64,000 bases of DNA from Armatimonas rosea (GTDB lineage: Bacteria > Armatimonadota > Armatimonadia > Armatimonadales > Armatimonadaceae), in contig NZ_JACHGW010000001.1 of NCBI RefSeq assembly GCF_014202505.1, positions 1,488,001 to 1,552,000 of the forward strand, in the 5' to 3' direction. Of the stretch, positions 1 through 64,000 are shown one piece after another (position 1 is the stretch's first letter; the number at the start of each line of letters is the position of its first letter). The notes under the pieces were generated by a model that was given only the letters and a program-made list of their open reading frames with translations, was not told where the DNA came from and did not search any database. The position numbers and the translations under genes are program-made.

Positions 1-312
1 TAGAATCGCTGGCTTCATGACTTCTTCATGGCAACTCTCTAGGATCAATCTGTATTTTTTCGGGTCGCTGAGGGTTCCTTTTCCCAACGAGCGCAGGCAT
101 GCGGCTTGACAAAACCGGTAGCTTTGCGGAACAATAGCGACGATTTTCTGATCGAATGGGGCAGTCCTGCGGGGGGACAATGATGCCCTTCGGAAATTTC
201 GTAATAAAGAAGGAAATTGTCTGCGCGAGCGCGAATAGTGCGAGCGTAGGTTTTCGGCCACTTAGGACAGGGAATAATCCCTGCTGACGACCGAGAAGAG
301 AGGTTTTACAGC
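1..312. other. Non-coding upstream region at the window edge
   Basis: No convincing coding region is visible. The stretch leads into the Ig-like lipoprotein gene at 313. TTGACA at 106-111 followed 18 bases later by AACAAT (130-135) could be a promoter, which would give a leader of about 170 bases. The near-repeat GCGAGCG at 225-231 and 240-246 is the only other structure seen. The left edge may cut off further regulatory sequence. Confidence 0.35.
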
Positions 313-2007
313 ATGCAGATTCGCACCGGGATGCGATCCTCCTGGTTGGCGGCGGCGGCAGCGGTGCTGGTGACAGGCCTGCTTGCGCTCCTGCCTTCTG
401 GCTGTGGTGGAAGTGGAGGGGATACGATTCCCACAACACCCACACCCACACCGGTTGGGGCGACACCGACGCCAACACCAGCGGGCACCGCAGCTTTCAA
501 GGTTAAGATCGATTGGGGCGCGCGTAGCCGCGTCGTGGGTCTCTCCTCGGCTCTTTCGGCCCGGATAACGCTGGTAAACGGCGATCCGGCCGGTGGTGAC
601 ATCTCCTGGGTTGTGAATCGCCCGGCGGGGACATCGGCAGTTCTCCAGAGCTACGACGCACCGCGTAAAGCCAAGATCGGTAACTTCATCCTGAGGGTGG
701 ACTTCTACACCAACGCCGATGCGACTCCGGAGACGAGCAAGGTTGGGTTCGCCCAAGCCTCGGCCACCGTTCTTGCGGATGGCTCGCTCTCGGTGACCAT
801 CTCGACGTACACGGGAGTCCAGAGTGTCGAGATCATCGCCGGGCAGTCGGTTGCGGTGGGGGATACCCTGGATCTTGCCTTCCAGGCGAAGAACAGTGAT
901 GGCAATATCGTTGCCGTGACCCGTGGCTCGGTCTTCTTTGCCGTGGTGGCGGATGCCGATGCGGGGAACCTCGCCGTGGTCAATGGGGGCTCGTCGGTCA
1001 AGGGAGTTCGCCCTGTCCAGGCTACCGTCACGGCGAGCATCGATGGTGCGACCAGTCCCGCGACCGTTGTACGTGTTACCTCCAACGCCTCTGTTGCCGT
1101 GACCCCGATCTCGGGTGACCTAGGCTCGGAAGCACCGCTTGATCTCACCGCAGTGGTGACCAACGCGCCTGTTGGGGATAGCGATGTCACCTGGTCGATC
1201 CAGGGGGGAGCGGGCACGCAGAACGGAACCCTGACGAACATTACGGGAACCACGGTGCGCTACCTTGCTCCTAAGGTGGTCGCGAAAGAAGTGCGCAACA
1301 TCACCCTGATTGCGACCAGCAAGTACGACACGAGCAAGACCTTCACCATCCCTATCAAGGTGAGTGCAACCACCGATGTGGTGATCACTCCTTCGCCGGT
1401 GAGCCTTTCCTGGGAAGAGTCGGTCTCCCTGACAGCGGTGGTGAACAACCTCTCGTCCCTGATCCCCGCTGCGGATTCCCGCCGCGAGGTTAAGTGGGAG
1501 CTCGTCAAGGACGGCACCAACCCGGTTGGCTCGCTGGTGGTGGACACGACGAATGCCAATAAGGCGACCTACACTGCACCAAAGCGCGATGCGACTATCA
1601 CGGTGCGTGCGATCAGCAACTACGACACCACCGTGATTGGGGTTGTGACCATCACAGTGAAGTCCAAAGTCTCGGTTGTGGTGACCAACCCAAGCCCGCT
1701 GGCGGACCCGTTCCGTATCTCCGTTGGCAAGGTGCAGAACTTTGCGGTGAACGTGACCAATATCGCCCCCGGGCGAGATGGCTCCGTCACGTGGACTCTG
1801 ACAGGACCGGCGGGAGAGCCCAACACGGGTGGCATCTACGGTGACATCGTCAGCACCAGCACGACAACAGCACGCTACACGGCACCGGCCTCCAAGCCGG
1901 GGACGGGCCGGGCACGGATTATTGCGACCAGCAACTACGACCCCAGCGCGACAAAGGTGATCAATATCGAGATCGTTGCCGGTTCGTTGGACATTAAGAT
2001 TGACTAA
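313..2007 (+). CDS. Exported lipoprotein with tandem Ig-like repeats
   Basis: Predicted cell-surface or periplasmic lipoprotein of 564 residues. Residues 10-30 are a hydrophobic signal segment ending in the lipobox LPSGC, so Cys31 would be lipidated. A Pro/Thr-rich linker (TPTPTP runs) follows. The rest is beta-strand-type sequence with at least three tandem units of about 95 residues, recognisable from the recurring phrases VTWSIQGG, VKWELVK and VTWTLTGP, each followed by an (A)TYTAP-like phrase and an I(A/S)xSNYD-like phrase. This is typical of bacterial Ig-like domain proteins used for adhesion or as structural spacers. GAGAGG lies ten bases before the ATG. Only four bases separate it from the next lipoprotein gene, so they probably share an mRNA. 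No catalytic motif is visible; the specific role is unknown. Confidence 0.8.
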   Translation: MQIRTGMRSSWLAAAAAVLVTGLLALLPSGCGGSGGDTIPTTPTPTPVGATPTPTPAGTAAFKVKIDWGARSRVVGLSSALSARITLVNGDPAGGDISWVVNRPAGTSAVLQSYDAPRKAKIGNFILRVDFYTNADATPETSKVGFAQASATVLADGSLSVTISTYTGVQSVEIIAGQSVAVGDTLDLAFQAKNSDGNIVAVTRGSVFFAVVADADAGNLAVVNGGSSVKGVRPVQATVTASIDGATSPATVVRVTSNASVAVTPISGDLGSEAPLDLTAVVTNAPVGDSDVTWSIQGGAGTQNGTLTNITGTTVRYLAPKVVAKEVRNITLIATSKYDTSKTFTIPIKVSATTDVVITPSPVSLSWEESVSLTAVVNNLSSLIPAADSRREVKWELVKDGTNPVGSLVVDTTNANKATYTAPKRDATITVRAISNYDTTVIGVVTITVKSKVSVVVTNPSPLADPFRISVGKVQNFAVNVTNIAPGRDGSVTWTLTGPAGEPNTGGIYGDIVSTSTTTARYTAPASKPGTGRARIIATSNYDPSATKVINIEIVAGSLDIKID

Positions 2008-2011
2008 AGCC

Positions 2012-3997
2012 ATGACACGATTTGTTAGAAACAGAATAGTGCCAGGGGCACTTGCTACTCTCCTTGCGCTGGGCGTAGTGGCTCCCTTGACAGGCTGTGG
2101 CGGCGGACTGGGACGTCCTTTTGGCGGAGGGGTCAGTGCTCTTCCCGTCAGTAATGTGGGACGTCTTCAGATCACGGTTGCTTGGCCCGCACGAAAGCCG
2201 ACTCGTCTTATCCCCGATGCCTCCAACAGTATCGTGGTGGATATTAAGAACGCTGCAGGGGTCAGTGTCGCTGGCTTCCCCAAGGTCTTAGTGCGGCCTG
2301 CGGATATCTCCGGCTCTGGAACTACCGCCGTGGCAACGGTCACGGCGGGAGATCTCGAGGTGGGGCGCTCTGCGGCAGCAGCGGAGCAGTACACGATTAC
2401 CGCGGTTGCCTATCCCAATACCACAGGCGATGCCAATCCGGCGGACGTGCCCCAGGCACGAGGAACGGGTTTTGCTAGCCTCTGGCTGAACCCGACCAAC
2501 CCTGCTCAGGACCACACCTCCCAGTCCGTTGGCTTTACGATGGACAGTACTATTGTTCGTCTGGAGACGACACCGGAGATTGGGTTCCCGCTACGAATTG
2601 GGCGAACCCGGACCCTGACCGCGACGGCATACGACGCTAACGACCTGGTGGTCTTGACGACACCAGGGAAGATCCAGTGGGTAACGACTGACAGCAGTGT
2701 CGCGACTCTCTCCTCGACAACGGGGCAGTCGATTGTCGTCACTGCTGCGGCTTTTGGAACCACACGTATCTCGGCGACGGAGACGGAGTCGGGGATTACC
2801 AGCGTGGGGCGGCCTTCGATTGTGCGCGTCTCGGACTCGACGCTTCTGGCGGCGGGCTGGGGTAAGTTCCATGGGGACCTTCAGAACACGGGACAAGTGG
2901 GAACGTGGGCGACGGGTGTTGCAAACCAGGGGCAGGTGAAGTGGGGCTTCCTCACGGGCAATAAGATCCTACTTACCTCACCTGCGATCTCTGAGGTTGA
3001 TGCGACAACCGGGGACTTCATGGTCTTTGCAGGAAGCCAGGACAGCACGGTCTATGGTATCGATGGCAAGACGGGAAATGAGGTCTGGCGCTATGAGACA
3101 AACGGGCCCGTCGACTCGTCGCCTGCTCTGACAAACGATGGTGTCCTCTATGTCGGCTCCGATGATCGTAAGGTCTATGCGCTGGATGCAGAGACGGGGA
3201 CGCTTCTTGCCTCTAGTGCGGCTTTTGGTGGGCCGATCTCGTCCTCACCGACAATTGGGCCGGATGGCTCTATCTATGTTGGGGAGAGCCTACCGGGTAA
3301 GACATTCTACTGTCTTGACTCACGTACGCTAGCTGTCAAGTGGAGCTTTGTAGCGCCCGATGGAATCGTCAACTGTGCTGCCTTCTCTCCGGATAACTCC
3401 CGGGTTTACTTTGGCTGCCAGGACGGAAGAATCTACGCTCGTAACGCCACCACTGGAACTGCTATTCCCGGCTGGCCGGTGACACTGGGATCGGATATTT
3501 TTGCTTCCTCTCCCGTTGTGGATACAGCAGGGAATGTCTACATCGCTTCGACCGCAGGGAGGGTGTTTGCCTTTACCTCTGCGGGTGTGCAGCGGTGGGC
3601 TCCACGTGACTTTGCCGTGCCGATCTTCTCCACGCTGGCGCTGGCAAGTGATGCTGGTGGCGCGGCGACACAGCTCTATGTCTCCACCTGTGACTTCTCA
3701 TCGGGGGCAGATAACAGCCGTGTCTATGCGCTCAACCCGGCAACGGGGGCGATTAACTGGCAGTACCCTGCAGTTGGAGATCCTGGCCTAGAGCCCATGT
3801 CCTCCTCGCCATCCATTGGACGGGATGGGACAGTGTTTGTGGGGACCTGGGGAGGCGATGTGCTTGCCCTCACCTCCACAGGATCACTGCGCTGGAGCTT
3901 TGATACGACCGGAATGATCGAGTCTTCACCTGCAATTGGTAAAGATGGTACGGTCTATATTGGTAATCACAACGGTCTCGTGTTTGCGATTCGGTAG
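2012..3997 (+). CDS. Lipoprotein with Big2-like domain and PQQ-type beta-propeller
   Basis: Predicted exported lipoprotein, 661 residues. The ATG at 2012 is preferred over an upstream in-frame TTG at 1976 that would overlap the previous gene. The N-terminus has a basic stretch, a hydrophobic core and lipobox PLTGC (Cys29), followed by a Gly-rich spacer. Around residues 200-270 there is a Big2-like Ig domain (TLTATAYDAND, VATLSSTTGQ). Residues 310-661 form a beta-propeller with repeated blades of the PQQ/YVTN type, for example VYGIDGKTGNEVWRYE, VYALDAETG and VYIGNHNGLVFAI. Such propellers usually bind partners or act as scaffolds, as in BamB-like proteins; no enzyme activity can be assigned. 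It is probably cotranscribed with the Ig-like lipoprotein upstream. Confidence 0.8.
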   Translation: MTRFVRNRIVPGALATLLALGVVAPLTGCGGGLGRPFGGGVSALPVSNVGRLQITVAWPARKPTRLIPDASNSIVVDIKNAAGVSVAGFPKVLVRPADISGSGTTAVATVTAGDLEVGRSAAAAEQYTITAVAYPNTTGDANPADVPQARGTGFASLWLNPTNPAQDHTSQSVGFTMDSTIVRLETTPEIGFPLRIGRTRTLTATAYDANDLVVLTTPGKIQWVTTDSSVATLSSTTGQSIVVTAAAFGTTRISATETESGITSVGRPSIVRVSDSTLLAAGWGKFHGDLQNTGQVGTWATGVANQGQVKWGFLTGNKILLTSPAISEVDATTGDFMVFAGSQDSTVYGIDGKTGNEVWRYETNGPVDSSPALTNDGVLYVGSDDRKVYALDAETGTLLASSAAFGGPISSSPTIGPDGSIYVGESLPGKTFYCLDSRTLAVKWSFVAPDGIVNCAAFSPDNSRVYFGCQDGRIYARNATTGTAIPGWPVTLGSDIFASSPVVDTAGNVYIASTAGRVFAFTSAGVQRWAPRDFAVPIFSTLALASDAGGAATQLYVSTCDFSSGADNSRVYALNPATGAINWQYPAVGDPGLEPMSSSPSIGRDGTVFVGTWGGDVLALTSTGSLRWSFDTTGMIESSPAIGKDGTVYIGNHNGLVFAIR

Positions 3998-4007
3998 AGA
4001 GATGTTT

Positions 4008-4038
4008 AGGGCTGGCTTCTTGGAAGAGAGCCAGCCCT
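4008..4038 (+). terminator. Hairpin after the lipoprotein pair
   Basis: A perfect 10-base inverted repeat, AGGGCTGGCT and AGCCAGCCCT, separated by an 11-base loop, follows the propeller lipoprotein stop. There is no T-run after the stem, so it may be a weak or factor-assisted terminator, or an mRNA 3' stabiliser. Confidence 0.4.
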
Positions 4039-4053
4039 GAAAGGGACTTAAAA

Positions 4054-7000
4054 ATGGCATCATATGAATCTAGTAGCCGTCCTTTTCTAACTGGCCTTTT
4101 AGCGACGACTTTCCTAATCGGGGGAGGCGTTTTTGTCTATGCAGGGGCCAGGCAGGGACTATACGGAAGTCTGGGACGCGACTTCGCAAAGTCAGGGGGG
4201 CGGCCTTTTGCCAATACCGTGGCGATGCAGCGGAGCATTGAGCTGACCGAAGAGAAACTGCGTGAGAACAAGGAGCGTGTCGGAACCAACCCTAATGTGG
4301 GTGAGGGGCCTGAGTTCCTGGAGAGTAAGCTGTGGCGTGAGCGCTTGTACGGAACGGGGACTCCCGAGGGGAACTTTGCCCGTCTAAACAATGCTCTGGA
4401 CCAGATGCGGAAGATGTCGTCCTGGGGATCCACGGGTGGCTCCGGTGGCGGTGGAACGCGTCCAAATAGCTTCGGTGGCAGTGGCAAGGGCTCTGCGCCT
4501 GCGTCCGGCGGTAACATTACCGCGATGGGAAGCGCTTGGCCGGGTGTGCCTGCACAGCTAACTCAGTGGGAGTTTGTGGGACCACGTGATCTTAAGCCTG
4601 CTCCTCAGCTGATCTACTTTGGACCTGCCCAGTCACGTGCCTCGGGGCGTGTGAACGATGTCGCCTACGATCCGACCGACCCTACAGGTAACACCGCCTA
4701 CATCGCCTCCGCGGGTGGTGGTGTCTGGAAGACGACCAATGGTGGACAGGACTGGCAGCAGCTCTCGGACTCCACTTTTGACCAGCTCCAAACCTCAGGA
4801 ATTGCGGTGACAGCCACCGGAGTTGTTCTGGTTGGCTTGGGAGACTACCCTGGTGGTGATGCCGCAAGCCGTGGTGTGATGCGCTCCACCGATGGTGGCG
4901 CGACTTGGGTGCGTGTGGCAGCTGCGATTCAAGGAACCTATGTCAGCCAGATATTGTGTGATCCCGACCTGCCTAATGTTGTCTACATGACAACCGGTGG
5001 GGGGACTGCGGCCCGAACCGGTGTTTATAAGTCTACCGATTCTGGAATAAACTGGGCAAAGCTAAATCCGCCCATTGCGACGGGGGACTTTACCAAGATC
5101 TCTATTGCCGCTCCGGACCCAGGGACGGGAACCCGTTTCCTCTATGTCTCGCGTGCAGCCGATCTGACGGCAGGGACCTCGGTCTTCCGTAGCTCAGATC
5201 GTGGGGCAACCTGGACCAACCTGACTCTGGGAATTCCGGGACAGAACTCCTTTAACTCCGAGGTTGAGGTTGCGGCATCGCCCAACGATCCCAATGTGGT
5301 CTACTACGTCGATGCAAGCACGGGCCAGACGGATGGACGTATCCTTAAGAGCAATCAGGCAGGTGCAGCCAATACCTGGGTGGACGTCACGGGGAACTTC
5401 CCCGACGGCGCTGAGGTAGGGCAGCCGGGGTACAACTACAGCCAGTTCTTCTATGACCGGCACTTGGACTGTGGAACCATTCCGGTTCCCGGACAGGATA
5501 TCGACCAGCTCTTCCTAGGAGGAATCACCCTCGCGGCGACCCTCGGAGGGAGTAACTGGACCGATGTTGGGCAGTCGTATGTATCTCCTGCGGCGGTGCA
5601 GACTCACAGCGACCAGCACGGAATGGCGTTCAATCCCGCCAATCCGCTCAAGAGCCTGATCACCAACGACGGAGGGGTCTACGGGCTCACTTTTGACCCG
5701 AATGTAGGCACTTGGACGTTTGTAGGTGGCTATGCACTCAACCGAACGCTTGGTGTCTCACAGTTCTACGATGCTGACTGGCACCCAAGCAATCCTGATT
5801 GGATGCTTGGTGGAACGCAGGACAACTCCTCACCTGCGGCACTAGGGGATGTCCAGCACTGGGACAACGTGGGAGCCGGCGATGGCTTTGGTTCCGCGAT
5901 CAACCCGGTGAACACCGCGATTCAGTACACCTCGTCCCAGTTCGATAATATCATCGGAACCGGTGATAGCTGGGCTAGCCGTACAGGCATCTCGCCCGAC
6001 TGGGGAGCAGATGAGCTTCCGTTTATCTCCCGTATGGCGCTGAGCCCCGCGGCTCCAAACTACTTGTACGTTGCGACAAATAACCTCTGGCGCTTCGACT
6101 CGGACAAGGCTGCGGGCAGATGGAACGATCCTACCTGGGATCCGAACACGGCTTGGGATCCACGCCTGGGAGGCACCAATCTCTGCCCCGACTCAGGTCA
6201 GGGCTTTGAGACCATTACCGGCATTGCGCCCTCTCCGAGCGATCCGAGCATTGTCTACGTGTCAACCGCAGGTATCGACTTCGCGACGCCACGGCTTCTG
6301 GGCAAGCTTTGGATGCTGAAGTTCAGGGCCACGGGCCGGGGCTACCGTGACCCCGCCAATGCCCAGTGGAAGCGTCTGGACATCTACAATCCGGGCACAG
6401 GCGATGTGCGGAGCTTCCCGCCGGGAGCTATCTTCCAGAATGTAGCGGATGGACAGATTCGTATCTCCACGGTGAAGGTGAACCCGTCTAACCCCTACGA
6501 TATCCTTGTGGGAACGACGGATAACTCTCCGGTTGCTGCTAACAACGGTGTCCGCCTATGGCGCTGCCGTAACACCAACAACGTCTGGTCCAATCCGCAG
6601 ATCCTGCCGCAGTTCATCCCGGTCTCTGGTATTCAGGGAACCCCGACTGCGCTGACAACCCTGCCGCCGCGCTGTATCGAGTTCCACCCGAACGATCCGT
6701 CTAACACGTTCTTTGTCGGAAACGATATCGGTGTGTTTATCACGCGTGATGGTGGTTCTACCTGGTTCAACGCGGGAACCAACCTTGGTCTGCCCGTTGT
6801 ACCTGTCAATGCGATGCGTGCGATCCGGGGAACCGGCTTCCTCAATATCGCTACCTACGGTCGTGGAATGTGGCGCATGCCGATCAATGTCTTCGACCAG
6901 GCGGTTCCCTCACCCTTCAAGGTGACCCCGAACCTGACCCGTGGAGCCTCGATCAGCTGTACGATCCGTGTTCAGAACCTCAATCAGCGACAGCTCAGTG

Positions 7001-7245
7001 GCGTGTCCATTGTCGGAGCACAGTTTATCCCGAGTACCGGGACACTCTCCAATACGACAAGCGCCCTGCCTGTGAACCTGACACCCAACCAGCTCTCCCT
7101 ACTACAAGAGGGCAGGGGGACGGTTCTGTTTGCGAATACGACGGGACGCTCTGGCACCCTCGGGACGCTGCGCTTTACCTTCCGCTACCAGCTTGCCAGT
7201 AGCACGGTAAACGCCGTCAACGATGTGACAGTTCGTCTGCCCTAG
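4054..7245 (+). CDS. Large membrane-anchored sortilin-like/Asp-box propeller protein
   Basis: A 1063-residue predicted exported protein. Residues 11-30 are a single hydrophobic segment acting as a signal anchor, then a Gly/Ser-rich linker (residues 125-150). From about residue 190 the sequence is repeated propeller blades with Asp-box motifs: STDGGATW (~278), STDSGINW (~326), SSDRGATW (~379) and TRDGGSTW (~896), and an opening GGGVWKTTNGGQDW. This layout matches the VPS10/sortilin and BNR/exo-sialidase-like superfamily. Family members are often secreted glycosidases or binding scaffolds; conserved sialidase catalytic residues cannot be established by eye. The C-terminal ~110 residues look like an Ig-type domain. 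AAGGGA precedes the ATG by eight bases. It closes a run of three exported surface proteins. Confidence 0.75.
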   Translation: MASYESSSRPFLTGLLATTFLIGGGVFVYAGARQGLYGSLGRDFAKSGGRPFANTVAMQRSIELTEEKLRENKERVGTNPNVGEGPEFLESKLWRERLYGTGTPEGNFARLNNALDQMRKMSSWGSTGGSGGGGTRPNSFGGSGKGSAPASGGNITAMGSAWPGVPAQLTQWEFVGPRDLKPAPQLIYFGPAQSRASGRVNDVAYDPTDPTGNTAYIASAGGGVWKTTNGGQDWQQLSDSTFDQLQTSGIAVTATGVVLVGLGDYPGGDAASRGVMRSTDGGATWVRVAAAIQGTYVSQILCDPDLPNVVYMTTGGGTAARTGVYKSTDSGINWAKLNPPIATGDFTKISIAAPDPGTGTRFLYVSRAADLTAGTSVFRSSDRGATWTNLTLGIPGQNSFNSEVEVAASPNDPNVVYYVDASTGQTDGRILKSNQAGAANTWVDVTGNFPDGAEVGQPGYNYSQFFYDRHLDCGTIPVPGQDIDQLFLGGITLAATLGGSNWTDVGQSYVSPAAVQTHSDQHGMAFNPANPLKSLITNDGGVYGLTFDPNVGTWTFVGGYALNRTLGVSQFYDADWHPSNPDWMLGGTQDNSSPAALGDVQHWDNVGAGDGFGSAINPVNTAIQYTSSQFDNIIGTGDSWASRTGISPDWGADELPFISRMALSPAAPNYLYVATNNLWRFDSDKAAGRWNDPTWDPNTAWDPRLGGTNLCPDSGQGFETITGIAPSPSDPSIVYVSTAGIDFATPRLLGKLWMLKFRATGRGYRDPANAQWKRLDIYNPGTGDVRSFPPGAIFQNVADGQIRISTVKVNPSNPYDILVGTTDNSPVAANNGVRLWRCRNTNNVWSNPQILPQFIPVSGIQGTPTALTTLPPRCIEFHPNDPSNTFFVGNDIGVFITRDGGSTWFNAGTNLGLPVVPVNAMRAIRGTGFLNIATYGRGMWRMPINVFDQAVPSPFKVTPNLTRGASISCTIRVQNLNQRQLSGVSIVGAQFIPSTGTLSNTTSALPVNLTPNQLSLLQEGRGTVLFANTTGRSGTLGTLRFTFRYQLASSTVNAVNDVTVRLP

Positions 7246-7258
7246 TCGTTGTGTGGTG

Positions 7259-7293
7259 GCCCCCCACGGGAGATTCCCGTGGGGGGCTTTTTT
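7259..7293 (+). terminator. Strong intrinsic terminator
   Basis: A 13-base perfect stem starting GCCCCCCACGGGA with a GAT loop is followed by six T residues. It ends the transcript of the large propeller gene and lies directly upstream of the epimerase gene, so the latter needs its own promoter or some readthrough. Confidence 0.9.
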
Positions 7294-7303
7294 CTTGATT
7301 CCT

Positions 7304-8299
7304 ATGAAGATACTCATTACCGGAGTCTCCGGATTTCTAGCCCACGCCCTCGCGGAGCGTCTCCTTGAACAGGGGTACGCCGTCCTCGGAGTCGCTCGCT
7401 CTGCGCCCCGCCACGCAGGCATCCCCTACGCCACGCTTGATCTCACCGACTTTTCCAGCACACTGGCCCTGCTTGAGAGAGAGCTGCCCGAGCAGATCTT
7501 CCACCTCGCTGCTGTCTCCGTCCTACAACACGCGGGGGGACCTGAGGGGGCACGGGGAATGTTGGAGGCGAATGTCGCGGGCACCTGGAATCTCTTGGAG
7601 GCAAGCCGACGCCTGGAGATTCCCCAGGTTGTTGTGGCATCGTCGGATAAGCAGTACGGCGCACTGGCGGTGCCTCCCTACGACGACGAAGACTCGACGG
7701 CTTTCGCCAATGGGGGCCTCTATGAGCTCTCGAAAGCACAGCAGGATCAGGTTGCTCGTCTCTATGCGGGGCTCTACGAGACTCCTGCGATCCGTGTGGC
7801 ACGCCTGGCAAATGTCTATGGCCCCGGTGACCTGCACTGGAGCCGCATTGTCCCTGGGACGATCCGTCGGACGGTGGAGGGGGTGGCTCCGCGGATCACG
7901 GCCGGCAAAGCAGGGGAGTCGCTACGAGAGTATGTCTTCCTCGACGATGCTCTTGCGGGCTTGCTAGCCCTTGCCGCAGACGCACAGAGCCGCGGCAATG
8001 CTCCTCTTCAGCGTATCGATGGCAAGCTGGCGCGGGTTGCCTTTAACATTGGCTCGCCGCATCGCCATGCTGCGGCCTCGGTGATCCAGACGGTTCAGCA
8101 GGTGCTTGCGGAGGACTTTGGTATCGTTGGGCCGCCCCCCGAGGTGCAGCCGGGAGTGGTGGGAGTCTTCGAGCCGGGCTCGCAGTTTAACCGTCTAGAG
8201 CGTCTTCGGGAGCTGATGCCGCACTACTCTCCCCGCTCGCTTCATGAGGGACTGCGCCTGACGATTCCCTGGTACTTGGAGCAACTACGGCAAGGGTAG
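7304..8299 (+). CDS. NAD-dependent epimerase/dehydratase (extended SDR)
   Basis: A 331-residue extended short-chain dehydrogenase that would act on a nucleotide sugar in the cytoplasm. The N-terminal MKILITGVSGFLA is the dinucleotide-binding TGxxGF motif. The catalytic pair appears as YELSK (~140-144), with SSDKQYG just before it. The later phrase NVYGPGDLHWSR resembles the GDP-mannose and CDP-glucose 4,6-dehydratase branch, but the substrate cannot be fixed from sequence. The start at MKIL is chosen because the reading frame upstream runs through the terminator stem. No good ribosome site is visible. The 3' end overlaps the convergent PP2C gene by about 113 bases. Confidence 0.85.
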   Translation: MKILITGVSGFLAHALAERLLEQGYAVLGVARSAPRHAGIPYATLDLTDFSSTLALLERELPEQIFHLAAVSVLQHAGGPEGARGMLEANVAGTWNLLEASRRLEIPQVVVASSDKQYGALAVPPYDDEDSTAFANGGLYELSKAQQDQVARLYAGLYETPAIRVARLANVYGPGDLHWSRIVPGTIRRTVEGVAPRITAGKAGESLREYVFLDDALAGLLALAADAQSRGNAPLQRIDGKLARVAFNIGSPHRHAAASVIQTVQQVLAEDFGIVGPPPEVQPGVVGVFEPGSQFNRLERLRELMPHYSPRSLHEGLRLTIPWYLEQLRQG

Positions 8300-8924
8300 T
8301 GTCGTCCAGGGCGAGCCGCCGGGCGGTGCGGAGTGCCATGATAAACCGCTGGAAGTCGCCAGCGTTCTGGAGGGCGAGGAGAGAGCCCCAGGGCTGATGC
8401 TCCCGCTCGTGCAGCAGCCAGGCGGCAAGGGCATCTGTGGCGGCGAGGATGGTATCGCCTGACTGGAGAGCAAACTCTGTGTGACAAAGCTCGGGCAGTG
8501 GCCCTTGGGTAGGCAGGAGCGCGGGGTAGGTCGAAAAGTCCTCGGCGCGTGTGTAGGGGAACGCAAAGACCAAGAGATCGTCCCGGATCACAAAGACACA
8601 GGCATCCCCAATCACTTGCACTCGGAGAGTTGTGGGATCCCACTCAAGACCTAGAAAGCTGGAATGGGTAGCGTGGCGAAGCTTGTCGGCGAGGAACCAC
8701 GGGACTGGGCTGGGAATCATGGCTCTCCAGGCAGTCGCCGCTACATCGCGCTCCAGGGTACCGTCGGTGAGAAACGCCTGGCACAACGCCTGTGCCCAGA
8801 GCCCCGAGAACGCATCCGACGAGGCACCATCCGCGAGAGCGAGCCGCCCCTCGGCCCAGAGTAGTGCATCCTCATTGGCCTCAGGGGCAAGCGGGTCCTT
8901 GGCGAGCGTAAAGGCTCTTACCAC
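8187..8924 (-). CDS. PP2C-family serine/threonine phosphatase
   Basis: A 245-residue soluble protein with the metal-binding motif set of PPM/PP2C phosphatases: NED near the N-terminus, ADGASSD (where family members have DG-centred motifs), IGDACVFV, a TDALA segment and a final DDTTLAVV. It would dephosphorylate Ser/Thr residues in a Mn/Mg-dependent reaction. It is the last gene of the long minus-strand run and overlaps the VWA gene upstream by seven bases, so the two are likely translated together. Its last ~37 codons run antisense into the end of the convergent epimerase gene. No kinase gene is adjacent. Confidence 0.75.
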   Translation of the reverse strand: MVRAFTLAKDPLAPEANEDALLWAEGRLALADGASSDAFSGLWAQALCQAFLTDGTLERDVAATAWRAMIPSPVPWFLADKLRHATHSSFLGLEWDPTTLRVQVIGDACVFVIRDDLLVFAFPYTRAEDFSTYPALLPTQGPLPELCHTEFALQSGDTILAATDALAAWLLHEREHQPWGSLLALQNAGDFQRFIMALRTARRLALDDTTLAVVAPSTRESSGAVPHEASGESSAASAPEDALDG

Positions 8925-9760
8925 AGCTTACCGGGGCGTGTGCCAATCTCCAACGCTAGGACGAGCAGGCTCGGATCGGCGTTGAGAACAAAGGCGCGTG
9001 CATCGTCGGTGAGGGGCAGGCCATTCTCCCAGGCGACCGTGCGCATGTACGGGGTCAGGTAGCTCGCCTTGTCGAAGAGGAGGCGGGCATAGCGGTCGGG
9101 GAGCTCGGTGGGCTTGTCGGGGAAGGAGAGCGGCTGCGCTACCCGGCGGCTGGAGAGATGGACATTAAAGAGCGTCGCGCGGCCATTGCCAGTGCCCAGG
9201 TTTGCCAGCGCGTCGAGGTAGGGGCCAGGTTCTCCATCGGTTGCCTCTCCATCGGTGATGTGGACGATAACCGGGGGATGCGATGCGGGATTACGCCCAA
9301 CCCAGTAGGAGAGAACCTCGTGGGCGTAGTGCAGGGCGGCACACATCGTGGTCGAGCCCTTGGCCTGCGGTGTGAGCCAGATAGGGGCCTTGATAGTCTC
9401 AGCATTGCCCCCTGCCATGGCGACCACGCGCTCCTCCAGGCGAAGAACATGCTGGGCGACCTCGGCAATAGGGACGAGCTCACGGCCGCGGAGCGCACCT
9501 TGCCAGGCGGGAGCGACCTCCTCGCCGTAGCCGATCACGGCGATCTCAAAGTAGTTGCGTACCCCATCGGACTTGGAGCAGGAGAGAATGAGGTTGCGGA
9601 GCAGGTTGTTGAGTGCCATCGCGACTGCCTCGGCTTTTGTGACAGGCGCTTGGCCATCGCGCTCCCCAAAGGGCTCGGCCATCGATGAGGACTGGTCAAG
9701 GATGAAGCAAAAACACGAGGGCGTGTAGCGGGTTATATCAGAGTTCGTGTAGCGGCTCAT
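8918..9760 (-). CDS. VWA domain protein
   Basis: A 280-residue von Willebrand factor A domain protein without signal peptide or membrane segment, so probably cytoplasmic. The metal-ion site (MIDAS) is intact: Asp22-x-Ser24-x-Ser26 in FILDQSSSMA, a Thr in KGSTTM and an Asp in HITDGEATDG. Similar proteins (TerY-like) are encoded beside PP2C phosphatases and kinases in predicted metal-stress or chemical-stress modules. Here the PP2C gene follows with overlapping codons, supporting a functional pair. The gene starts two bases after the stop of the NamZ-like gene. The substrate or partner is unknown. Confidence 0.8.
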   Translation of the reverse strand: MSRYTNSDITRYTPSCFCFILDQSSSMAEPFGERDGQAPVTKAEAVAMALNNLLRNLILSCSKSDGVRNYFEIAVIGYGEEVAPAWQGALRGRELVPIAEVAQHVLRLEERVVAMAGGNAETIKAPIWLTPQAKGSTTMCAALHYAHEVLSYWVGRNPASHPPVIVHITDGEATDGEPGPYLDALANLGTGNGRATLFNVHLSSRRVAQPLSFPDKPTELPDRYARLLFDKASYLTPYMRTVAWENGLPLTDDARAFVLNADPSLLVLALEIGTRPGKLW

Positions 9761-9762
9761 GA

Positions 9763-10917
9763 CTAGGTATACACCAAAAAGGGGGCTCTTTCCTTCTCAA
9801 AGTTCACGGCACCTTGCTGAAACTCCGCCCAGAGCTCGGCGGAACCGGCACCACGGTTAAATGCACGTCGCACGGCATCGGTGCCGCAGGAGTAGTCGAA
9901 CATCTGGGTGGGTTCCCCCGGCGAGAATGGCCGGACGACTCCCGCATCGCGGAGGGCGGCGAGGAGGGCGAAGTTGGGGCGTGTCCACTCGCTCTCGGGG
10001 CCTTTTTGGGGGATCAGGCGCACTCCTTGGCACTTCTGGCCGGTGAAAAGCCCGCGTGACGGTGTAAAGCTCGCCGCGGTGTACGCAAAACCCGCCACCG
10101 CATGTTTCTCCAGCGCCTTGGCGAGCTTGGTTGCGCTGAGAGTGGGACTGCCAACATAGCCAAAGGGATCGTCGGTGCCCACCCCGATCGCGATACAGTC
10201 TAGCTCCCCGAGAATCCCCGTGGCGGCGTAGAGCCGGGCAGCACGGAGCGTCGGGATATTGGGCGATGTCGGGATCCAGCGGCGCGCGTCCCAGCCAGAA
10301 TCCGTGCGGCTGAGGCCTTGGCAGGCAAGCACGCTGAGCGTGGGTTGGGCACCACCTGCAAGCCAGCCCTTGCCGATGAGCATCTTCCCTACCTCACCGA
10401 GGGTCATGCCGTGTCGGTAGGCAAGGGGGTACTTGCTCACAAACGACGTGAACCCCTTTTGGACGGGGCCGCCCTCGACTCGTGCCAAGCCAAGCGGGTT
10501 GGGGCGGTCTAGCACCAGCACCGGGAGCCCGACTTTGGCCGCGCCTTCGAGGACACAGCCCAGGGTCGAGAGGTAGGTGTAGCTCCGGCAGCCGATATCC
10601 TGTAGCTCAAAGACCAGGAGCTCTAGCCCTTTCAGCATCTCGGGGGTGGGGACCTTGGTCTTGCCGTAGAGGGAGTAGACCGGCAGACCCGTCTTGGAGT
10701 CGGTGTAGGAGGCGATCCACTTGCCCGCGGGGACATCACCGCGGACACCATGCTCGGGGCCGAAGAGCGCCGCCACTTTGACACCGCCCGCACGGAGCGC
10801 CTCAATCGCGGGTGTTCCATCGGCGAGCGCGGCGGGTGGGTGGGTCACCAGCCCAACTTTCTTGCCCTTCAGCCGCGCGAATCCCTCCGCTGCCAGTACA
10901 TCGAGTCCGGTCTTCAT
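9763..10917 (-). CDS. DUF1343 protein, NamZ-like exo-muramidase
   Basis: A 384-residue member of the DUF1343 family, whose characterised member NamZ of Bacillus is an exo-beta-N-acetylmuramidase releasing MurNAc from peptidoglycan fragments. Recognisable family phrases are KVGLVTHPPA, FELQDIGCRSYTYLST and LDRPNPLG. No clear signal peptide is present from MKTGLDVL, so action on recycled muropeptides inside the cell is possible; NamZ proteins elsewhere are often exported. The start is set at MKTGLDVL because the upstream in-frame extension overlaps the preceding gene and has no family-like sequence. TACGAT lies six bases before the ATG but overlaps the previous stop codon. Confidence 0.8.
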   Translation of the reverse strand: MKTGLDVLAAEGFARLKGKKVGLVTHPPAALADGTPAIEALRAGGVKVAALFGPEHGVRGDVPAGKWIASYTDSKTGLPVYSLYGKTKVPTPEMLKGLELLVFELQDIGCRSYTYLSTLGCVLEGAAKVGLPVLVLDRPNPLGLARVEGGPVQKGFTSFVSKYPLAYRHGMTLGEVGKMLIGKGWLAGGAQPTLSVLACQGLSRTDSGWDARRWIPTSPNIPTLRAARLYAATGILGELDCIAIGVGTDDPFGYVGSPTLSATKLAKALEKHAVAGFAYTAASFTPSRGLFTGQKCQGVRLIPQKGPESEWTRPNFALLAALRDAGVVRPFSPGEPTQMFDYSCGTDAVRRAFNRGAGSAELWAEFQQGAVNFEKERAPFLVYT

Positions 10918-10921
10918 GCCC

Positions 10922-11758
10922 CTATCGTACCGCAAGCGAGAGCGAGAACAGCTCGCGCTGCTCGTTGCCCAGGAGCAAGGTCTGGTTGTCGCTGAAGCAC
11001 AGCGCCTCGCACTGCTTGGCATCGTCGAGGAGGATCCGCTGGAGCGGCTTGGTCAGGAGCTTGTCGGTCGCACCGCGGACATCAAAGAGCCAGACCGATG
11101 CCACTAGGTGCGTGAGGACAGCGAGGGTCTTGCCATCGGGCGAGAGATCGGCGGCGGTTACCCAGCCCCCGAGCTGGGTGCGGCTATCCAGCTTGGTGAG
11201 GACATTCACCTTCTCTGTGTCCTCCTGGTCGAGGCGGTAGAGCGTGGTGTTATCGAGCGGGAGAAAGCGCATCCCTGCGGCACGCTGCTTGGTCAGGACA
11301 TGGAGCTTGCCTCGAAAGACAAAGGCGGCCTCGCAGTCGAAGCGCCAGGCCTCTTTCTTGGGGGGGAACTCGCTCTGGTCGGGGTAGGCGACACGCAGCT
11401 TGGTGGCATCGACTTTCTGGTCGCCTCTGCTGGGATTGGGCTCGTCGAGCTTGTAGACACAGAGGTTATCGCGCTTGTTGTCGTTGTTGCCCATATCGGC
11501 GATATAGAGTGTCTTGCCATCAAGGGCGATATCTTCCCAGTCGTGGTTCTTGGCATCGCGCACCTCGATCTCCGCTACCACAGAGCCATCGGCGCGGAGG
11601 GCGAAGAAGCGCGACGAGTCGCCACTGTCGTTGTGGCCCCAGAAGATGCCGGGGTAGCGGCGGCTCGCCGCCAAGCCACTGAGCTCGCTCAGCTCTTTAC
11701 TGCGAATCAGACCGCTGGGAACCCACTTGCGCTTGGGGAGGGGTTTGGTTTCCTGCAT
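10922..11758 (-). CDS. Beta-propeller protein of the esterase-like/phytase-like type
   Basis: A 278-residue protein with the pattern of a six-bladed propeller: GLAASRRYPGIFWGHNDSGDS, DWEDIALDGKTLYIADMGNN and EALCFSDNQTLLLGNE are phrases common to esterase-like, phytase-like and SdiA-regulated proteins. Acidic residues in HNDSGD, DWEDI and DMGNNDN suggest metal binding. There is no obvious signal peptide, unusual for this group. It sits in the operon between the coiled-coil membrane proteins and the NamZ-like gene, three bases after the previous stop. The catalytic role is not established. Confidence 0.65.
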   Translation of the reverse strand: MQETKPLPKRKWVPSGLIRSKELSELSGLAASRRYPGIFWGHNDSGDSSRFFALRADGSVVAEIEVRDAKNHDWEDIALDGKTLYIADMGNNDNKRDNLCVYKLDEPNPSRGDQKVDATKLRVAYPDQSEFPPKKEAWRFDCEAAFVFRGKLHVLTKQRAAGMRFLPLDNTTLYRLDQEDTEKVNVLTKLDSRTQLGGWVTAADLSPDGKTLAVLTHLVASVWLFDVRGATDKLLTKPLQRILLDDAKQCEALCFSDNQTLLLGNEQRELFSLSLAVR

Positions 11759-11761
11759 GGC

Positions 11762-12088
11762 CTAGCGCCCCACGGTCAGCTTCTGGGCATCGTCGCTTGT
11801 CTGATAGCCTTGCGTGAGCTGGCGCTCCTCGACCCGCTTGACCCGCGCCTCCATGCTGTCTAGCGCGGCATCGAAGGAGAGATCGAACTTCGTGGTCGTG
11901 TCACGGAGGGCCAGAACCTGCTCCTTGAGCGCATTGAGCTCCGCGCGGAGCTCATCGCTGAGCTGCACCGTACCCTCGCCCCCCTTGCGCGCACGGATCT
12001 TCTCCAGCTCCTGCTTGTGCCAGGCAAGGACCCCAATAATGGAGACAAGCCCCACGAAGATGACCCCCAGGATCATGAAGGCTTCCAT
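11762..12088 (-). CDS. Small membrane protein with coiled coil (paralogue 2)
   Basis: A 108-residue protein: residues 5-24 form one transmembrane helix (MILGVIFVGLVSIIGVLAW), then a charged coiled coil from about residue 28 to 95. The phrase LRDTTTKFDLSFDAALDSM followed by RVKRVEERQ recurs almost unchanged in the neighbouring upstream gene, so the two are tandem paralogues. The layout (short N-terminal helix, cytoplasmic coil) recalls PspB-like proteins but no sequence family is recognised. Spacing to both neighbours is one to three bases, so it belongs to the operon. Confidence 0.7.
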   Translation of the reverse strand: MEAFMILGVIFVGLVSIIGVLAWHKQELEKIRARKGGEGTVQLSDELRAELNALKEQVLALRDTTTKFDLSFDAALDSMEARVKRVEERQLTQGYQTSDDAQKLTVGR

Positions 12089-12089
12089 G

Positions 12090-12407
12090 CTACTGCTCCG
12101 TTCTCAGGCGTGCCAGCGGGTCGTTGGCGGCGGTGGTGGTGTAGGTGCGTGTCTCGATGCGGTCGACACGCTCCTCCATACGGGTGAGGGCGGCGTCGAA
12201 GGACATGTCGTAGCGCATGGTCGTGTCGCGGAGCTGGCGCACCTCGTTGCGGAGCTCTTCAATTGCAGCCTGGGTTGAGGCATCGTTTGACTGGATGCCA
12301 CGCATCTTTATCTCCGCCATCTTTAGGCGGTGCTTGAGCATGGCATTGAATCCTGCAAAGCCGAAGATGGTGAAAAAAATAAACGCAAATGTCTCGCCTG
12401 GTCCCAT
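12090..12407 (-). CDS. Small membrane protein with coiled coil (paralogue 1)
   Basis: A 105-residue protein with a hydrophobic N-terminal segment (residues 6-24, FAFIFFTIFGFAGFNAML), a basic stretch and a coiled coil. LRDTTMRYDMSFDAALTRM plus RVDRIETR matches the downstream paralogue, and this is the region most likely to mediate pairing. One base separates the two genes. The function is unknown; hetero-oligomer formation is inference from the duplicated motif. It follows hisA by four bases. Confidence 0.7.
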   Translation of the reverse strand: MGPGETFAFIFFTIFGFAGFNAMLKHRLKMAEIKMRGIQSNDASTQAAIEELRNEVRQLRDTTMRYDMSFDAALTRMEERVDRIETRTYTTTAANDPLARLRTEQ

Positions 12408-12411
12408 AGGT

Positions 12412-13143
12412 CTATCCTCGTGCTACCCGCAGGGCATCGGCGAGCGATAGCCGTCCCGCGTAGAGCGCTTTGCCGACTATGACAGCTTCTACGCCGCTTT
12501 GTTGCACGGCAGTGAGCTTCTCAATATCGGCGATTCCGGCCACACCGCCCGATGCGATCACGGGTAGCCCGACTGCCTCAGCGAGGGCTGCGGTTGCCTC
12601 GACATTGACCCCTTCGAGCATGCCATCGCGGGCGATATCGGTGAAGAGAAAGCGCCGCCCGCCCAGCGCCGCCATGCGCTTGCAGAAGTCTTCGACGCGC
12701 TCGCCGCTGGTCTCTTTCCAGCCATGGGTCGCGACAAAACCGTCGCTGGCATCGGCCCCGACAATCACCTGCTCGCCGTACTGCGCCAGGATCGCCGCGA
12801 TCGCCTCTGGGTTGCCCGCCGCGCTCGTCCCGACAATCGCCCGGCTCGCCCCAAGCGCCAGCATCGCCCCAACTTTCTCCGGCGTCCGCAGCCCCCCGCC
12901 CACCTGCACGGGGATGCTCACCGCCGCTAGAATCGCCTTAATCACCGGATGGTTGGTCGCCTCCCCGGTCTTGGCACCGTCTAGATCGACGATATGTAGC
13001 CGTGTCGCGCCGGCTTGCTCAAACCCCCGCGCGGTCGCGATAGGATCGTCGGCCACTTTCTCGCTCGTCCCAAAATCGCCTTTTCGCAGACGAACCGCCT
13101 GCCCGCCAAATAGATCAATGGCGGGAATTATCTCTAGTCCCAT
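12412..13143 (-). CDS. hisA: HisA, phosphoribosylformimino-AICAR-phosphate isomerase
   Basis: Catalyses the fourth step of histidine biosynthesis, isomerising the ribosyl group of ProFAR to the ribulosyl form. The 243-residue (beta/alpha)8 barrel starts LEIIPAIDLFGGQAVRL with catalytic Asp10; the second Asp lies in the GADASDG strand (~130). Phosphate-binding glycines appear in QVGGGLR and VIASGGV. The start at 13143 gives the standard N-terminus; a start six codons further upstream would lengthen the overlap with the previous gene. hisB and hisH lie upstream in the same run, while hisF is not in the window. Confidence 0.93.
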   Translation of the reverse strand: MGLEIIPAIDLFGGQAVRLRKGDFGTSEKVADDPIATARGFEQAGATRLHIVDLDGAKTGEATNHPVIKAILAAVSIPVQVGGGLRTPEKVGAMLALGASRAIVGTSAAGNPEAIAAILAQYGEQVIVGADASDGFVATHGWKETSGERVEDFCKRMAALGGRRFLFTDIARDGMLEGVNVEATAALAEAVGLPVIASGGVAGIADIEKLTAVQQSGVEAVIVGKALYAGRLSLADALRVARG

Positions 13144-13556
13144 TCGATTTCCTTGTCGCATTTTTTATCCCGCTGTGAGTTCTTGTCCCGCAGTGATGCC
13201 AGCGGCCAGATAATAATCACCATCAGCAAGGGCAGCAAGAATCTAGCCGACATGCGCCCCATTCCCGGCACGAAGTTCCCCGCTGCTATGAAACGTTCCA
13301 TGAGTAGAAACAGGAGCGTCATCACTCCGACATAGGCAAAAATCCTATAATGCAGCTTCCACTTTGGGGTTAGCCAGTACATCAGAATTCCCACCACAAT
13401 GTTGACCATATCGCAAGCCAGTATCCGTGCGGACTGTTGAAGAGGAGAAAAGAACGAGGCGAGGAGGAGAGCCTGAGCGAAAATAAACAGCGCGAGCCAA
13501 AAGAAACGCTTCAGAGTCGTCTCTGGCAACGACCTCTCCGCTTGCTGTAATTGCAT
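13134..13556 (-). CDS. Small polytopic membrane protein
   Basis: A 140-residue inner-membrane protein with about four predicted helices (FFWLALFIFAQALLLASFF, MVNIVVGILMYWLT, IFAYVGVMTLLFLLM, FLLPLLMVIIIWPLASL) and a charged, Lys/Asp-rich C-terminus. AGGAGG six bases before the ATG at 13556 fixes the start. Its stop overlaps the start of hisA by ten bases, so translation is probably coupled. No family is recognised, and no link to histidine synthesis is evident apart from position. Confidence 0.7.
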   Translation of the reverse strand: MQLQQAERSLPETTLKRFFWLALFIFAQALLLASFFSPLQQSARILACDMVNIVVGILMYWLTPKWKLHYRIFAYVGVMTLLFLLMERFIAAGNFVPGMGRMSARFLLPLLMVIIIWPLASLRDKNSQRDKKCDKEIEWD

Positions 13557-13575
13557 CTCAAACCTCCTCTCAAGA

Positions 13576-13638
13576 CCGCCGGTTGAAACCGGCGTCTGCA
13601 ATGGCGTCGTTCCTCCGCCGCAAAGCCCATGCCGGGCT
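13576..13638. repeat. Dispersed palindromic repeat, intact copy (S1)
   Basis: Contains the palindrome GCCGGTTGAAACCGGC followed by GTCTGCAATGGC and a second arm CGCAAAGCCCATGCCGGGCT. The same order recurs at 20475-20665, where it is interrupted by an inserted element. It lies in the 119-base gap between hisH and the membrane protein gene. The GCCGG-TTGAAA-CCGGC theme resembles the REP-like hairpins around 60 kb. Confidence 0.75.
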
Positions 13639-13675
13639 ACTGAATCTGTTCCTCAGCCCGCACCCAGCGGCGGAT

Positions 13676-14281
13676 TTAAAGCCGCGCGAAGTTGTCGAGA
13701 ATTTGCAGTCCCACCTTGCCGGACTTCTCGGGGTGGAACTGGACACCGAAGATATTGCCGACGGAGACCGCAGAGCAGTAGGTCAGCGTGAACTCGGTCT
13801 GGGCGGCAACGACGCTTGGGTCTTCGGGGGCGCAGTAGAAGCTGTGGACAAAGTAGACCATCGCGCCGGGCTCTAGGCCGGCCATGAGCGGGCTCGCCTT
13901 GGGAAAGCTCAGCGCGTTCCAGCCGATCTGTGGGATCTTGATGCCGGGAGAGTCCGGGAAGCGCTGGACGCGGCCAGGGATGAGGCCGAGGCCGGGGTGC
14001 TCGCCCATCTCCTCGCTGGTGTCGAAGAGGAGCTGCATCCCGACACAGATTCCCAGAAAGGGCTTGCCCGAGTGCGCGGCATCGAGGGCGACTTGCTCCA
14101 GGCCACGTGCACGCAGGGTCTTCTCCGCCGCACCAAACGCACCCACACCGGGCAAGATCACTTTGTCGGCGGCGGCGATCTCGGCGGGATCGCTGGTGAC
14201 CTTGATGGCGTGGCCGAGCGACTCGAACGCCTTCTCCACCGAGCGCAGGTTGCCCACACCGTAGTCGATCAGCGCGATCAT
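13676..14281 (-). CDS. hisH: HisH, imidazole glycerol-phosphate synthase glutaminase subunit
   Basis: Class I glutamine amidotransferase subunit (201 residues) that supplies ammonia to HisF for formation of IGP and AICAR. The nucleophile elbow is GICVGMQLL, the catalytic His and Glu are in VQFHPEKSG, and the N-terminal IDYGVGNLRSV is the family signature. It starts immediately after the hisB stop with no spacer. Its partner HisF is not encoded in this window. A 119-base gap with a palindromic repeat separates it from the next gene in the run. Confidence 0.93.
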   Translation of the reverse strand: MIALIDYGVGNLRSVEKAFESLGHAIKVTSDPAEIAAADKVILPGVGAFGAAEKTLRARGLEQVALDAAHSGKPFLGICVGMQLLFDTSEEMGEHPGLGLIPGRVQRFPDSPGIKIPQIGWNALSFPKASPLMAGLEPGAMVYFVHSFYCAPEDPSVVAAQTEFTLTYCSAVSVGNIFGVQFHPEKSGKVGLQILDNFARL

Positions 14282-14875
14282 CTAGAGCACGCCCTTGGTC
14301 GAGGGAATGCCAGTGACACGGCTATCCAGCGCGACCGCTTGGCGCAGCGCCCGCCCGAAGGCCTTAAACGTAGCCTCGGCGATATGGTGGGCGTTCTTGC
14401 CGACAATCAGCCGGATGTGAAGATTTAGCCCCGCCTCACGGGCGACGGCGTGGAAGAACTCCTCGACCAGCTCGACCGCGAAGGTGCCGATACGGGTGTC
14501 GGGGAACTCGAGGGCGATATGTGCGCCGCCGCGCCCGGAGAAGTCGAGCGCGCACAGCACCAGGGACTCGTCCATGGGGACGGTCGCATCGCCGTAGCGG
14601 GTCATGCCCTTCTTATCGCCGACGGCTGCCTTCAGCGCCTGGCCTAGGCAGATTCCGACATCCTCGACCGTGTGGTGGTCGTCGATATGGTAGTCGCCCT
14701 TTGCTGTGATCTGCAGATTGAGCAGCCCATGCCGCGCGACATGGGTGAGCATGTGGTCAAAGAATCCCACTCCCGTGGCGAGCTGGCTGGAGCCATCGCC
14801 GTCGAGGTCGAGCGAGAGCGTGATATCGGTCTCGGAGGTCTGGCGGGAGAGGGAGGCGGTTCGTGGAGCACTCAT
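14282..14875 (-). CDS. hisB: HisB, imidazoleglycerol-phosphate dehydratase
   Basis: Mn-dependent dehydratase converting IGP to imidazole acetol-phosphate. The 197-residue length matches the monofunctional enzyme, without the phosphatase domain found in enteric HisB. Both metal motifs are visible: DDHHTVEDVG and AHHIAEATFKA, plus GVGFFDHML near the N-terminus. The start codon overlaps the stop of the PhyH-like gene as ATGA, indicating translational coupling, and hisH follows directly. Confidence 0.95.
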   Translation of the reverse strand: MSAPRTASLSRQTSETDITLSLDLDGDGSSQLATGVGFFDHMLTHVARHGLLNLQITAKGDYHIDDHHTVEDVGICLGQALKAAVGDKKGMTRYGDATVPMDESLVLCALDFSGRGGAHIALEFPDTRIGTFAVELVEEFFHAVAREAGLNLHIRLIVGKNAHHIAEATFKAFGRALRQAVALDSRVTGIPSTKGVL

Positions 14876-15651
14876 ACAGTAGGCAGTATATCAAGCACTA
14901 AACTGCCCTGCCGCTCGCGCCACGCCGCCTTGCCGGCCCGCACATCGAAGAAGTGGTCGTCGGCGAAGAGTGTCTCGTGGCCCAGGTTCTCCCGGGCGGC
15001 GGCGAGGATCTCGCGCCACTGGGCATTGTGATACGACGGCCACTTCACTCCCGCTTGGCAGTACGACGCATCGGCGAAGTAGCGGACGCGGTCCTCGCCG
15101 CCGGGCTTGGCGCGGCGGGCGTGCCAGAGCGCGGAGTAGACAAGCACCGCCGAGCCGGGCGGAAGATCATCGACAACCACCTCGCCGGGGAGCACTTGCT
15201 GGCCCAGGTGCCCCAGCGCTCCGTTGGCGATCACCGTGTTCTGGGTCCGCGGCAGCACCACCAGGTCCCCAACCTCGCCGTTGAGGCCGTTGAAGTAGTA
15301 GAACACATGGACCATGATGTGGCTCCGGTTGACCTGGGGCTCCTGCTCGTAGTCCTGGTGCCAGTTCGCGCCGGGGGTGCCGGGGCCTTGGCGGCTGGCG
15401 TGCAGGTGGTGGAAGGCAAAGCCGGGCCCCATCACCTGCTCGACCATCGCGAGGGTCTTAGGGTGGACAATCAGGGGACCGAGGTGAGGGAGCTGGCAGA
15501 GGTAGGGCACGGGCTCTTTGGCCTCGCGCAGGGCCTGGATCTGGTCCATGTCCGCCTTGTAGCCCGCCATCTCGTCGTCGTTGAAGAAGCTGGGGAGGAT
15601 CAGAAAACCCTGGTCGTGGAAGGCGGCAAGCTGGTCGTCGGTGAGCATCAT
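14872..15651 (-). CDS. Phytanoyl-CoA dioxygenase (PhyH) family oxygenase
   Basis: A 259-residue Fe(II)/2-oxoglutarate-dependent oxygenase of the PhyH superfamily. The iron-binding HxD is in NWHQDYEQEP, the distal His in YSALWHARRA, and the following Arg could bind 2-oxoglutarate. Family members hydroxylate diverse small molecules, so the substrate is unknown. The start is MMLTDDQ at 15651 (15648 is also possible). TATAAT lies seven bases before it with no Shine-Dalgarno, suggesting a leaderless mRNA. It is the first gene of the long his-containing run and overlaps hisB by four bases, but a role in histidine metabolism is not implied. Confidence 0.82.
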   Translation of the reverse strand: MMLTDDQLAAFHDQGFLILPSFFNDDEMAGYKADMDQIQALREAKEPVPYLCQLPHLGPLIVHPKTLAMVEQVMGPGFAFHHLHASRQGPGTPGANWHQDYEQEPQVNRSHIMVHVFYYFNGLNGEVGDLVVLPRTQNTVIANGALGHLGQQVLPGEVVVDDLPPGSAVLVYSALWHARRAKPGGEDRVRYFADASYCQAGVKWPSYHNAQWREILAAARENLGHETLFADDHFFDVRAGKAAWRERQGSLVLDILPTV

Positions 15652-15658
15652 AGGCGAA

Positions 15659-15664
15659 ATTATA
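15659..15664 (-). promoter_or_regulatory. Predicted -10 element for the PhyH-his run
   Basis: A perfect TATAAT on the minus strand, seven bases before the ATG at 15651. Transcription would begin at or next to the start codon. No good -35 is evident. Confidence 0.55.
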
Positions 15665-15704
15665 CCTTTATTGGGGGCCAAAATACGGTACACTGGGGGG
15701 CGAA

Positions 15705-16688
15705 ATGAAGGTGCAAAGTCTGGTTGCCATGGGTCTGGCGCTTGTGCTGACCGGCGCGGCGCATGCCGAGCGGTTTATTTTCCAGCGGGGCGGGGCACTC
15801 TACAGCGCCAGCCGTGATGGGAAAGAGTCGCGGAAGGTGCTTGAGCTCGGCGGAGCCACCGGGACACTCTGGGCGGCCTCGCCCGACGGGCGCCGGATTG
15901 TCTGGACCAAGACCTCCAGCACCGAGACGGAGGGGAACCTCGCGACCCGGCCCGTCACCGTTTTTTTAAGCGATATCACCGGGCGACGGCAGAAGAAGCT
16001 CTTTAGCACCGATTCCCTGAAAGACCGTCAAGGGCGCGGGATCACCGAGATCGGCGCGAGTGTCGCAGGCGGCGAGGCGACCACCCTCAATGACTGGAGC
16101 CTGGTCTCGCTCTCCTGGAGTGCGGATGGTCGGACGCTCTATCTGGGGTGCACGCGCGTGGGGGCTGCTCCGGGGGTGACGACGCTCTCGGTGGATGCGC
16201 AGGCGGGGACGGCTCTGGTGGATGCCGACGGGCGCTGGAAGTCACTGGCGGCGGTGACCCAGCCGGATGCGCGCTCGACCTATCTGGCGGCGGTCTCGCT
16301 AGGGCGCGAGGCGGGCTCGGCACCGCTGGTAGTCTGCAATCTTGCGGTGGGCACTGCCTGGACCCCCGTGCCACCGCTCGGCGGGACACCGGTCTATGGG
16401 GCCGCGCTCTGGCCCGCGCTCTCACCCGATGGCAAGAAAGTGGTCTTTGCCTCCCTGCCCCGTGGCCTCTGGCTGGCGGAGGGGCCGGGCCTGCAGACCC
16501 GGCGCTTGGTGAGCGGCGAGGTCGCCCGCCCCCGGTTTAGTGAGGACAACAAGACGGTCTTGTTCCTCTCGCCCCGCCCCACGACTGCCGATAAGACGGC
16601 GTACGACCTCTACGAGCTTCCTGTCGGGAGCACGACCCCCAAGGTGGTGCTGAGCGATGTGGACTGGTTTGACCTTGTAGCGGACTGA
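15705..16688 (+). CDS. Exported WD40-like (PD40/TolB-type) propeller protein
   Basis: A 327-residue protein with a Sec signal peptide (residues 1-21, cleavage after AHA) and repeated PD40-type blades: LWAASPDGRRIVWTK, LSWSADGRTLYLG, ALSPDGKKVVFAS and RFSEDNKTVLFLS. TolB-like propellers in the periplasm act as interaction platforms. The specific partner is not evident. The hpt-like gene follows after seven bases, so they are probably cotranscribed. Confidence 0.75.
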   Translation: MKVQSLVAMGLALVLTGAAHAERFIFQRGGALYSASRDGKESRKVLELGGATGTLWAASPDGRRIVWTKTSSTETEGNLATRPVTVFLSDITGRRQKKLFSTDSLKDRQGRGITEIGASVAGGEATTLNDWSLVSLSWSADGRTLYLGCTRVGAAPGVTTLSVDAQAGTALVDADGRWKSLAAVTQPDARSTYLAAVSLGREAGSAPLVVCNLAVGTAWTPVPPLGGTPVYGAALWPALSPDGKKVVFASLPRGLWLAEGPGLQTRRLVSGEVARPRFSEDNKTVLFLSPRPTTADKTAYDLYELPVGSTTPKVVLSDVDWFDLVAD

Positions 16689-16695
16689 GGAAGAC

Positions 16696-17253
16696 ATGCA
16701 TCCAGACATTGAGACCATTCGGATTACCGAAGAAGAGATCGCGGCACGGGTGAGCACCCTGGGCGCACAGCTCGCGCGCGACTATGAGGGCAAGGACCTC
16801 TTGCTGGTGGGAGTGCTGACGGGCTCGACCCTGTTCATGGCCGACCTTGTGCGGCGGATCAATATCCCCCTCGCTTTTGATTTTGTCTCCGTGAGCACCT
16901 ACGGCACGGGGAGCAAGGCGAGCGGCGTGGTGAAGATCCTCAAGGACCTCGATGAGCCCGTGGAGAGCCGCCATGTGGTGGTGGTCGAGGATGTCTTGAA
17001 TCCCGCCATGTCGCGCCGCCTCTCGTACTTGCTGGACATGCTCAGCGCCCGAAAGTGCGCGTCGCTGCGGGTCTGCACCCTCCTGGATAAGCCCGTGCGC
17101 CGCCGTGCGCTGGGGATCAACCTGGAGCCCGACTACTGCGGCTTTGCGGTGGAGGAGGAGTACGTGGTCGGCTACGGGATGGACTATCTGGGCCGCTACC
17201 GCTCGCTTCCCTACATCGGCACGCTCAAGCCCGTGATCTACGGCGGCGGCTAG
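16696..17253 (+). CDS. Hpt-like purine phosphoribosyltransferase with altered PRPP loop
   Basis: A 185-residue homologue of bacterial hypoxanthine phosphoribosyltransferase, which converts hypoxanthine or guanine plus PRPP to IMP or GMP. Overall similarity is clear: LLVGVLTGS, SSGEV-like KASGVVKILKDL, CTLLDKP and YVVGYGMDY. However the PRPP signature, normally EDIIDTGxT, reads EDVLNPAMSRR (residues 98-108): the catalytic-base Asp is Asn102, the Thr-Gly pair is Pro-Ala and two residues are inserted. The Lys of the GVLKGS motif is Thr42. The reading frame is open and no single frameshift restores the motif. It may have reduced or changed activity, or a regulatory role. GAGGAAG precedes the ATG. 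It ends convergently against the aldehyde dehydrogenase gene, overlapping four bases. Confidence 0.8.
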   Translation: MHPDIETIRITEEEIAARVSTLGAQLARDYEGKDLLLVGVLTGSTLFMADLVRRINIPLAFDFVSVSTYGTGSKASGVVKILKDLDEPVESRHVVVVEDVLNPAMSRRLSYLLDMLSARKCASLRVCTLLDKPVRRRALGINLEPDYCGFAVEEEYVVGYGMDYLGRYRSLPYIGTLKPVIYGGG

Positions 17254-18578
17254 GCCGAGAGCACCAGCACCCGCGGGCTGGTGTACTCGTCCATGGTCCA
17301 GCGAATGCCCTCACGCCCGACTCCCGAGTCGCCCTCGCCGCCATAGGGCATGGCGTCGCTGCGGAACGTAGGCACATCGTTGATAATCACGCCGCCGACT
17401 TCTAGCTCCTGGTGGGCTTGGAGGACGCGGCGCATGTCGTAGGTGAATACCCCCGCTTGCAGGCCGAAGCGGCTGGCGTTGATGCGTGCGATTCCCTCAT
17501 CGAAGCTGGCGACAGGCTCGACAATCACCACCGGGCCGAAGACCTCATCGCGCACCAAGGGCTGGTCTGTCGGGACAGCGGTGAGGATGCTGGGGGCCAG
17601 GAGCGCCCCATCACGCGGCCCCTGGAGGAGTACCCGAGCTCCCGCCGCCTTCGCCTGCTCCACCCACTGCTCCACCCGGATCGCGGCGTCTTCGGTGATC
17701 ATCGGCCCCAAGTCCGTGGTCTCGTCGGCGGGATCGCCCAGCTTGAGGGCACGGACGCGCGCCACGAGGTCTGCACAGAAGGCCTCAAAGTAGTTCTCGA
17801 CCACAAAAATGCGCTGCACTGAGATACAGACCTGCCCCGAGTAGGCAAAGCCGCCCACGACACAGCGGCCCACGGCATGCTCGACCTTGGAGGCGTGATC
17901 GACCAGAACCGCGGCGTTGCCTCCCAGCTCCAGGATCACCCGTTTTTTAGTGGCGCGCTGCTTGAGCGCCCACCCAACCGTGTCCGAGCCCGTAAAGGAG
18001 AAGACCGGGAGCCGGGGATCGTCGGCGAGCAAGTGCCCGATCTCCTGGGGCGTCTCGGGCGTGAGCACGGCAAAGGCGGCCTCGGGCCAGCCGCAGGCAT
18101 GGACCAGCTCCTGGAGCTTGAGGGCGGTCTGGGGAGTCTTCTCTGCAGGTTTGAGAACCACGGGCGCTCCGACCGCAATCGCTGGGGCGACTTTATGGGC
18201 GACGAGGTTGAGCGGGAAATTGAACGGCGTGACAGCAGCGATGGGGCCGAGCGGGAACCGACGCACCAGCCCCATGCGCCCGACTGCCGCCGCGCTCAGA
18301 TCGAGGGGAAGAAGCTCGCCCCCAAAGCGCCGGGCTTCGTCGGCGGCCAGCGAGAAGGTCAGCGCGGCGCGGTCCACCTCGACACGGGCATCGCGGATCG
18401 GCTTCTTTGCCTCGGCGCAGAGGAGCTGGGCAAAGGCCTCGCGCTGGTCTTGCAGGCCCGCGGAGATCGCCGTAAGGATGGCGTGGCGCTCGGCGGACGA
18501 GAGCTTGCGGGTCTGGTCAAAGCAAGCAACTGCGGCCGTGAGAGCAGCGTCGGCCTCGGCCAGTGTGGTGAATTTCAT
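17250..18578 (-). CDS. NAD(P)-dependent aldehyde dehydrogenase
   Basis: A 442-residue cytoplasmic enzyme of the aldehyde dehydrogenase superfamily, oxidising an aldehyde to the acid. The active site is intact: catalytic Cys (~250) in SGQVCISVQRI, general base Glu (~217) in ILELGGNAA, and the FTGSDTVG cofactor loop. PFNFPLNLVAHKVAPAIAVG and the short N-terminus (no ~30-residue extension) resemble lactaldehyde or non-phosphorylating glyceraldehyde-3-phosphate dehydrogenase-like members. TATTCT is placed six bases before the ATG without a Shine-Dalgarno. It is divergent from the outer-membrane-like gene at 18615. Confidence 0.88.
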   Translation of the reverse strand: MKFTTLAEADAALTAAVACFDQTRKLSSAERHAILTAISAGLQDQREAFAQLLCAEAKKPIRDARVEVDRAALTFSLAADEARRFGGELLPLDLSAAAVGRMGLVRRFPLGPIAAVTPFNFPLNLVAHKVAPAIAVGAPVVLKPAEKTPQTALKLQELVHACGWPEAAFAVLTPETPQEIGHLLADDPRLPVFSFTGSDTVGWALKQRATKKRVILELGGNAAVLVDHASKVEHAVGRCVVGGFAYSGQVCISVQRIFVVENYFEAFCADLVARVRALKLGDPADETTDLGPMITEDAAIRVEQWVEQAKAAGARVLLQGPRDGALLAPSILTAVPTDQPLVRDEVFGPVVIVEPVASFDEGIARINASRFGLQAGVFTYDMRRVLQAHQELEVGGVIINDVPTFRSDAMPYGGEGDSGVGREGIRWTMDEYTSPRVLVLSA

Positions 18579-18584
18579 GCCCTC

Positions 18585-18609
18585 AGAATATCATTTTGTG
18601 GCTTATAGT
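18585..18609. promoter_or_regulatory. Divergent pair of leaderless-type -10 elements
   Basis: TATTCT (minus strand, 18585-18590) is six bases from the aldehyde dehydrogenase ATG, and TATAGT (plus strand, 18604-18609) is five bases from the ATG at 18615. Neither start has a ribosome site. The whole intergenic region is only 36 bases, so both -35 regions would lie across or within the opposite promoter. Confidence 0.5.
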
Positions 18610-18614
18610 AGGCC

Positions 18615-19178
18615 ATGCCGACTTTAATCCTTGCGCTTCTGGCTCTGGCGCAGACAGAAGAGCCTCGACCGAAGCTCCCTCATGTCCCGATGTACGGCCT
18701 CAATGCGGGCACCTACCTGCCTGCCAGTGCGGCGGTGCGTACGCGCTTTGGGGGCAACTGGTTTAGCTTCTCGCCGGGGCTGGGGCCAGTCATCCCCCCG
18801 CCGATCCCGATGCTGATGTCTGACACCACCTTGATGACCCAGGCCAAGCAGGTCGGGGCGTTCAACAACCGTGCGTTCATGGCCTTGCTGGGGGCGCAGT
18901 ACCAGTGGCCGCTCTACTCCCTCAAGCCCGTTGAGGGAGAGAAGCTCCGCCTGCCGACCTTCATGCCCTACGCGGGTGTGAGCCTGGGCGGGGCCTACGC
19001 CAACCTGCGCAGTGAGGCAGATGGGCTTAACACGGGGAGCGTCGCGCCCTACGGCAGTGTCTATATCGGAACCGCGGTGGGGATGGGGGCCTTTGCCGAG
19101 GCGCGCTGGCGCTCGGTGGGTGCGCTGCATGGGCTGAACCTCTCCGGGCTGGAGCTGGGTGTTGGGCTCCGCTTCTAG
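18615..19178 (+). CDS. Predicted outer-membrane barrel-like protein
   Basis: A 187-residue protein with a short hydrophobic signal segment (LILALLALAQT) and then alternating polar/aromatic strands rich in Gly and Tyr (YAGVSLGGAYANL, YGSVYIGTAVGMGAFAEARW). It ends LELGVGLRF; a terminal Phe is typical of proteins inserted by the Bam complex. Size suits an eight-stranded barrel. No family name is recognised. Its 3' end overlaps the DUF2809 gene by 20 bases. Confidence 0.65.
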   Translation: MPTLILALLALAQTEEPRPKLPHVPMYGLNAGTYLPASAAVRTRFGGNWFSFSPGLGPVIPPPIPMLMSDTTLMTQAKQVGAFNNRAFMALLGAQYQWPLYSLKPVEGEKLRLPTFMPYAGVSLGGAYANLRSEADGLNTGSVAPYGSVYIGTAVGMGAFAEARWRSVGALHGLNLSGLELGVGLRF

Positions 19179-19554
19179 CACGGCACGGGCACGCTGGGGG
19201 ACGCTGGCGCTGGCCTGTGTCCCTCTGGGGCTGGCGACCCGGCCGCTCAAGCGCCACGACGAAGCACTTGGCTCGGCCTTGGGCGATGCGCTCTGGGCCT
19301 TGCTGGTCTTGGCGCTGGTGGGCGTGGCCTTTCCCCGCTGGCCTCTGGCACGGCGGGCGGCGTTGGCGCTGGGGATCGCGGTCTTGGTGGAGGTGAGCCA
19401 GCTCTGGCACACGCCGTGGCTGGAGGCGCTTCGGCACAGCACGCTCGGGGCGCTGGCGATCGGGGGGAGCTTTTCGTTTGGTGACTTGGGCTGCTACGCG
19501 GCGGGGATTGCGGGGGGCTGTCTGCTCGATCGGTGGCTCAAGCATCGGGTATAA
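19159..19554 (+). CDS. DUF2809 family membrane protein
   Basis: A 131-residue polytopic membrane protein with the signature order of DUF2809: GSALGDALWALLV, EVSQLWHTPWLEALR, HSTLGALAIGGSFSFGDLGCYAAG. Four helices are predicted. The family is related to VanZ-like proteins and its function is unknown. The GTG at 19159 lies inside the preceding gene; no better start is present before the conserved region, so translation is probably coupled. Confidence 0.8.
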   Translation: MLGSASSTARARWGTLALACVPLGLATRPLKRHDEALGSALGDALWALLVLALVGVAFPRWPLARRAALALGIAVLVEVSQLWHTPWLEALRHSTLGALAIGGSFSFGDLGCYAAGIAGGCLLDRWLKHRV

Positions 19555-19590
19555 TGCCAGGCGAACATCTGATTGCCGGAGAGAAGACAC

Positions 19591-20472
19591 GTGGAACTGA
19601 AGTTTGTTTCGATTGAGAAGATTATTGAAGACCCCGACCAGCCTCGAAAGGTGCTGGACGAGGCAGCGCTGGCGGGGCTCGCCGACTCGATCCGCCAGCA
19701 TGGGCTCCTGAACCCGATCACCGTGGTGGCGCTGGAGGGAGTCGATGCCTACCGGATTGTCACGGGAGAGCGCCGCTGGCGGGCATCGCGGCAGGCGGGG
19801 CTCACGGAGCTAGCGTGTATCGTGCGGAGCCTCGCCGATGAGACCCCCGAGAAGATGGCCGAGCAGCTGGTGGAGAACCTCCAGCGCGAGGACTTGACGC
19901 CGCTGGACAAGGCCAAGGCCCTGACCCAGCTCAAAGACACCCTGGGGGCGACCCATAAAGAGCTCGGGCAGCGCCTGGGAATCTCCGAGCGGACCGTGGG
20001 CTACCTGCTGGACCTTCTGGAGCTCCCTGAGGCCATCTCCGAGCAGATCGTCGCCTCGCCCAACCGCCCCGCCGACGGCAACCTCACCGAGAAGCACGGG
20101 CGGTTCCTGCGCCAGCTCAACGACCAGCCGGATTTGCAGGCCCACTTGGTCGAGAAGATCAAGGGCGAGAAGCTCTCCGCCGACGATACCGGTAAGCTGA
20201 CCAAGGCGATCCGGGAGAGCCCCGCTCTCGCCGATGAGATCCTGGCCGCGCCGGTTCTGGAGCTCCCGAGCCTGCTGGGCAAGCGCGATGAGACCACGTT
20301 TAGCGCGGGGCGCGGCATGGCCAAGATTGTGGAGAAGATTCCCGCGATGCTGGAAGAACTCAAGCTGGAGCGTGCCTCGGCGGCGGACCTGCCCTTTATC
20401 GAGGAGAAGCTCACCGCAGCGCGCAAGGCCATCGACGAAAAACTCGCCGAGGTCAAGGCGGCCCAGCGCTAG
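19591..20472 (+). CDS. ParB/Spo0J family partition protein
   Basis: A 293-residue ParB-type CTP-dependent DNA clamp. The N-terminal domain contains DPDQPRK, the SIRQHGLLNPI box and the CTP-binding GERRWRAS motif; the central region has a helix-turn-helix (ELGQRLGISERTVGYLLDLLELP). The C-terminus is charged and helical. The GTG at 19591 with GGAGA upstream is preferred over an in-frame TTG at 19573 that would include that site. No parA gene or parS cluster is visible nearby, so it could be the chromosomal ParB or a Noc-like/regulatory paralogue. Confidence 0.85.
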   Translation: MELKFVSIEKIIEDPDQPRKVLDEAALAGLADSIRQHGLLNPITVVALEGVDAYRIVTGERRWRASRQAGLTELACIVRSLADETPEKMAEQLVENLQREDLTPLDKAKALTQLKDTLGATHKELGQRLGISERTVGYLLDLLELPEAISEQIVASPNRPADGNLTEKHGRFLRQLNDQPDLQAHLVEKIKGEKLSADDTGKLTKAIRESPALADEILAAPVLELPSLLGKRDETTFSAGRGMAKIVEKIPAMLEELKLERASAADLPFIEEKLTAARKAIDEKLAEVKAAQR

Positions 20473-20474
20473 TT

Positions 20475-20665
20475 GCCGCCGGTTGATGTATGTTGCGTAA
20501 TTAATCCGTCAGTTTCGAAGGTGAGTTGACTGCCCTCTTTTTGTCGAGGAATTCTGAGGGCGGCTGCCTGTCAGAAATGCCTCTGAACGCACTCACGGAT
20601 TAAATTCGCAACATACATAAACCGGCGTCTGCAATGGCCTTCGGCCGCAAAGCCCGTGCCGGGCT
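20475..20665. repeat. Dispersed palindromic repeat, interrupted copy (S2)
   Basis: The left part GCCGCCGGTTGA (20475-20486) and right part ACCGGCGTCTGCAATGGC...CGCAAAGCCCGTGCCGGGCT (from 20621) together match the intact copy at 13576-13638. They are separated by about 130 bases of an inverted-repeat element. Confidence 0.75.
20483..20621. mobile_element. MITE-like inverted-repeat element
   Basis: Terminal 27-base arms at 20483-20509 and 20595-20621 are inverted copies with 24 of 27 matching positions (core ATGTATGTTGCG). The interior is non-coding and holds a smaller hairpin (TGCCCTC / GAGGGCG). The element interrupts the palindromic repeat S2, so it looks like a small non-autonomous transposable element. 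A clean target duplication is not evident and no matching transposase is in the window. Confidence 0.65.
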
Positions 20666-20674
20666 GGGTGTGGG

Positions 20675-21304
20675 CTAGTGCGATTCCGTGTTTGTTCTGG
20701 CCGTCCGTGCCCTGTCCAGCAGGGCGGCCAGCTCGCCGTAGGTGAATCCTGCCCAAATACCCTCTTTAGGAATCTCTACAGGGGGTAGCTTTGTCTCGGT
20801 CAGTTTCTCAAATACCTCACGAACCACGGCACTAAATAAAGTTCGGGTAGGGGTTGTGCTGGGATGGCTTTGGCAGATTCCCAACAGTTGCTGAAGCACT
20901 AGCAAGCAAGCAAGCTTCTGATCTTTCCCTGGTTGCCGTATCAATCTTACCCAGAGCTGTAGTGCTGAGTTTTCCTCGTGGCACTCCCAGAGTGCGCGCG
21001 ATAGGTATGTTTGGGCATTGAGCTGACCGATTGGCTCGTCGTTCTGCCAGTTCGGATGTTGGAAGTAGCGCTCAATCCGCTCTTTTGCAACCTGCCAGTC
21101 CCCCTGCTTGGCGGCCAGATCATAGCCCAGGGAGGCGAGCCGCTCCACATCGGCGATGGCGGTTTCGGCAAGTACATCCCCTTCAGCATGTTGCTGCCAG
21201 AGCGCAGCCCAAGCCTGTTGGGATTTGGGGGAGTACTTGTCTTCCCCAAAGACAATCTTTTCCCAGGCCAGATAGATCGGCGATGGCCTTTTTCGTCGCG
21301 GCAT
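20675..21304 (-). CDS. Hypothetical protein
   Basis: A 209-residue soluble protein, Trp/Gln/Leu-rich and mainly helical by appearance, with no signal peptide, membrane segment or recognised motif. The alternating helices (YLSRALWECHEENSALQLWVRL) might form a TPR-like solenoid, but the consensus is weak. It is divergent from the lipB-like gene. Confidence 0.6.
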   Translation of the reverse strand: MPRRKRPSPIYLAWEKIVFGEDKYSPKSQQAWAALWQQHAEGDVLAETAIADVERLASLGYDLAAKQGDWQVAKERIERYFQHPNWQNDEPIGQLNAQTYLSRALWECHEENSALQLWVRLIRQPGKDQKLACLLVLQQLLGICQSHPSTTPTRTLFSAVVREVFEKLTETKLPPVEIPKEGIWAGFTYGELAALLDRARTARTNTESH

Positions 21305-21344
21305 TTTCTTGCTCCGACGAGTACACTACCCCAAGAGGCTAGTT

Positions 21345-21992
21345 TTGGAGATAATCAATTTACTTTCCGAGGGCTTAATCGGCTACCACGAGGGCTGGGA
21401 GCGGCAGCGGGCGCGGGTGGCGATGCGGATCGCCGACGAGGTACCAGATGGGCTTCTCTTGGTGGAGCACGCCTCCGTGGTCACCTACGGCAAGACCGCC
21501 AAACCGGAGTTCCGTCTGCTGAGTGAGGCAGAGTACGCCGCGCGGGGGATCGAGCTGGTGGCGACCGACCGCGGCGGGGACGTCACCTACCACGGGCCGG
21601 GGCAGCTCACGGGCTATCCGATTGTCCATCTGGGGGAGGGGAGGCGTGATCTCCACAAGTATGTCTGGACTCTCGAGGAGGCGATCATTCGCGCGGCAGC
21701 GGACTTTGGGGTGGCTGTTGGGCGGGTGGACTTTCACGCGGGGGTCTGGACGGAAGATGGCACGGGGTACCTGGCGGCGATTGGGGTTCGGGTGCAGCGC
21801 TGGGTGACCCACCATGGCTTTGGGCTCAATGTGGACAGCCGTGTTCAGGCGGGATTTGAGACCATTGTGCCTTGTGGGCAGGCCGGTAAGCGGGTGGTGA
21901 GCCTGAGCGAGCTGGCAGGGACGGAGCTCTCGCTTGAGGAAGTTGGGGAAGCGGTTTCACGGTATTTGTGCCAGTACCTAAAGTTCGTTTGA
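21345..21992 (+). CDS. lipB: LipB-like octanoyltransferase with Tyr in place of the conserved Lys
   Basis: Related to octanoyl-[ACP]:protein N-octanoyltransferase, which starts lipoate synthesis by transferring octanoyl groups to E2 and GcvH proteins. Signature sequences are present: RGGDVTYHGPGQLTGYPI, HHGFGLNV and the nucleophile Cys177 in IVPCGQAGKRVVSLSEL. The catalytic dyad in E. coli and M. tuberculosis LipB also needs a Lys just before the (I)AAIG strand; here the sequence is GYLAAIGVRV, so Tyr142 occupies that place. Start: TTG at 21345, with AGAGG upstream, gives the usual length (215 residues); a longer TTG start at 21309 is possible. lipA is not in the window. Confidence 0.8.
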   Translation: MEIINLLSEGLIGYHEGWERQRARVAMRIADEVPDGLLLVEHASVVTYGKTAKPEFRLLSEAEYAARGIELVATDRGGDVTYHGPGQLTGYPIVHLGEGRRDLHKYVWTLEEAIIRAAADFGVAVGRVDFHAGVWTEDGTGYLAAIGVRVQRWVTHHGFGLNVDSRVQAGFETIVPCGQAGKRVVSLSELAGTELSLEEVGEAVSRYLCQYLKFV

Positions 21993-22018
21993 CAAAACGC
22001 CTAAAATTCATGTACCCT
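21989..22018 (+). promoter_or_regulatory. Promoter of the porin gene
   Basis: TTGACA (21989-21994) is followed 18 bases later by TACCCT (22013-22018). It overlaps the end of lipB and gives the porin mRNA a leader of about 115 bases, which contains an imperfect hairpin around 22063-22091 (TACGCC and GGCGTA arms). Confidence 0.5.
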
Positions 22019-22139
22019 TATGCGGGTTTTCGAACTCTAACAGGGTGGTCCGCAATGGCGCTGGTACGCCGACCCTTAGGAGGGGGCGTACTGTGGCACT
22101 GAGGGAACCATTCAGACAATTATGGAGGCTTCGTTTCTC

Positions 22140-23237
22140 ATGCGAACTCGTTTGCAGTTTGCGCTCGCCGCTTTTGGCGTCGCAGCACTTGCACCCTCGG
22201 CTCTTGCAGCAGATGGTGTGACAGTAGGTGGGCAGTTGGAGGCGAACTACACGTACAACTTCAACAAGCCTAACACACGCAACAACACGTATCTTTTTAA
22301 CAGCACCGACGGCCAGTTTACGGTCAACCTGGGTGAGCTCAGCATCTCGCGTGCTGCGGCCGATGACAAGGCGGGCTTTGTCCTTCGCCTGATTACCGGG
22401 CGTGTCCAGGAGGCGTTTAACGCCGCCTACGGTACGGACAATATCCTAGAGGCCTACGGTACCACCAAGCGCAACATCGGCAGCAAGGCCATGACGCTGG
22501 ACTACGGCCAGTTCCTCTCCCATGTGGGCTACGAGACCCCGGACATGGGGAGCAATAACTTCTTCTCCAAGTCCTTCCAGTACCAGTACCTCCAGCCCTT
22601 CGTCAATGCGGGGCTTCGCGCGACGGTTCCGATGGGCGAGACCACCTCGCTGACCGGGGTTATTGCCAATCGCTTTGACGGTGTCAAGGCCGGTGCGAGC
22701 CGCGACCTGGCGGCCGGGTTCCAGATCAAGCGCTCTGGTAAGTCCTCCAGCCTCTCGCTCAACACCATGTTCGCTCGTGAGAACCTGGGTACGGCGGCCA
22801 CTCCGATCAACCGGGCAACCAACGTGGCCAACTTGGTCTATACCAACACCCTGAGCGAGAGCACCTCGATCGTGGTGGACGCGACCCTGCGCTCGGGCAA
22901 GGATGCGGCAAACCGCACCTACAACGCCACGGGCATCACGGGCTACCTGACCAAGACCATGAGCAACGCCAACGTCCTTGGGATCCGTGCGGAGTACCTG
23001 ACGCAGAACAATGCCACCTCCGGCATCCTGCCTAGCTACGTCACCGACCCAACCCGTAAGCCGACCATGACCTCGATCACGGCGTCCTACGAGCTCAAGG
23101 GAGCGTTCCCGGGGGCACGGACGGTTCTTGAGTTCCGTGCGGACAACGCGGGAGCGGCGTTCTTCCCTGGGGAGAAGGCAGGAACCATCAAGAAGGACCA
23201 GACCAGCGTCACCTTCGCACAGGTCTTCAAGCTATAG
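22140..23237 (+). CDS. Outer-membrane beta-barrel porin-like protein
   Basis: A 365-residue predicted outer-membrane protein with a clear Sec signal (RTRLQFALAAFGVAALAPSALA, cut after ALA). The mature part is alternating beta strands rich in Asn, Thr, Gly and aromatic residues (GGQLEANYTYNFN, VLGIRAEYLTQN, ARTVLEFRADNAG) and ends FAQVFKL. It resembles the BBP2/DUF1597-type putative porins. The start at 22140 has GGAGG eleven bases upstream. P-II and ammonium-transporter genes follow, so transport of nitrogen compounds across the outer membrane is a reasonable guess but not shown. Confidence 0.8.
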   Translation: MRTRLQFALAAFGVAALAPSALAADGVTVGGQLEANYTYNFNKPNTRNNTYLFNSTDGQFTVNLGELSISRAAADDKAGFVLRLITGRVQEAFNAAYGTDNILEAYGTTKRNIGSKAMTLDYGQFLSHVGYETPDMGSNNFFSKSFQYQYLQPFVNAGLRATVPMGETTSLTGVIANRFDGVKAGASRDLAAGFQIKRSGKSSSLSLNTMFARENLGTAATPINRATNVANLVYTNTLSESTSIVVDATLRSGKDAANRTYNATGITGYLTKTMSNANVLGIRAEYLTQNNATSGILPSYVTDPTRKPTMTSITASYELKGAFPGARTVLEFRADNAGAAFFPGEKAGTIKKDQTSVTFAQVFKL

Positions 23238-23360
23238 TCTCTGTGGTGGAAACACGACAGAAACAATTTCGACCGTAGAATACACATGAAGTAGCGGTCG
23301 GGTCTGTGCAGACTCTGCGTCAGCCCCGGCCGCTCTGTCATTTGTAAACCCAAAGAGTAA

Positions 23361-23723
<363 letters not shown>

Positions 23724-23743
23724 TCCCTCACGTCTCCTGCTGA

Positions 23744-23783
23744 ACAAACAGCCGCGCAGATCCTGCGCGGCTGTTTGTGTTTT
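23744..23783 (+). terminator. Intrinsic terminator after the P-II gene
   Basis: A 15-base stem (ACAAACAGCCGCGCA and its complement) with a GATCC loop followed by GTTTTG. It lies between the P-II and ammonium-transporter genes, so the latter may be transcribed separately or by readthrough. Confidence 0.8.
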
Positions 23784-23903
23784 GAGCCCTAAAGTTTTAG
23801 AAACACTATTGAAACATTGTTTTCTTAAAATGACCGTGTATTTACTTACCCGATAGCCGCTGGACCTTGGGTCCTACTCCCTGCGGCAGTAAAGGATAGC
23901 TCT

Positions 23904-25451
23904 ATGCGGTTAATCCCTCCAATCAAGAGACTGGCAGTCCTCCTGGGCGCATGTCTTGCACTGCTTCCCCTCGGGGCTGTGGTGCATGCCCAAGAAGCGA
24001 CACCCGCGCCTGCTCCGGCAGCAGCGACCGTTACTGGTGATCCCAATGGAATTACCAACCCGGACTTTATCACCAAGTACGATGGGAGCATGAAGGACGA
24101 CAAAGGGAAGGTTCTCAATGAGAAAGCCCCTGATCTTTCTGCGGGAGATACTGCTTGGGTGCTGGGAGCCTCCGCCCTCGTGCTCTTTATGACACCGGGT
24201 CTTGCTCTCTTCTACGCAGGGATGGCACGGGCGAAGAACGTCCTCAATGTCCTGATGCAGAGCTTTATCGCCATGGCGATCGTCACCGTGGTCTGGGTGG
24301 TGGTGGGCTACTCGCTGGCCTTTGCACCCGGAAGTGGAGCGACCGCAGGATTCCTCGGTGGCCCGGACTTCGTCATGCTCAAGGGAGTCGGACAGACAAC
24401 CTTCACCTGGAACGGGACCGCGATGACGATCCCGCACCAGGTCTTCATGGCGTTCCAGATGATGTTTGCGGTGATCACCCCAGCCCTCATCTCTGGCGCG
24501 ATTGTCGAGCGCATGAAGTTCTCCGCCTACTGCGTCTTTATCGCGGTCTGGAGCCTGCTGGTCTACGCCCCGATGGCCCACATGGTCTGGGGAGCGGGCG
24601 GTATGCTCTTTAAGATGGGGGCACTGGACTTCGCCGGAGGAACCGTCATCCACATGACCTCCGGGTTCTCCGCTCTTGTTCTGGTATTCCTGCTGGGCAA
24701 ACGCCGGCTCTCGTCGCACGAGGACACCCGTCCCCACAACCTGCCCATGACCCTGATCGGCACCGGTATCCTCTGGTTTGGCTGGTTTGGCTTCAACGCG
24801 GGCTCCGCGGGCGCTGCCAATGGCCTTGCGGGAAGCGCCTTCATGGTGACCCATATCGCCGCCGCCACCGCCGGGCTTGTCTGGGTTCTGCTGGAGTGGG
24901 TGCACGTCAAGCAGCCCACCGCCTTGGGCTTTGCCTCGGGGGCGGTTGCGGGCCTGGTTGCGATCACCCCCGCCTCGGGCTTTGTCTCTCCGACATCGGC
25001 GCTCATTATCGGCGCGGTTGTCCCCTTTATCTCCTATGGCATGATCCAGCTCAAGAACAAGCTGAAGGCCTACGACGATACCCTGGATGTCTTTGCGGTT
25101 CATGGAATGGGCGGTGTGTGGGGAGCGGTCGCGACCGGTATCTTCGCCGATAAGGCCGTCAACTCCCTGGTGCCCGACGACCGTGGGGCGCTGATGAAGG
25201 CTCAGTTTGCGAGTATTGGCATGGCGATCCTGCTCGGTGTCGTGGGGACGGTGGTGATTACCCTGATCCTGAAGGCCATCTTCAAGGGGATCGCGGTTAG
25301 CGCCAACGAAGAGGAAGCGGGCCTGGACCTCACCCAGCACGGGGAGACGGGCTATGTCCACGGGAACGGCGGCGCGGAAGTGACCTTCTCCGGTGGCCAT
25401 GGCGCACCGACCATGGCTTCTTCTCTGCACCCCGCAGAGTCGACCCACTAG
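23904..25451 (+). CDS. amtB: Ammonium transporter (Amt family)
   Basis: A 515-residue Amt/MEP/Rh channel with an N-terminal signal peptide (cut near VHAQ), a 50-residue periplasmic lead and eleven membrane helices. The pore twin His appear in GGTVIHMTSGF and VFAVHGMGGVWG, and the ammonium-site Asp in GALDFAGG. The C-terminal tail after residue ~470 is cytoplasmic and is where P-II proteins bind in AmtB. AAAGGA precedes the ATG. It moves ammonium into the cell and is presumably gated by the upstream P-II protein. Confidence 0.95.
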   Translation: MRLIPPIKRLAVLLGACLALLPLGAVVHAQEATPAPAPAAATVTGDPNGITNPDFITKYDGSMKDDKGKVLNEKAPDLSAGDTAWVLGASALVLFMTPGLALFYAGMARAKNVLNVLMQSFIAMAIVTVVWVVVGYSLAFAPGSGATAGFLGGPDFVMLKGVGQTTFTWNGTAMTIPHQVFMAFQMMFAVITPALISGAIVERMKFSAYCVFIAVWSLLVYAPMAHMVWGAGGMLFKMGALDFAGGTVIHMTSGFSALVLVFLLGKRRLSSHEDTRPHNLPMTLIGTGILWFGWFGFNAGSAGAANGLAGSAFMVTHIAAATAGLVWVLLEWVHVKQPTALGFASGAVAGLVAITPASGFVSPTSALIIGAVVPFISYGMIQLKNKLKAYDDTLDVFAVHGMGGVWGAVATGIFADKAVNSLVPDDRGALMKAQFASIGMAILLGVVGTVVITLILKAIFKGIAVSANEEEAGLDLTQHGETGYVHGNGGAEVTFSGGHGAPTMASSLHPAESTH

Positions 25452-25456
25452 ACAAC

Positions 25457-25503
25457 AAAAAATCGGGGCCGGGAGCTACTGAGCTCCTGGCCCCGATTTT
25501 TTT
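25457..25503. terminator. Bidirectional terminator
   Basis: A long stem (AATCGGGGCCGGGAGCT with one mismatch to its partner) flanked by A-run and T-run. It lies between convergent amtB and the secreted-protein gene at 25512 and can stop transcription from both sides. Confidence 0.9.
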
Positions 25504-25511
25504 ATGCCCGC

Positions 25512-26135
25512 TTAGTTTGCCGACTTGCTGGCGGCAGCCTTGATCAGCTCCAGCAAGGTGATCGAGCGGTCGAAGAGGAGCACGCGCTCGATGTAGGCGG
25601 AGATGGCCAGGTCCTGAACCACCGACTTGGGAGCCTTGCTGGGCTCTTTGCCGTACTCCTTGGGAACGCGCTTGCCCCCAAAGAACTTCTCACTCTGCTG
25701 CTCAATCTCGTCTTTTTGGGTCGGAGTGAGGATCTCACGGAGCGACTCCAGAACCTCGGCGACTGTCTTACGGGTGGTCTCAAGGCGCCGGGAGGCCGCG
25801 AGGCGCTGGGTCTCCCCGATACGCTTCTCAATCGTCTCGGGGAAGGTGCCCTCGGCAATCGCCTGCGCACGAGCCTTGGCCACCTCACCGGTAAGTCCCA
25901 CCAGTGCTTCGTCGTCCTGCCGGTTGAGCTCGACCGCGCGCTCGCGTGCCTTCTTCAGGATCGGGAGGAGCTTCTCGATCTGCGGCGCGGTGAGCTTGAG
26001 CGGTGTCAGCGACTGGAGCAGGCTCAGATCCGCGATATGCTCTTGGACGGCAAGGGCTTTCTTGGCGGTATCGGTTGGCACCGCAGGGGCCTGCTGAGGA
26101 GCCAGCAGGCAGAGGGCAAAAAACAGTGCATTCAT
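25512..26135 (-). CDS. Secreted LTxxQ-type helical protein
   Basis: A 207-residue protein with a signal peptide (MNALFFALCLLAPQQAPA) and a charged, helical mature part. Two LTxxQ motifs, LTAPQIEKLL and LTPTQKDEIE, resemble Spy/CpxP-type periplasmic proteins that sense or buffer envelope stress. Start MNALFF at 26135 is chosen because TACAAT lies five bases upstream, fitting a leaderless mRNA. Assignment to the Spy family is only by motif. Confidence 0.6.
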   Translation of the reverse strand: MNALFFALCLLAPQQAPAVPTDTAKKALAVQEHIADLSLLQSLTPLKLTAPQIEKLLPILKKARERAVELNRQDDEALVGLTGEVAKARAQAIAEGTFPETIEKRIGETQRLAASRRLETTRKTVAEVLESLREILTPTQKDEIEQQSEKFFGGKRVPKEYGKEPSKAPKSVVQDLAISAYIERVLLFDRSITLLELIKAAASKSAN

Positions 26136-26168
26136 GCCGCATTGTAGCATGACTGGGAGAATACTAGC

Positions 26169-28865
26169 CTACGCTGCCCGTCTGTGGCTCGCTTGCTGCT
26201 GGAAGAGCTGCTCCATCTGAAGCACGGTGAGCGGGCGCGCAAAGAGGTAGCCTTGTGCCTGCTGGCAGTTCAAGTCGCGCAGCGCGGCGGCCTGCTCCGC
26301 GGTCTCAACTCCCTCACTGGTCACCTTCAACGAGAGGGCGCGGGCCAGGTGGATAATGGCCTCGACAATCGCAGCATTCTCTTTATGCTCGATCATGTGG
26401 GAGATAAACGAGCGGTCGATCTTCAAGGTATCCAAGGGGAGGTTACTCAGGTAGGCCATCGACGAGTACCCGGTTCCAAAGTCATCGACCGCGATCTGCA
26501 CGCCGAGGGCCTTCAGGCGCTGGAGGATGCTGGCTGCGCCGTGGGGGTCCTGCATCATCACACCCTCCGTGATCTCCAGGGTGAGGTGCTTGGCACTCAG
26601 CTGGCTCTCCGAGAGGATCATCTGGACGGCTTTATCGAGGTCGGTGCGCTGGAACTGGCGGGTGGAGATATTGACACTGACGCTCAAGGGGGTGGCGAGC
26701 TGCTGGTTCCAGATGCCCATCTGCTTGCTGGCGGTACGCAGGACCCAGTAGTCGAGGCTGATAGAGAGTCCTGCCTCCTCGGCGATATTGACAAAGCGTG
26801 TCGGCGCGATCGGCCCAAGGCGGGGGTGGTGCCAGCGTGCCAGGGCCTCGACTCCCACCAGCCGGCCATCCACCAGCGAGACAATGGGCTGATAGCAGAG
26901 CGTGAGCTCGTCGTTGCTGAGGGCATGGCGCAGGTCGGACTCCAGGGCGAGGCGCTCTTGGATATGCTGGTTCATGCTCTCGTCAAAGGTCGTGTGGCGC
27001 CCCTTGCCCTCTTCTTTGGAGCGGTACATGGCGATATCGGCCTTGCGGAGCATCTCACCCACCGACGAGTTGGGAGTGCTGTAGACCACACCGATACTGG
27101 CACGTCCAAAGACCTCCTGGCCCTCTAGCTGGAAGCTCTCCTCCATCTCCACACGGATGCGCTCGGCGAGCTGCTCGACGACCTGAGGAGTGGAGAAGTG
27201 CTCCACAAGGATCGTGAACTCATCGCCTCCAAGGCGGGCGAGCAGGCGATGAGGCCCGAGAACCCCTGTAATGCGCTTGGTGATCTGCTTGAGTAGGATA
27301 TCGCCCGCTTCGTGGCCCAGGGTATCGTTGACCAGCTTAAAGTTATCTAGATCCAGGAACAACACGGCGACTTGGCGACCATCGCGGCGGCCACGGGCGA
27401 GGGCTTGCTCCAGGCGGTCCTGAAAGAGCCGGCGGTTGGGCAGGCCAGTGAGGGCATCGTGCTGTGCTTGGTGGAGCAGGCGGTCTTCGAAGCGCACTCG
27501 GTCTGTGACATCCAGGGCAACTCCAATAACGCCTAGGATATTTTGTTCCGAATCGCGCAGGGGGCTACACTGGACATCGAAGTACCGCGGCCCAATGGGC
27601 ATGGTCCAGGCGCGCTCCTCTCCCGAGAGGACATCGAGCAGGCGGCGTCCGTGCTCCGATTCCTCGCGGAAGTGGAAGCGCCGAAAGACCGAGCGCCCGA
27701 CAACCTTGCTGGACTTAATACCGATACTCTGCATCCCGCGCCCTTCAAAGAAGGTCACGTTGGCTTTCTCATCGAGGGCGAAGACCACCACCGGGAGGTT
27801 GGCAAGGACAGCCTGTAGCCGTGCCTGCATCTCCGACATGGAGCTCATGGCACTGTGGAGCTCGACAGTGCGCTCTCCCACTCGCCGCTCCAGGAGGTCA
27901 CGGTCTTGCTGGATGATCTGCCGCTGCCAGAAGAACTCCCGCACCATCCCCGCCAGCTCATAGACCTCCTGGGTATCGGGCTGAAAGCTCTCAATGGGGG
28001 AGCTGGTATCGGCACGAAGACAGCTGGTTAAGAGCTTCAGCGGCGCACTGACCCAGTGGTAGAGGGCGATAGTGAGGACTAAGATGAGCGCGGAGCTGAA
28101 GCCAAAGAGCCAGAGAGGGGTTGCCCGGAGTGCCTCTTGCTGCATCGTGAGCAGAGGCATGGGAAACTTCAAGTGGAGATGCGCGACAATCTCATCGTCG
28201 CTACGAAGCGGGATCTCGAGGTTGGCCTTGCCCTTGTCTAGACCGGGGAGGGGTGGGTGCTCTGTGGGAGAGAGGCTCACCTCTGCACCCGTGAGCTTCG
28301 CAAACTGCTGGCAGGTCGCCTCATTCCAGAGGCGCCCGACGAGAAGAAACCCTCCAATCGGGCTGGCACGGATCACATCGTCGGTGGGGTGGATTGTTGC
28401 CCCCCGCAGCTCGAGGACACCCTCAGGGGTCTCGACAAAGAAGTGCGCGAGGCGGGTCATGCTGAGCCGGGCACGGAGCTGTGTGGGGGTCAGGGGAGAC
28501 GTTGCGGTCTGGCTGTACTTGACACGCTGGTAGATAACCTGTCCTTGGTCATCAAAGGCCCAGACCGCATCCAGGTCCGTTTTTTCAAAGGCCGTCCCCA
28601 GCAGGCTATCCCCCATGGTCGCGGTGGGGTGTTTGAGGTAAGTGACCAGCTCGGTCTGGAGGCTCTCCTTCTCGCTAAAGTTTTTGAGCGAGTTGTCCAT
28701 GAGCTGGAGGAGCCCCTGAGCGCGGTGACGCTCCTCAGACTTTAGGATCTGTGTGGCGCGTTCAAGATCGTGCTGTTGTTGTGCCTGCCAGGAATAGAGA
28801 CCCAAAAAGCAACAAAGAAAACAGATTCCTAGTAGTAACGCAACTTTAGTTTGTAACGAACGCAT
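26169..28865 (-). CDS. Membrane-bound GGDEF/EAL c-di-GMP enzyme with sensor and PAS domains
   Basis: An 898-residue signalling protein. Two helices (residues 8-26 and ~250-272) bracket a CHASE4-like periplasmic sensor; a HAMP-like/coil region and a PAS domain (~355-460) follow. The GGDEF domain (~465-630) has an intact LARLGGDEFTIL active site, and the EAL domain (~640-890) has VGVEALARWHHP, the family Glu, and DDFGTGYSS. Both cyclase and phosphodiesterase motifs look complete, so it may be bifunctional. It would link an external signal to c-di-GMP levels. It is a single-gene unit. Confidence 0.93.
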   Translation of the reverse strand: MRSLQTKVALLLGICFLCCFLGLYSWQAQQQHDLERATQILKSEERHRAQGLLQLMDNSLKNFSEKESLQTELVTYLKHPTATMGDSLLGTAFEKTDLDAVWAFDDQGQVIYQRVKYSQTATSPLTPTQLRARLSMTRLAHFFVETPEGVLELRGATIHPTDDVIRASPIGGFLLVGRLWNEATCQQFAKLTGAEVSLSPTEHPPLPGLDKGKANLEIPLRSDDEIVAHLHLKFPMPLLTMQQEALRATPLWLFGFSSALILVLTIALYHWVSAPLKLLTSCLRADTSSPIESFQPDTQEVYELAGMVREFFWQRQIIQQDRDLLERRVGERTVELHSAMSSMSEMQARLQAVLANLPVVVFALDEKANVTFFEGRGMQSIGIKSSKVVGRSVFRRFHFREESEHGRRLLDVLSGEERAWTMPIGPRYFDVQCSPLRDSEQNILGVIGVALDVTDRVRFEDRLLHQAQHDALTGLPNRRLFQDRLEQALARGRRDGRQVAVLFLDLDNFKLVNDTLGHEAGDILLKQITKRITGVLGPHRLLARLGGDEFTILVEHFSTPQVVEQLAERIRVEMEESFQLEGQEVFGRASIGVVYSTPNSSVGEMLRKADIAMYRSKEEGKGRHTTFDESMNQHIQERLALESDLRHALSNDELTLCYQPIVSLVDGRLVGVEALARWHHPRLGPIAPTRFVNIAEEAGLSISLDYWVLRTASKQMGIWNQQLATPLSVSVNISTRQFQRTDLDKAVQMILSESQLSAKHLTLEITEGVMMQDPHGAASILQRLKALGVQIAVDDFGTGYSSMAYLSNLPLDTLKIDRSFISHMIEHKENAAIVEAIIHLARALSLKVTSEGVETAEQAAALRDLNCQQAQGYLFARPLTVLQMEQLFQQQASHRRAA

Positions 28866-28908
28866 CCTCTTCTTGATTTTCGGAAGGACACGCCCGGCTC
28901 TTTAAACT

Positions 28909-29664
28909 TTATTCGAAGAACCGGTATTTTAGCAGGGTTAACATTGCTTGAAGGAAGTCTGTGGGGCGGATCTTCTTTCCCTGGGCGAGGGTGCGTGCCC
29001 GGTACGCAATCGGGAGCTCGTGGATCTTGATGCCACGCTTGAGGACCTTGGCGGTGACCTCGGGGCAGAAGTCAAAGCGCTGGGAGTGGAGCGTAAACTG
29101 CCGCAGGACATCCATCCGAAACATCTTGTAGCAGGTCGCCTCATCGGTGAGACGGGCACGGGGAAAGAGGAGATTGGCGGTGGTGGTCAGCAGGAAGTTG
29201 GCGAGGCGGTTGGCGGGCTGCATGTTCTCGACCTTCCCTGCGAAGCGCGAGCCATAGACCACTTGCGCCTCGCCGGAGAGCAGGGGAGCCAGCAGGCGTG
29301 GGTAGTCTTCTGGGTTGTACTCCAGGTCGGCGTCCTGGACCACGAGGTAGTCTCCCGCCGCCGCCCCGATCGCCGTGACAATCGCCGCGCCCTTGCCTCG
29401 GTTTTGAGGGTGGTAAAGGACGCGGACATTGTCCCAGACCCCCTCGACCTCATTTTTCAGGAGCTCACGGGTGCCATCGGTGCTACCGTCATCGACCAGA
29501 AGAATCTCCATCGGCACCGGGACAGCGCGGATGCGCTCCAGGATCTGCAGGAGCGTGTTCTTCTCGTTGTAGACCGGAATCGCGACCGAGAGCAAGTACG
29601 TCGGAGCGCTCACAGGGCGTGAGCGCTCCGTCGGAAGAGTGGGAGCCAGGGCATCGGTGACCAT
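28909..29664 (-). CDS. Family 2 glycosyltransferase
   Basis: A 251-residue GT2 enzyme of the dolichyl-phosphate-mannose synthase or polyprenyl glycosyltransferase type. SVAIPVYNEKNTL begins the nucleotide-sugar domain, LLVDDGSTDGT is the conserved loop, QDADLEYNPEDYP carries the metal-binding DAD, and GSRF follows. No C-terminal membrane anchors are present. TATCCT lies seven bases before the ATG with no Shine-Dalgarno. Likely transfers a sugar to a lipid carrier for surface glycan synthesis. Confidence 0.88.
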   Translation of the reverse strand: MVTDALAPTLPTERSRPVSAPTYLLSVAIPVYNEKNTLLQILERIRAVPVPMEILLVDDGSTDGTRELLKNEVEGVWDNVRVLYHPQNRGKGAAIVTAIGAAAGDYLVVQDADLEYNPEDYPRLLAPLLSGEAQVVYGSRFAGKVENMQPANRLANFLLTTTANLLFPRARLTDEATCYKMFRMDVLRQFTLHSQRFDFCPEVTAKVLKRGIKIHELPIAYRARTLAQGKKIRPTDFLQAMLTLLKYRFFE

Positions 29665-29712
29665 TGTACCTAGGATACCGCTCCCCGGCTCATTTTGTTC
29701 CCAAGGGCTAGC

Positions 29713-31491
29713 CTAGTCCAGCTTCGGTCTCAGGTCATTGGGATGCTCTTGGTGCCAGGTAACACGGCCTGGGAACGAGGGGCGGGCGAGAGCGAGTGCC
29801 TTCTCCCGCGCCTCAACGGCCTTGGCTTCGTCCCCGATTGCGTACCAGGCGGTGCAGACCTGCTCCCAGAAGAAGTAGTCCCCCTCATACTGCTTGGGGA
29901 AGTGGCGGCTCTGATCGGCGTGGGCGGTCAGGGCTTGTTGCAGCGCTTTCTCCGCCTCGGCGCGCCGTCCCAGGAGCCCAAGAACCTGGGTTTTCTTGAG
30001 CAAGAAGTTATGGTCTGGTGTGCGGGTCGCTGCCTCTTCGGCCTGAATGGCTTCTAGCGCCTCGGGCAGGGTGGCTCGGTGGCGCATGAGCTCGGTGGAG
30101 CGTGCACTCTCGAAGCGCTGGCGCAGCTCCTTACCCTCGAAGTCGGCGCTGAGGGGCATCTTGACCAGGATGGGCCAGTAGTCCGGGACAAAGTCGCTCT
30201 GTGGGGTAGGCGTGAGGGTGACGCTGGCCTGGCGGTAGTCCGGGAGGAGGGTCTCCTGTGCCAGCATCACCCGCCGCCCCTCGCGCTCCAGGGCAGGCCC
30301 GTGCAGGTTGGTGGGAGCGGCGGCAAAGCGTAGCGTGACACTCTTGGAGGCAGTGGGCCGGGCGGCAGTGGGAATGAACCACGTGCCCTGGAGTACCTCA
30401 CCACTGCGAAGAACGGGCTGCGCTCCCAGGTTCTTGAGGCTCCACTCTTTGGTGAGGAGCTGGCGGTTGTAGATGTCCTGGCACTTGTAGCCCCCCCCGA
30501 CAAGCTGAACCTGCCAGTCTCGGGGGAGCTCGGCGGTTCCCCAGGCCCCCGACGGCTTCCAGGCGTAGTCCTTAAAGGTCTTCCCGGCGGTGTAGAGAAC
30601 AAAGACAGCACCCTGTGGGTTGACCCGGATATCGCGCACCTGGATCGTGCGCTCCCCGAGCTTCACCTCCGCGATCGTGTGCTCCAGCTTCTCTTGCCAG
30701 AGTACCTTCTCTTTCTCCAGGTCGAGGACACGTGCTCCGGGGAACTCGCCGGAGAAGAGTGTGGGGCTCTCGGGCTGGTTGTACTCTAGCTCGATCCGAT
30801 TGAAAGGCTCCCAGTCTCCGTCGCGCTGGACAAACCCTTCGTAGCGCTTGGGGAGCTGCGTGGCCGGATCGACCACCAAGACGACCCGCATCGTGCCTTC
30901 CCAGCTCTTCATGGTCACCTGGAAGCGCTGGAAGGTCTTGCCGTTCTCTGTGGTATCGCTGAGAGTCTCTAGGCTACCCGTCCAGCCGCTACGCTTGAGG
31001 TCGTGGATCAGGGAGGTGATGGTGAACCCGCTTCGGCTGAGCGAGTTGTTGAGAGGCTTCGCCGGCTGGACGATCACCTTGTTGCTCTCGCGGAGCCACT
31101 GGTAGTGCTTGCCATCGCGAATCACTACAGTCGAGCTTGGGGTCTCGGTGCGGGAGACCTCTCCCACTTTCCACCAGCGCTCGGTGTTGCTGCCTTGCTC
31201 CCAGGCCACTTCATGGAACGTGCGGACACCGTCGAGAGCGTGCTCGATCCGGCCAAGGACCGCAGCGGCGGCGAACTTGGGCTGGAGAAAGAGGCCCGCT
31301 CCCACGGCGGCGACTGCCCCGCCGTAGCTAAGGATCAAGCGGCGCTTGCGCTGGCTCTGTGCCCGCAGGCCAGCCTTGTCGTCGTGCTGGGCGGCGAGGC
31401 GCTTGACCCGCAGGCGGAGATCGTCGGAGACGCGCTGGGCGGGGTAGGACTCGGTGAGGGCGTTGGGGGTGGTCTTCGTGTTTTCGTTCAT
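29713..31491 (-). CDS. Anti-sigma-like membrane protein with periplasmic LolA/RseB-like and TPR regions
   Basis: A 592-residue protein starting MNENTKTT, seven bases after the ECF sigma gene. Residues 1-50 are cytoplasmic and charged, 52-69 form one membrane helix, and the rest is periplasmic. After the helix, VLGRIEHALDGVRTFHEV and the following strands resemble LolA/RseB-like domains; the last ~90 residues (LLKKTQVLGLLGRRAEAEKALQQAL) look like TPR helices. The position and topology indicate the regulator of the neighbouring sigma factor, but no classical anti-sigma zinc motif is visible. Sensing of envelope lipid or lipoprotein state is inference. Confidence 0.7.
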   Translation of the reverse strand: MNENTKTTPNALTESYPAQRVSDDLRLRVKRLAAQHDDKAGLRAQSQRKRRLILSYGGAVAAVGAGLFLQPKFAAAAVLGRIEHALDGVRTFHEVAWEQGSNTERWWKVGEVSRTETPSSTVVIRDGKHYQWLRESNKVIVQPAKPLNNSLSRSGFTITSLIHDLKRSGWTGSLETLSDTTENGKTFQRFQVTMKSWEGTMRVVLVVDPATQLPKRYEGFVQRDGDWEPFNRIELEYNQPESPTLFSGEFPGARVLDLEKEKVLWQEKLEHTIAEVKLGERTIQVRDIRVNPQGAVFVLYTAGKTFKDYAWKPSGAWGTAELPRDWQVQLVGGGYKCQDIYNRQLLTKEWSLKNLGAQPVLRSGEVLQGTWFIPTAARPTASKSVTLRFAAAPTNLHGPALEREGRRVMLAQETLLPDYRQASVTLTPTPQSDFVPDYWPILVKMPLSADFEGKELRQRFESARSTELMRHRATLPEALEAIQAEEAATRTPDHNFLLKKTQVLGLLGRRAEAEKALQQALTAHADQSRHFPKQYEGDYFFWEQVCTAWYAIGDEAKAVEAREKALALARPSFPGRVTWHQEHPNDLRPKLD

Positions 31492-31498
31492 GGTCGTA

Positions 31499-32071
31499 TT
31501 ACTCCGCCTCAAGGAAAAGAAAGTAGGCAGCGCCACGGGTGAGCAAGGTGGCTCGGGCACGCTGCAAGAGAGAGTTGATGGCTGCGGGGGACTTTCCCAG
31601 CACGGTGGCGATCTGGGCGATACTCAGGCCCTCGAGGTGCTGGAGCAGGAGCACCTCTTTTTGCTCGGGCTTGAGGCCATCGACCAGGCTCCAGACCGCC
31701 TGTCGTCGCTCGGCCGCCAGGAGCTTCTCCGCGGGGTCGGCCCCCTCCTCGGCCCAGTCGCCGTCTTCAATGTCCAGAGAGCTCAGAGCGGGCTGGCGCT
31801 TTTGCTTGCGGGCTCGGTCGATCAGCTTGCGCCGTGCGATTCCCAGGAGCCAGGGAAAGGGATCGGTGTGGGGACGGAGGGTGTGCAGCGACGAAAACGC
31901 TGCTGCGAAGGTCTCCGCCGTGATGTCCTCGGCCTCGGCGCGGATCGGGAGCCGCCGGGAGATATAGCCAAAGACATCCTCAAGGTAGCGCTCGTGCAGG
32001 GCATCCGCGGTCCACGGCTGTGTGCGGCTCGTGGAAAGCGTCTCTGCGGGGGGCTTGCGCCAAAGTGTCAT
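31499..32071 (-). CDS. ECF-type RNA polymerase sigma factor
   Basis: A 190-residue extracytoplasmic-function sigma factor. Region 2 is ALHERYLEDVFGYISRRL...AEDITAETF followed by PFPWLLGIARRKLIDR; region 4 is LKPEQKEVLLLQHLEGLSIAQIA with the HTH. The second ATG (32071) is preferred because TACGAT lies seven bases before it, in the leaderless arrangement; the ATG at 32080 would overlap that element. It pairs with the membrane protein encoded next. Confidence 0.88.
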   Translation of the reverse strand: MTLWRKPPAETLSTSRTQPWTADALHERYLEDVFGYISRRLPIRAEAEDITAETFAAAFSSLHTLRPHTDPFPWLLGIARRKLIDRARKQKRQPALSSLDIEDGDWAEEGADPAEKLLAAERRQAVWSLVDGLKPEQKEVLLLQHLEGLSIAQIATVLGKSPAAINSLLQRARATLLTRGAAYFLFLEAE

Positions 32072-32190
32072 CGTAATCATCGTAACCTGCTGCGTGTGGG
32101 ATTGGGGACGTCCTCACTCACAAATTACGCCGATGACGTGGAAAACTATCGGGGGGGATAGACTTTTTTTTCTGCGCGACGCAGGCAGGG

Positions 32191-32802
32191 CTAGAGTGCA
32201 ATCAGGCCGCGGCGGGCTCCGAGGGTGACGGCCTCGGTGCGGCTGGCGGCTCCCAGCTTGGCGAGGATCTGCGCGACATGGAACTTGGCGGTGTGGAGGG
32301 TCACCCCTAGCTTATGGGCGATCAGCTTATTGGGGAGCCCTTGGGCCATGAGCGCCAGCACCTCCAGCTCACGGTGGGTCAGGACATCGTCGACCGGAGC
32401 GGGCGTTGTGTGGGCCTGTGCCTCTTGCACCACGAGGCCCGCCGCCGCCGACTGGAGGGCGAGCATCAGGGTGTGGGCCTCGGAGTCGCGGCTCAGGTAG
32501 CCCCAGCCGGGGAGCGCCTCTGCCGCCTGGAGGAGCGGCAGGTCGCGGTTCGGCTGCTCGCCTAAGACAACCAGCGCAGGAGGCTCGGGCATGCGCTCGA
32601 TGGTCGCCAAGAGCGCCTCTAAGCCATCGCCGTCGTAGAGGATCGCATCGGGCGTCAGGCCAGGGAGCATCCGGGCGAGGGTCTCGGTGTTACTCGGGAG
32701 CTCTCCCTGCACGCAGATCGCCTCGGTCTCGCGTAGCAAGGCCGCCAGCCCGGCGCGAACCGGGGCATACGGCGCAACAATCAGCGTGCAGATTTTCTTC
32801 AT
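32191..32802 (-). CDS. LuxR-type regulator with degenerate receiver domain
   Basis: A 203-residue DNA-binding regulator. The C-terminal 60 residues are a standard LuxR helix-turn-helix (LTHRELEVLALMAQGLPNK, VTLHTAKFHVAQILAKLG). The N-terminal half has receiver length, but the acidic pair after the first strand is absent (LIVAPYAPVRAG) and the usual Lys is not apparent; an Asp remains in ILYDGDG. It is probably not phosphorylated in the usual way. It lies nine bases downstream of the HtrA-like protease gene, so the two are likely one unit. Confidence 0.82.
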   Translation of the reverse strand: MKKICTLIVAPYAPVRAGLAALLRETEAICVQGELPSNTETLARMLPGLTPDAILYDGDGLEALLATIERMPEPPALVVLGEQPNRDLPLLQAAEALPGWGYLSRDSEAHTLMLALQSAAAGLVVQEAQAHTTPAPVDDVLTHRELEVLALMAQGLPNKLIAHKLGVTLHTAKFHVAQILAKLGAASRTEAVTLGARRGLIAL

Positions 32803-32811
32803 ATGCCTTAT

Positions 32812-33699
32812 CTACGCCGGGGAGGCGGCGGCGGTTCCAGAGAAGGTGTGGCGCTGCCCGCCACGGAGCACATCGAGCGTGAAGGCCCGCCCTGCGGCGA
32901 GGCGCTCACGGATTCCTGCGACATCGTCGAGCGGGGCACCGTCGAGGCTAATCAGCGTGTCGCCCATCAGCACCCCGGCCTGCTCCGCCGCGCTTCCGGG
33001 CTCGACATGGATCACCAGCAGGCCGCTCTCCTGTGCCAGCGAGTGGGTCACCCGGAGCGAGTCGGGGAGGGCGACATGCTGCATCTTGACACCTAGGTAC
33101 CCACGGGGCACGCGGCCGTGCTGCAGGAGCGAGGCAACAACGCGGGCCACGAGTGGGGTCCCTAGAGCCACCCCCAGCCCGCGCCCAAAGCCCCGGTTGA
33201 GCAGGCCGATCAGCGTGCCATCGGTGGCAAGAAGCGCCCCGCCCGAGCTTCCCGGATAGAGATCGGCATCCGTGCTGACGATGTACTCAGGAGTTCCGGC
33301 GGTCTGCGTGGGCTGCACCGATGCCACCAGGCCGAGGGTCGCTACCAAGCCGTAGTCGCCCGGCCGTGAGACCGCCAGCGCGAGCTGACCGAGCTGTGGC
33401 TCAAAGCTCTCGGCGGGGCGGGCGATGGGGCTGAGCTCCGCTCCGACACGCAGGGCTGCCAGGTCCGTCTCAGGGTCGCGGCCGATCAGCTGAGCCGGGA
33501 GGCGCGTGCCATCGTGGGTAATCACAAAAAGCTCATCGTCGCGCTCGGTCCCATGGCTCGTGGTGACGATCACCCCGGGCTCCCAGATCAGGCCGCTTGC
33601 GGTGAGGCGCGTGCCATCGTCGACACGGACAACCGAGGCTCCCGCCGTGCGAACCAGCGCCGCGAGGGAGTCCGAAAAAGAGGTAAGTTCGTTGCTCAT
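32812..33699 (-). CDS. HtrA-like trypsin protease with PDZ domain, no signal peptide
   Basis: A 295-residue S1C (DegP/HtrA family) serine protease. The triad is visible as His in VTTSHGTERDD, Asp in DPETDLAALRV and Ser in YPGSSGGALL. A single PDZ domain follows (GYLGVKMQ, GLLVIHVEPGSAAEQAG, DTLISLDG). Most HtrA proteins have a signal or anchor; this one starts directly with soluble sequence and appears cytoplasmic. TATCCT lies six bases before the ATG, with no Shine-Dalgarno. The LuxR-type regulator follows. Confidence 0.88.
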   Translation of the reverse strand: MSNELTSFSDSLAALVRTAGASVVRVDDGTRLTASGLIWEPGVIVTTSHGTERDDELFVITHDGTRLPAQLIGRDPETDLAALRVGAELSPIARPAESFEPQLGQLALAVSRPGDYGLVATLGLVASVQPTQTAGTPEYIVSTDADLYPGSSGGALLATDGTLIGLLNRGFGRGLGVALGTPLVARVVASLLQHGRVPRGYLGVKMQHVALPDSLRVTHSLAQESGLLVIHVEPGSAAEQAGVLMGDTLISLDGAPLDDVAGIRERLAAGRAFTLDVLRGGQRHTFSGTAAASPA

Positions 33700-33705
33700 G
33701 GGCTT

Positions 33706-33711
33706 AGGATA
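33706..33711 (-). promoter_or_regulatory. -10 element of the protease-regulator unit
   Basis: TATCCT on the minus strand, six bases before the ATG of the HtrA-like gene. The same hexamer in the same position serves the divergent gene at 33803. Confidence 0.5.
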
Positions 33712-33791
33712 CGTCGCTCAAAGTGTCCCTGCCCCGGTCATCGGAGTAGGAGCCCGCCCTGCTCCTCTGGTTCGCTCCGGGGAGAATCGGG

Positions 33792-33797
33792 TATCCT
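33792..33797 (+). promoter_or_regulatory. -10 element of the membrane protein gene
   Basis: TATCCT five bases before the ATG at 33803; no ribosome-binding site precedes the start. Confidence 0.5.
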
Positions 33798-33802
33798 GAG
33801 CC

Positions 33803-34243
33803 ATGTCGCAACAGCAGCAACAGCCAGTCCCACAACGACGTCCGCAACGTCCGCCTTTTGATGCCCTGGCAGGGGTAGCGGTGTTTTTAGACCTGGTTCT
33901 GGCGGGGCTCTTTATCCTTACGATTGTCCAGAACCGGGGCAACCTCAGGCCGGGAGAGCCGCGGGATGGGGTCTTGATTATCTTCAACTTGGGGCTGGTC
34001 GCGGCGTCGTGCTTGGGCGGGGGGATCGCTACCGTGGCGCAGGCGCGGCGGCTCGGGGCGATTCTGCATAGCCTTGCCGCACTTGGGCTCCTGGTGATGG
34101 GGGGCTTTATTCTCGTCTCGCTCCTGCAGGGCAGTGGGAGCTACGGAGGCGTTCCTTGGGAGGGGCTGATGATCGCGGCGGGGCTGATAGGCTTTGCTGG
34201 GCTCTACGCCTGGCTCGCCAGCCGTGGATTAAAATCGCCCTGA
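33803..34243 (+). CDS. Four-helix membrane protein
   Basis: A 146-residue protein with a Gln/Pro/Arg-rich cytoplasmic N-terminus (residues 1-19) and four predicted membrane helices (about 21-43, 57-78, 86-108 and 116-138). No catalytic or binding motif is recognisable. It stands alone between the divergent protease unit and the next lipoprotein gene. The function is unknown. Confidence 0.7.
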   Translation: MSQQQQQPVPQRRPQRPPFDALAGVAVFLDLVLAGLFILTIVQNRGNLRPGEPRDGVLIIFNLGLVAASCLGGGIATVAQARRLGAILHSLAALGLLVMGGFILVSLLQGSGSYGGVPWEGLMIAAGLIGFAGLYAWLASRGLKSP

Positions 34244-34333
34244 AGTTTTGAAGGAAAATCGGATAAAATTACTCTAAGAGTATCGGAGCGGGGTACGCTT
34301 TCACTATTAGAAATTAGACGTGCGAGGATACGT

Positions 34334-35425
34334 ATGAAACTGAATCGACGAGGCATGTTTTCTTTGCTGGGCGGCGCAGGGCTGCTCTTAATGGCAGGCT
34401 GTGGGGGGGGCGGAAGCGTCTCCACAACAGGCACCGTGACACGGGCGACCCAGGAGCGTGTGGGCAGTGTGGTCCGCAAGCTCTTCTCCGGGGGGACGAT
34501 GTTTGGTGCGGTGGATGGTGTCGGGACCGTGCGGGATAGCGCAGCGCTCAGCGCGGCCGGCTCTGCACCGCCACCCAGTAGCGCTGCAGGCTATGCCAAT
34601 GGCGATGTACCGCAGCTAGGGGCGTTTTTGAAGAACATGATGCAGAGCGGCCCCGGCTCGCGTGCCAAGAAGGTGACGCGCGCCGAGGGCGACCCGGCAG
34701 GCATGACACTGGCACCGTGGCCGTGGTGGGGCGAGGCGCAGGACTACACCTACTACGACTACTACCTAGGTCTCTGGGCGAAGGTGACCCAGAAAGACGG
34801 CCAGATCAAGACGGCCCTCTTTGAGGACGAGGCGCTCACCAAGCCCGCCGGGGAGATCCTGAGCACCTGGCCGACCGACTGGGAGACATTCCCCCAGGTC
34901 TGGAAGTCCAGCTACACCTTCACCGCAGGCTTCCTCAAGGGCGCGTACGGCTCGTCGGAGAACGTCACCAACGCCGGGTGGTCCTCCGGGAGCTCGAAGT
35001 ACGAGAATGTCTACGCCGATGGCTGGAAAGACAAGGGCGCGAGCAACTGGGGCACCGGGGGCTCGTCGTGGTTCAACCGTAGCGAGTCTGCCGATGGCGC
35101 GGTCTGGAACGAGTCCGCGGGCTCGTGGCGTAGCAATGGCTCGGGCGGCACCCGCATGAGCACGTCGGATGGCTACGAGGCGATCTTCACCCACAACAGC
35201 GATGGCAGTGGCCGGGGGACGGTCAAGGGCCCCGAGGCGGGCTTGCCCGCGACCATCACCTGGGACAGCCAGGGCAACGTGACCATCCGCTACGCCGATG
35301 GGACGGTCGAGACCTTCAACCGCTGGGGGATCTACTACGGTGGTGGCGGCGGCGTCCCCATGCCCCTGACCCTCGCCGGCGATGGGAGCGTCAAGTCCGA
35401 GGTTAGCACTTCCTCCGCGCGCTAG
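34334..35425 (+). CDS. Predicted lipoprotein with Gly/Ser/Trp-rich repeats
   Basis: A 363-residue exported protein. The N-terminus MKLNRRGMFSLLGGAGLLL has a twin Arg and a hydrophobic stretch ending in lipobox LMAGC, so export as a lipoprotein, perhaps via Tat, is likely. The second half has short repeats with patterns such as SWRSNGSGGTRMSTSDGYEA, VTIRYADGTVETFNRWG and NWGTGGSSW, reminiscent of YD-type or MORN-like strands. No enzyme motif is seen. GAGGA precedes the ATG. A strong terminator follows. Confidence 0.75.
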   Translation: MKLNRRGMFSLLGGAGLLLMAGCGGGGSVSTTGTVTRATQERVGSVVRKLFSGGTMFGAVDGVGTVRDSAALSAAGSAPPPSSAAGYANGDVPQLGAFLKNMMQSGPGSRAKKVTRAEGDPAGMTLAPWPWWGEAQDYTYYDYYLGLWAKVTQKDGQIKTALFEDEALTKPAGEILSTWPTDWETFPQVWKSSYTFTAGFLKGAYGSSENVTNAGWSSGSSKYENVYADGWKDKGASNWGTGGSSWFNRSESADGAVWNESAGSWRSNGSGGTRMSTSDGYEAIFTHNSDGSGRGTVKGPEAGLPATITWDSQGNVTIRYADGTVETFNRWGIYYGGGGGVPMPLTLAGDGSVKSEVSTSSAR

Positions 35426-35437
35426 CCTCCCACACCA

Positions 35438-35473
35438 AGCCCCTCGCTGCTCCTGGCGGCGAGGGGCTTTTTT
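35438..35473 (+). terminator. Intrinsic terminator
   Basis: Ten-base stem AGCCCCTCGC with an 11-base loop, followed by six T residues. It closes the lipoprotein transcript just before the metallophosphoesterase gene. Confidence 0.88.
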
Positions 35474-35488
35474 GCCGATACTGTCTCT

Positions 35489-36361
35489 ATGACTTCCTCC
35501 CGACGTGCGCTCCTGCGGCGCTGGCTCCTGACCGGGAGCACTCTTGCGGGGAGCACCGCGGCGGTCGCGGCCCACGGGAGAGCGCAGGCACTCCAGCCTG
35601 TCGTTGAGGAAGTGACGGTCTCCCTCCCAAGCCTCCCCTTCGCCTTCGATGGTCTCCGCGCCGTGGTCTTAGGGGACCTGCATGTCTGCCCGAGCTTTCC
35701 CGCCTCCCAGCTCGCCCCGGCTCTGGCGCTCGCCCAGGCCGCAAAGCCCGACCTCGTGCTGCTGGTGGGGGACTACATCTGTGACCGCGAGGGTGACTAC
35801 GCCACCGATATGGCGGCGTGCGTTCAAGCCTTAGAGCCGCTGGCACGAAGCGCTCGCTGGGGAGCCTTTGCCGCCTTTGGCAACCACGACTTTCCCGCCC
35901 CGCCCGACGATCCCCCGCGCGCGCTCTGGCGGAGGGCCGGAATCACGCCTCTCCTCGACGAGAGCGTGGCACTTGCACGGGAGAACGACTTTCTCTGGCT
36001 GGTGGGGCTCCGCTCGGTGATCTCCCGTCCCACGAATGTCCAAGGCGTGCTGGGCGCGCTGCCGCAAGACGATACCCCGCGGATTCTCCTCTGGCACGAG
36101 CCCGACCGCGCCTCGTTTGCGGCGGAGGCGGGGGCGTCCCTGATGCTCTCCGGGCACACCCACGGCGGCCAGCTCGTCCTGCCCGGAGTCGGTCCGCTGC
36201 GCCTCCCCGACGAAGGCAAGCGCTACCCGGCGGGGCTGACCTATGTCGAGGGCATGCCGCTCTACACCACCCGTGGGGTCGGCGTGCTCCCACCCCGAGT
36301 GCGCCTCAACTGCCCCCCCGAGGTGACCGTGCTCACGCTACGGCGACAAAAAGCCCCCTGA
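35489..36361 (+). CDS. Exported calcineurin-like metallophosphoesterase
   Basis: A 290-residue enzyme of the YkuE/YaeI-like group. Metal-binding motifs are complete and in order: GDLHV (~62), GDYICD (~95), FGNHDF (~130), a His in LWHEPD and SGHTHGGQ (~225). The N-terminus has basic SSRRALLRRW followed by a hydrophobic segment, a likely Tat or Sec export signal. Related enzymes hydrolyse phosphodiesters, including in lipid metabolism; the exact substrate is unknown. It is convergent with the GH109-like gene. Confidence 0.85.
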   Translation: MTSSRRALLRRWLLTGSTLAGSTAAVAAHGRAQALQPVVEEVTVSLPSLPFAFDGLRAVVLGDLHVCPSFPASQLAPALALAQAAKPDLVLLVGDYICDREGDYATDMAACVQALEPLARSARWGAFAAFGNHDFPAPPDDPPRALWRRAGITPLLDESVALARENDFLWLVGLRSVISRPTNVQGVLGALPQDDTPRILLWHEPDRASFAAEAGASLMLSGHTHGGQLVLPGVGPLRLPDEGKRYPAGLTYVEGMPLYTTRGVGVLPPRVRLNCPPEVTVLTLRRQKAP

Positions 36362-36418
36362 CCCCCATGAATGGGGGAAATACAAGGAAAATTCCTTTTA
36401 TCTCCCCCATTCTGGGGG
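36362..36418. repeat. 57-base near-perfect palindrome
   Basis: Two GGGGG/CCCCC hairpins (CCCCCATGAATGGGGG at 36362-36377 and CCCCCATTCTGGGGG at 36404-36418) flank a further inverted repeat centred on AAGGAAAATTCCTT. The whole unit is almost self-complementary. It lies between convergent genes and may act as a terminator in both directions, although it lacks long T-runs. Confidence 0.7.
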
Positions 36419-36436
36419 CCGGGGGGCGGGGCCAGC

Positions 36437-37744
36437 TTACTTCCAGTTGCCGCGGGTGAAGTCGGGGAAGGTGACTCCGGAGCTGCCGCTCTTGATCGAC
36501 TCCTCCGAGAGCGGACCAGGCGCGCTCCACGCGGCGGCGTCGTAGACATTGATATCCGGGGTGAGGCCCTGGTGGTAGCACTCAATCACCCGGTAGTTCA
36601 TGATGTAGTCCATCCCCCCGTGCCCGCCGAGCTTGCGCGCCATGTCGCCCTCTTTCTGCCAGAGCGGGTCCTCGTACTGCTTGTAGACCTCGGTCTCGAC
36701 AAAGGCCTCGCCGCCTTTTTGCCCCTCGATAAAGAAACGCGGCGGGTAGTCCATGAAGATTCCCTTGGTGCCCTCAATCACGTTCAAACGGGAGTAGGGG
36801 CGCGGCAGGGTGACCGTGTGCTGGAGGATGATCGTGCGGCCCTGGGCGGTCTGGATCAGGCTGGTGTTCATGTCGCCGCACTTGTAGACCTCCTTGCGCT
36901 TGGGGCTATCGGCGGGGACATGGGCGTCGCGGTACTCGGCGAGGCTGACGGACTTACTGCTCATGGAGACGAGGCGGGTGAAGCGGTCGCCTTTATGAAC
37001 CCCCATGTACTGCGCCACCGGCCCGAGGCCGTGGGTGGGGTAGAGGTTGCCATTGCGCTTGATGTGCGGGACGCGCCGCCAGAGCCCCTCGCCCGAGTCG
37101 GCGAGTAGCAGGCTCCGCAGGTCGTGGTTGTAGGCCGCCTCCCCGTGCAGGAGCTCGCCAAAGAGGCCCTTCTTGCACATATTGAGCACCATGCGCTCGG
37201 TATAGCCGTAGCAGCAGTTCTCTAGCTGGATGCAGTGCTTGCGGGTGCGCTCGCTGGTGTCCACCAGCTTCCAGCAGTCGGCCAGCGTCGTGGCGGCGGG
37301 AACCTCGACCGCGGCGTGCTTGCCGTGCTCCATCGCACAGATCGCCATCGGCACGTGCCAGTCCCAGGGCGTGGCAATGTAGACTAGGTCGATGTCGTCG
37401 CGCGCACAGAGCTTCTCGTAGTCGTGGTCGCCCGCGCCATAGACCTGAGGGCGCTTCTGTCCCGCTTTCTCGGCGCGGCTGGCAAAGCTCTCCGCCCGAG
37501 CCGCGACCACATCGCAGGTTGCCTTGATCTCCACGCCCTTGATATTGAGCAGGTCGTTGAAGAGGCCACCGCCGCGCCCGCCGCAGCCGATAAACCCAAT
37601 CCGCACTACGTCGCGCTTCTCAAACGGCACGCCCATCATCGTCGCCGCCGTCGTTGCCGGAGCTGCCGTCGCCTCTGCACCCACCCCGATTGCTGTCGCC
37701 ACACCCACCGTGGCGGCACTCTTTAAAAGATCACGTCGCTTCAT
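36437..37744 (-). CDS. GH109-like, NAD-dependent glycosidase of the Gfo/Idh/MocA fold
   Basis: A 435-residue exported enzyme. It begins with a Tat signal (MKRRDLLKSAATVGVATAIG) and a Rossmann loop IGFIGCGGRGGG. Phrases characteristic of glycoside hydrolase family 109 follow: ATPWDWHVPMA, QLENCCYGYTERMVLNM, NLYPTHGLGPVAQYMG, and GGHGGMDYIMNYR. Characterised GH109 members are NAD-dependent alpha-N-acetylgalactosaminidases that work by an oxidation-elimination mechanism. The substrate here is not proven. It is divergent from another Gfo/Idh/MocA gene 51 bases away. Confidence 0.8.
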   Translation of the reverse strand: MKRRDLLKSAATVGVATAIGVGAEATAAPATTAATMMGVPFEKRDVVRIGFIGCGGRGGGLFNDLLNIKGVEIKATCDVVAARAESFASRAEKAGQKRPQVYGAGDHDYEKLCARDDIDLVYIATPWDWHVPMAICAMEHGKHAAVEVPAATTLADCWKLVDTSERTRKHCIQLENCCYGYTERMVLNMCKKGLFGELLHGEAAYNHDLRSLLLADSGEGLWRRVPHIKRNGNLYPTHGLGPVAQYMGVHKGDRFTRLVSMSSKSVSLAEYRDAHVPADSPKRKEVYKCGDMNTSLIQTAQGRTIILQHTVTLPRPYSRLNVIEGTKGIFMDYPPRFFIEGQKGGEAFVETEVYKQYEDPLWQKEGDMARKLGGHGGMDYIMNYRVIECYHQGLTPDINVYDAAAWSAPGPLSEESIKSGSSGVTFPDFTRGNWK

Positions 37745-37795
37745 ACAGTCCTAGTTCCTTTTGTGTCGAGGGATTTCCTGCCGCATAATAGCGCC

Positions 37796-38833
37796 ATGGA
37801 AAAGATTCGTGTTGGAGTTTTGGGGCTGGGGCGCAGTGGCTATGGCATCCACTGCAAGGCATTTGAGAAGCTGAGCGATTCCTACGAGCTGGTCGCGGTG
37901 GCGGATATCAACGGGGTGCGTGCGGCGGAGACGGGCGCTGAGCTGGGCGTGCAGGCCGTCACCTCGGTGGAGGAGCTGGTGGCGATTCCGGAGCTTGAGC
38001 TGATTGTCGTGTCGAGCTACAACCGGGACCACGCCAAGAATGCAGTCACCGCGCTGGAGGCGGGCAAGCACGTGGTCTGTGAGAAGCCGTTCGGGCTGAG
38101 CGTCGCTGAGGTAGACGCCATGCTTGCGGCGGCGAAGGCGGCGGGCAAGTTTGTCGTGCCGTTCCAGAACCGGCGCTACGAAGACAGCTACGTGAAAGTC
38201 AAGGAGATTCTCGCCAGCGGCGTGCTGGGGAAGGTGGTCCATGTCCGGATCGCGCAGCACGGCTTTGGGCGTCGCTGGGACTGGCAGACCCTCTCGGAGT
38301 TCGGCGGCGGGCAGCTCCACAACAACGGGCCGCACATTCTCGACCAAGCGCTGGGGCTCTACGAAGCCTATGGCGTGGACGATGTGGAGAGCCTGGAGGT
38401 CTGGAGCGATATGCGTGCGACTCTCTCGTCGGGGGATACCGCCGACCATGTCCGGGCGACCCTGCGCCACCCCGATGCCTTCACGCTCGATATCGAGTTT
38501 GCGGCGACCTGCCCGTACCCCCAGGATAAGTGGCTGATCATGGCGACTGCGGGGGGGCTTAAGGGGACGAGCAACAAGCTTGAGTGGAAGTGGGTCGACT
38601 GGAGCGCGCACCCAGAGCGCCCGGTGCAGTGCGCCTCGACCCCCGACCGGAGCTACAACCGCGAAGACCTCCAGTGGCAGACCGCGAGCTACGACTGTAC
38701 GGAGAGCTTCGAGCGGCTCCAGGGCAGCTTCTACACCGACCTCTGGCACTCGATCCGCGAGGCCGCCCCGCTGAGCGTGACTCCAGAGAGCGTCCGCAAG
38801 CGTATTCGGTTACTGGAGCGTATTCGGGGCTAG
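37796..38833 (+). CDS. Gfo/Idh/MocA family oxidoreductase
   Basis: A 345-residue cytoplasmic NAD(P)-dependent dehydrogenase-like protein. VGVLGLGRSGYGIHC is the dinucleotide-binding loop, VVCEKPFGLS contains the family EKP motif with the catalytic Lys, and QLHNNGPHILDQALGL is the conserved substrate-side helix. Substrates of the family are sugars or inositols; no finer call is possible. The start at MEKIRVG has CATAAT six bases upstream and no Shine-Dalgarno. Confidence 0.87.
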   Translation: MEKIRVGVLGLGRSGYGIHCKAFEKLSDSYELVAVADINGVRAAETGAELGVQAVTSVEELVAIPELELIVVSSYNRDHAKNAVTALEAGKHVVCEKPFGLSVAEVDAMLAAAKAAGKFVVPFQNRRYEDSYVKVKEILASGVLGKVVHVRIAQHGFGRRWDWQTLSEFGGGQLHNNGPHILDQALGLYEAYGVDDVESLEVWSDMRATLSSGDTADHVRATLRHPDAFTLDIEFAATCPYPQDKWLIMATAGGLKGTSNKLEWKWVDWSAHPERPVQCASTPDRSYNREDLQWQTASYDCTESFERLQGSFYTDLWHSIREAAPLSVTPESVRKRIRLLERIRG

Positions 38834-38835
38834 TG

Positions 38836-38877
38836 AAAAAAAGCCCGCCGGTGCGGGTGCACCAGCGGGCTTTTTTT
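38836..38877. terminator. Bidirectional intrinsic terminator
   Basis: A hairpin (AAAGCCCGC / GCGGGCTTT with internal GGTGC/GCACC pairing) has an A-run on one side and seven T residues on the other. It lies between the convergent oxidoreductase and PEP-CTERM genes. Confidence 0.9.
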
Positions 38878-38889
38878 AGGGTTCTGAGA

Positions 38890-39552
38890 CTACTTGCGGC
38901 GGCGGATTGCCAGACCTGCAACCATGCCCAGACCGAGCAGGCCTAGGGTGCCGGGCTCGGGAGCGGCCGGTCCCAGGGTCAGGGTGAAGGAGCCGTAGGT
39001 GTCGTTGAAGCCATCCGCACCCAGGTCGTAGAGGCTGACCAGGTTACGGGTGGGGCCACTGGTCTTGTAGCTAAACGACTTTAGGCTCACCACGTTCAGG
39101 CCGAACAGGCCAGAGGTCAGCGTGCCCGAGCCCACAGTGGGGGTCAGGTTGTTGGTCAGCGCTGCTCCCGAGTAGGCAGTCCGTGCTGTCCCCGCCGCGC
39201 CATCGCTGTTGAGGGCGCTGAGGGTCGGGTTGCTTGCATCGGTGCCATTGAGCATGACCTCAAGGGCGAGCGTGGCATCGACATTGGCGCTACCAAAGAA
39301 GAAGAACGTGTTGTCACCCAGCACAAGGGGGATATTGACCGACGCGCCCGCCCCGTTCCCCGAGTTGATGAAGCTCACTCCATCGTTGGTCGAGAGATAC
39401 AGGTTGAAACCGGAGGAGTCCAGTCCACGGGTATTCCAGGAACGACCCAGGCTCGTGTTGTGAAGGACAACCGACGTAATATTCTGTGCAAACGCTGGGA
39501 CCGACAGGCTCAGTGTAGCGCCCGCGACCAGCAATTTTTGTGTAAACCGCAT
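38890..39552 (-). CDS. PEP-CTERM sorting domain protein
   Basis: A 220-residue secreted protein with a signal peptide (MRFTQKLLVAGATLSLSVPAFA) and a Ser/Asn/Gly/Thr-rich middle. The C-terminus is a textbook PEP-CTERM tag: APEPGTLGLLGLG, a short hydrophobic helix and RRRK. Such tags are processed by exosortase in diderms that make exopolysaccharide. No exosortase is in the window. GGAGG nine bases before the ATG at 39552 decides the start. A long non-coding region lies upstream. Confidence 0.9.
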   Translation of the reverse strand: MRFTQKLLVAGATLSLSVPAFAQNITSVVLHNTSLGRSWNTRGLDSSGFNLYLSTNDGVSFINSGNGAGASVNIPLVLGDNTFFFFGSANVDATLALEVMLNGTDASNPTLSALNSDGAAGTARTAYSGAALTNNLTPTVGSGTLTSGLFGLNVVSLKSFSYKTSGPTRNLVSLYDLGADGFNDTYGSFTLTLGPAAPEPGTLGLLGLGMVAGLAIRRRK

Positions 39553-39970
39553 AAACAAACCTCCCAAAAGTAAATGTAGAGCTGTTGTCGAGTCAGGGCC
39601 CGAGACTACCTCATGAGCCGTTCTTAGCCCCGCGAGCTAGTCCCTTCTGCCCACTCAACATCTGTAGGAAGCAACCGTCGCAACCAGGTGTCTTGATACC
39701 GAGTACTACAGGGTGTTACCTATTGCAACTTAGAGCTTCGAACTCGGACGTAGGTTCCTTGACTTTTGCACCATTTAGCACCGACAGCTAGATGCATTTG
39801 GTCACATAAATACCTAAATACGAGCTCCATGGGGTATCTCTTTCGGATACCTTATTGTGTCTTGCTCATTCTACCCTGAAAACCGCTCCACAAAGCAAAG
39901 TCGGGCAAAAAAGAACATAGAAATTTCCCCCTCTTGCGTCTGACTGCCTGGGATGGGGTACAACCAGAGC
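39553..39970. other. 418-base non-coding region, possible long leader of the PEP-CTERM gene
   Basis: No coding region is supportable. The base composition is visibly less GC-rich than the flanking genes. Short inverted repeats are present, such as GGTATC/GATACC (39833-39851) and CCGAG/CTCGG arms around 39700-39760. The minus-strand side could be a long leader RNA for the PEP-CTERM gene; no known riboswitch consensus was recognised. The plus-strand gene at 39971 has its own TACAAC element at 39959-39964. Confidence 0.4.
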
Positions 39971-41044
39971 ATGCGAACTTTTGGCACTGTCTTCGTAGCA
40001 TGTCTGGCAACATGGGCACTGGCGCAGCCTCCGGCGGGGGAAGGTCCGCTCCCGGAGCTCTTAGACTCTCGTGAGGGGCACCTGAAAAACGTCCGGCAGC
40101 TGACGGCCGGGGGGGATAATGCGGAGGCCTACTGGAGCTTCGATGGCAAGCAGATCGTCTTCCAGTACACCAAAGGGGGAGGTGAGCCCGATCAGATCTA
40201 CACCATGCGCCCCGATGGAAGCAAGAAGACCCTGGTCTCCACAGGGAAAGGGCGCTGTACCTGCTCCTACTTCCTCAAGAATGGGAAGGAAGTGATCTTC
40301 GCCTCGACCCATGCCTACAGCCCCGCCACCCCGCCCGAGCCCGATCGCTCACAGGGCTATGTCTGGCCGATCTATCCCTACTACGCGATCTACAAGGCCA
40401 ACACCGACGGGAAGAACCTGCGGCCCCTGTTCCCTGCAAAAGTCGAGCCCGGCAAAGAGTGTGGCTACAACGCCGAGGCGACAGTCTCTCCCGACGGCAA
40501 GCGCATTATCTTTACGTCCACCCGTGACGGTGACCTAGAGCTGTACTCGATGAAGACAGACGGCACCGACCTGAAGCGCCTGACCAATCGGGTCGGCTAC
40601 GACGGTGGGGCCTACTACTCACCCGATAACAAGAAGATTGTCTGGCGTGCCAGCGCCCTCCCCGATGAGAAGGCAGTCGAGGACTACAAGCGCCTACTCA
40701 AGCAGAACCTCGTCCGCCCCACCTCCATGGAGCTCTGGGTCGCCAATGCCGATGGCAAGAACGCTAAGCAGGTAACCCACAACGGCGCGGCGAACTTCGC
40801 GCCGTTCTTCACGCCCGATGGTAAGAAGATTATCTTTGCCTCCAATATCGGGGATCCGAAGCGGCGCATCTTTGAGCTCTATCTCATCAACCTGGACGGG
40901 ACCGGCATGGAGCGCGTTACCTACGGAGGGCAGTTTGACTCGTTTCCCATGTTCTCTCCCAACGGCAAGCAGCTCCTGTGGGCGAGCAACCGGCATGGCA
41001 AGGGCCACGAGACCAATATCTTTATCGCGGACTGGGTGAAGTAA
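39971..41044 (+). CDS. Exported TolB-like WD40/PD40 propeller protein
   Basis: A 357-residue protein with a signal peptide (RTFGTVFVACLATWALA) and PD40 blades: YWSFDGKQIVFQYT, VSPDGKRIIFTSTRDGDLELY, FTPDGKKIIFASN and FSPNGKQLLWASN. It resembles periplasmic TolB-like proteins but no tol-pal genes are near. Start MRTFG is supported by TACAAC six bases upstream. It may share transcription with the ABC-2 permease 27 bases downstream, although that gene has its own -10-like element. Confidence 0.78.
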   Translation: MRTFGTVFVACLATWALAQPPAGEGPLPELLDSREGHLKNVRQLTAGGDNAEAYWSFDGKQIVFQYTKGGGEPDQIYTMRPDGSKKTLVSTGKGRCTCSYFLKNGKEVIFASTHAYSPATPPEPDRSQGYVWPIYPYYAIYKANTDGKNLRPLFPAKVEPGKECGYNAEATVSPDGKRIIFTSTRDGDLELYSMKTDGTDLKRLTNRVGYDGGAYYSPDNKKIVWRASALPDEKAVEDYKRLLKQNLVRPTSMELWVANADGKNAKQVTHNGAANFAPFFTPDGKKIIFASNIGDPKRRIFELYLINLDGTGMERVTYGGQFDSFPMFSPNGKQLLWASNRHGKGHETNIFIADWVK

Positions 41045-41071
41045 CCCCGTAATTCTGCCAATAATGGCAGT

Positions 41072-41854
41072 ATGTTGGGACGAAAATTAGTGGTCTGGGG
41101 CGCACTGGCGCAAGCTACTGTGCTGGAGTCAGTGCGTCGCAAAGACCTTTATGTGGCGATGATTCTCTCGCTGCTGATGATCGGTATGGCGGCACTGGTG
41201 GGGCGCTTTGGGGTCCATGGGATCGATATCTTTCTCAAGAGCGCTACCCTGACCGTGATCAATCTCCTCTCGGTGATCCTGGCTGTGGTCTTTGCGGCCC
41301 GCCAGATGCCTGAGGAGATCTCGCGCCGGACGATCTACCCGCTGCTGGCGCGGCCCATCTCACGGACAGACCTGATCGTGGGGAAGTTCTTGGGCGTCTT
41401 TTGCCTCTCAGGGATGGGCCTGCTGGTCTTTGGGCTGATCGGCTGGGGGACCCTGAGTATCTATGGGCTCCACCCCGGCGTGATCTTCTGGCAGTACCTG
41501 CTCCTGCGCCTCTTTGTATTGATGCTCTTGTGCGCCGTGACCGTGAGCGCCTCGATCTTCATGACCCCCCAGGCCACCGTGACCATCACGCTCCTGCTGG
41601 CGGTGGGTTCACAGGCGTTTTCCCAGTCCACTCTGCTGCTCGATAAGACCAGCGATGGCTTTGGGCAGGTGCTCCTACGTGGCATCTACTTTGTCGTGCC
41701 CGCGCTCAACCTCTTTGACCTCTCGGGGAAGGTGAGCCATGGCTGGCAGCCGATCCCGAGCTGGGTGCTCCTGGCTCTGCTGGGCTACGCCTTGCTCCAC
41801 ACGCTGGTAAGCCTGACGGTGGGGGCACTGCGCTTCAAGAAGGTGGCACTCTAG
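41072..41854 (+). CDS. ABC-2 type transporter permease
   Basis: A 260-residue inner-membrane permease with about six helices and the ABC-2 coupling-type phrase EEISRRTIYPLLARPISRTDLIVGKFLG. No ATPase gene accompanies it, so it would rely on a partner encoded elsewhere. AATAAT lies six bases before the ATG. The TPR protein gene follows after two bases, which suggests the two act together in export or envelope biogenesis. Confidence 0.78.
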   Translation: MLGRKLVVWGALAQATVLESVRRKDLYVAMILSLLMIGMAALVGRFGVHGIDIFLKSATLTVINLLSVILAVVFAARQMPEEISRRTIYPLLARPISRTDLIVGKFLGVFCLSGMGLLVFGLIGWGTLSIYGLHPGVIFWQYLLLRLFVLMLLCAVTVSASIFMTPQATVTITLLLAVGSQAFSQSTLLLDKTSDGFGQVLLRGIYFVVPALNLFDLSGKVSHGWQPIPSWVLLALLGYALLHTLVSLTVGALRFKKVAL

Positions 41855-41856
41855 CG

Positions 41857-42765
41857 ATGGACCGTGAGCTTTTGGTCGGAGCCGGTTGCTTTGTGGCACT
41901 GGTGTTCGGAGGGATGATCACCACCGCGGTCGAGCCCCAGCTCCGTGCGCCCGTGGGCATGACCCAGCACCAGAAAGAGGCCCTGGAGGAGTCCGCAGTC
42001 GCCTCGGTCTTTGGGGAGTTTCGCTCGTCGATGGCGGATTTTCTCTGGTTAGAGTCCGAGCGCTACCTGCACTCGGGAGTCGAGACCCGTGGGCGGCTGG
42101 AGTCGGAGAAAAAGGACAAGACGGTCGGGGAGGTGACAGGGACCTCCAGCCACGATACCCACCACGAAGAGACGACGGTCGTGCCCTCGGCTGCATCGGA
42201 CTGGCGTGGGCTCCTAGGGCATATCGAGCGCCAGACCCAGCCCTACATGGACATGTCCCACCACACGGAGAAGAGCCCCAAGGAGGTCCTCCCTCTGCTA
42301 CGCATGGCGACCTGGAGCAACCCGCACTTTGTGCAGGGGTATGTCAATGGCGCGATTCAGATGGTGCACCTGCCCGACAAAAAAGACGAGGCCCTTGCCT
42401 TCCTGCTGGAGGGGGAGCGCAACAACCCGGATAGCATCTCGATTGAGGCAACCCTCTGTGAGATCTACTTCCGGCACTTTGCCAAGCCCGAGGTCGCCGA
42501 GCCCTATGGCCGTCGCGCTCTGGAGCTCTACGCCCACAAAGACCCCCAGGTCCTGAGCGAAGATGAAAAAGAGGATGCCAATGCGGCGTTTCGGTGGCTC
42601 GTGGGGATCTACCGCGATCTTGGCGATGCCCAGAAGAAAGCCGGCGATACCGCCAAAGCCGAGGTACTCTACGGGGCGGGGCGGACGATTGCGACCGAGT
42701 GCCTGCGGCACTTTCCCGACGATCCCACGGCGATTATATTTTTGCGTGCGCATCCTGGGAAATAA
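41857..42765 (+). CDS. Membrane-anchored TPR-like protein
   Basis: A 302-residue protein with one N-terminal membrane helix (residues 5-24). The rest is helical; from about residue 145 it forms TPR-like pairs (WSNPHFVQGYVNGAIQM, DEALAFLLEGERNNPDS, EVAEPYGRRALELYA, AEVLYGAGRTIATECLRHFPDD). A His-rich segment (SSHDTHHEET, ~97-106) might bind metal. Two bases separate it from the permease gene, pointing to a joint function. No enzyme activity is apparent. Confidence 0.7.
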   Translation: MDRELLVGAGCFVALVFGGMITTAVEPQLRAPVGMTQHQKEALEESAVASVFGEFRSSMADFLWLESERYLHSGVETRGRLESEKKDKTVGEVTGTSSHDTHHEETTVVPSAASDWRGLLGHIERQTQPYMDMSHHTEKSPKEVLPLLRMATWSNPHFVQGYVNGAIQMVHLPDKKDEALAFLLEGERNNPDSISIEATLCEIYFRHFAKPEVAEPYGRRALELYAHKDPQVLSEDEKEDANAAFRWLVGIYRDLGDAQKKAGDTAKAEVLYGAGRTIATECLRHFPDDPTAIIFLRAHPGK

Positions 42766-42768
42766 CTC

Positions 42769-42797
42769 TTGACAAGAGGGCGACCTTAGGCTAGAAT
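42769..42797 (+). promoter_or_regulatory. Promoter of the tRNA pair
   Basis: TTGACA (42769-42774) and TAGAAT (42792-42797) with ideal 17-base spacing, 29 bases before the tRNA-Leu gene. Confidence 0.85.
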
Positions 42798-42826
42798 ATC
42801 CCGTGTCGGCCCGTTTCCTAGTGTAA

Positions 42827-42907
42827 GGGCGAGTGGTGAAATGGCAGACACGCTGGTCTTAGGAACCAGTGCCGCAAGGCGTAGGGGTTCAAATCCCCTC
42901 TCGCCCA
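42827..42907 (+). tRNA. tRNA-Leu (anticodon TAG)
   Basis: Acceptor stem GGGCGAG pairs with CTCGCCC, the anticodon stem CTGGT/ACCAG encloses CTTAGGA, giving anticodon UAG for CUA/CUG Leu codons. A long variable arm (TGCCGCAAGGCG) marks a class II tRNA, and the T arm is GGGGTTCAAATCCCC. No CCA is encoded after discriminator A. Confidence 0.95.
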
Positions 42908-42930
42908 TCGCCGAGCGGAGTGTAGAGTGT

Positions 42931-43002
42931 GCGGGAGTAACTCAGTGGTAGAGTGTCACCTTGCCAAGGTGAAAGTCGAGGGTTCGAACCCCTTCTCCCG
43001 CT
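42931..43002 (+). tRNA. tRNA-Gly (anticodon GCC)
   Basis: Acceptor stem GCGGGAG pairs with CTCCCGC; the loop TTGCCAA between TCACC and GGTGA gives anticodon GCC; the T arm is AGGGTTCGAACCCCT. It lies 23 bases after tRNA-Leu and is probably in the same transcript. The 3' CCA is not encoded. Confidence 0.95.
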
Positions 43003-43031
43003 CTTCGATCTAATCCAAAAGACCGAGGCAG

Positions 43032-43066
43032 GGTACTGGAGCAGTAGCATCTCCGGTACCTTTTTT
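43032..43066 (+). terminator. Intrinsic terminator of the tRNA transcript
   Basis: A stem GGTACTGGAG / CTCCGGTACC followed by six T residues, just upstream of the trigger factor gene. Confidence 0.8.
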
Positions 43067-43112
43067 GTTGGCTAAACCAAATCTACATTTTTTAGGAGTG
43101 AAAATTCCACCG

Positions 43113-44639
43113 ATGCAGGTGACGACTGAGCAGCTTGACCCCTGCAAGATCGCGCTGACCATCTCTGTTGAGCCAGAGAAAGTTGAAGCCGCGCGCAAGA
43201 AGGCTTTCCAGCAGGCCATTAGTAGCCTGCAGCTCCCCGGCTTCCGCCGTGGGAAGGTTCCGCCCCATATTGCGAAGAACTATGTCGATGACGGTCGCGT
43301 GAAACAGCGCGCGGCGGAGTCGCTTGTCCCCGATGCCTACCGTGAGGCGCTCACTGAGGCCAGTGTGGAGGCGTTTGCCGAGCCGGACATGGAGTTTGTC
43401 TCCATGGAGGATGGCGAGGCCTTTGTCTTCAAGGCACTGGTTCCGCTTCGCCCTCAGGTTACCCTGGGGCTCTACAAGGGGCTCGCTCTAGAGCGCCGCA
43501 ACATCACCATCACGGACTCGGATGTCGAGAAAGAGCTGGAGAATGTCCGTGGGCGCTTCGCGGAGTACCCCGAGGTTGAGGATCGTGTCACCGAGGCCGG
43601 CGACTTCCTGATGGTGGATCTCACCGCCATTGTCGAGGGCCAGGACCTGCCCGAGCTCGCCGAGCCGAAGGCGACCATGATCGAGATTGGGAAGAACATC
43701 CCCGATCTGGACGCGGGGCTTGTGGGCCTGACCAAGGGCGAGACCAAGACCATCGAGGCGACCTACCCCGAGACCTTTGAGAACGAGGGGCTCCGCGGCA
43801 AGCGCGGCGTCTTTACCGTCACCCTCAAGGAGATCCGCTCCCGTGTCCTCCCTGAGCTAACCGACGAGCTCGCCAAGCGGGTCAACCCCCGTGTGGAGAG
43901 TGTCGAGGCGCTCACGGCCGATATCCGTACCCGTCTGGAAAAGGACGCGGTCGAGGCCAGCGAGAACGAGGTGGAGTTCAACCTGGTCAGCAAGATTGTC
44001 GAGACCAGCCAGATCCACTTCCCCGAGGTGCTCCTGCGCGCCGAGGTCAATGCCGAGCTCCAGCAGCTCTCGCAGACCCTGGAGCAGAACAAGGTCACCG
44101 CGGAGCAGTACCTGGCATCGGTGGGTAAGACCGTCGAGCAGCTCCAGGCCGAGATGTCTGTGGGAGCGACCCAGCGCATCAAGAACTCGCTTGTGCTCTC
44201 TGAGGTGGCTCGCACCGAAGAGATCACGGTCGAGGACGCCGATGTGGATGCGAAGCTCGCCGAGAGCGCGGAGCAGGCGGGCGTGAGTGTCGCCGCGGTG
44301 CGTGCCTATGTCGAGTCTCAGAACGGGCTGGATCGCTACCGCGACCAGGCGCTTACCGAGAAGATCCTCACCTACCTCAAGGGAGTGAGCAAGATCACCG
44401 AGCGCACCCTCACCACGGCGGAGCTTGAGGCTGAGGAAGCCGCCAAGGCCGGAGGCGAGGCCCCTGCTGTCGAGGCTGCCCCCGCTGAGGAGAAGCCCAA
44501 GAAGAAGGTCGCGACCAAGAAAAAGGTCGAAGAGCCTGCTGTCGAGGCCGCACCCGCTGCCGCGGAGGCTCCTGCCGAAGAGGCCAAGCCGAAGCGTCGC
44601 ACAAAAAAGACTGAGGCGGAGACCCCCGCCGAGTCATAA
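43113..44639 (+). CDS. tig: Trigger factor
   Basis: Ribosome-associated chaperone and peptidyl-prolyl isomerase of 508 residues. The N-terminal ribosome-binding signature is LPGFRRGKVPPHIAKNYV (~41-58). An FKBP-type domain spans about residues 150-235, and the C-terminal chaperone arms follow (~250-430). It has an unusual tail from about residue 440: Ala/Pro/Lys/Glu-rich low complexity with three Lys/Arg clusters (KPKKKVATKKK, KPKRRTKK). The start MQVTTEQ is chosen from family length; AGGAG lies 14 bases upstream. clpP and clpX follow, the usual order. Confidence 0.95.
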   Translation: MQVTTEQLDPCKIALTISVEPEKVEAARKKAFQQAISSLQLPGFRRGKVPPHIAKNYVDDGRVKQRAAESLVPDAYREALTEASVEAFAEPDMEFVSMEDGEAFVFKALVPLRPQVTLGLYKGLALERRNITITDSDVEKELENVRGRFAEYPEVEDRVTEAGDFLMVDLTAIVEGQDLPELAEPKATMIEIGKNIPDLDAGLVGLTKGETKTIEATYPETFENEGLRGKRGVFTVTLKEIRSRVLPELTDELAKRVNPRVESVEALTADIRTRLEKDAVEASENEVEFNLVSKIVETSQIHFPEVLLRAEVNAELQQLSQTLEQNKVTAEQYLASVGKTVEQLQAEMSVGATQRIKNSLVLSEVARTEEITVEDADVDAKLAESAEQAGVSVAAVRAYVESQNGLDRYRDQALTEKILTYLKGVSKITERTLTTAELEAEEAAKAGGEAPAVEAAPAEEKPKKKVATKKKVEEPAVEAAPAAAEAPAEEAKPKRRTKKTEAETPAES

Positions 44640-44647
44640 TAGAATAA

Positions 44648-44673
44648 GTGGCCCTGCCCTGCAGGGCCACTTT
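44648..44673 (+). promoter_or_regulatory. Hairpin between tig and clpP
   Basis: GTGGCCCT pairs with AGGGCCAC around a short loop, followed by only three T residues. It may be an attenuator or processing site that sets the ratio of tig and clpP mRNA, not a full terminator. Confidence 0.45.
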
Positions 44674-44686
44674 GAGTATAAAACCT

Positions 44687-45277
44687 ATGCCACTGACGAT
44701 TCCTGGTGTAATTGAGCAAGACGCTCGCGGTAGCCGCGAGCAGGACCTCTTCTCCCGACTGCTGAAAGATCGCATCATTATCCTGGGAGAGGAAGTCGAC
44801 GATCAGCAGGCCAGTATCGTGGTTGGAGCACTGCTCTTCCTGGAGAAGCAGGACCCGGACCGCGATATCGAGTTCTATGTCAACTCCCCTGGCGGCTCCG
44901 TGACCGCAGGCCTGGCGATCTACGACACGATGCAGCTCCTGCGCTGTGATGTCGCCACTATCTGTATGGGCATGGCGGCGTCGATGGGAGCGGTCCTCCT
45001 GGCCGGTGGTGCCAAGGGCAAGCGCTTCGCTCTTCCCAATGCACGCGTGATGATCCACCAGGTCAGCGCGGGCTTCCGTGGGACCGCGGGCGATATCGAT
45101 GTCCAGGCACGCGAAATCTTAAAAACAAATGATCAGCTGGCGCGAATCTTGCAGAAGCATACAGGACAGGACCTGGATCGCATCAAGCACGATATCCAGC
45201 GCGACTACTTCCTCTCTGCAGAGGAATCCGTGGCGTATGGGCTGATTGATGAAGTTCTCGTCCGTGACAAACGCTGA
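44687..45277 (+). CDS. clpP: ATP-dependent Clp protease proteolytic subunit
   Basis: A 196-residue serine peptidase that forms the two-ring barrel fed by ClpX. The triad is complete: Ser99 in GMAASMGA, His124 in VMIHQ and Asp169 in [27 protein letters not shown] is the conserved oxyanion-side segment. The start [11 protein letters not shown] is chosen because it matches the family N-terminus; an upstream in-frame start at 44648 lies in the hairpin. clpX follows 70 bases later. Confidence 0.97.
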
Positions 45278-45347
45278 TCCAGGCACAAGGGTTTCTCTGC
45301 TTAAAAAGCCCTGAGCACTTGCCTGTGGTTGGGTGAAGGGGGCGCGG

Positions 45348-46604
45348 ATGCCGCGTATTGGAGGGTATGATCGCCACGACAACCGCTGTGTGTTGTGTGG
45401 TAAGAGCCGAGAGCAAGTTCGGAAGCTGATTCTAGGGGTGCACGGGGGCGTCTGCCTCGACTGTGTGGGCCTCTGCAACGACATCATCCGAACTGAGAGT
45501 GTCCAGGAAGAGGTCCTTCCCACGGGGCACCTCCCCAAGCCACGCGATATCCATCGCCAGCTAAGCCAGTATGTCGTGGGCCAGGACCGGGCCAAGCGTG
45601 CCCTCTCTGTCGCGGTCTACAACCACTACAAGCGCATCCAGGCACCCGCCAGCGATGTCGAGCTGCAGAAGTCCAATATCTTGTTGCTGGGCCCCACAGG
45701 GAGCGGCAAGACCCTCCTAGCCCAGACCCTCGCCCGTGTGCTCAATGTCCCCTTCGCCATCGCCGATGCGACCTCGATCACCGAGGCGGGCTATGTGGGG
45801 GAGGATGTCGAGAATATTCTCCTCAAGCTGATCCAAGCCTCCGACAACGGCGACACGCTCCCCAATATCATCAAGCGCGCCGAGCGGGGCATTATCTATA
45901 TCGACGAGATCGATAAGATCGCCCGCAAGGCCGACTCCCCCTCGATTACCCGTGATGTCTCCGGGGAGGGGGTCCAGCAAGCGCTCCTCAAGATCCTGGA
46001 GGGGACAGTCGCCAATGTCCCGCCGCAGGGGGGGCGCAAGCACCCGCAGCAGGAGTACGTCCAGATCGACACCAGCAATATCCTCTTTATCTGTGGTGGT
46101 GCCTTCGATGGCCTCAGCGAGATTGTCGAGCGCCGGCGCAACCGCAAGAGCCTAGGCTTCCGAGCCAGTGTCGCGGCGCAGGCCGAGCCCATCGACGAGG
46201 ACCCGTTCTCGCATGTCCAGCCCGAGGACCTGCAGCACTACGGTCTGATCCCTGAGTTTATTGGGCGTCTCCCCGTGATGGCCGCGCTGGCCCCGCTCGA
46301 CGAGGCCGCGCTGGTGCGCATCCTCACCGAGCCGCGCAATGCTCTCACCCGCCAGTACCGCCGCTTCTTTGAGCTGGATGGGGTGGGGCTCCACTTCACC
46401 GATGGTGCCCTCACCGAGATCGCCCGCCAGGCGATTCTGCGTGGCACCGGAGCCCGAGCACTCCGCACGATTATCGAAGAGGCGACCATGGATATCATGT
46501 ACGAGGTGCCGTCGCAGCGGGATATCGAGGAGGTCGTGATCACCGAGGAGTCGATCCGCGACAAGCAAGCCCCCGATATTCGTTACTTCGACCGCGCGGC
46601 TTAA
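45348..46604 (+). CDS. clpX: ClpX, ATP-dependent Clp protease unfoldase
   Basis: AAA+ unfoldase (418 residues) that delivers substrates to ClpP. The N-terminal zinc domain has Cys14, Cys17, Cys36 and Cys39. Walker A is GPTGSGKT (~115), Walker B is IIYIDEIDK, the pore loop is GYVGEDV and sensor 2 is GARALR. The ClpP-docking loop appears as SLGFRASV, with LGF in place of the usual IGF. AAGGGGG five bases before the ATG at 45348 supports this start over a GTG at 45333. Operon with tig and clpP. Confidence 0.96.
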
Positions 46605-46612
46605 TTGGGGTG

Positions 46613-46727
46613 GCCGGGCAATAAATTACCCGGCAGATAGTAGGGAGCGCCCTGTGGGCGCGGAGAGCATTTCGTTCTCCGCGCCCACGGGGCGCTCTTT
46701 TTTGTGCCGGGGATTTTAACCCCCGGC
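46613..46727. repeat. Three-hairpin palindromic module (copy R1) with terminator-like centre
   Basis: The order is: a palindrome GCCGGGCAATAAATTACCCGGC-like hairpin, a long central stem (46645-46697) ending in six T residues, then another GCCGGGG...CCCCGGC hairpin. It lies between convergent clpX and galU. The same module with small changes occurs at 61934-62071 and in two copies flanking the transposase gene near 60 kb. Here it probably serves as the terminator for one or both genes. Confidence 0.8.
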
Positions 46728-46730
46728 AGC

Positions 46731-47702
46731 TCAGACCTGACCGAAGGGCTCTTTGGCGGCGGACTTGGCGACCTGGCGCAGGAGGGTGGCAAGCACCTCG
46801 GTGCGGTCGACGCCGGAGAGGGCGAGGGCGGTCTGGGTCTCGATGTAGCCGAGGGGGACGCCCATGTCGAGGCGCTCGCCGCTGGTCTCGACCGCGACAT
46901 AGCGCTCCTGGGAGCGGAGCATCTCTTGGCTGCTGGTGAGCTGGATCTCGCCCTTCTCGCGGATATTGTTGTCGATATGGTGCGCCAGGCAGTCGAAGAG
47001 GGTGGGCGGGAAGACATGCATCCCAAAGAAGCAGAGGTAGTAGCCGCGCTTGACACCAGGGGTCTGGAGGTGCTCGGCGGCGAAGTCGATCGAGGGCTTC
47101 TCGACGATCTGCTCTACCTCGTAGATGGGGGGATCGCTCTGGCCAAGGCGCGTCCCTTTGACCGTCCCAAAGAGGTGCAGGTGGTCGTCGGGGGTCTGCT
47201 GGACCGCGGAGACCGCGCACTGGGTGACCGCGTAGGTGTCCATCACTTGCTGGGCGCAGCGCTTCTTGGTGTTGGAGATATAGACATGGTCGCCCAAGAG
47301 CAAGAGAAAGGGCTCATCGCCCACAAAGTCCTTGGCCTGGTAGACCGCGTGGCCGTAGCCCTCCGGAGTGGGCTGCTCGACATACGTGATGCGCTCCTCG
47401 ATCCGGCGTAGCGAGTCGGCCTGGGCCAGCGCCCACTCCTTGCCCTTAAAGATCTTGCGCTCGTCGTCCTTGAGCCGGGAGAAGTGCTCTTTAAACGGCT
47501 TGGCCCCACCCGGCGAGACGACGATACAGATATCCTCGATCCCCGATGCCAGGCACTCTTCGATAATGATCTGGATGGTCGGCTTGGTGACACCGTCGCG
47601 GTCCACCAAGGGGAGCATCTCTTTCTGAATAGAGCGGGTGGCGGGAAACTGCCGCGTCCCACGCCCCGCTGCCGTGATCACGGCCTTACGCACGATTCCC
47701 AC
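46731..47702 (-). CDS. galU: UTP-glucose-1-phosphate uridylyltransferase
   Basis: Makes UDP-glucose from UTP and glucose-1-phosphate. The 323-residue nucleotidyltransferase starts with KAVITAAGRGTRQFPATRS and KEMLPLVDRDG, the signature loop of bacterial GalU. LLLLGDHVYI, the metal/nucleotide region, and IVEKP (YEVEQIVEKPSIDF) are also conserved. It overlaps the phosphatase gene upstream by 17 bases, indicating coupled expression. UDP-glucose would feed surface glycan synthesis. Confidence 0.9.
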   Translation of the reverse strand: MGIVRKAVITAAGRGTRQFPATRSIQKEMLPLVDRDGVTKPTIQIIIEECLASGIEDICIVVSPGGAKPFKEHFSRLKDDERKIFKGKEWALAQADSLRRIEERITYVEQPTPEGYGHAVYQAKDFVGDEPFLLLLGDHVYISNTKKRCAQQVMDTYAVTQCAVSAVQQTPDDHLHLFGTVKGTRLGQSDPPIYEVEQIVEKPSIDFAAEHLQTPGVKRGYYLCFFGMHVFPPTLFDCLAHHIDNNIREKGEIQLTSSQEMLRSQERYVAVETSGERLDMGVPLGYIETQTALALSGVDRTEVLATLLRQVAKSAAKEPFGQV

Positions 47703-48705
47703 GAAGTTCCTCCAAGAGCCCCTGCAACTTGGGCTCGATTTGATTTTTCAGCGTCGAATTGGCGTACCCACACCAGCTCACCGCGGCGCGGATATCCAGA
47801 GGCGCGGCGAGCGGCGCCCCAAACTCATCGGTGACGGCGACCCCTGCTTCCCGTGCGATGAGCTCGGTGCAGATGTCGTAGGGGTGGCAGACCAGCTTGG
47901 GTGGCAGGCCGAGGACCCCAAAGAACACGGGGCGTAGGTCGGCGATAAAGCGGTCGTGGCCCACTAGGAGCTCGTAGAGCTGGCCGCCCGTGGTCATGTA
48001 CTGGTCATCGAAGACCACCGGGTTCTCGCCGTCTTCTGGGGCCACGGCCAGCATGAGCTTCTCCTCCAGCGTGGCCGTCGCGCCCTTGGCAGGCGGGAAG
48101 AACTTGGCGAGGCTAGCAAACCCATGGGCAAGAGACTCGGAGCGCGAGGGCCGTAGGGGAGCGGCTTTGCGCTCACCGGTCACGAGGTTCTTGGTCTCCC
48201 GGTGCGCCCCTCGGCCCTGGATCGCCCAGAGCTGGTCGGCGAGTAGGGCGCGGGTGGTGGGGAGCTCGGTCATCACGGCGATCTCGATATCGGCAAGCGT
48301 GGTGGCGCGGCCTTTGTTGGGAGCGATTCCTGCCAGGGCCCAGGCGGAGCGCTTGTTGTACATTATATTTCGTGTTCCATCAATCGGGTCCACGATCAAC
48401 AAAAACTCCGCGTCCTCCTCGCGTGCGCCCTCGGGGAAGACCTGCCAGCCCGCGCCCTCGATCCCCTCGGAGATCAGGACGAGCGGCCCCTCGGTGGCCC
48501 ACTCGGTGCAGAAGTGGTGCAGGACTTCGTCGGCGTGGGCATCGATCTGGTAGATCGTATCGCCTCCACGGACATCGGCGACCCCGGCCAGCGCCTCCGT
48601 GGCCGCTTCCTCCTGGGCCTTGACATCGGCTAGGAGCCGCGCCTGCATGGCATCTTGCAGCGTCCGTAGCTGCGCCAGATAGTGCTCGGGTGATTTCTTT
48701 AACAT
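47686..48705 (-). CDS. Inositol monophosphatase family protein
   Basis: A 339-residue member of the IMPase/FBPase superfamily of Mg-dependent, Li-sensitive sugar phosphatases. The metal-binding core is LLIVDPIDGTRNIMY, with the preceding Glu in VLISEGIEG; the second Asp-rich segment near the C-terminus is HPYDICTELIAREAG. It is longer than typical IMPases (about 270 residues), so the substrate may differ. It is coupled to galU downstream. No good ribosome site is seen before the ATG. Confidence 0.82.
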   Translation of the reverse strand: MLKKSPEHYLAQLRTLQDAMQARLLADVKAQEEAATEALAGVADVRGGDTIYQIDAHADEVLHHFCTEWATEGPLVLISEGIEGAGWQVFPEGAREEDAEFLLIVDPIDGTRNIMYNKRSAWALAGIAPNKGRATTLADIEIAVMTELPTTRALLADQLWAIQGRGAHRETKNLVTGERKAAPLRPSRSESLAHGFASLAKFFPPAKGATATLEEKLMLAVAPEDGENPVVFDDQYMTTGGQLYELLVGHDRFIADLRPVFFGVLGLPPKLVCHPYDICTELIAREAGVAVTDEFGAPLAAPLDIRAAVSWCGYANSTLKNQIEPKLQGLLEELRGNRA

Positions 48706-48727
48706 ACTTTACGTATTATGGCCTTTT

Positions 48728-50464
48728 TTAGTGATTTTGTCTAGGTGAATCTGTCTCTTGTCGGTAGCGCTGCTCGCGGATGTGCTGAAGATAGCTCTTG
48801 ACCTGTGCGCTCTCTACCTGGAGTCTATCGAGTGTCTGGTGGATAACCTCCGCACCCGCCTCAAACTCCCCGTGGATCACTTGGGTCGCGCCCGCGCTTC
48901 GCATTCGGGGAATGTCCTCGCCTCGGTGGACGCGGACAATGAGAGTGGCCTGGGGGGCGAGCTGTCGCACGTGGCGTAGGGCGAGCTCCGTCGAGGCCGC
49001 CTCGGGCAGGGTAAAGATCACCTGCTCTGCGTGGGGAAGCTGTGCATGGCGCAGGAGCGCCTCCTCGGTGGCATCCCCGTAGAGCACCGCGCTCCCTCCC
49101 TCCCGGAGGCGTGCGGCGGCACTGGCATCGAAGTCGATCACGAGGTGGGCGATCTCATGGGCCCGAAGCGCCTCTGCCACATAGCGCCCCACCCGACCCC
49201 CACCCAGAACGACAACTCGAGGTGTGCTGATGGCGGGCGGGGCGAGGTGCTCGGGGGCGTGCTGGGGCGCGCGGAGCCAGCGCCCAAAGAGCGGCCAGTG
49301 TCTCCCCACCCGGCAGAGGGGGGCGGCACTGGCGTAGGTGGCCGGGGCGAGCAGGAGCGTGAGCAAGGCAGCGGCGAGCAGGACCCCGGAGACCTGTGGG
49401 GGGATCAAACCACGGGACGTGCCCAGGGTCGCGAGGACAAACGAGAACTCGCCGATCTGCGCCAGCCCGAGGGCTACACGGAGCGCGGTTGGGCCACTCC
49501 AGCCCAGCCAGCGCAAGGACAGTGCGGTTACCAGCGTCTTTCCCAGTAGAATCGTCGCGACTGTCGCGAGGACCGGCCCGAGGTTCGTTACCACAAAGCC
49601 TGGGTCTAAGAGCATGCCGATCGAGACAAAAAAGAGCGACGAAAAGACATCGCGGAGGGGGCGTATCTGGGAGAAGACTTCATGGGCATAGGGGGACTTG
49701 GAGAGGACAATCCCTGCTAGGAATGTCCCTAGAGGGAGTCCCAGACCCGCTTTATCGGCGAGGAAGCCGATCCCCAGGCAGAGACAGACCGAGGCGAGCA
49801 AGAGCAGCTCACGCGAGCCCGTGCGGGCGATTCGGTCGAGTAGTGTTGGGACAACGCGTAGTGCCAGCAGGACGATCACGCCGAGAAAGGCAAGCGCTTT
49901 GAGGAGAGCCAGTCCCAGGGTAGGGAGGAGGCTGGCGGTCGCGGCAAGCGCGGGTAGGAGGGTGACCATCAGCACGAGCGAGAGGTCTTGCATCACCAGG
50001 AGACCCAGCATGAGCTGTCCGTGGGACGTTCCCAGCTCGCCGCGCTCATCCAAGAGGCGCAGGAGCACGGCTGTCGAGGAGAGCGCGAGGGCACAGCCAG
50101 CGAAGAGTCCTCCGTAGAGTCCCCAGCCCAAGAGGGAACCCAGTCCGATACCTAATAAGATTGTCCCGAGAAGCTGGCTGGCTCCGCCGATTAGGGCAGT
50201 GCGCCGGACATGCCGTAGCTCATCGAGTGAGAACTGGACTCCGACCGCAAACATCAAGAGGGCCACTCCTAGGTCTGCTACCAGCGCTACCGTGTCTTTG
50301 TCGGCGATAAAGCCAGGCGTGTGGGGGCCGATGAGAGTGCCTGCAACCAGATAGCCGATGAGGGCGGGAAGCTTGAGGGAGCGGGCGATCAGCCCTCCCG
50401 CAAGTGCTGCGGTGAGCGCGATACCCACATCGCCCAGGAAGGCGACTCCCGGAGAGCCGGTCAT
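48728..50464 (-). CDS. Kef-type monovalent cation:proton antiporter with TrkA-N domain
   Basis: A 578-residue CPA2 antiporter. Residues 1-390 are about twelve membrane helices with the family segments LPALIGYLVAGTLIGPHTPG, ALSSTAVLLRLL and GLAQIGEFSFVLATLG. A cytoplasmic RCK/TrkA-N domain follows (VVVLGGGRVGRYVAEALRAHEI, ~425). It would exchange K+ or Na+ for protons under NAD(H) or redox control. AAGGAGG four bases before the ATG sets the start. Its ATG overlaps the stop of the 49-residue gene upstream as ATGA. Confidence 0.9.
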   Translation of the reverse strand: MTGSPGVAFLGDVGIALTAALAGGLIARSLKLPALIGYLVAGTLIGPHTPGFIADKDTVALVADLGVALLMFAVGVQFSLDELRHVRRTALIGGASQLLGTILLGIGLGSLLGWGLYGGLFAGCALALSSTAVLLRLLDERGELGTSHGQLMLGLLVMQDLSLVLMVTLLPALAATASLLPTLGLALLKALAFLGVIVLLALRVVPTLLDRIARTGSRELLLLASVCLCLGIGFLADKAGLGLPLGTFLAGIVLSKSPYAHEVFSQIRPLRDVFSSLFFVSIGMLLDPGFVVTNLGPVLATVATILLGKTLVTALSLRWLGWSGPTALRVALGLAQIGEFSFVLATLGTSRGLIPPQVSGVLLAAALLTLLLAPATYASAAPLCRVGRHWPLFGRWLRAPQHAPEHLAPPAISTPRVVVLGGGRVGRYVAEALRAHEIAHLVIDFDASAAARLREGGSAVLYGDATEEALLRHAQLPHAEQVIFTLPEAASTELALRHVRQLAPQATLIVRVHRGEDIPRMRSAGATQVIHGEFEAGAEVIHQTLDRLQVESAQVKSYLQHIREQRYRQETDSPRQNH

Positions 50465-50610
50465 GGGGTACCTCCTTGGGACGGCCAGATCACGAGGGCA
50501 AGGGTGAAGACAAGGGTGAGGATAATCAGCCCGACGATGCCACGGCTGAGGCAACCGCCGAGCTGGATATCCGCCGGAGTAAGGGGAAAGAGAGATTTGG
50601 GGCGCTGCAT
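50461..50610 (-). CDS. 49-residue single-helix membrane protein coupled to the antiporter
   Basis: A short protein with a soluble N-terminus (MQRPKSLFPLTPADIQLGG) and one membrane helix (about residues 24-43, GIVGLIILTLVFTLALVIW). AGGAG lies five bases before the ATG. The stop overlaps the antiporter start (ATGA), which argues for a real gene, possibly a small subunit or regulator of the transporter. No similarity to KefF/KefG or KdpF is visible beyond size. Confidence 0.65.
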   Translation of the reverse strand: MQRPKSLFPLTPADIQLGGCLSRGIVGLIILTLVFTLALVIWPSQGGTP

Positions 50611-50656
50611 GAAGGCTCCTAATGCGAGGAAAGACTGCAGAGGAGCATCGGCCCCC

Positions 50657-51004
50657 CTACAGGAAGAGACGCAGGAGACAGAGCGCGGGCGGCGCACGGG
50701 GGGAGCGTACGTGCGTGGGAGCCAGGGCATGCAGGGAGCTACGGGGCGTAGCCGCGGAAGGGAGAGCAATCAGGTCGTTGTCAAAGAAGACCCCCACGAG
50801 AGGGCTCGTCACAGGTACCGCATCTAGAGGGAGGGGCGGTTTACAACGGATCGCGCTGGCTTGGACAGGGGGGAGGTACTTCTCGACAAGGCGCTGTTTA
50901 GGGCGCTTGATTTGGTGGGAAGATACCGGCTGTGCGGCGAGGGCTCCGCTCCCTAAAAAGAGGAGCAGAGCGAGGGCCATCCAGATCGTACGAAGCACTC
51001 TCAC
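50657..51004 (-). CDS. Small secreted protein, unknown
   Basis: A 115-residue protein with a signal peptide (RTIWMALALLLFLGSGALA) and a mature part with no recognised domain, ending SPRAPPALCLLRLFL. The start is uncertain: two GTG codons at 51007 and 51004 follow TATAGT (51011-51016) in the leaderless arrangement, whereas a TTG at 51064 gives a longer N-terminus unlike a signal peptide. It lies between the MFS gene and the 49-residue gene. It could be a chance reading frame. Confidence 0.45.
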   Translation of the reverse strand: MRVLRTIWMALALLLFLGSGALAAQPVSSHQIKRPKQRLVEKYLPPVQASAIRCKPPLPLDAVPVTSPLVGVFFDNDLIALPSAATPRSSLHALAPTHVRSPRAPPALCLLRLFL

Positions 51005-51067
51005 CACTAAACTATATCCCGAAACGGGGGACAGGGTTCCCTCACTGTCCCCGTGTGCTTTCAAGGC

Positions 51068-52354
51068 CTAAGGGGCTGCGAGGTGATCATCGGCGGGGTC
51101 GGTCTTGGGCAGGAGGAGGATCAAGACGAAGAGGGGAGCTCCTAAGGCCATGCAGGTGATCAGGGTCCAGTGCCAGCCGTAGGCGGCGCTGTGGCCGGTG
51201 GCGGGGCCGAACCAGTCGTACATGTGGGTGCCGAGCCAGTCGCAGATAAAGTAGAACAGTGCCTGTGTCGAGGCCAGCGTCCCAAAGATGACCGCTTCTA
51301 ACCCCTTGGGGCAGGCGCGCGCCCACATCCAGGAGTAGGCAAACGCTCCCAGCGACGCAAGGATATTAAAGGCGAGTATACCGACCTTGGCGGAGAGCGC
51401 ATCGTGGATGAGCATCAAGGGCACCATCGCGAGGATCGTCGCCGAGGCAGCAAGGGTGGCGAGAGCGCGTACTCCCAGGCGACGGGGGGCGACCTGAACT
51501 AGCAAGACACCCAAGATCGCCCCCAGTGCTCCCCAGCCCGAGAGCTCTCCAATAAAGAGCTTACTGAGGTGGAGGGCATCGGTCAAGTAGTAAGGTCGGG
51601 CGGTGTCGGGGGAGGGGACGAGGCCAAAGTAGGCCACAAAGGCGGTCACGGCCCAGAGCCGTCGGTCTTTGAGCGCTTGACGTAGCGCGAGCCGGGGATT
51701 GGGGAGCTCCTCTCCTGAGGCAGCGGGGGGCGCGCCCACGGCGTCGGGCTCCTTGAGCAGAGGAAGCAAGAACAAGTAGCACAGGGAGACCCCCGCGGCG
51801 GCACTGAAGGCGGCACGGTAGCTCCAGTGCTCCGTCACGATCCCTCCCAAGCGCCCGGCAAACGTGGCCATGAGCACCAAGGGCAGGAGCTGCAAGACCG
51901 TCTGAACGCCTTTATAGTTTCCTAGGTTATTGCCCATCGCGACCGTGATTGCATTGATCAAGACGCCTCGCAAGGTAAATCCTGTGATGGCGATCAGTAG
52001 GCAGCAGATAGCGGAGACTAGGTGGTAGTGTGTCTGAAATGCCAGGAGGAGCCAAGCCGCAGAGATGGTGAGGGAGGCCAAGATGAAGTAAGAGCGACGC
52101 CGAGAGCCAAAGAGGGGATACAGTTCGGTACAGGCTCCCATAAAGGGCTGGACATAGGTCGGAAGATAGATCAATAAATTAATCGAGGTTACGGTACTTG
52201 CAGAGAGATGAAGCTCATCCTTCAGAAGAAAGGTAATCTTTTCGCCCGTGAAAATGCCCTGAAGCGTATTTAACAAAATATACCCAAAAATTAATAAGAT
52301 GACATGGAGCATCTCTTTTTTGAGCGAGCTGAACATTTCTGTTAGTTTTTTCAT
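51068..52354 (-). CDS. Major facilitator superfamily transporter
   Basis: A 428-residue carrier with about twelve membrane helices and a long central loop (PPAASGEELPNPRLALRQALKD) between the two halves. The loop 2-3 signature is TELYPLFGSRRRSYF, similar to the folate-biopterin/BT1-like branch of MFS. Substrate unknown. AAAGGG lies before the ATG. The N-terminal third is noticeably less GC-rich than its neighbours, as is the non-coding region upstream. Confidence 0.82.
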   Translation of the reverse strand: MKKLTEMFSSLKKEMLHVILLIFGYILLNTLQGIFTGEKITFLLKDELHLSASTVTSINLLIYLPTYVQPFMGACTELYPLFGSRRRSYFILASLTISAAWLLLAFQTHYHLVSAICCLLIAITGFTLRGVLINAITVAMGNNLGNYKGVQTVLQLLPLVLMATFAGRLGGIVTEHWSYRAAFSAAAGVSLCYLFLLPLLKEPDAVGAPPAASGEELPNPRLALRQALKDRRLWAVTAFVAYFGLVPSPDTARPYYLTDALHLSKLFIGELSGWGALGAILGVLLVQVAPRRLGVRALATLAASATILAMVPLMLIHDALSAKVGILAFNILASLGAFAYSWMWARACPKGLEAVIFGTLASTQALFYFICDWLGTHMYDWFGPATGHSAAYGWHWTLITCMALGAPLFVLILLLPKTDPADDHLAAP

Positions 52355-52692
52355 TACTAAGACCCTTTTTGATAAATGCTAGGAAGATAGTGAGTCGGTT
52401 GGTAGAACTTGAGATGTTTTTTAGAGTGTCGTCTTTTTCGTCTTGGATAGGCGTAATTTTCTGAGATAACAGAGCGTCCTTAGGTTTGTGATATTGAGCT
52501 GCAATATAACATTACTTTATTGAGATTGCACTATTATTCGACTTGAGATACTTGTGGATTTAAGTACAATAAGAGTGAGCTAATTCATATTCTGCTCTCG
52601 TGCGTACGCCGTATTTTTCCTTCGAATAAGTCAGGTGACGAGGCAGGAGATAGAGGCCGTGCCGCCGAAGTGGTAGGGCGGAGGACAACGGA
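52355..52692. other. 338-base AT-rich non-coding region between divergent genes
   Basis: The region separates the divergent MFS and oxidoreductase genes and is clearly richer in A and T than the rest of the window. No coding region is supported. GGAGGA at 52681-52686 is the ribosome site of the downstream oxidoreductase. The remainder probably holds promoters for both genes; no single convincing -35/-10 pair was fixed. Confidence 0.5.
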
Positions 52693-53682
52693 ATGATCCG
52701 TATTGGAATGATTGGGTGCGGCGGGATCGCGCGGCACCACCTAGGGCAGCTGGCGCGTATTGAGGGTGTCAAAGTGGTGGCACTCCAGGACCCCGATGCT
52801 GAGCAGATTAAGCGCTGCCAGACCCAGTTCCCACAGCTCGCCGACGCAAAGGTGTTCAACACTGCGGACTGGAAAGAGCTGCTGGCGCTCGACGACGTAG
52901 ACGCGGTGGAGATCTGCACGCCCCACACGCAGCACGGGCCGCAGGCGCTCGATGCCATCGCGGCGAAGAAGCACGTTCTTCTTGAGAAGCCGATGGTGAG
53001 CAATGTCCAGGAGGCGCACACGCTCCTCAAGGCGCTGGAGGGCTACGAGAAGGTCTTCGCGCTGGCCTACCAGCGGCACTCGATGGGGCAGTTCAAGCTC
53101 ATCCGCGACAAGATCGCCAGCGGGGAGATGGGGCAGGTGACCTCCCTCAACGCGCTCCAGTCCCAGAGCTGGAAGAAGGGCACCGCAGGCTCGTGGCGCC
53201 AGGACCCCGCGCTCTCGGGCGGCGGCCAGATCAACGACTCCGGCTCGCACCTGGTCGATATCTTGCTCTACACGACGGGGCTGACGGTCGCGCAGGTGGC
53301 GGCATTTCAGGACTTCCGTGGGACGCCGGTGGATATCGACTCCGTGCTCTCGATTCGCTTCACCAACGGCGCTCTGGGCAACGTGACGGTGATCGGGGAT
53401 ACCGTGGTCGGCTGGCACGAGGATATCTCGATCTGGTGCGAGAAAGGCGCGTTCTTCTACCGCAACGGGCAGCTGACCATTATCGACGACAAGAACGTGC
53501 GGACGATCATGGACGGCAACAACTTGCCGGGGACGCAGAACATCGACGAGAACTTTGTCGGGGCGATCCGGGGCGAGAACGCGGTGGGGGCACCGCCGCT
53601 CTGTGGCCTCCGCACGATCGAGATGACCGAAGCCGCCTGGGAGAGCGCCAAGCTCGGTGGCGCTCCCGTGACGATGAACTAG
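52693..53682 (+). CDS. Gfo/Idh/MocA family oxidoreductase
   Basis: A 329-residue NAD(P)-dependent dehydrogenase-like protein. IGMIGCGGIARHHLGQL is the Rossmann loop, VLLEKPMVSN has the EKP catalytic Lys, and GGGQINDSGSHLVDILLYT is the conserved active-site helix with Asp/His. It is probably a sugar or inositol dehydrogenase. GGAGGA lies six bases before the ATG. It ends convergently against the NuiA-like gene with a four-base overlap. Confidence 0.87.
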   Translation: MIRIGMIGCGGIARHHLGQLARIEGVKVVALQDPDAEQIKRCQTQFPQLADAKVFNTADWKELLALDDVDAVEICTPHTQHGPQALDAIAAKKHVLLEKPMVSNVQEAHTLLKALEGYEKVFALAYQRHSMGQFKLIRDKIASGEMGQVTSLNALQSQSWKKGTAGSWRQDPALSGGGQINDSGSHLVDILLYTTGLTVAQVAAFQDFRGTPVDIDSVLSIRFTNGALGNVTVIGDTVVGWHEDISIWCEKGAFFYRNGQLTIIDDKNVRTIMDGNNLPGTQNIDENFVGAIRGENAVGAPPLCGLRTIEMTEAAWESAKLGGAPVTMN

Positions 53683-54068
53683 GTCTCGGTGAGACGGGTG
53701 CGTACCCCGGCGGCATCGCCGTCGGGGGACGTCCCCACAACAAACGCCCGCAGCTCCGGTCCGCCGCCCACGCGGTAGACTTGCACATCTTTCAGGGTGA
53801 GGAGCTTGGCGACCAGCGCCGCAAAACGCGCCTGATCCGCCCGCGCCTCGTCGTCGTCGCCGGCCTGTGGCGTGGTCATCGGGGAGAAGAACGCCTCCAC
53901 ACGGACGATCTTAATAGGGATCTCTGGCTCTAGGCGGAGCGCCTCGCGCAGCGTTGCCTCGGAGTTGACGACGATCCCGCGCCAGTGAAACGGCTTCACC
54001 GGGGCATCGGACTCACTGAGAAACACCAGTCCCTTGGCGAGGTCTTGCAGCTCAGACAGAAGGCTCAT
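53679..54068 (-). CDS. NuiA-like nuclease A inhibitor
   Basis: A 129-residue cytoplasmic protein closely patterned on NuiA, the Anabaena inhibitor of the non-specific nuclease NucA. Shared phrases run the whole length: KGLVFLSESDAPVKPF, VEAFFSPMTTPQ, VQVYRVGGG, VVGTSPDGDAAGVRTRLTET. NuiA binds the nuclease active site and blocks it. The gene overlaps the nuclease gene as ATGA, so the inhibitor is made together with the nuclease. Confidence 0.88.
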   Translation of the reverse strand: MSLLSELQDLAKGLVFLSESDAPVKPFHWRGIVVNSEATLREALRLEPEIPIKIVRVEAFFSPMTTPQAGDDDEARADQARFAALVAKLLTLKDVQVYRVGGGPELRAFVVGTSPDGDAAGVRTRLTET

Positions 54069-55081
54069 CGTCGCCCTCCCGCCCCGAAGCTCCCGCCGCT
54101 GCTACGCCGCTTGCTCTTACGGAAGCCACTCTCGTCGCTGTTGAAGCTGCTGGCTCCCTGGTCGCGCTTCTGCTTGAGTGCCTGCGCTATATCGTCGGGG
54201 AGGCCCTTGAAGAACCGCAGCCCCGTTGCCTGCTCCAGCTCCTCAACCGTGGTGATAAAGCGATCCCAGGAGCCCGAGATCGTCTTGCTGTTCTCCATCT
54301 TCACCGCGATCACCCGTGTATTGGCATCCAGGCTGCCCTTCTCGGGGAGAACCAGGACGATCTTCCAGCCAAAGTCAGGGACCGCGATACCGTCTTTGCC
54401 GATTGTCTGGCTGTGCTCGTTGCCCTTGTCAAACCCATGGCCACAGAGAATGTAGAGCTCGTTGCCGTCTTGGGCGAGCTTGCGGCAGTAGGTCTCCAGC
54501 CCCTCCCACGGCCCTGCGTTCATCTCGTGGTACTGGGGCGTGATATTGGTCATGTAGAAGACAACCTGGTTGTCCTCGGCGGTAGCAGTGCGATCTTTGC
54601 TGGGGCAGTTGTGGCCGCGGTCGAAGCCCGAGCCGCTGTAGTCACGGGTCGTGATCGCCTCAAAGCCACTGGGCAGATCGGGGTCGGGGATGAAGTTACT
54701 GCGCTCGGTGTCGCCGATATCGCTTGCCTTGAGGTGCCAGGCGACCCAGTTGGGGAAGCGGAGCGTGTTGTTGTAGGAGAGGGTCATCTGGGGCCGTGCC
54801 ATCAGGAAGTGGTCCTGGTTGCGCGGCGACTCCGTGGCATCGTCGGGGTTCCCAAAGAGCGCGAGGGGATCGCCGGTGGCGCTTGTCTTTCCAGCGGACG
54901 TGCCACCGGAGCGCGGTGGCGTCTTCAGAAACCCGCCCGGCTGTGAGTTGGCGGGGCGGCTATCGGTGATGGTTACCGGGGGGCGCATCGGCTGCGTGGG
55001 CGGTGCCGCGGGCTTGGGGCAGCCGGCAAGCAGGCCTCCTAAGACTCCGAGCAAGGGCAAAAATAGTTTGTAGTGTCTCAA
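54065..55081 (-). CDS. DNA/RNA non-specific endonuclease, lipoprotein form (NucA-like)
   Basis: A 338-residue nuclease of the beta-beta-alpha metal group. The catalytic motif DRGH is Asp154-His157 in SGFDRGHNCPSKDR, with the Mg-binding Asn in FYMTNITPQYHEMNAGPW. The N-terminus is a lipoprotein signal ending LLAGC (Cys21), followed by a Pro/Thr-rich linker, so the nuclease is exported and anchored. The TTG start at 55081 is preferred: GGAGAG lies upstream and the codon overlaps the deoB stop as TTGA. A Ser/Gly/Arg-rich tail ends the protein. Confidence 0.85.
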   Translation of the reverse strand: MRHYKLFLPLLGVLGGLLAGCPKPAAPPTQPMRPPVTITDSRPANSQPGGFLKTPPRSGGTSAGKTSATGDPLALFGNPDDATESPRNQDHFLMARPQMTLSYNNTLRFPNWVAWHLKASDIGDTERSNFIPDPDLPSGFEAITTRDYSGSGFDRGHNCPSKDRTATAEDNQVVFYMTNITPQYHEMNAGPWEGLETYCRKLAQDGNELYILCGHGFDKGNEHSQTIGKDGIAVPDFGWKIVLVLPEKGSLDANTRVIAVKMENSKTISGSWDRFITTVEELEQATGLRFFKGLPDDIAQALKQKRDQGASSFNSDESGFRKSKRRSSGGSFGAGGRR

Positions 55082-56214
55082 GGCATCTCTCCCTCTACAA
55101 GATACCCCAGGACGGCACCGCTCCACCAGTCAAAGCCGGGACGCTCCCCGAGGTTTTTGGGGGTGGTGATCCTTGGGCCAAAGAGTAGGAGCGGGGCATA
55201 CTCGCGGCTGTGGTCGGTGGACGGGGTGGTGGGGTCGTTGCCGTGATCGGCCGTGATTCCGACCAGATCATCGGGTCTGAGGTGCGGCAGGAACTCCGCC
55301 CCGAGCCAGGTGTCGAACTCTTCCAGCAGGCGAGCAAAGCCCACGGGATCGTTGCGGTGGCCGTAGAGCATGTCGAAGTCCTCTAGGTTGGCAAAGATAA
55401 AGTCCGCGTCGGAGTGCCGGACAGCCTCGGTGAGGGCGGCGCAGTGGGCGGGGTTGTTGGTGGTAAGCTCGCGGCGCTGGCCGGGGGCTTCGGGGAAGAG
55501 CTCGCAGGTCTTGCCGATAAAGTGAACCCGCTTGCCCGCCTCCGAGAGCCTGTCCAGTGTCGTGGGATAGGGCGGGGGAAGCGGCCAGTCCTTGCGGTTC
55601 TCGGTGCGCTTGAAGCTCGCGGCGCTCTCGCCCACAAACGGCCGCGCGATCACCCGGCAGAGGGGCAGGGTCGCCCGTGCTATCTCGCAGATTTCATAGA
55701 GCCGCTCCAGCCCAAAGTGCGTCTCGTGCGCCGCGACCTGAAAGACGGAGTCCGCCGACGTGTAGACAATCGGGTAGCCGGTGCGAAGGTGCTCCTCTCC
55801 CAGCTGCTTTAAGATCTCCGTCCCCGACGCCGGGTAGTGGCCCATTGTCTTGGTGCCAATGGCCGCCTCGTAGGCCGCGATCAGCTCCGCGGGGAAGCCA
55901 TCGGGGTAGATCGGGAAGGCGGGATCGGTGACAACGCCCATCATCTCCCAGTGGCCCGTGACCGTGTCCTTGCCCTTGCTCTTCTCGGCCAGTCGCCCCC
56001 AGTGGCTCTGCGCGGTGGGGTTTGCCGCGACTCCCGCAATCTCCGCAAGGTTTCCCAGCCCGAGGCGCTCTAGGGTGGGGAGTCGCACGCTGCCAACGGC
56101 GCGTGCCGTGTTCGCCAGCGTGTGCGAGCCGAGGTCGCCCGCGCCGTAGTCGAGCGCATCGGGGAGCTCGCCGCAGCCGCAGCCATCGAGGACGATTAAG
56201 AAGAAACGACGCAT
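55078..56214 (-). CDS. deoB: Phosphopentomutase
   Basis: Interconverts ribose-1- and ribose-5-phosphate (and deoxy forms) in nucleoside salvage. The 378-residue alkaline-phosphatase-fold enzyme has metal-binding VLDGCGCGELPDA near the N-terminus, the phospho-Thr segment GKDTVTGHWEM (~85), and ITADHGNDPTTPSTDHSRE near the C-terminus. TACCCT lies five bases before the ATG. The nuclease and inhibitor follow with overlapping codons, suggesting use of salvaged nucleosides from degraded nucleic acid. Confidence 0.95.
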   Translation of the reverse strand: MRRFFLIVLDGCGCGELPDALDYGAGDLGSHTLANTARAVGSVRLPTLERLGLGNLAEIAGVAANPTAQSHWGRLAEKSKGKDTVTGHWEMMGVVTDPAFPIYPDGFPAELIAAYEAAIGTKTMGHYPASGTEILKQLGEEHLRTGYPIVYTSADSVFQVAAHETHFGLERLYEICEIARATLPLCRVIARPFVGESAASFKRTENRKDWPLPPPYPTTLDRLSEAGKRVHFIGKTCELFPEAPGQRRELTTNNPAHCAALTEAVRHSDADFIFANLEDFDMLYGHRNDPVGFARLLEEFDTWLGAEFLPHLRPDDLVGITADHGNDPTTPSTDHSREYAPLLLFGPRITTPKNLGERPGFDWWSGAVLGYLVEGEMP

Positions 56215-56219
56215 GCTCT

Positions 56220-56225
56220 AGGGTA
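56220..56225 (-). promoter_or_regulatory. -10 element of the deoB-nuclease unit
   Basis: TACCCT on the minus strand, five bases before the deoB ATG. No Shine-Dalgarno is present. Confidence 0.45.
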
Positions 56226-56252
56226 CCACCCCGGTTTGGATCGCCCCCGTTT

Positions 56253-56435
56253 GGATCGCCCCCATATTAGATCGCCCCCATGAACGGGGGCGTCTTACTA
56301 TCGTCGCAAGCTCCGACACGAAGGCCTCCGGCCATATCCCGAGTTTACTCGGGATGGGCGCAGCCCTTTGTGTCCGAGGCACGAGGACTGCAAGACGCCC
56401 CGTTTCATCGGGGCGATCTAATATGGGGGCGATCC
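56253..56435. repeat. 183-base inverted-repeat element
   Basis: Perfect 26-base inverted ends (56253-56278 and 56410-56435; core CATATTAGATCGCCCC) enclose further hairpins: CCCCCATGAACGGGGG, its facing partner GCCCCGTTTCATCGGGGC, and ATCCCGAGTTTACTCGGGAT at the centre. A shorter direct copy of GGATCGCCCCC lies just left of the element. It is non-coding, upstream of deoB. The CCCCCATGAA(C/T)GGGGG hairpin is shared with the palindrome at 36362. Confidence 0.8.
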
Positions 56436-56444
56436 CGAGGAAAA

Positions 56445-57548
56445 CTACAGCGCCGGTTTCTGCTGACCGTTTTGCCACCAGTAGTAGAGCGCGATTGCGG
56501 CGATCACCAGGAGCACCACGCCGGCGATCTTCCAGAAGCTGTAGGGACGCTCGCCCTGCACCTCGCCGGTGCGGGCGTTGATGAGCACCTGAAAGACCTT
56601 GCCCTCAAACCGGTAGGCCGCGATCCAGATCGGGAGCAGGATGTGCTTGAAGGTCTCGTCGGAGTAGGCGGTGCGGACACTGTGGACACGCTGCTCATCG
56701 CCGCCGATGGCACGAACCACATCCGAGTGAATCACCCCGGACATGATCTGCTTGGCGCTCTCAAAGCCCGTCCCCAGATCGACCTGGTAGCGCTGCGCCC
56801 GGAACCCGGCAAGGTAGGCGGGCTCGTAGGGGACGAGGGCGTTGAGATCCCAGGGGGTGAGGCTCTCGACACGCTTGGGGCTCACGGCGCGCGACGCCGG
56901 GACGAGCACATCGTCGAAGAAGCGCTCCACGGTCCCTGAGGTCGGGTACCAGCGGGTCTTTTGTACTTGGCGCTCCTTCCAGACAATCCGGCCGTTTTGG
57001 TCGGTCTCGCTGTAGCGCTCGGTCTCCCAGTAGTGCTCGCCGCGCTCGCCGGAGTAGCGGCTGACGGTCTGGGAGTCGTAGGTCCAGTGTGGCAGGTAGA
57101 CCCCCGCGATTCCGTCTTGGCGCGCCATGTTCTTGAGGGCGCTTGGGGCAAACCAGCGTGTCCCCAGCCACTTTTTGATGGCCGCTTGGGCGTCTTTCTT
57201 GGGAATGGCGAAGGGCAGCACGGCCTCAGGGGCGATCAGTGGGTTGGCCGCGATCGGCTGTGCGACAATCTTGGCGGCGCAGAACGGGCAGGAGCCCGCC
57301 ACCTCAGGGGGGGTGAACTCCGTGACCGCCCCACAGCTCTCGCACGCGACCTCCACCGCATTGTCCGCCAGCCGTGCCAGCTGCGACGCATCCGGGGTCA
57401 GGTAGTCATCCAGTGCATTCTCACGAAGGGCACGTGCCGTATTCTCCCGTGGGACAGACACCTCTGTGCCGCAGTAAGGGCACTTGAGCTGTCCCACTTT
57501 GGGATCGAACTCCAGATTGGCCGCACAGCCAGGGCAAGGGTAGCGCAT
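56445..57548 (-). CDS. Double zinc-ribbon membrane protein
   Basis: A 367-residue protein with two zinc ribbons: CPGC-CPYC (residues 5-26) and CESC-CPFC (~69-90). A long central region follows (KKWLGTRWFAPSALK, GIAGVYLPHWTYD) typical of TFIIB-type zinc-ribbon proteins associated with SPFH genes. The C-terminus has one membrane helix (IAGVVLLVIAAIALYYWW). Together with the SPFH gene upstream it forms a common bacterial pair of unknown role, possibly membrane or envelope maintenance. Confidence 0.78.
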   Translation of the reverse strand: MRYPCPGCAANLEFDPKVGQLKCPYCGTEVSVPRENTARALRENALDDYLTPDASQLARLADNAVEVACESCGAVTEFTPPEVAGSCPFCAAKIVAQPIAANPLIAPEAVLPFAIPKKDAQAAIKKWLGTRWFAPSALKNMARQDGIAGVYLPHWTYDSQTVSRYSGERGEHYWETERYSETDQNGRIVWKERQVQKTRWYPTSGTVERFFDDVLVPASRAVSPKRVESLTPWDLNALVPYEPAYLAGFRAQRYQVDLGTGFESAKQIMSGVIHSDVVRAIGGDEQRVHSVRTAYSDETFKHILLPIWIAAYRFEGKVFQVLINARTGEVQGERPYSFWKIAGVVLLVIAAIALYYWWQNGQQKPAL

Positions 57549-57555
57549 TAGCCCA

Positions 57556-57632
57556 CCCCCCCTGCCCCCGCCGGGCGGGGGGGAGAGAAGGTCTTTTCCT
57601 TATATTCCCCCCGCCGGGCGGGGGTTAGGGGG
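57556..57632. repeat. Paired GC palindromes between the zinc-ribbon and SPFH genes
   Basis: CCCCCGCCGGGCGGGGG occurs twice (57565-57581 and ~57608-57624), framed by C-run and G-run arms, so the whole stretch is an inverted repeat. It lies in the 91-base gap of an apparent operon and may act as a processing, stabilising or attenuating hairpin. Confidence 0.7.
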
Positions 57633-57639
57633 GAAACTC

Positions 57640-58731
57640 TCATTTCGGCAGGGGTGGGGGGACAGGGGCAAGCACGCTCGCTAGCTCTGTGACACTACCT
57701 GCGGCTTCCCAGCCCGCCATTCCCTGCTTCCAGACCAGGGTCTCGGGGGCGAGCTGCTTCTGCGCGAGGGCCGCGAGGTCGAAGGGACCTTCTTGTTTCC
57801 CATTGACCCCGATAAACCACGCCGCTTGTGGCAGTGGCGGTGGCGTGCCCCCACTGGCTCCCCCATTATTGGGGGCGGGGGGGGCAAAGGAGTTCTGGAG
57901 CTGGTTGCCCATGGCGATTCCCATGGCCAGATCCAGCGCGGGGTTGCCGCCACCGGGGTTCTTGGCGCTCGCCTCGATCGCATTGGCGGCCTGGAACTGC
58001 GTGTAGCGGTTCATGTCGCCGAGAATACCCATCTGGGTGCGCTTGTCGATTGCCGCTTCGACCTCGGGGGGGAGGCTGACGCTCTCGATCAGAATGTGCA
58101 TCACCTCCAGGCCGTACTGCGCAAAGTCGGGCTGGAGCGCCACCCGCATCGCATCGCCGATCTGGGAGTAGTGCGCCGCAAGGTCGTAGACCCCAACCGT
58201 CCCCTTGCCGATCCACTCCGCAAAGTGGGTCGTCATGAAGGCGCGGAGCTGGTCGGCGGCATCGTCGGTCTCGAAGCTGGGGTTGGTGGAGATCAGCTGG
58301 CGCAGGAGGGTCGCCGCGTGGCCGATACGCATTGAGTAGGTGCCAAAGGCGCGCAGGCGCACCGGGCCAAGCTCGGGGTCGCGGAGGGTGATCGGGTGCG
58401 GCGTCCCCCACTTCAGGCCCGTGAACTGGCGGGTGTTGAAGAAGTAGACCTCGGCCTTGAAGGGGGAGTTAAAGCCATGTGGCCAGGACTTGAGGGTCGT
58501 CAAGATCGGCAGGTTCTGGGTCGAGAGCGTGTAGGTGCCCTCCCCAAACTCATCCGCGACCTGGCCCTCGTTGACAAAGACCGCGGTCTGGCCGGGGCGC
58601 ACGATCAGCTTGGCACCATTTTTAATCTCATTGCCCTGTCGCTCGAAGCGATAGGCCAGCGTGTCTTGGGTATCGTCGAGCCACTCAATGACATCGATAA
58701 ACTGGCCGCGAAGTGCATCAAAAAGTCCCAT
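57640..58731 (-). CDS. SPFH domain protein with C-terminal GYF_2-like domain
   Basis: A 363-residue protein. Residues 1-270 are an SPFH/band-7-type domain (MGLFDALRGQFIDVIEW, VRPGQTAVFVNEGQ, HPITLRDPELGPVRLRAFG, RTQMGILGDMNRYTQFQAA). A Gly/Pro linker leads to a GYF_2-like module (AWFIGVNGKQEGPFDLAAL, ETLVWKQGMAGWEAA). Such proteins (YdjI-like) assemble at membranes. AAGGAGA before the ATG fixes the start; an upstream in-frame extension runs through the next gene and is rejected. It pairs with the zinc-ribbon gene. Confidence 0.85.
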   Translation of the reverse strand: MGLFDALRGQFIDVIEWLDDTQDTLAYRFERQGNEIKNGAKLIVRPGQTAVFVNEGQVADEFGEGTYTLSTQNLPILTTLKSWPHGFNSPFKAEVYFFNTRQFTGLKWGTPHPITLRDPELGPVRLRAFGTYSMRIGHAATLLRQLISTNPSFETDDAADQLRAFMTTHFAEWIGKGTVGVYDLAAHYSQIGDAMRVALQPDFAQYGLEVMHILIESVSLPPEVEAAIDKRTQMGILGDMNRYTQFQAANAIEASAKNPGGGNPALDLAMGIAMGNQLQNSFAPPAPNNGGASGGTPPPLPQAAWFIGVNGKQEGPFDLAALAQKQLAPETLVWKQGMAGWEAAGSVTELASVLAPVPPPLPK

Positions 58732-58846
58732 AGTTGTCTCCTTGCGAGTTGATCCTTCCCTGAGACAATTTTTTCCTCGCATTGGTTGCAAGCCGTAACC
58801 GTCAGCGTCGCCGCGACGTTTTCTCTCTAAGCGGAGGACAACGGCA

Positions 58847-59515
58847 GTGACAGACGCAACGACGTTAGAGGATTGGACACAGACAGCGCGCCCCGATGGC
58901 ACGATCCGTCTGCAGCGGCGCTTACAGACGATAGACGGTCTGAACATTTTCCGGTTTTGGACTGGGGTGGTGTTTTTGGTCGTAATCCTAGGACTGTTTC
59001 TCTGGCAGAGCCACCAGCTCTCCCAAATACAGCATCCTGGGGGGTTCCCCTTTCCCTCCTGGATACCACAGCTTGTACTGGGCATCTTTTTCTTGCTCAT
59101 GGTGACAGCTCTCGCGTGTAACCAGTGGGGTGGGGGAGTGCTTCGTACGGCTCAGCTTGGCGGCGCGACCCTCGCGTGTCGTGAGGAAGTGCGGCTTCGG
59201 GAGAACTACCTGGAGCGCCGGCTGGTCTTTGGGCGCTGGTGCCGGGTCGTGCGGATCACCGACGGCTGGGTATACGTTGAGGAGGTGGAGAGCTCTGGGT
59301 CTACGGCCTATTCCACCTACCGTGTCCGAGTTCGGGGCAAGGGAGGGGAGGTGGTTCTGCTCACACGCCCCGCCTACGGGAGCTCCCTTCTCGGCAACGA
59401 TCACGAGGTGCCGCGCAGTGTCGCACAGCTAGCGGAGTTTGTCGCGGCGAAAACCGATTGGCAACTGGATGTCCCAAGCCTGCTACGACGAGGCTCGCGC
59501 ATTCGGACGGCATAG
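58847..59515 (+). CDS. Two-helix membrane protein
   Basis: A 222-residue protein: soluble N-terminus (residues 1-32), two membrane helices (~38-56 and 72-90) and a soluble C-terminal half of beta-rich appearance (RLRENYLERRLVFGRW, TYRVRVRGKGGEVVLL). The layout resembles DUF3592- or PH-like membrane proteins, but no family is certain. The GTG start has GGAGGA ten bases upstream. It stands alone. Confidence 0.68.
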   Translation: MTDATTLEDWTQTARPDGTIRLQRRLQTIDGLNIFRFWTGVVFLVVILGLFLWQSHQLSQIQHPGGFPFPSWIPQLVLGIFFLLMVTALACNQWGGGVLRTAQLGGATLACREEVRLRENYLERRLVFGRWCRVVRITDGWVYVEEVESSGSTAYSTYRVRVRGKGGEVVLLTRPAYGSSLLGNDHEVPRSVAQLAEFVAAKTDWQLDVPSLLRRGSRIRTA

Positions 59516-59518
59516 CCG

Positions 59519-59938
59519 TTAGAGATCGGGGGGGGCGTTCTCGGGGAGGGCGGTGCGGATACGGAAGCCGACACGCTCACGGAGCCCGCTCTCGCGCTCT
59601 TGGGGGGCATGGATCGCTTTGAGGGTCAGTGCGGCGGCGCTACTGGGAACCATCGTGCGTGTCTTGCGGCCTTCGTCGTCGCGACCGTCGAAGTAGACAA
59701 AGTCCGGGAGCGCGGAGCCAAAGCCTTCGACATCCAGGATCTCGCCGCTCGGGAGCACAAAGAGCGCCTTGGTGAGCTCGTCGGGCTCCAGCTCTTTCTC
59801 AAAGGCATCCAGGAGGCTCGCTAGCCCTAGTACCACGAGCTCCGCGGGCGTTGTGGGAGTGGGCTCTTGCTCGCCCTCGGTCAGCTCCGGCTCGCCCACC
59901 GGCTCGATTGTCACTATGTCTTCTACAGCGTCGTTCAT
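59519..59938 (-). CDS. Hypothetical acidic protein
   Basis: A 139-residue soluble protein with an acidic N-terminus (VEDIVTIEPVGEPELTEGEQE), a helical middle (AELVVLGLASLLDAFEKEL) and a strand-rich segment (FVLPSGEILDVEGFGSALPDFVYFDG). No family is recognised. The start MNDAVED is chosen because any upstream extension would be translated from the repeat module. Confidence 0.6.
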   Translation of the reverse strand: MNDAVEDIVTIEPVGEPELTEGEQEPTPTTPAELVVLGLASLLDAFEKELEPDELTKALFVLPSGEILDVEGFGSALPDFVYFDGRDDEGRKTRTMVPSSAAALTLKAIHAPQERESGLRERVGFRIRTALPENAPPDL

Positions 59939-59982
59939 GTGCGGGATATTGTATCGGGGATTGCCGGGGGGTGCCGGGGGAT

Positions 59983-60098
59983 GCCGGGGATTGAAAGCCC
60001 CGGCAGAAGGTGGGGAGCGCCCCGTGGGCGCGGAAAGTGTTGCGCTCTGCGCGTCCTCGAGACGCTCCCTGAAACCGCAGGCGGGTATTTCAATGCTC
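59983..60098. repeat. Three-hairpin palindromic module flanking the transposase, left copy (R2)
   Basis: GCCGGGGATTGAAAGCCCCGGC-like hairpin (59983-60004), a degenerate central stem (GAGCGCCCCGTGGGCGC ... GACGCTC) and a remnant third hairpin near 60080. The reverse complement of the right copy at 60622-60739 matches it in the same order. Confidence 0.8.
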
Positions 60099-60166
60099 GC
60101 TGACGGCCCCAAAAAATAAATGGGTCGATTTTATCAGATTTGGCTACTCTCAACCGTTTATGGGAC

Positions 60167-60598
60167 ATGAGACGACAGAGTAAGATCGATGTGCACTACC
60201 ACTTGGTGTGGGCGACAAAACATCGCCAGTGTTGGTTAGACGGCTCCTGTGAGCGGCTTGCGTATTCCGTGATTCGGCGGGAAGCAGAAGAGGTGGGCTG
60301 TGTGGTCTTGGCACTCAATGGAATGCCAGACCATGTCCACCTAGTGGTGCGTACGCGCTCGTGCGTAAGCCCTGCGATTCTGGCAAAGCAAGTCAAGGGA
60401 GTCTCCTCGACCTGTATAAATGATGCGCAGCTCTTGGGCGACACTCTCTTTCGCTGGCAGGACGGCTATGCCTGCTTCAGCCTGAGCCGCTCGCATGTCG
60501 CTCGGGTTATTGCCTATGTCGAGCGGCAGAAAGAACATCACGCTGACCAAACAATCTGGGCGGAGTGGGAAGAGACCGACGTGGAGGTGGGGAACTGA
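60167..60598 (+). CDS. REP-associated tyrosine transposase (RAYT/IS200-like)
   Basis: A 143-residue Y1 transposase of the IS200/IS605 superfamily. The HUH metal motif is His56-x-His58 in GMPDHVHLVV, and the nucleophile is Tyr117 in VIAYVERQKEHH. FRWQDGYACFSLSRS is a phrase typical of RAYT proteins. Such enzymes cut single-stranded DNA at REP palindromes. The gene is flanked by inverted palindromic modules at both ends, as in RAYT loci. ATG at 60167 is preferred over a TTG at 60140. The reading frame is intact. Confidence 0.88.
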   Translation: MRRQSKIDVHYHLVWATKHRQCWLDGSCERLAYSVIRREAEEVGCVVLALNGMPDHVHLVVRTRSCVSPAILAKQVKGVSSTCINDAQLLGDTLFRWQDGYACFSLSRSHVARVIAYVERQKEHHADQTIWAEWEETDVEVGN

Positions 60599-60621
60599 AA
60601 GAAGCACGTTACCGGGGGGAG

Positions 60622-60739
60622 GGCGGGGATTGAAAGCCCCGCCTGCGGCAGAGGGAGCGTCCCGAGGACGCGCAGAGAGCTGGTGTTTGTGCGCCCACGG
60701 GGCGCTCCCCACCTTCTGCCGGGGCTTTCAATCCCCGGC
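60622..60739. repeat. Three-hairpin palindromic module flanking the transposase, right copy (R3)
   Basis: GGCGGGGATTGAAAGCCCCG hairpin (60622-60643), central stem halves GAGCGTCCCGAGGACGC and GCGCCCACGGGGCGCTC, then the GCCGGGG/CCCCGGC hairpin at 60718-60739. It is oriented opposite to the left copy, so the pair forms inverted flanks around the transposase gene. Confidence 0.8.
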
Positions 60740-60784
60740 AGCCCCCGGCAACACCCCGGCAATCCTCTGATATACTACTCCGTT

Positions 60785-61918
60785 ATGAAATTTGAAACCC
60801 TTGCCATCCACGCCGGGCAGGGACCGGACCCGGCGTACGGGGCCGTGATGTCTCCGATCTACCAGACCTCGACCTTTGCCTTCCAGGACTACAACCAGCC
60901 TGGCCCCTTCGACTACACGCGCAGTGGCAACCCCACCCGCAAGCAGCTCGAAGATTGCCTCGCCGCCCTGGAGGGGGGGAAGTTTGGCTATGTCTTTGCC
61001 ACCGGAATGGCGGCATCGGCGACTCTTCTGTCCATGTTCAACGCGGGCGATCACCTCATCATCCACGATGATCTCTACGGCGGGACCTACCGCCTGCTTG
61101 TCTCTGTGCTGGCGCCCAAGGGGATGGAGGTTGAGTTTGTCAATCTTCGCGACCTGGATGCACTGCGTGCGGCGATCAAGCCCAACACCAAGGGAATCTG
61201 GACGGAGACCCCGACCAACCCTCTGATGAACCTGCTGGACCTCTCCGCAATCGCCGAGATCGCCAAGCCCAAGGGAATTGTCACGTTCTGCGACAACACG
61301 TTCCTCTCGCCTTTCTACCAGCGGCCGCTCGACCTGGGGATCGATATCGTGATGCACTCGACCACGAAGTACATCAACGGGCACTCCGATGTGGTCGCGG
61401 GAGCCGCCATCACCAACGACCCGGAGCTCTCCGACAAGATCAAGATGCTCCAGAACGCGATGGGCACGGCGCAGGCACCGTTTGACTGCTTCCTGACCAT
61501 GCGTGGTGTCAAGACCCTCCCAGTGCGCATGGAGCGCCACAACTCCAACGCGCTGGCGATCGCTCACTGGCTGGAGGCGCACCCGAAGGTGACCCAGGTG
61601 CTCCATCCCGGCCTGGAGTCGCACCCGCAGCACGAGCTGGCCAAGCGCCAGATGTCGGGCTACGGCGGAACCTTTAGCTTCCGTGTCACCGATGGCGAGG
61701 TCGCCAAGCACCTGCTGACCCACCTGAAGATCTTCGTCCTCGCCGAGTCGCTGGGCGGGGTCGAGAGCCTGATCGAGCAGCCCTGGACCATGACCCACCT
61801 CTCCATGCCCGAGGATGTCCGCCGCAAGCTGACCCTGACCGAGGACCTGATCCGCATCTCGGTGGGCATCGAGCATGTCGATGACCTGATCGCCGATCTG
61901 GAAGAAGCAATAAAGTAG
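60785..61918 (+). CDS. Cystathionine gamma-synthase/gamma-lyase family enzyme
   Basis: A 377-residue PLP enzyme of the Cys/Met metabolism family. The PLP Lys is K195 in MHSTTKYINGHSDVVAG; YTRSGNPTRKQLEDCLAALEGG and ETPTNPLMNLLDL are family signatures. It may make cystathionine from an O-acylhomoserine or cleave cystathionine; sequence alone does not decide. The start MKFETLAIHAG has TATACT eight bases upstream and no Shine-Dalgarno. The module R4 follows as terminator. Confidence 0.92.
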   Translation: MKFETLAIHAGQGPDPAYGAVMSPIYQTSTFAFQDYNQPGPFDYTRSGNPTRKQLEDCLAALEGGKFGYVFATGMAASATLLSMFNAGDHLIIHDDLYGGTYRLLVSVLAPKGMEVEFVNLRDLDALRAAIKPNTKGIWTETPTNPLMNLLDLSAIAEIAKPKGIVTFCDNTFLSPFYQRPLDLGIDIVMHSTTKYINGHSDVVAGAAITNDPELSDKIKMLQNAMGTAQAPFDCFLTMRGVKTLPVRMERHNSNALAIAHWLEAHPKVTQVLHPGLESHPQHELAKRQMSGYGGTFSFRVTDGEVAKHLLTHLKIFVLAESLGGVESLIEQPWTMTHLSMPEDVRRKLTLTEDLIRISVGIEHVDDLIADLEEAIK

Positions 61919-61933
61919 TTGTTGCCGGAGATT

Positions 61934-62071
61934 GCCGGGGATTGAAATCCCCGGCAGATAGTGGGGAGCGCCCCGTGGGCGCGGAGAGTGTTTGGTTCTC
62001 CGCGCCCACGGGGCGCTCTTTTTTTGTGCCGGGCAATTTATTGCCCGGCAGGTCGGGGATTTCAACCCCCG
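61934..62071. repeat. Three-hairpin palindromic module (copy R4) with terminator-like centre
   Basis: Hairpins at 61934-61955 and 62028-62049 surround a long central stem (61966-62018) that ends in seven T residues; a partial fourth hairpin reaches 62071. It is the closest relative of the copy at 46613-46727 and likewise lies between convergent genes, where it probably terminates transcription. Confidence 0.82.
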
Positions 62072-62074
62072 GCG

Positions 62075-63229
62075 CTAGCGGAGCAGCCTCTGCGCGATGG
62101 CCTTCCAGTCGAGCGCCTCGATCACGTCTTTGTTGAGGTGCTCGGGCAGGTTTCGCTCGGTGCGGCTGAGGCCCTTGCGGACGGCCTCGGCGCTCATCCA
62201 GTACCGCTCGACCGTGATAAGCTGGGCGGCGGTGCGGGGAAGCGTGGGGTTTGCCCAGGCGGCGAGGCGGACAATGGGGACAGCACCTGGAGTCTGCGGA
62301 GCGACCGGGTGGGGGCCGGTGCGCCGCGAGTCCGGCAGGTGCCAGGCGGGCAGCGTGCGCTCGGTGGGAGAGAGGGCCGCGAAGGCACGCTTGGCATCGG
62401 CGAGGTCTTTGCTGAGGTAGCCGGTGAGCCGGTTTCCCTCGGGAGTGGCATCGACCCGCAGGCGCTCCTCTTCCTCCGCGTCCAGCTTGGCGAGCTCTTT
62501 CTCGCGGTAGGCCAGCTGGTCGGGTGTCCGAGGGCGTTTGTTCTTGTAGTCCTCAAGCGACTTGGCGAGCTGCGCGGCACGGCGTGCCTTGTCCGCGGGC
62601 GACACTGCCTCGGCGTAGGCTTGCTGCGCCCGCACCAGCGCCGGCTGTGCGTCTTTGAGCTGCTTTTCGAGCTGGGCAATGGCGAACTTGTGAAAACGCT
62701 CCTGAGCGACCGGTGCAAAGAGCGCGCGGCCTTGCGGCTGGACCACCAGAATCCCTGAGACCTCGCTGCCGCCAAAGCCCTGGTAGACCGGAAATCCCTG
62801 GACCTCCCCGAGGCGCTTGGGCTCCGGAAAGAGCGCACCCTGACCATCGGCCCACTTGTCTTGGGCGAGTGCCTCTTCCCGGATAATATTCACATAGACC
62901 AGCAGGTTGACAATGGCGCTGGTGGGGATCAGGGTGCCGCCCTTGACCGCGACACTGCTCGGCGGCCAGAAGCCCAGCATCACCGTGCCTTTGTGTGGCT
63001 GCGGCACCGGCTGAAGCTCGACACTGAGCGTGGCGCGGGGGTAGACACCTGGCGGCGGGCTCAGCAAGGGGAGCGCCTTGACCGTGCTCACAAAGTCGCG
63101 TAGTGTCGTCGCGAGGGGAGCCCCTGCGGCCGGGATCGCCTGGCCGCCCGTCGATTCGGGGAACCAGCGGGGAGGGCCGGTCGGGGCTTGTGCCGCCACG
63201 GAGAGAAGGAAGAGGGGAGCTAGTAGCAT
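62075..63229 (-). CDS. Secreted protein of unknown function
   Basis: A 384-residue protein with a short signal peptide (LLAPLFLLSVAAQAP). The middle contains a charged helical region (AQLEKQLKDAQPALVRAQQAYAEAV, DKARRAAQLAKSLEDY) likely to be coiled coil, and the C-terminus is mixed. No enzyme motif is recognised. Its stop lies four bases from module R4. The next upstream gene ends one base before its start. Confidence 0.65.
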   Translation of the reverse strand: MLLAPLFLLSVAAQAPTGPPRWFPESTGGQAIPAAGAPLATTLRDFVSTVKALPLLSPPPGVYPRATLSVELQPVPQPHKGTVMLGFWPPSSVAVKGGTLIPTSAIVNLLVYVNIIREEALAQDKWADGQGALFPEPKRLGEVQGFPVYQGFGGSEVSGILVVQPQGRALFAPVAQERFHKFAIAQLEKQLKDAQPALVRAQQAYAEAVSPADKARRAAQLAKSLEDYKNKRPRTPDQLAYREKELAKLDAEEEERLRVDATPEGNRLTGYLSKDLADAKRAFAALSPTERTLPAWHLPDSRRTGPHPVAPQTPGAVPIVRLAAWANPTLPRTAAQLITVERYWMSAEAVRKGLSRTERNLPEHLNKDVIEALDWKAIAQRLLR

Positions 63230-63230
63230 C

Positions 63231-63488
63231 TCAGTCTTGGAACCAGTAGGCTTGCATCGCCTTCAGGAACTCCGGGGTAAGGGCGACGACAGAGTCGCCG
63301 ATAATGGCATCGACCCCACAGTGCGGGCAGACTGCGGTTGTCTCGTCGTCCCACCACTCTTGGATTTCCGTGGGGGGGAATGTCGTGAGGCAGTAGAAAC
63401 AGCCGCAGAGAGCACTTGCCTCCAGCGCGTCGCGGTGGCGGCTGGTGTGCTCTCGTGCGGTGAGAGGATCAAGCGGTTGTGTGGGCAT
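63231..63488 (-). CDS. Small zinc-binding cytoplasmic protein
   Basis: An 85-residue protein with Cys motifs CGCFYC (28-33) and CPHCGVD (~54-60), likely one zinc site. SSLCGCFYCLTTF-like and TAVCPHCGVDAIIGDS phrases are conserved in a widespread family of small uncharacterised proteins in bacteria. It is located between the partial DUF4258-like gene and the secreted protein gene, with short spacing, so the three may be one unit. Confidence 0.7.
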   Translation of the reverse strand: MPTQPLDPLTAREHTSRHRDALEASALCGCFYCLTTFPPTEIQEWWDDETTAVCPHCGVDAIIGDSVVALTPEFLKAMQAYWFQD

Positions 63489-63494
63489 GACGGT

Positions 63495-64000
63495 CTAGAG
63501 CGGTTTCCAGCGCGAGGCAATCGGCCCGCGAACCACGGTTTTGAGAACCCCGTCTTTGGTCAGCGCCACGTAGAGACCGTCTTTGTAGCGAATGTAGCTA
63601 TCGTTTTTTGGGTCATAGAAGCGCCGTCCCTTCTCCATCACTTCGGTTGCCTCTGCCTCAGAGACACCACGCTCTTGCATGCGCTCTAAGAAGTGGCGGG
63701 TGAGCGTGAACTTCTGTGTGGGGTTTTTCGGTGCGGTGAGCGGTGTTGCCGCAGGAGCTTGGGTGGCTGGGGACTCTTCCAGACGTGAGAGAGTCAGCTC
63801 GTCGTTCTTGGACTCCCCGGGGGCACTCCAGTGTGAGTGCCAGTGTGGGGGGAGCACGGCATCGGGGGCACCGATACGGGCGAGGGCCTCCAGCTCGCTC
63901 TTGACAGTGCCGGGGGCGAACTGAAACGTGACCACAGCCGGAGCCTTCTCCGGCGTGGGACGCACCACGACACGGACGAAGCCAGGCACTTTGTAGTAGC
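63495..64000 (-). CDS. Partial protein with C-terminal DUF4258-like domain
   Basis: The 5' end lies outside the window: the frame is open to the last base (codons for Tyr-Tyr-Lys precede an internal GTG at 63989). The visible 165 or more residues have a Pro/Thr/Ala linker (TQAPAATPLTAPKNPTQ) and a C-terminal domain FTLTRHFLERMQERGVSE ... SYIRYKDGLYVAL of DUF4258 type. That domain is common at the C-terminus of polymorphic toxins and in small toxin-like proteins, where it is thought to be an RNase. The full-length nature cannot be told. Confidence 0.6.
   Translation of the reverse strand, partial: YYKVPGFVRVVVRPTPEKAPAVVTFQFAPGTVKSELEALARIGAPDAVLPPHWHSHWSAPGESKNDELTLSRLEESPATQAPAATPLTAPKNPTQKFTLTRHFLERMQERGVSEAEATEVMEKGRRFYDPKNDSYIRYKDGLYVALTKDGVLKTVVRGPIASRWKPL

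Follow-up and report, generated by a model that had tools for sequence, protein, structure and literature searches.

REPs are documented insertion targets for insertion sequences (ISs) of five IS families (PMC1525189), and the REP-inserting elements include IS1397, ISKpn1, IS621, ISPa11, ISPpu9 and ISPpu10 (Tobes & Pareja, PMC1525189). Bacterial MITEs are defined as sequences of 70-300 bp with terminal inverted repeats of 15-30 bp and no coding capacity, and a survey covering both GTAG and CGTC REPs found the CGTC REPs without a linked transposase (PMC3733652). At the locus described here, part of a 64-kb stretch of DNA that was analysed as a whole (the window), a REP-type repeat is interrupted, in the loop of its first hairpin, by a short sequence with inverted ends.

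The interrupted repeat (filled site) occupies positions 20475-20665 on the plus strand, just past the stop codon of parB and between two convergent genes; the ParB-family gene itself (19573-20472, plus strand; Pfam ParB_N 1.2e-25, HTH_ParB 2.8e-16) stops 2 bp short of the repeat. Direct reading and the covariation of the H1 stem across copies place the 5' arm of hairpin H1, CGCCGGTT, at 20477-20484 and its 3' arm, AACCGGCG followed by TC, at 20620-20627, while covariation also delimits H2 (20635-20647) and H3 (AGCCCGTGCCGGGCT, 20651-20665), all on the plus strand. The right part of the site, 20603-20665, is matched by the covariance model of the repeat with an E-value of 1.3e-13. Between the H1 arms lies a 133-bp sequence of 46% GC (20486-20618, no strand assigned), so that the filled copy reads GCCGCCGGTTG, ending at 20485, then ATGTATGTTGCG...CGCAACATACAT, then AAACCGGCGTCTGCAATGGC. 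Both junctions are clean, with GGTTG running up to 20485 and AAACC starting at 20619, and the insert sits exactly in the 2-3-nt apical loop of H1. The site, read directly from the sequence, lies well inside a contig of 1.69 Mb in a single assembly that is 98% complete.

An uninterrupted, or empty, copy of the repeat is present in the same window at 13573-13638 (plus strand; covariance-model match, E 3.6e-17). There CCGCCGGTTGAAACCGGCG at 13576-13594 passes directly into TCTGCAATGGC, and the whole copy runs unbroken as CCGCCGGTTGAAACCGGCGTCTGCAATGGC; its downstream inverted partner is decayed. The sequence AACCGGCGTCTGCAATGGC occurs twice in the 64-kb window against 0.02 occurrences expected.

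The insert is a pronounced inverted repeat. Its left end (ATGTATGTTGCG..., 20486-20512, plus strand) and right end (20592-20618, minus strand) pair at 24 of 27 positions, the first 12 bp perfectly, and when the arms of the host hairpin are included the inverted repeat extends to 37 nt at 89% (20477-20513 / 20591-20627). As the insert occupies the apical loop, both inverted repeats share one centre and together form a single long hairpin. Folding of the insert alone gives z = -5.8 and of the whole filled site z = -8.2, with none of 200 shuffles as good in either case; the ends of every other 133-mer in the window match at 20 of 27 positions at best, and only four closely spaced inverted pairs of at least 23/27 exist in the 64 kb. 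These shuffled folds and the rarity of comparable pairs in the window argue that the inverted ends are not a product of chance. The insert is AT-richer than its surroundings (46% against 62% GC in the window) and non-coding, with no ORF of at least 80 aa inside.

The order of events follows from two comparisons. Across 123 distinct copies of the repeat in two genomes, that of the window and that of a congener, the H1 loop measures 2-4 nt in 120, and no other copy holds the insert, which excludes its deletion from the other copies. The three exceptions are the filled site, a weak match outside the family and L169, a copy from the congener; L169 was considered as a second loop insertion and rejected, since its H1 is truncated and the sequence read there contains no distal arm. 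In the congener, moreover, the orthologous parB (90% identical) passes straight into the downstream region, with neither repeat nor insert. Since the congener site lacks the repeat and the insert lies inside the repeat, the repeat came first and the insert second. The initial annotation had described two repeat halves split by some 130 bases with 27-base inverted ends matching at 24 positions, and had taken the pair of sites as an empty-site/filled-site comparison in which the inner sequence is younger than a dispersed repeat. All of this holds: the separation is 133 bp as read directly, the end match is the same, the exact junctions and the unbroken copy at 13573-13638 make the comparison genuine, and the short loops of 120 of the 123 copies, together with the congener site free of both sequences, support the order. 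The converse that it had named, in which other copies always contain the inner element, does not apply, as 0 other copies carry it.

Searches by sequence and by ends revealed no second copy of the insert in its own genome, and no relative among 291 genomes of the phylum or in viral contigs, plasmids or phages. Paired ends with up to 3 mismatches were found nowhere else in genomes of the same family, and the paired-end pattern had zero matches in viral contigs. No IS or transposase with ends matching the insert (TGTATGTTGCG) was present in the genomes searched, and an Rfam scan of the window reported only tRNAs, with no match at the insert. Several weaker candidates were rejected. ATGTATGTTGCG with at most 1 mismatch occurs at 11 places in the genome, two of which are the insert's own ends; those of the others that were read are unpaired, chance-like and in unrelated contexts. 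A broken Y1 gene is found some 200 bp away from one of them, in surroundings unlike the insert. Weak blast matches in genomes G030 and G087 and 19 viral matches to the end pattern contained no element with suitable paired ends, and the sole match of a GTDB-wide pattern scan, in Clostridium, was chance-like, as the sequence read around it lacks a second end.

In the flanks, GGTTG and AAACC, no target duplication reaches 2 bp; compared with the GA or GAA loops of empty copies, the duplication amounts to 0 or 1 bp (A). An IS630-like TA duplication would require an empty loop GGTTTAAACC, a type absent among the 123 copies. Most MITEs of DDE transposons leave a target-site duplication of at least 2 bp, which counts against the insert as such an element. 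Two features of MITEs are thus present, namely terminal inverted repeats within about 10-30 bp (24/27, first 12 perfect) and short length without coding capacity, and three are absent, namely multiple dispersed copies, a target-site duplication and a transposase-bearing parental element that shares the ends; the sequence is accordingly named a single inverted-repeat insertion, probably of mobile origin. The designation as a MITE therefore lacks support, given a single copy, no relatives in 291 genomes, a duplication below 2 bp and the failure to find a transposase whose ends match. That the element "moved" stands in the sense that it was inserted; its moving as a transposable family finds no support in a single copy. 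Of the follow-up that the initial annotation proposed, a genome search for the ends yielded no second paired-end copy, the search for a transposase with matching ends found none, and the target duplication, which was to be determined from several copies, could be read from one insert only, at 1 bp or less by comparison with empty loops.

The host repeat is a structured family in its own right. Blast of the filled site against its own genome recovers the right-hand part dozens of times and the insert once only. Aligned copies share three hairpins: H1, CGCCGGTT-GGA-AACCGGCG followed by TC; H2, TGGCC-TTC-GGCCG; and H3, AGCCCG-TGC-CGGGCT. H1 stems differ between copies yet stay complementary (GGTT/AACC, GATT/AATC, CCAT/ATGG, TAAT/ATTA), and over 42 copies 95% of stem cells are paired, against 31-41% with the partner slid; both sides have changed in 71 cells, compared with 18 after shuffling. 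This covariation suggests that it is as a folded strand that the repeat is kept or spreads. The covariance model detects at least 81 copies in the genome at E <= 1e-10 and at least about 89 matches in the congener, both lower bounds, because scoring covered 150 of 4905 candidates; other genomes of the family and phylum gave few or weak matches. Most copies stand in inverted doublets in which H3 faces the centre and H1 the outside, at least some 45 pairs among those listed, with spacers mostly of 10-18 bp; no target duplications are visible in the flanks of the doublets. The family thus shares with REPs a short palindrome in many copies, in an intergenic position as judged from few copies, and with REPINs the inverted doublets; the GTAG expected 5' of a REP or REPIN hairpin is not conserved ahead of H1, where the sequence is variable. 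In some copies other loops are enlarged: three copies (L130:161-253, L131:248-339, L134:345-447) have an H2 loop of 33-35 nt that contains two additional hairpins, and in eight the H3 loop has grown to a 15-nt self-complementary stretch.

The repeat is also associated with Y1 genes, as expected of a REP/RAYT system. In the congener, a Y1 (IS200-like) gene (L183, 1459-1911) lies within an inverted pair of copies of the host repeat (1341-1398 / 1917-1974, E about 1e-13), and another lies between two doublets of the three-hairpin repeat (L180:1305-2076). The genome of the window has seven Y1 genes, most of them flanked by inverted, related but diverged hairpin repeats. The Y1 proteins score above the NCBIfam IS200 cut-off and below the NCBIfam REP-associated cut-off, and are therefore termed RAYT-like rather than RAYTs. 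Because its relatives flank IS200-like (Y1) transposase genes, the host repeat, a three-hairpin REP-type element, is REPIN-like. On the strength of this association, the economical reading is that the doublets are gene-less derivatives of Y1 elements, and a Y1 protein may well be what moves the host repeat.

The window holds further structures of this kind. What appears to be a small Y1 element in complete form lies at 59971-60746, where hairpin repeats in inverted orientation (GCCGGGGATTGAAAGCCCCGGC...) enclose a Y1_Tnp gene (60140-60598). At about 56250-56436 lies a doublet of a second REPIN-like family (GATCGCCCCCATGAACGGGGGCGTC...); the genome holds about 40 relatives of it, and the one at C2:820396-820482 adjoins a Y1 gene at C2:819986. 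Outside the window, the spacer of one orthologous doublet, whose flanks match in both species, is 16 bp long in this genome (L085:1501-1656; C1:899395-899550) and, in the congener (L151:767-1593; C126:21166-21992), 699 bp long with a 209-aa SUKH/SMI1-KNR4 gene, a difference reflecting either gene capture or loss in the centre of the doublet. Another congener doublet (L150:754-1453) surrounds a 184-aa DUF7822 gene; such doublets may act as bracketed gene cassettes.

Taken together, the observations are best explained by a nested insertion, of a REP-type repeat and then of foreign inverted-repeat DNA in its H1 loop, to which we assign a probability of roughly 0.7. As comparison with the congener shows, a member of the three-hairpin, REPIN-like family, which is akin to the termini of IS200-like Y1 elements, inserted just after the parB stop, between the convergent genes. 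Later, as the junctions show, foreign DNA of lower GC, 132-133 bp long, entered the H1 loop (GGTTG|AAACC) with a duplication of 0-1 bp. Most probably the inserted DNA was a mobile element, short and non-autonomous, whose ends would have been recognised by a recombinase from elsewhere that was possibly drawn by the hairpin or palindrome. Against the nested insertion weighs that mobility is deduced from one event, with one copy of the insert in the sequences searched, that the target duplication stays below 2 bp and that the search for a matching transposase found none; arrival in the loop, roughly 3 of 63 positions, could also be luck. It is tempting to go further and propose a new class of small mobile DNA that targets hairpin or cruciform loops by structure and leaves no target duplication, in which case REP loops would be landing sites for inserts of this type; we regard such a class as improbable.

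A less probable but still plausible origin is that the H1 loop grew by an error of replication or repair rather than by transposition, through template switching at the palindrome, capture of a filler fragment or end joining in a cruciform, the inverted ends then being a continued extension of the hairpin. Such an origin is possible because the H2 and H3 loops, too, are enlarged in other copies (three and eight, respectively), and it accords with an insert that directly lengthens the H1 stem, is single-copy and lacks a target duplication; it sits poorly with 133 bp of a GC content unlike that of the genome and no source sequence in it, and with perfect 12-bp ends that begin exactly at the loop, as in a transposon. 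The strong fold (z -8.2) and the position just after parB between convergent genes would also suit a long hairpin selected for function, as a bidirectional terminator or RNA-stability element, and REPs often lie downstream of genes (PMC3733652), but the insert is conserved in no relative, has no Rfam match and is dispensed with by the congener, making selection improbable as its explanation. That the insert is ancestral and the other copies are deletions has hardly any probability: 120 of 123 copies in two species have loops of 2-4 nt, the insert occurs nowhere else, covariation shows the hairpins intact in their stems and short loops, and no point in favour was found. An assembly or sequencing artefact, to which one occurrence in one assembly might point, is just as hard to credit: the assembly is 98% complete, the site is well inside its 1.69-Mb contig, and the junctions are clean, with no other copy to mis-join.

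What the nested insertion offers is a clean empty/filled pair with a defined order, which helps to place mobile-DNA events in sequence. More important than the insert is the host repeat: it forms a REP-type family with a covarying structure, and its doublets correspond to the termini of Y1 transposase elements of the same genus; this Y1 linkage bears on a question raised in PMC3733652, namely what moves CGTC-like REPs. With CGTC-tagged REPs (PMC3733652) the host repeat shares an 8-bp stem with CGTC at its 3' edge, a short loop and an arrangement mostly in inverted doublets, but its CG is paired, H2 and H3 follow and Y1 genes lie between repeats; because of the paired CG and the extra hairpins, membership among CGTC REPs is not claimed. 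Its hairpins, inverted doublets and Y1-flanking relatives resemble REPIN/BIME and RAYT/TIRYT systems (PMC3116915, PMC2817692, PMC3733652), although REPINs and BIMEs have one hairpin preceded by GTAG, whereas the host repeat has three, with H1 followed by (CG)TC, and although the linked Y1 proteins fall under the NCBIfam REP-associated cut-off and above that for IS200. The insert resembles bacterial MITEs in its 133 bp, 27-bp inverted ends, lack of coding capacity and strong fold, and differs from them in having no repeated copies, recognisable target duplication or parental IS. Like the REP-inserting ISs (PMC1525189), it is mobile-looking DNA within a REP palindrome that leaves both REP halves in place; those ISs carry transposase genes and occur in several copies, whereas the insert is 133 bp, non-coding and single-copy, with no matching transposase found. 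The event is thus of a known type, insertion into a REP, with a smaller guest: a sound but ordinary nested insertion.
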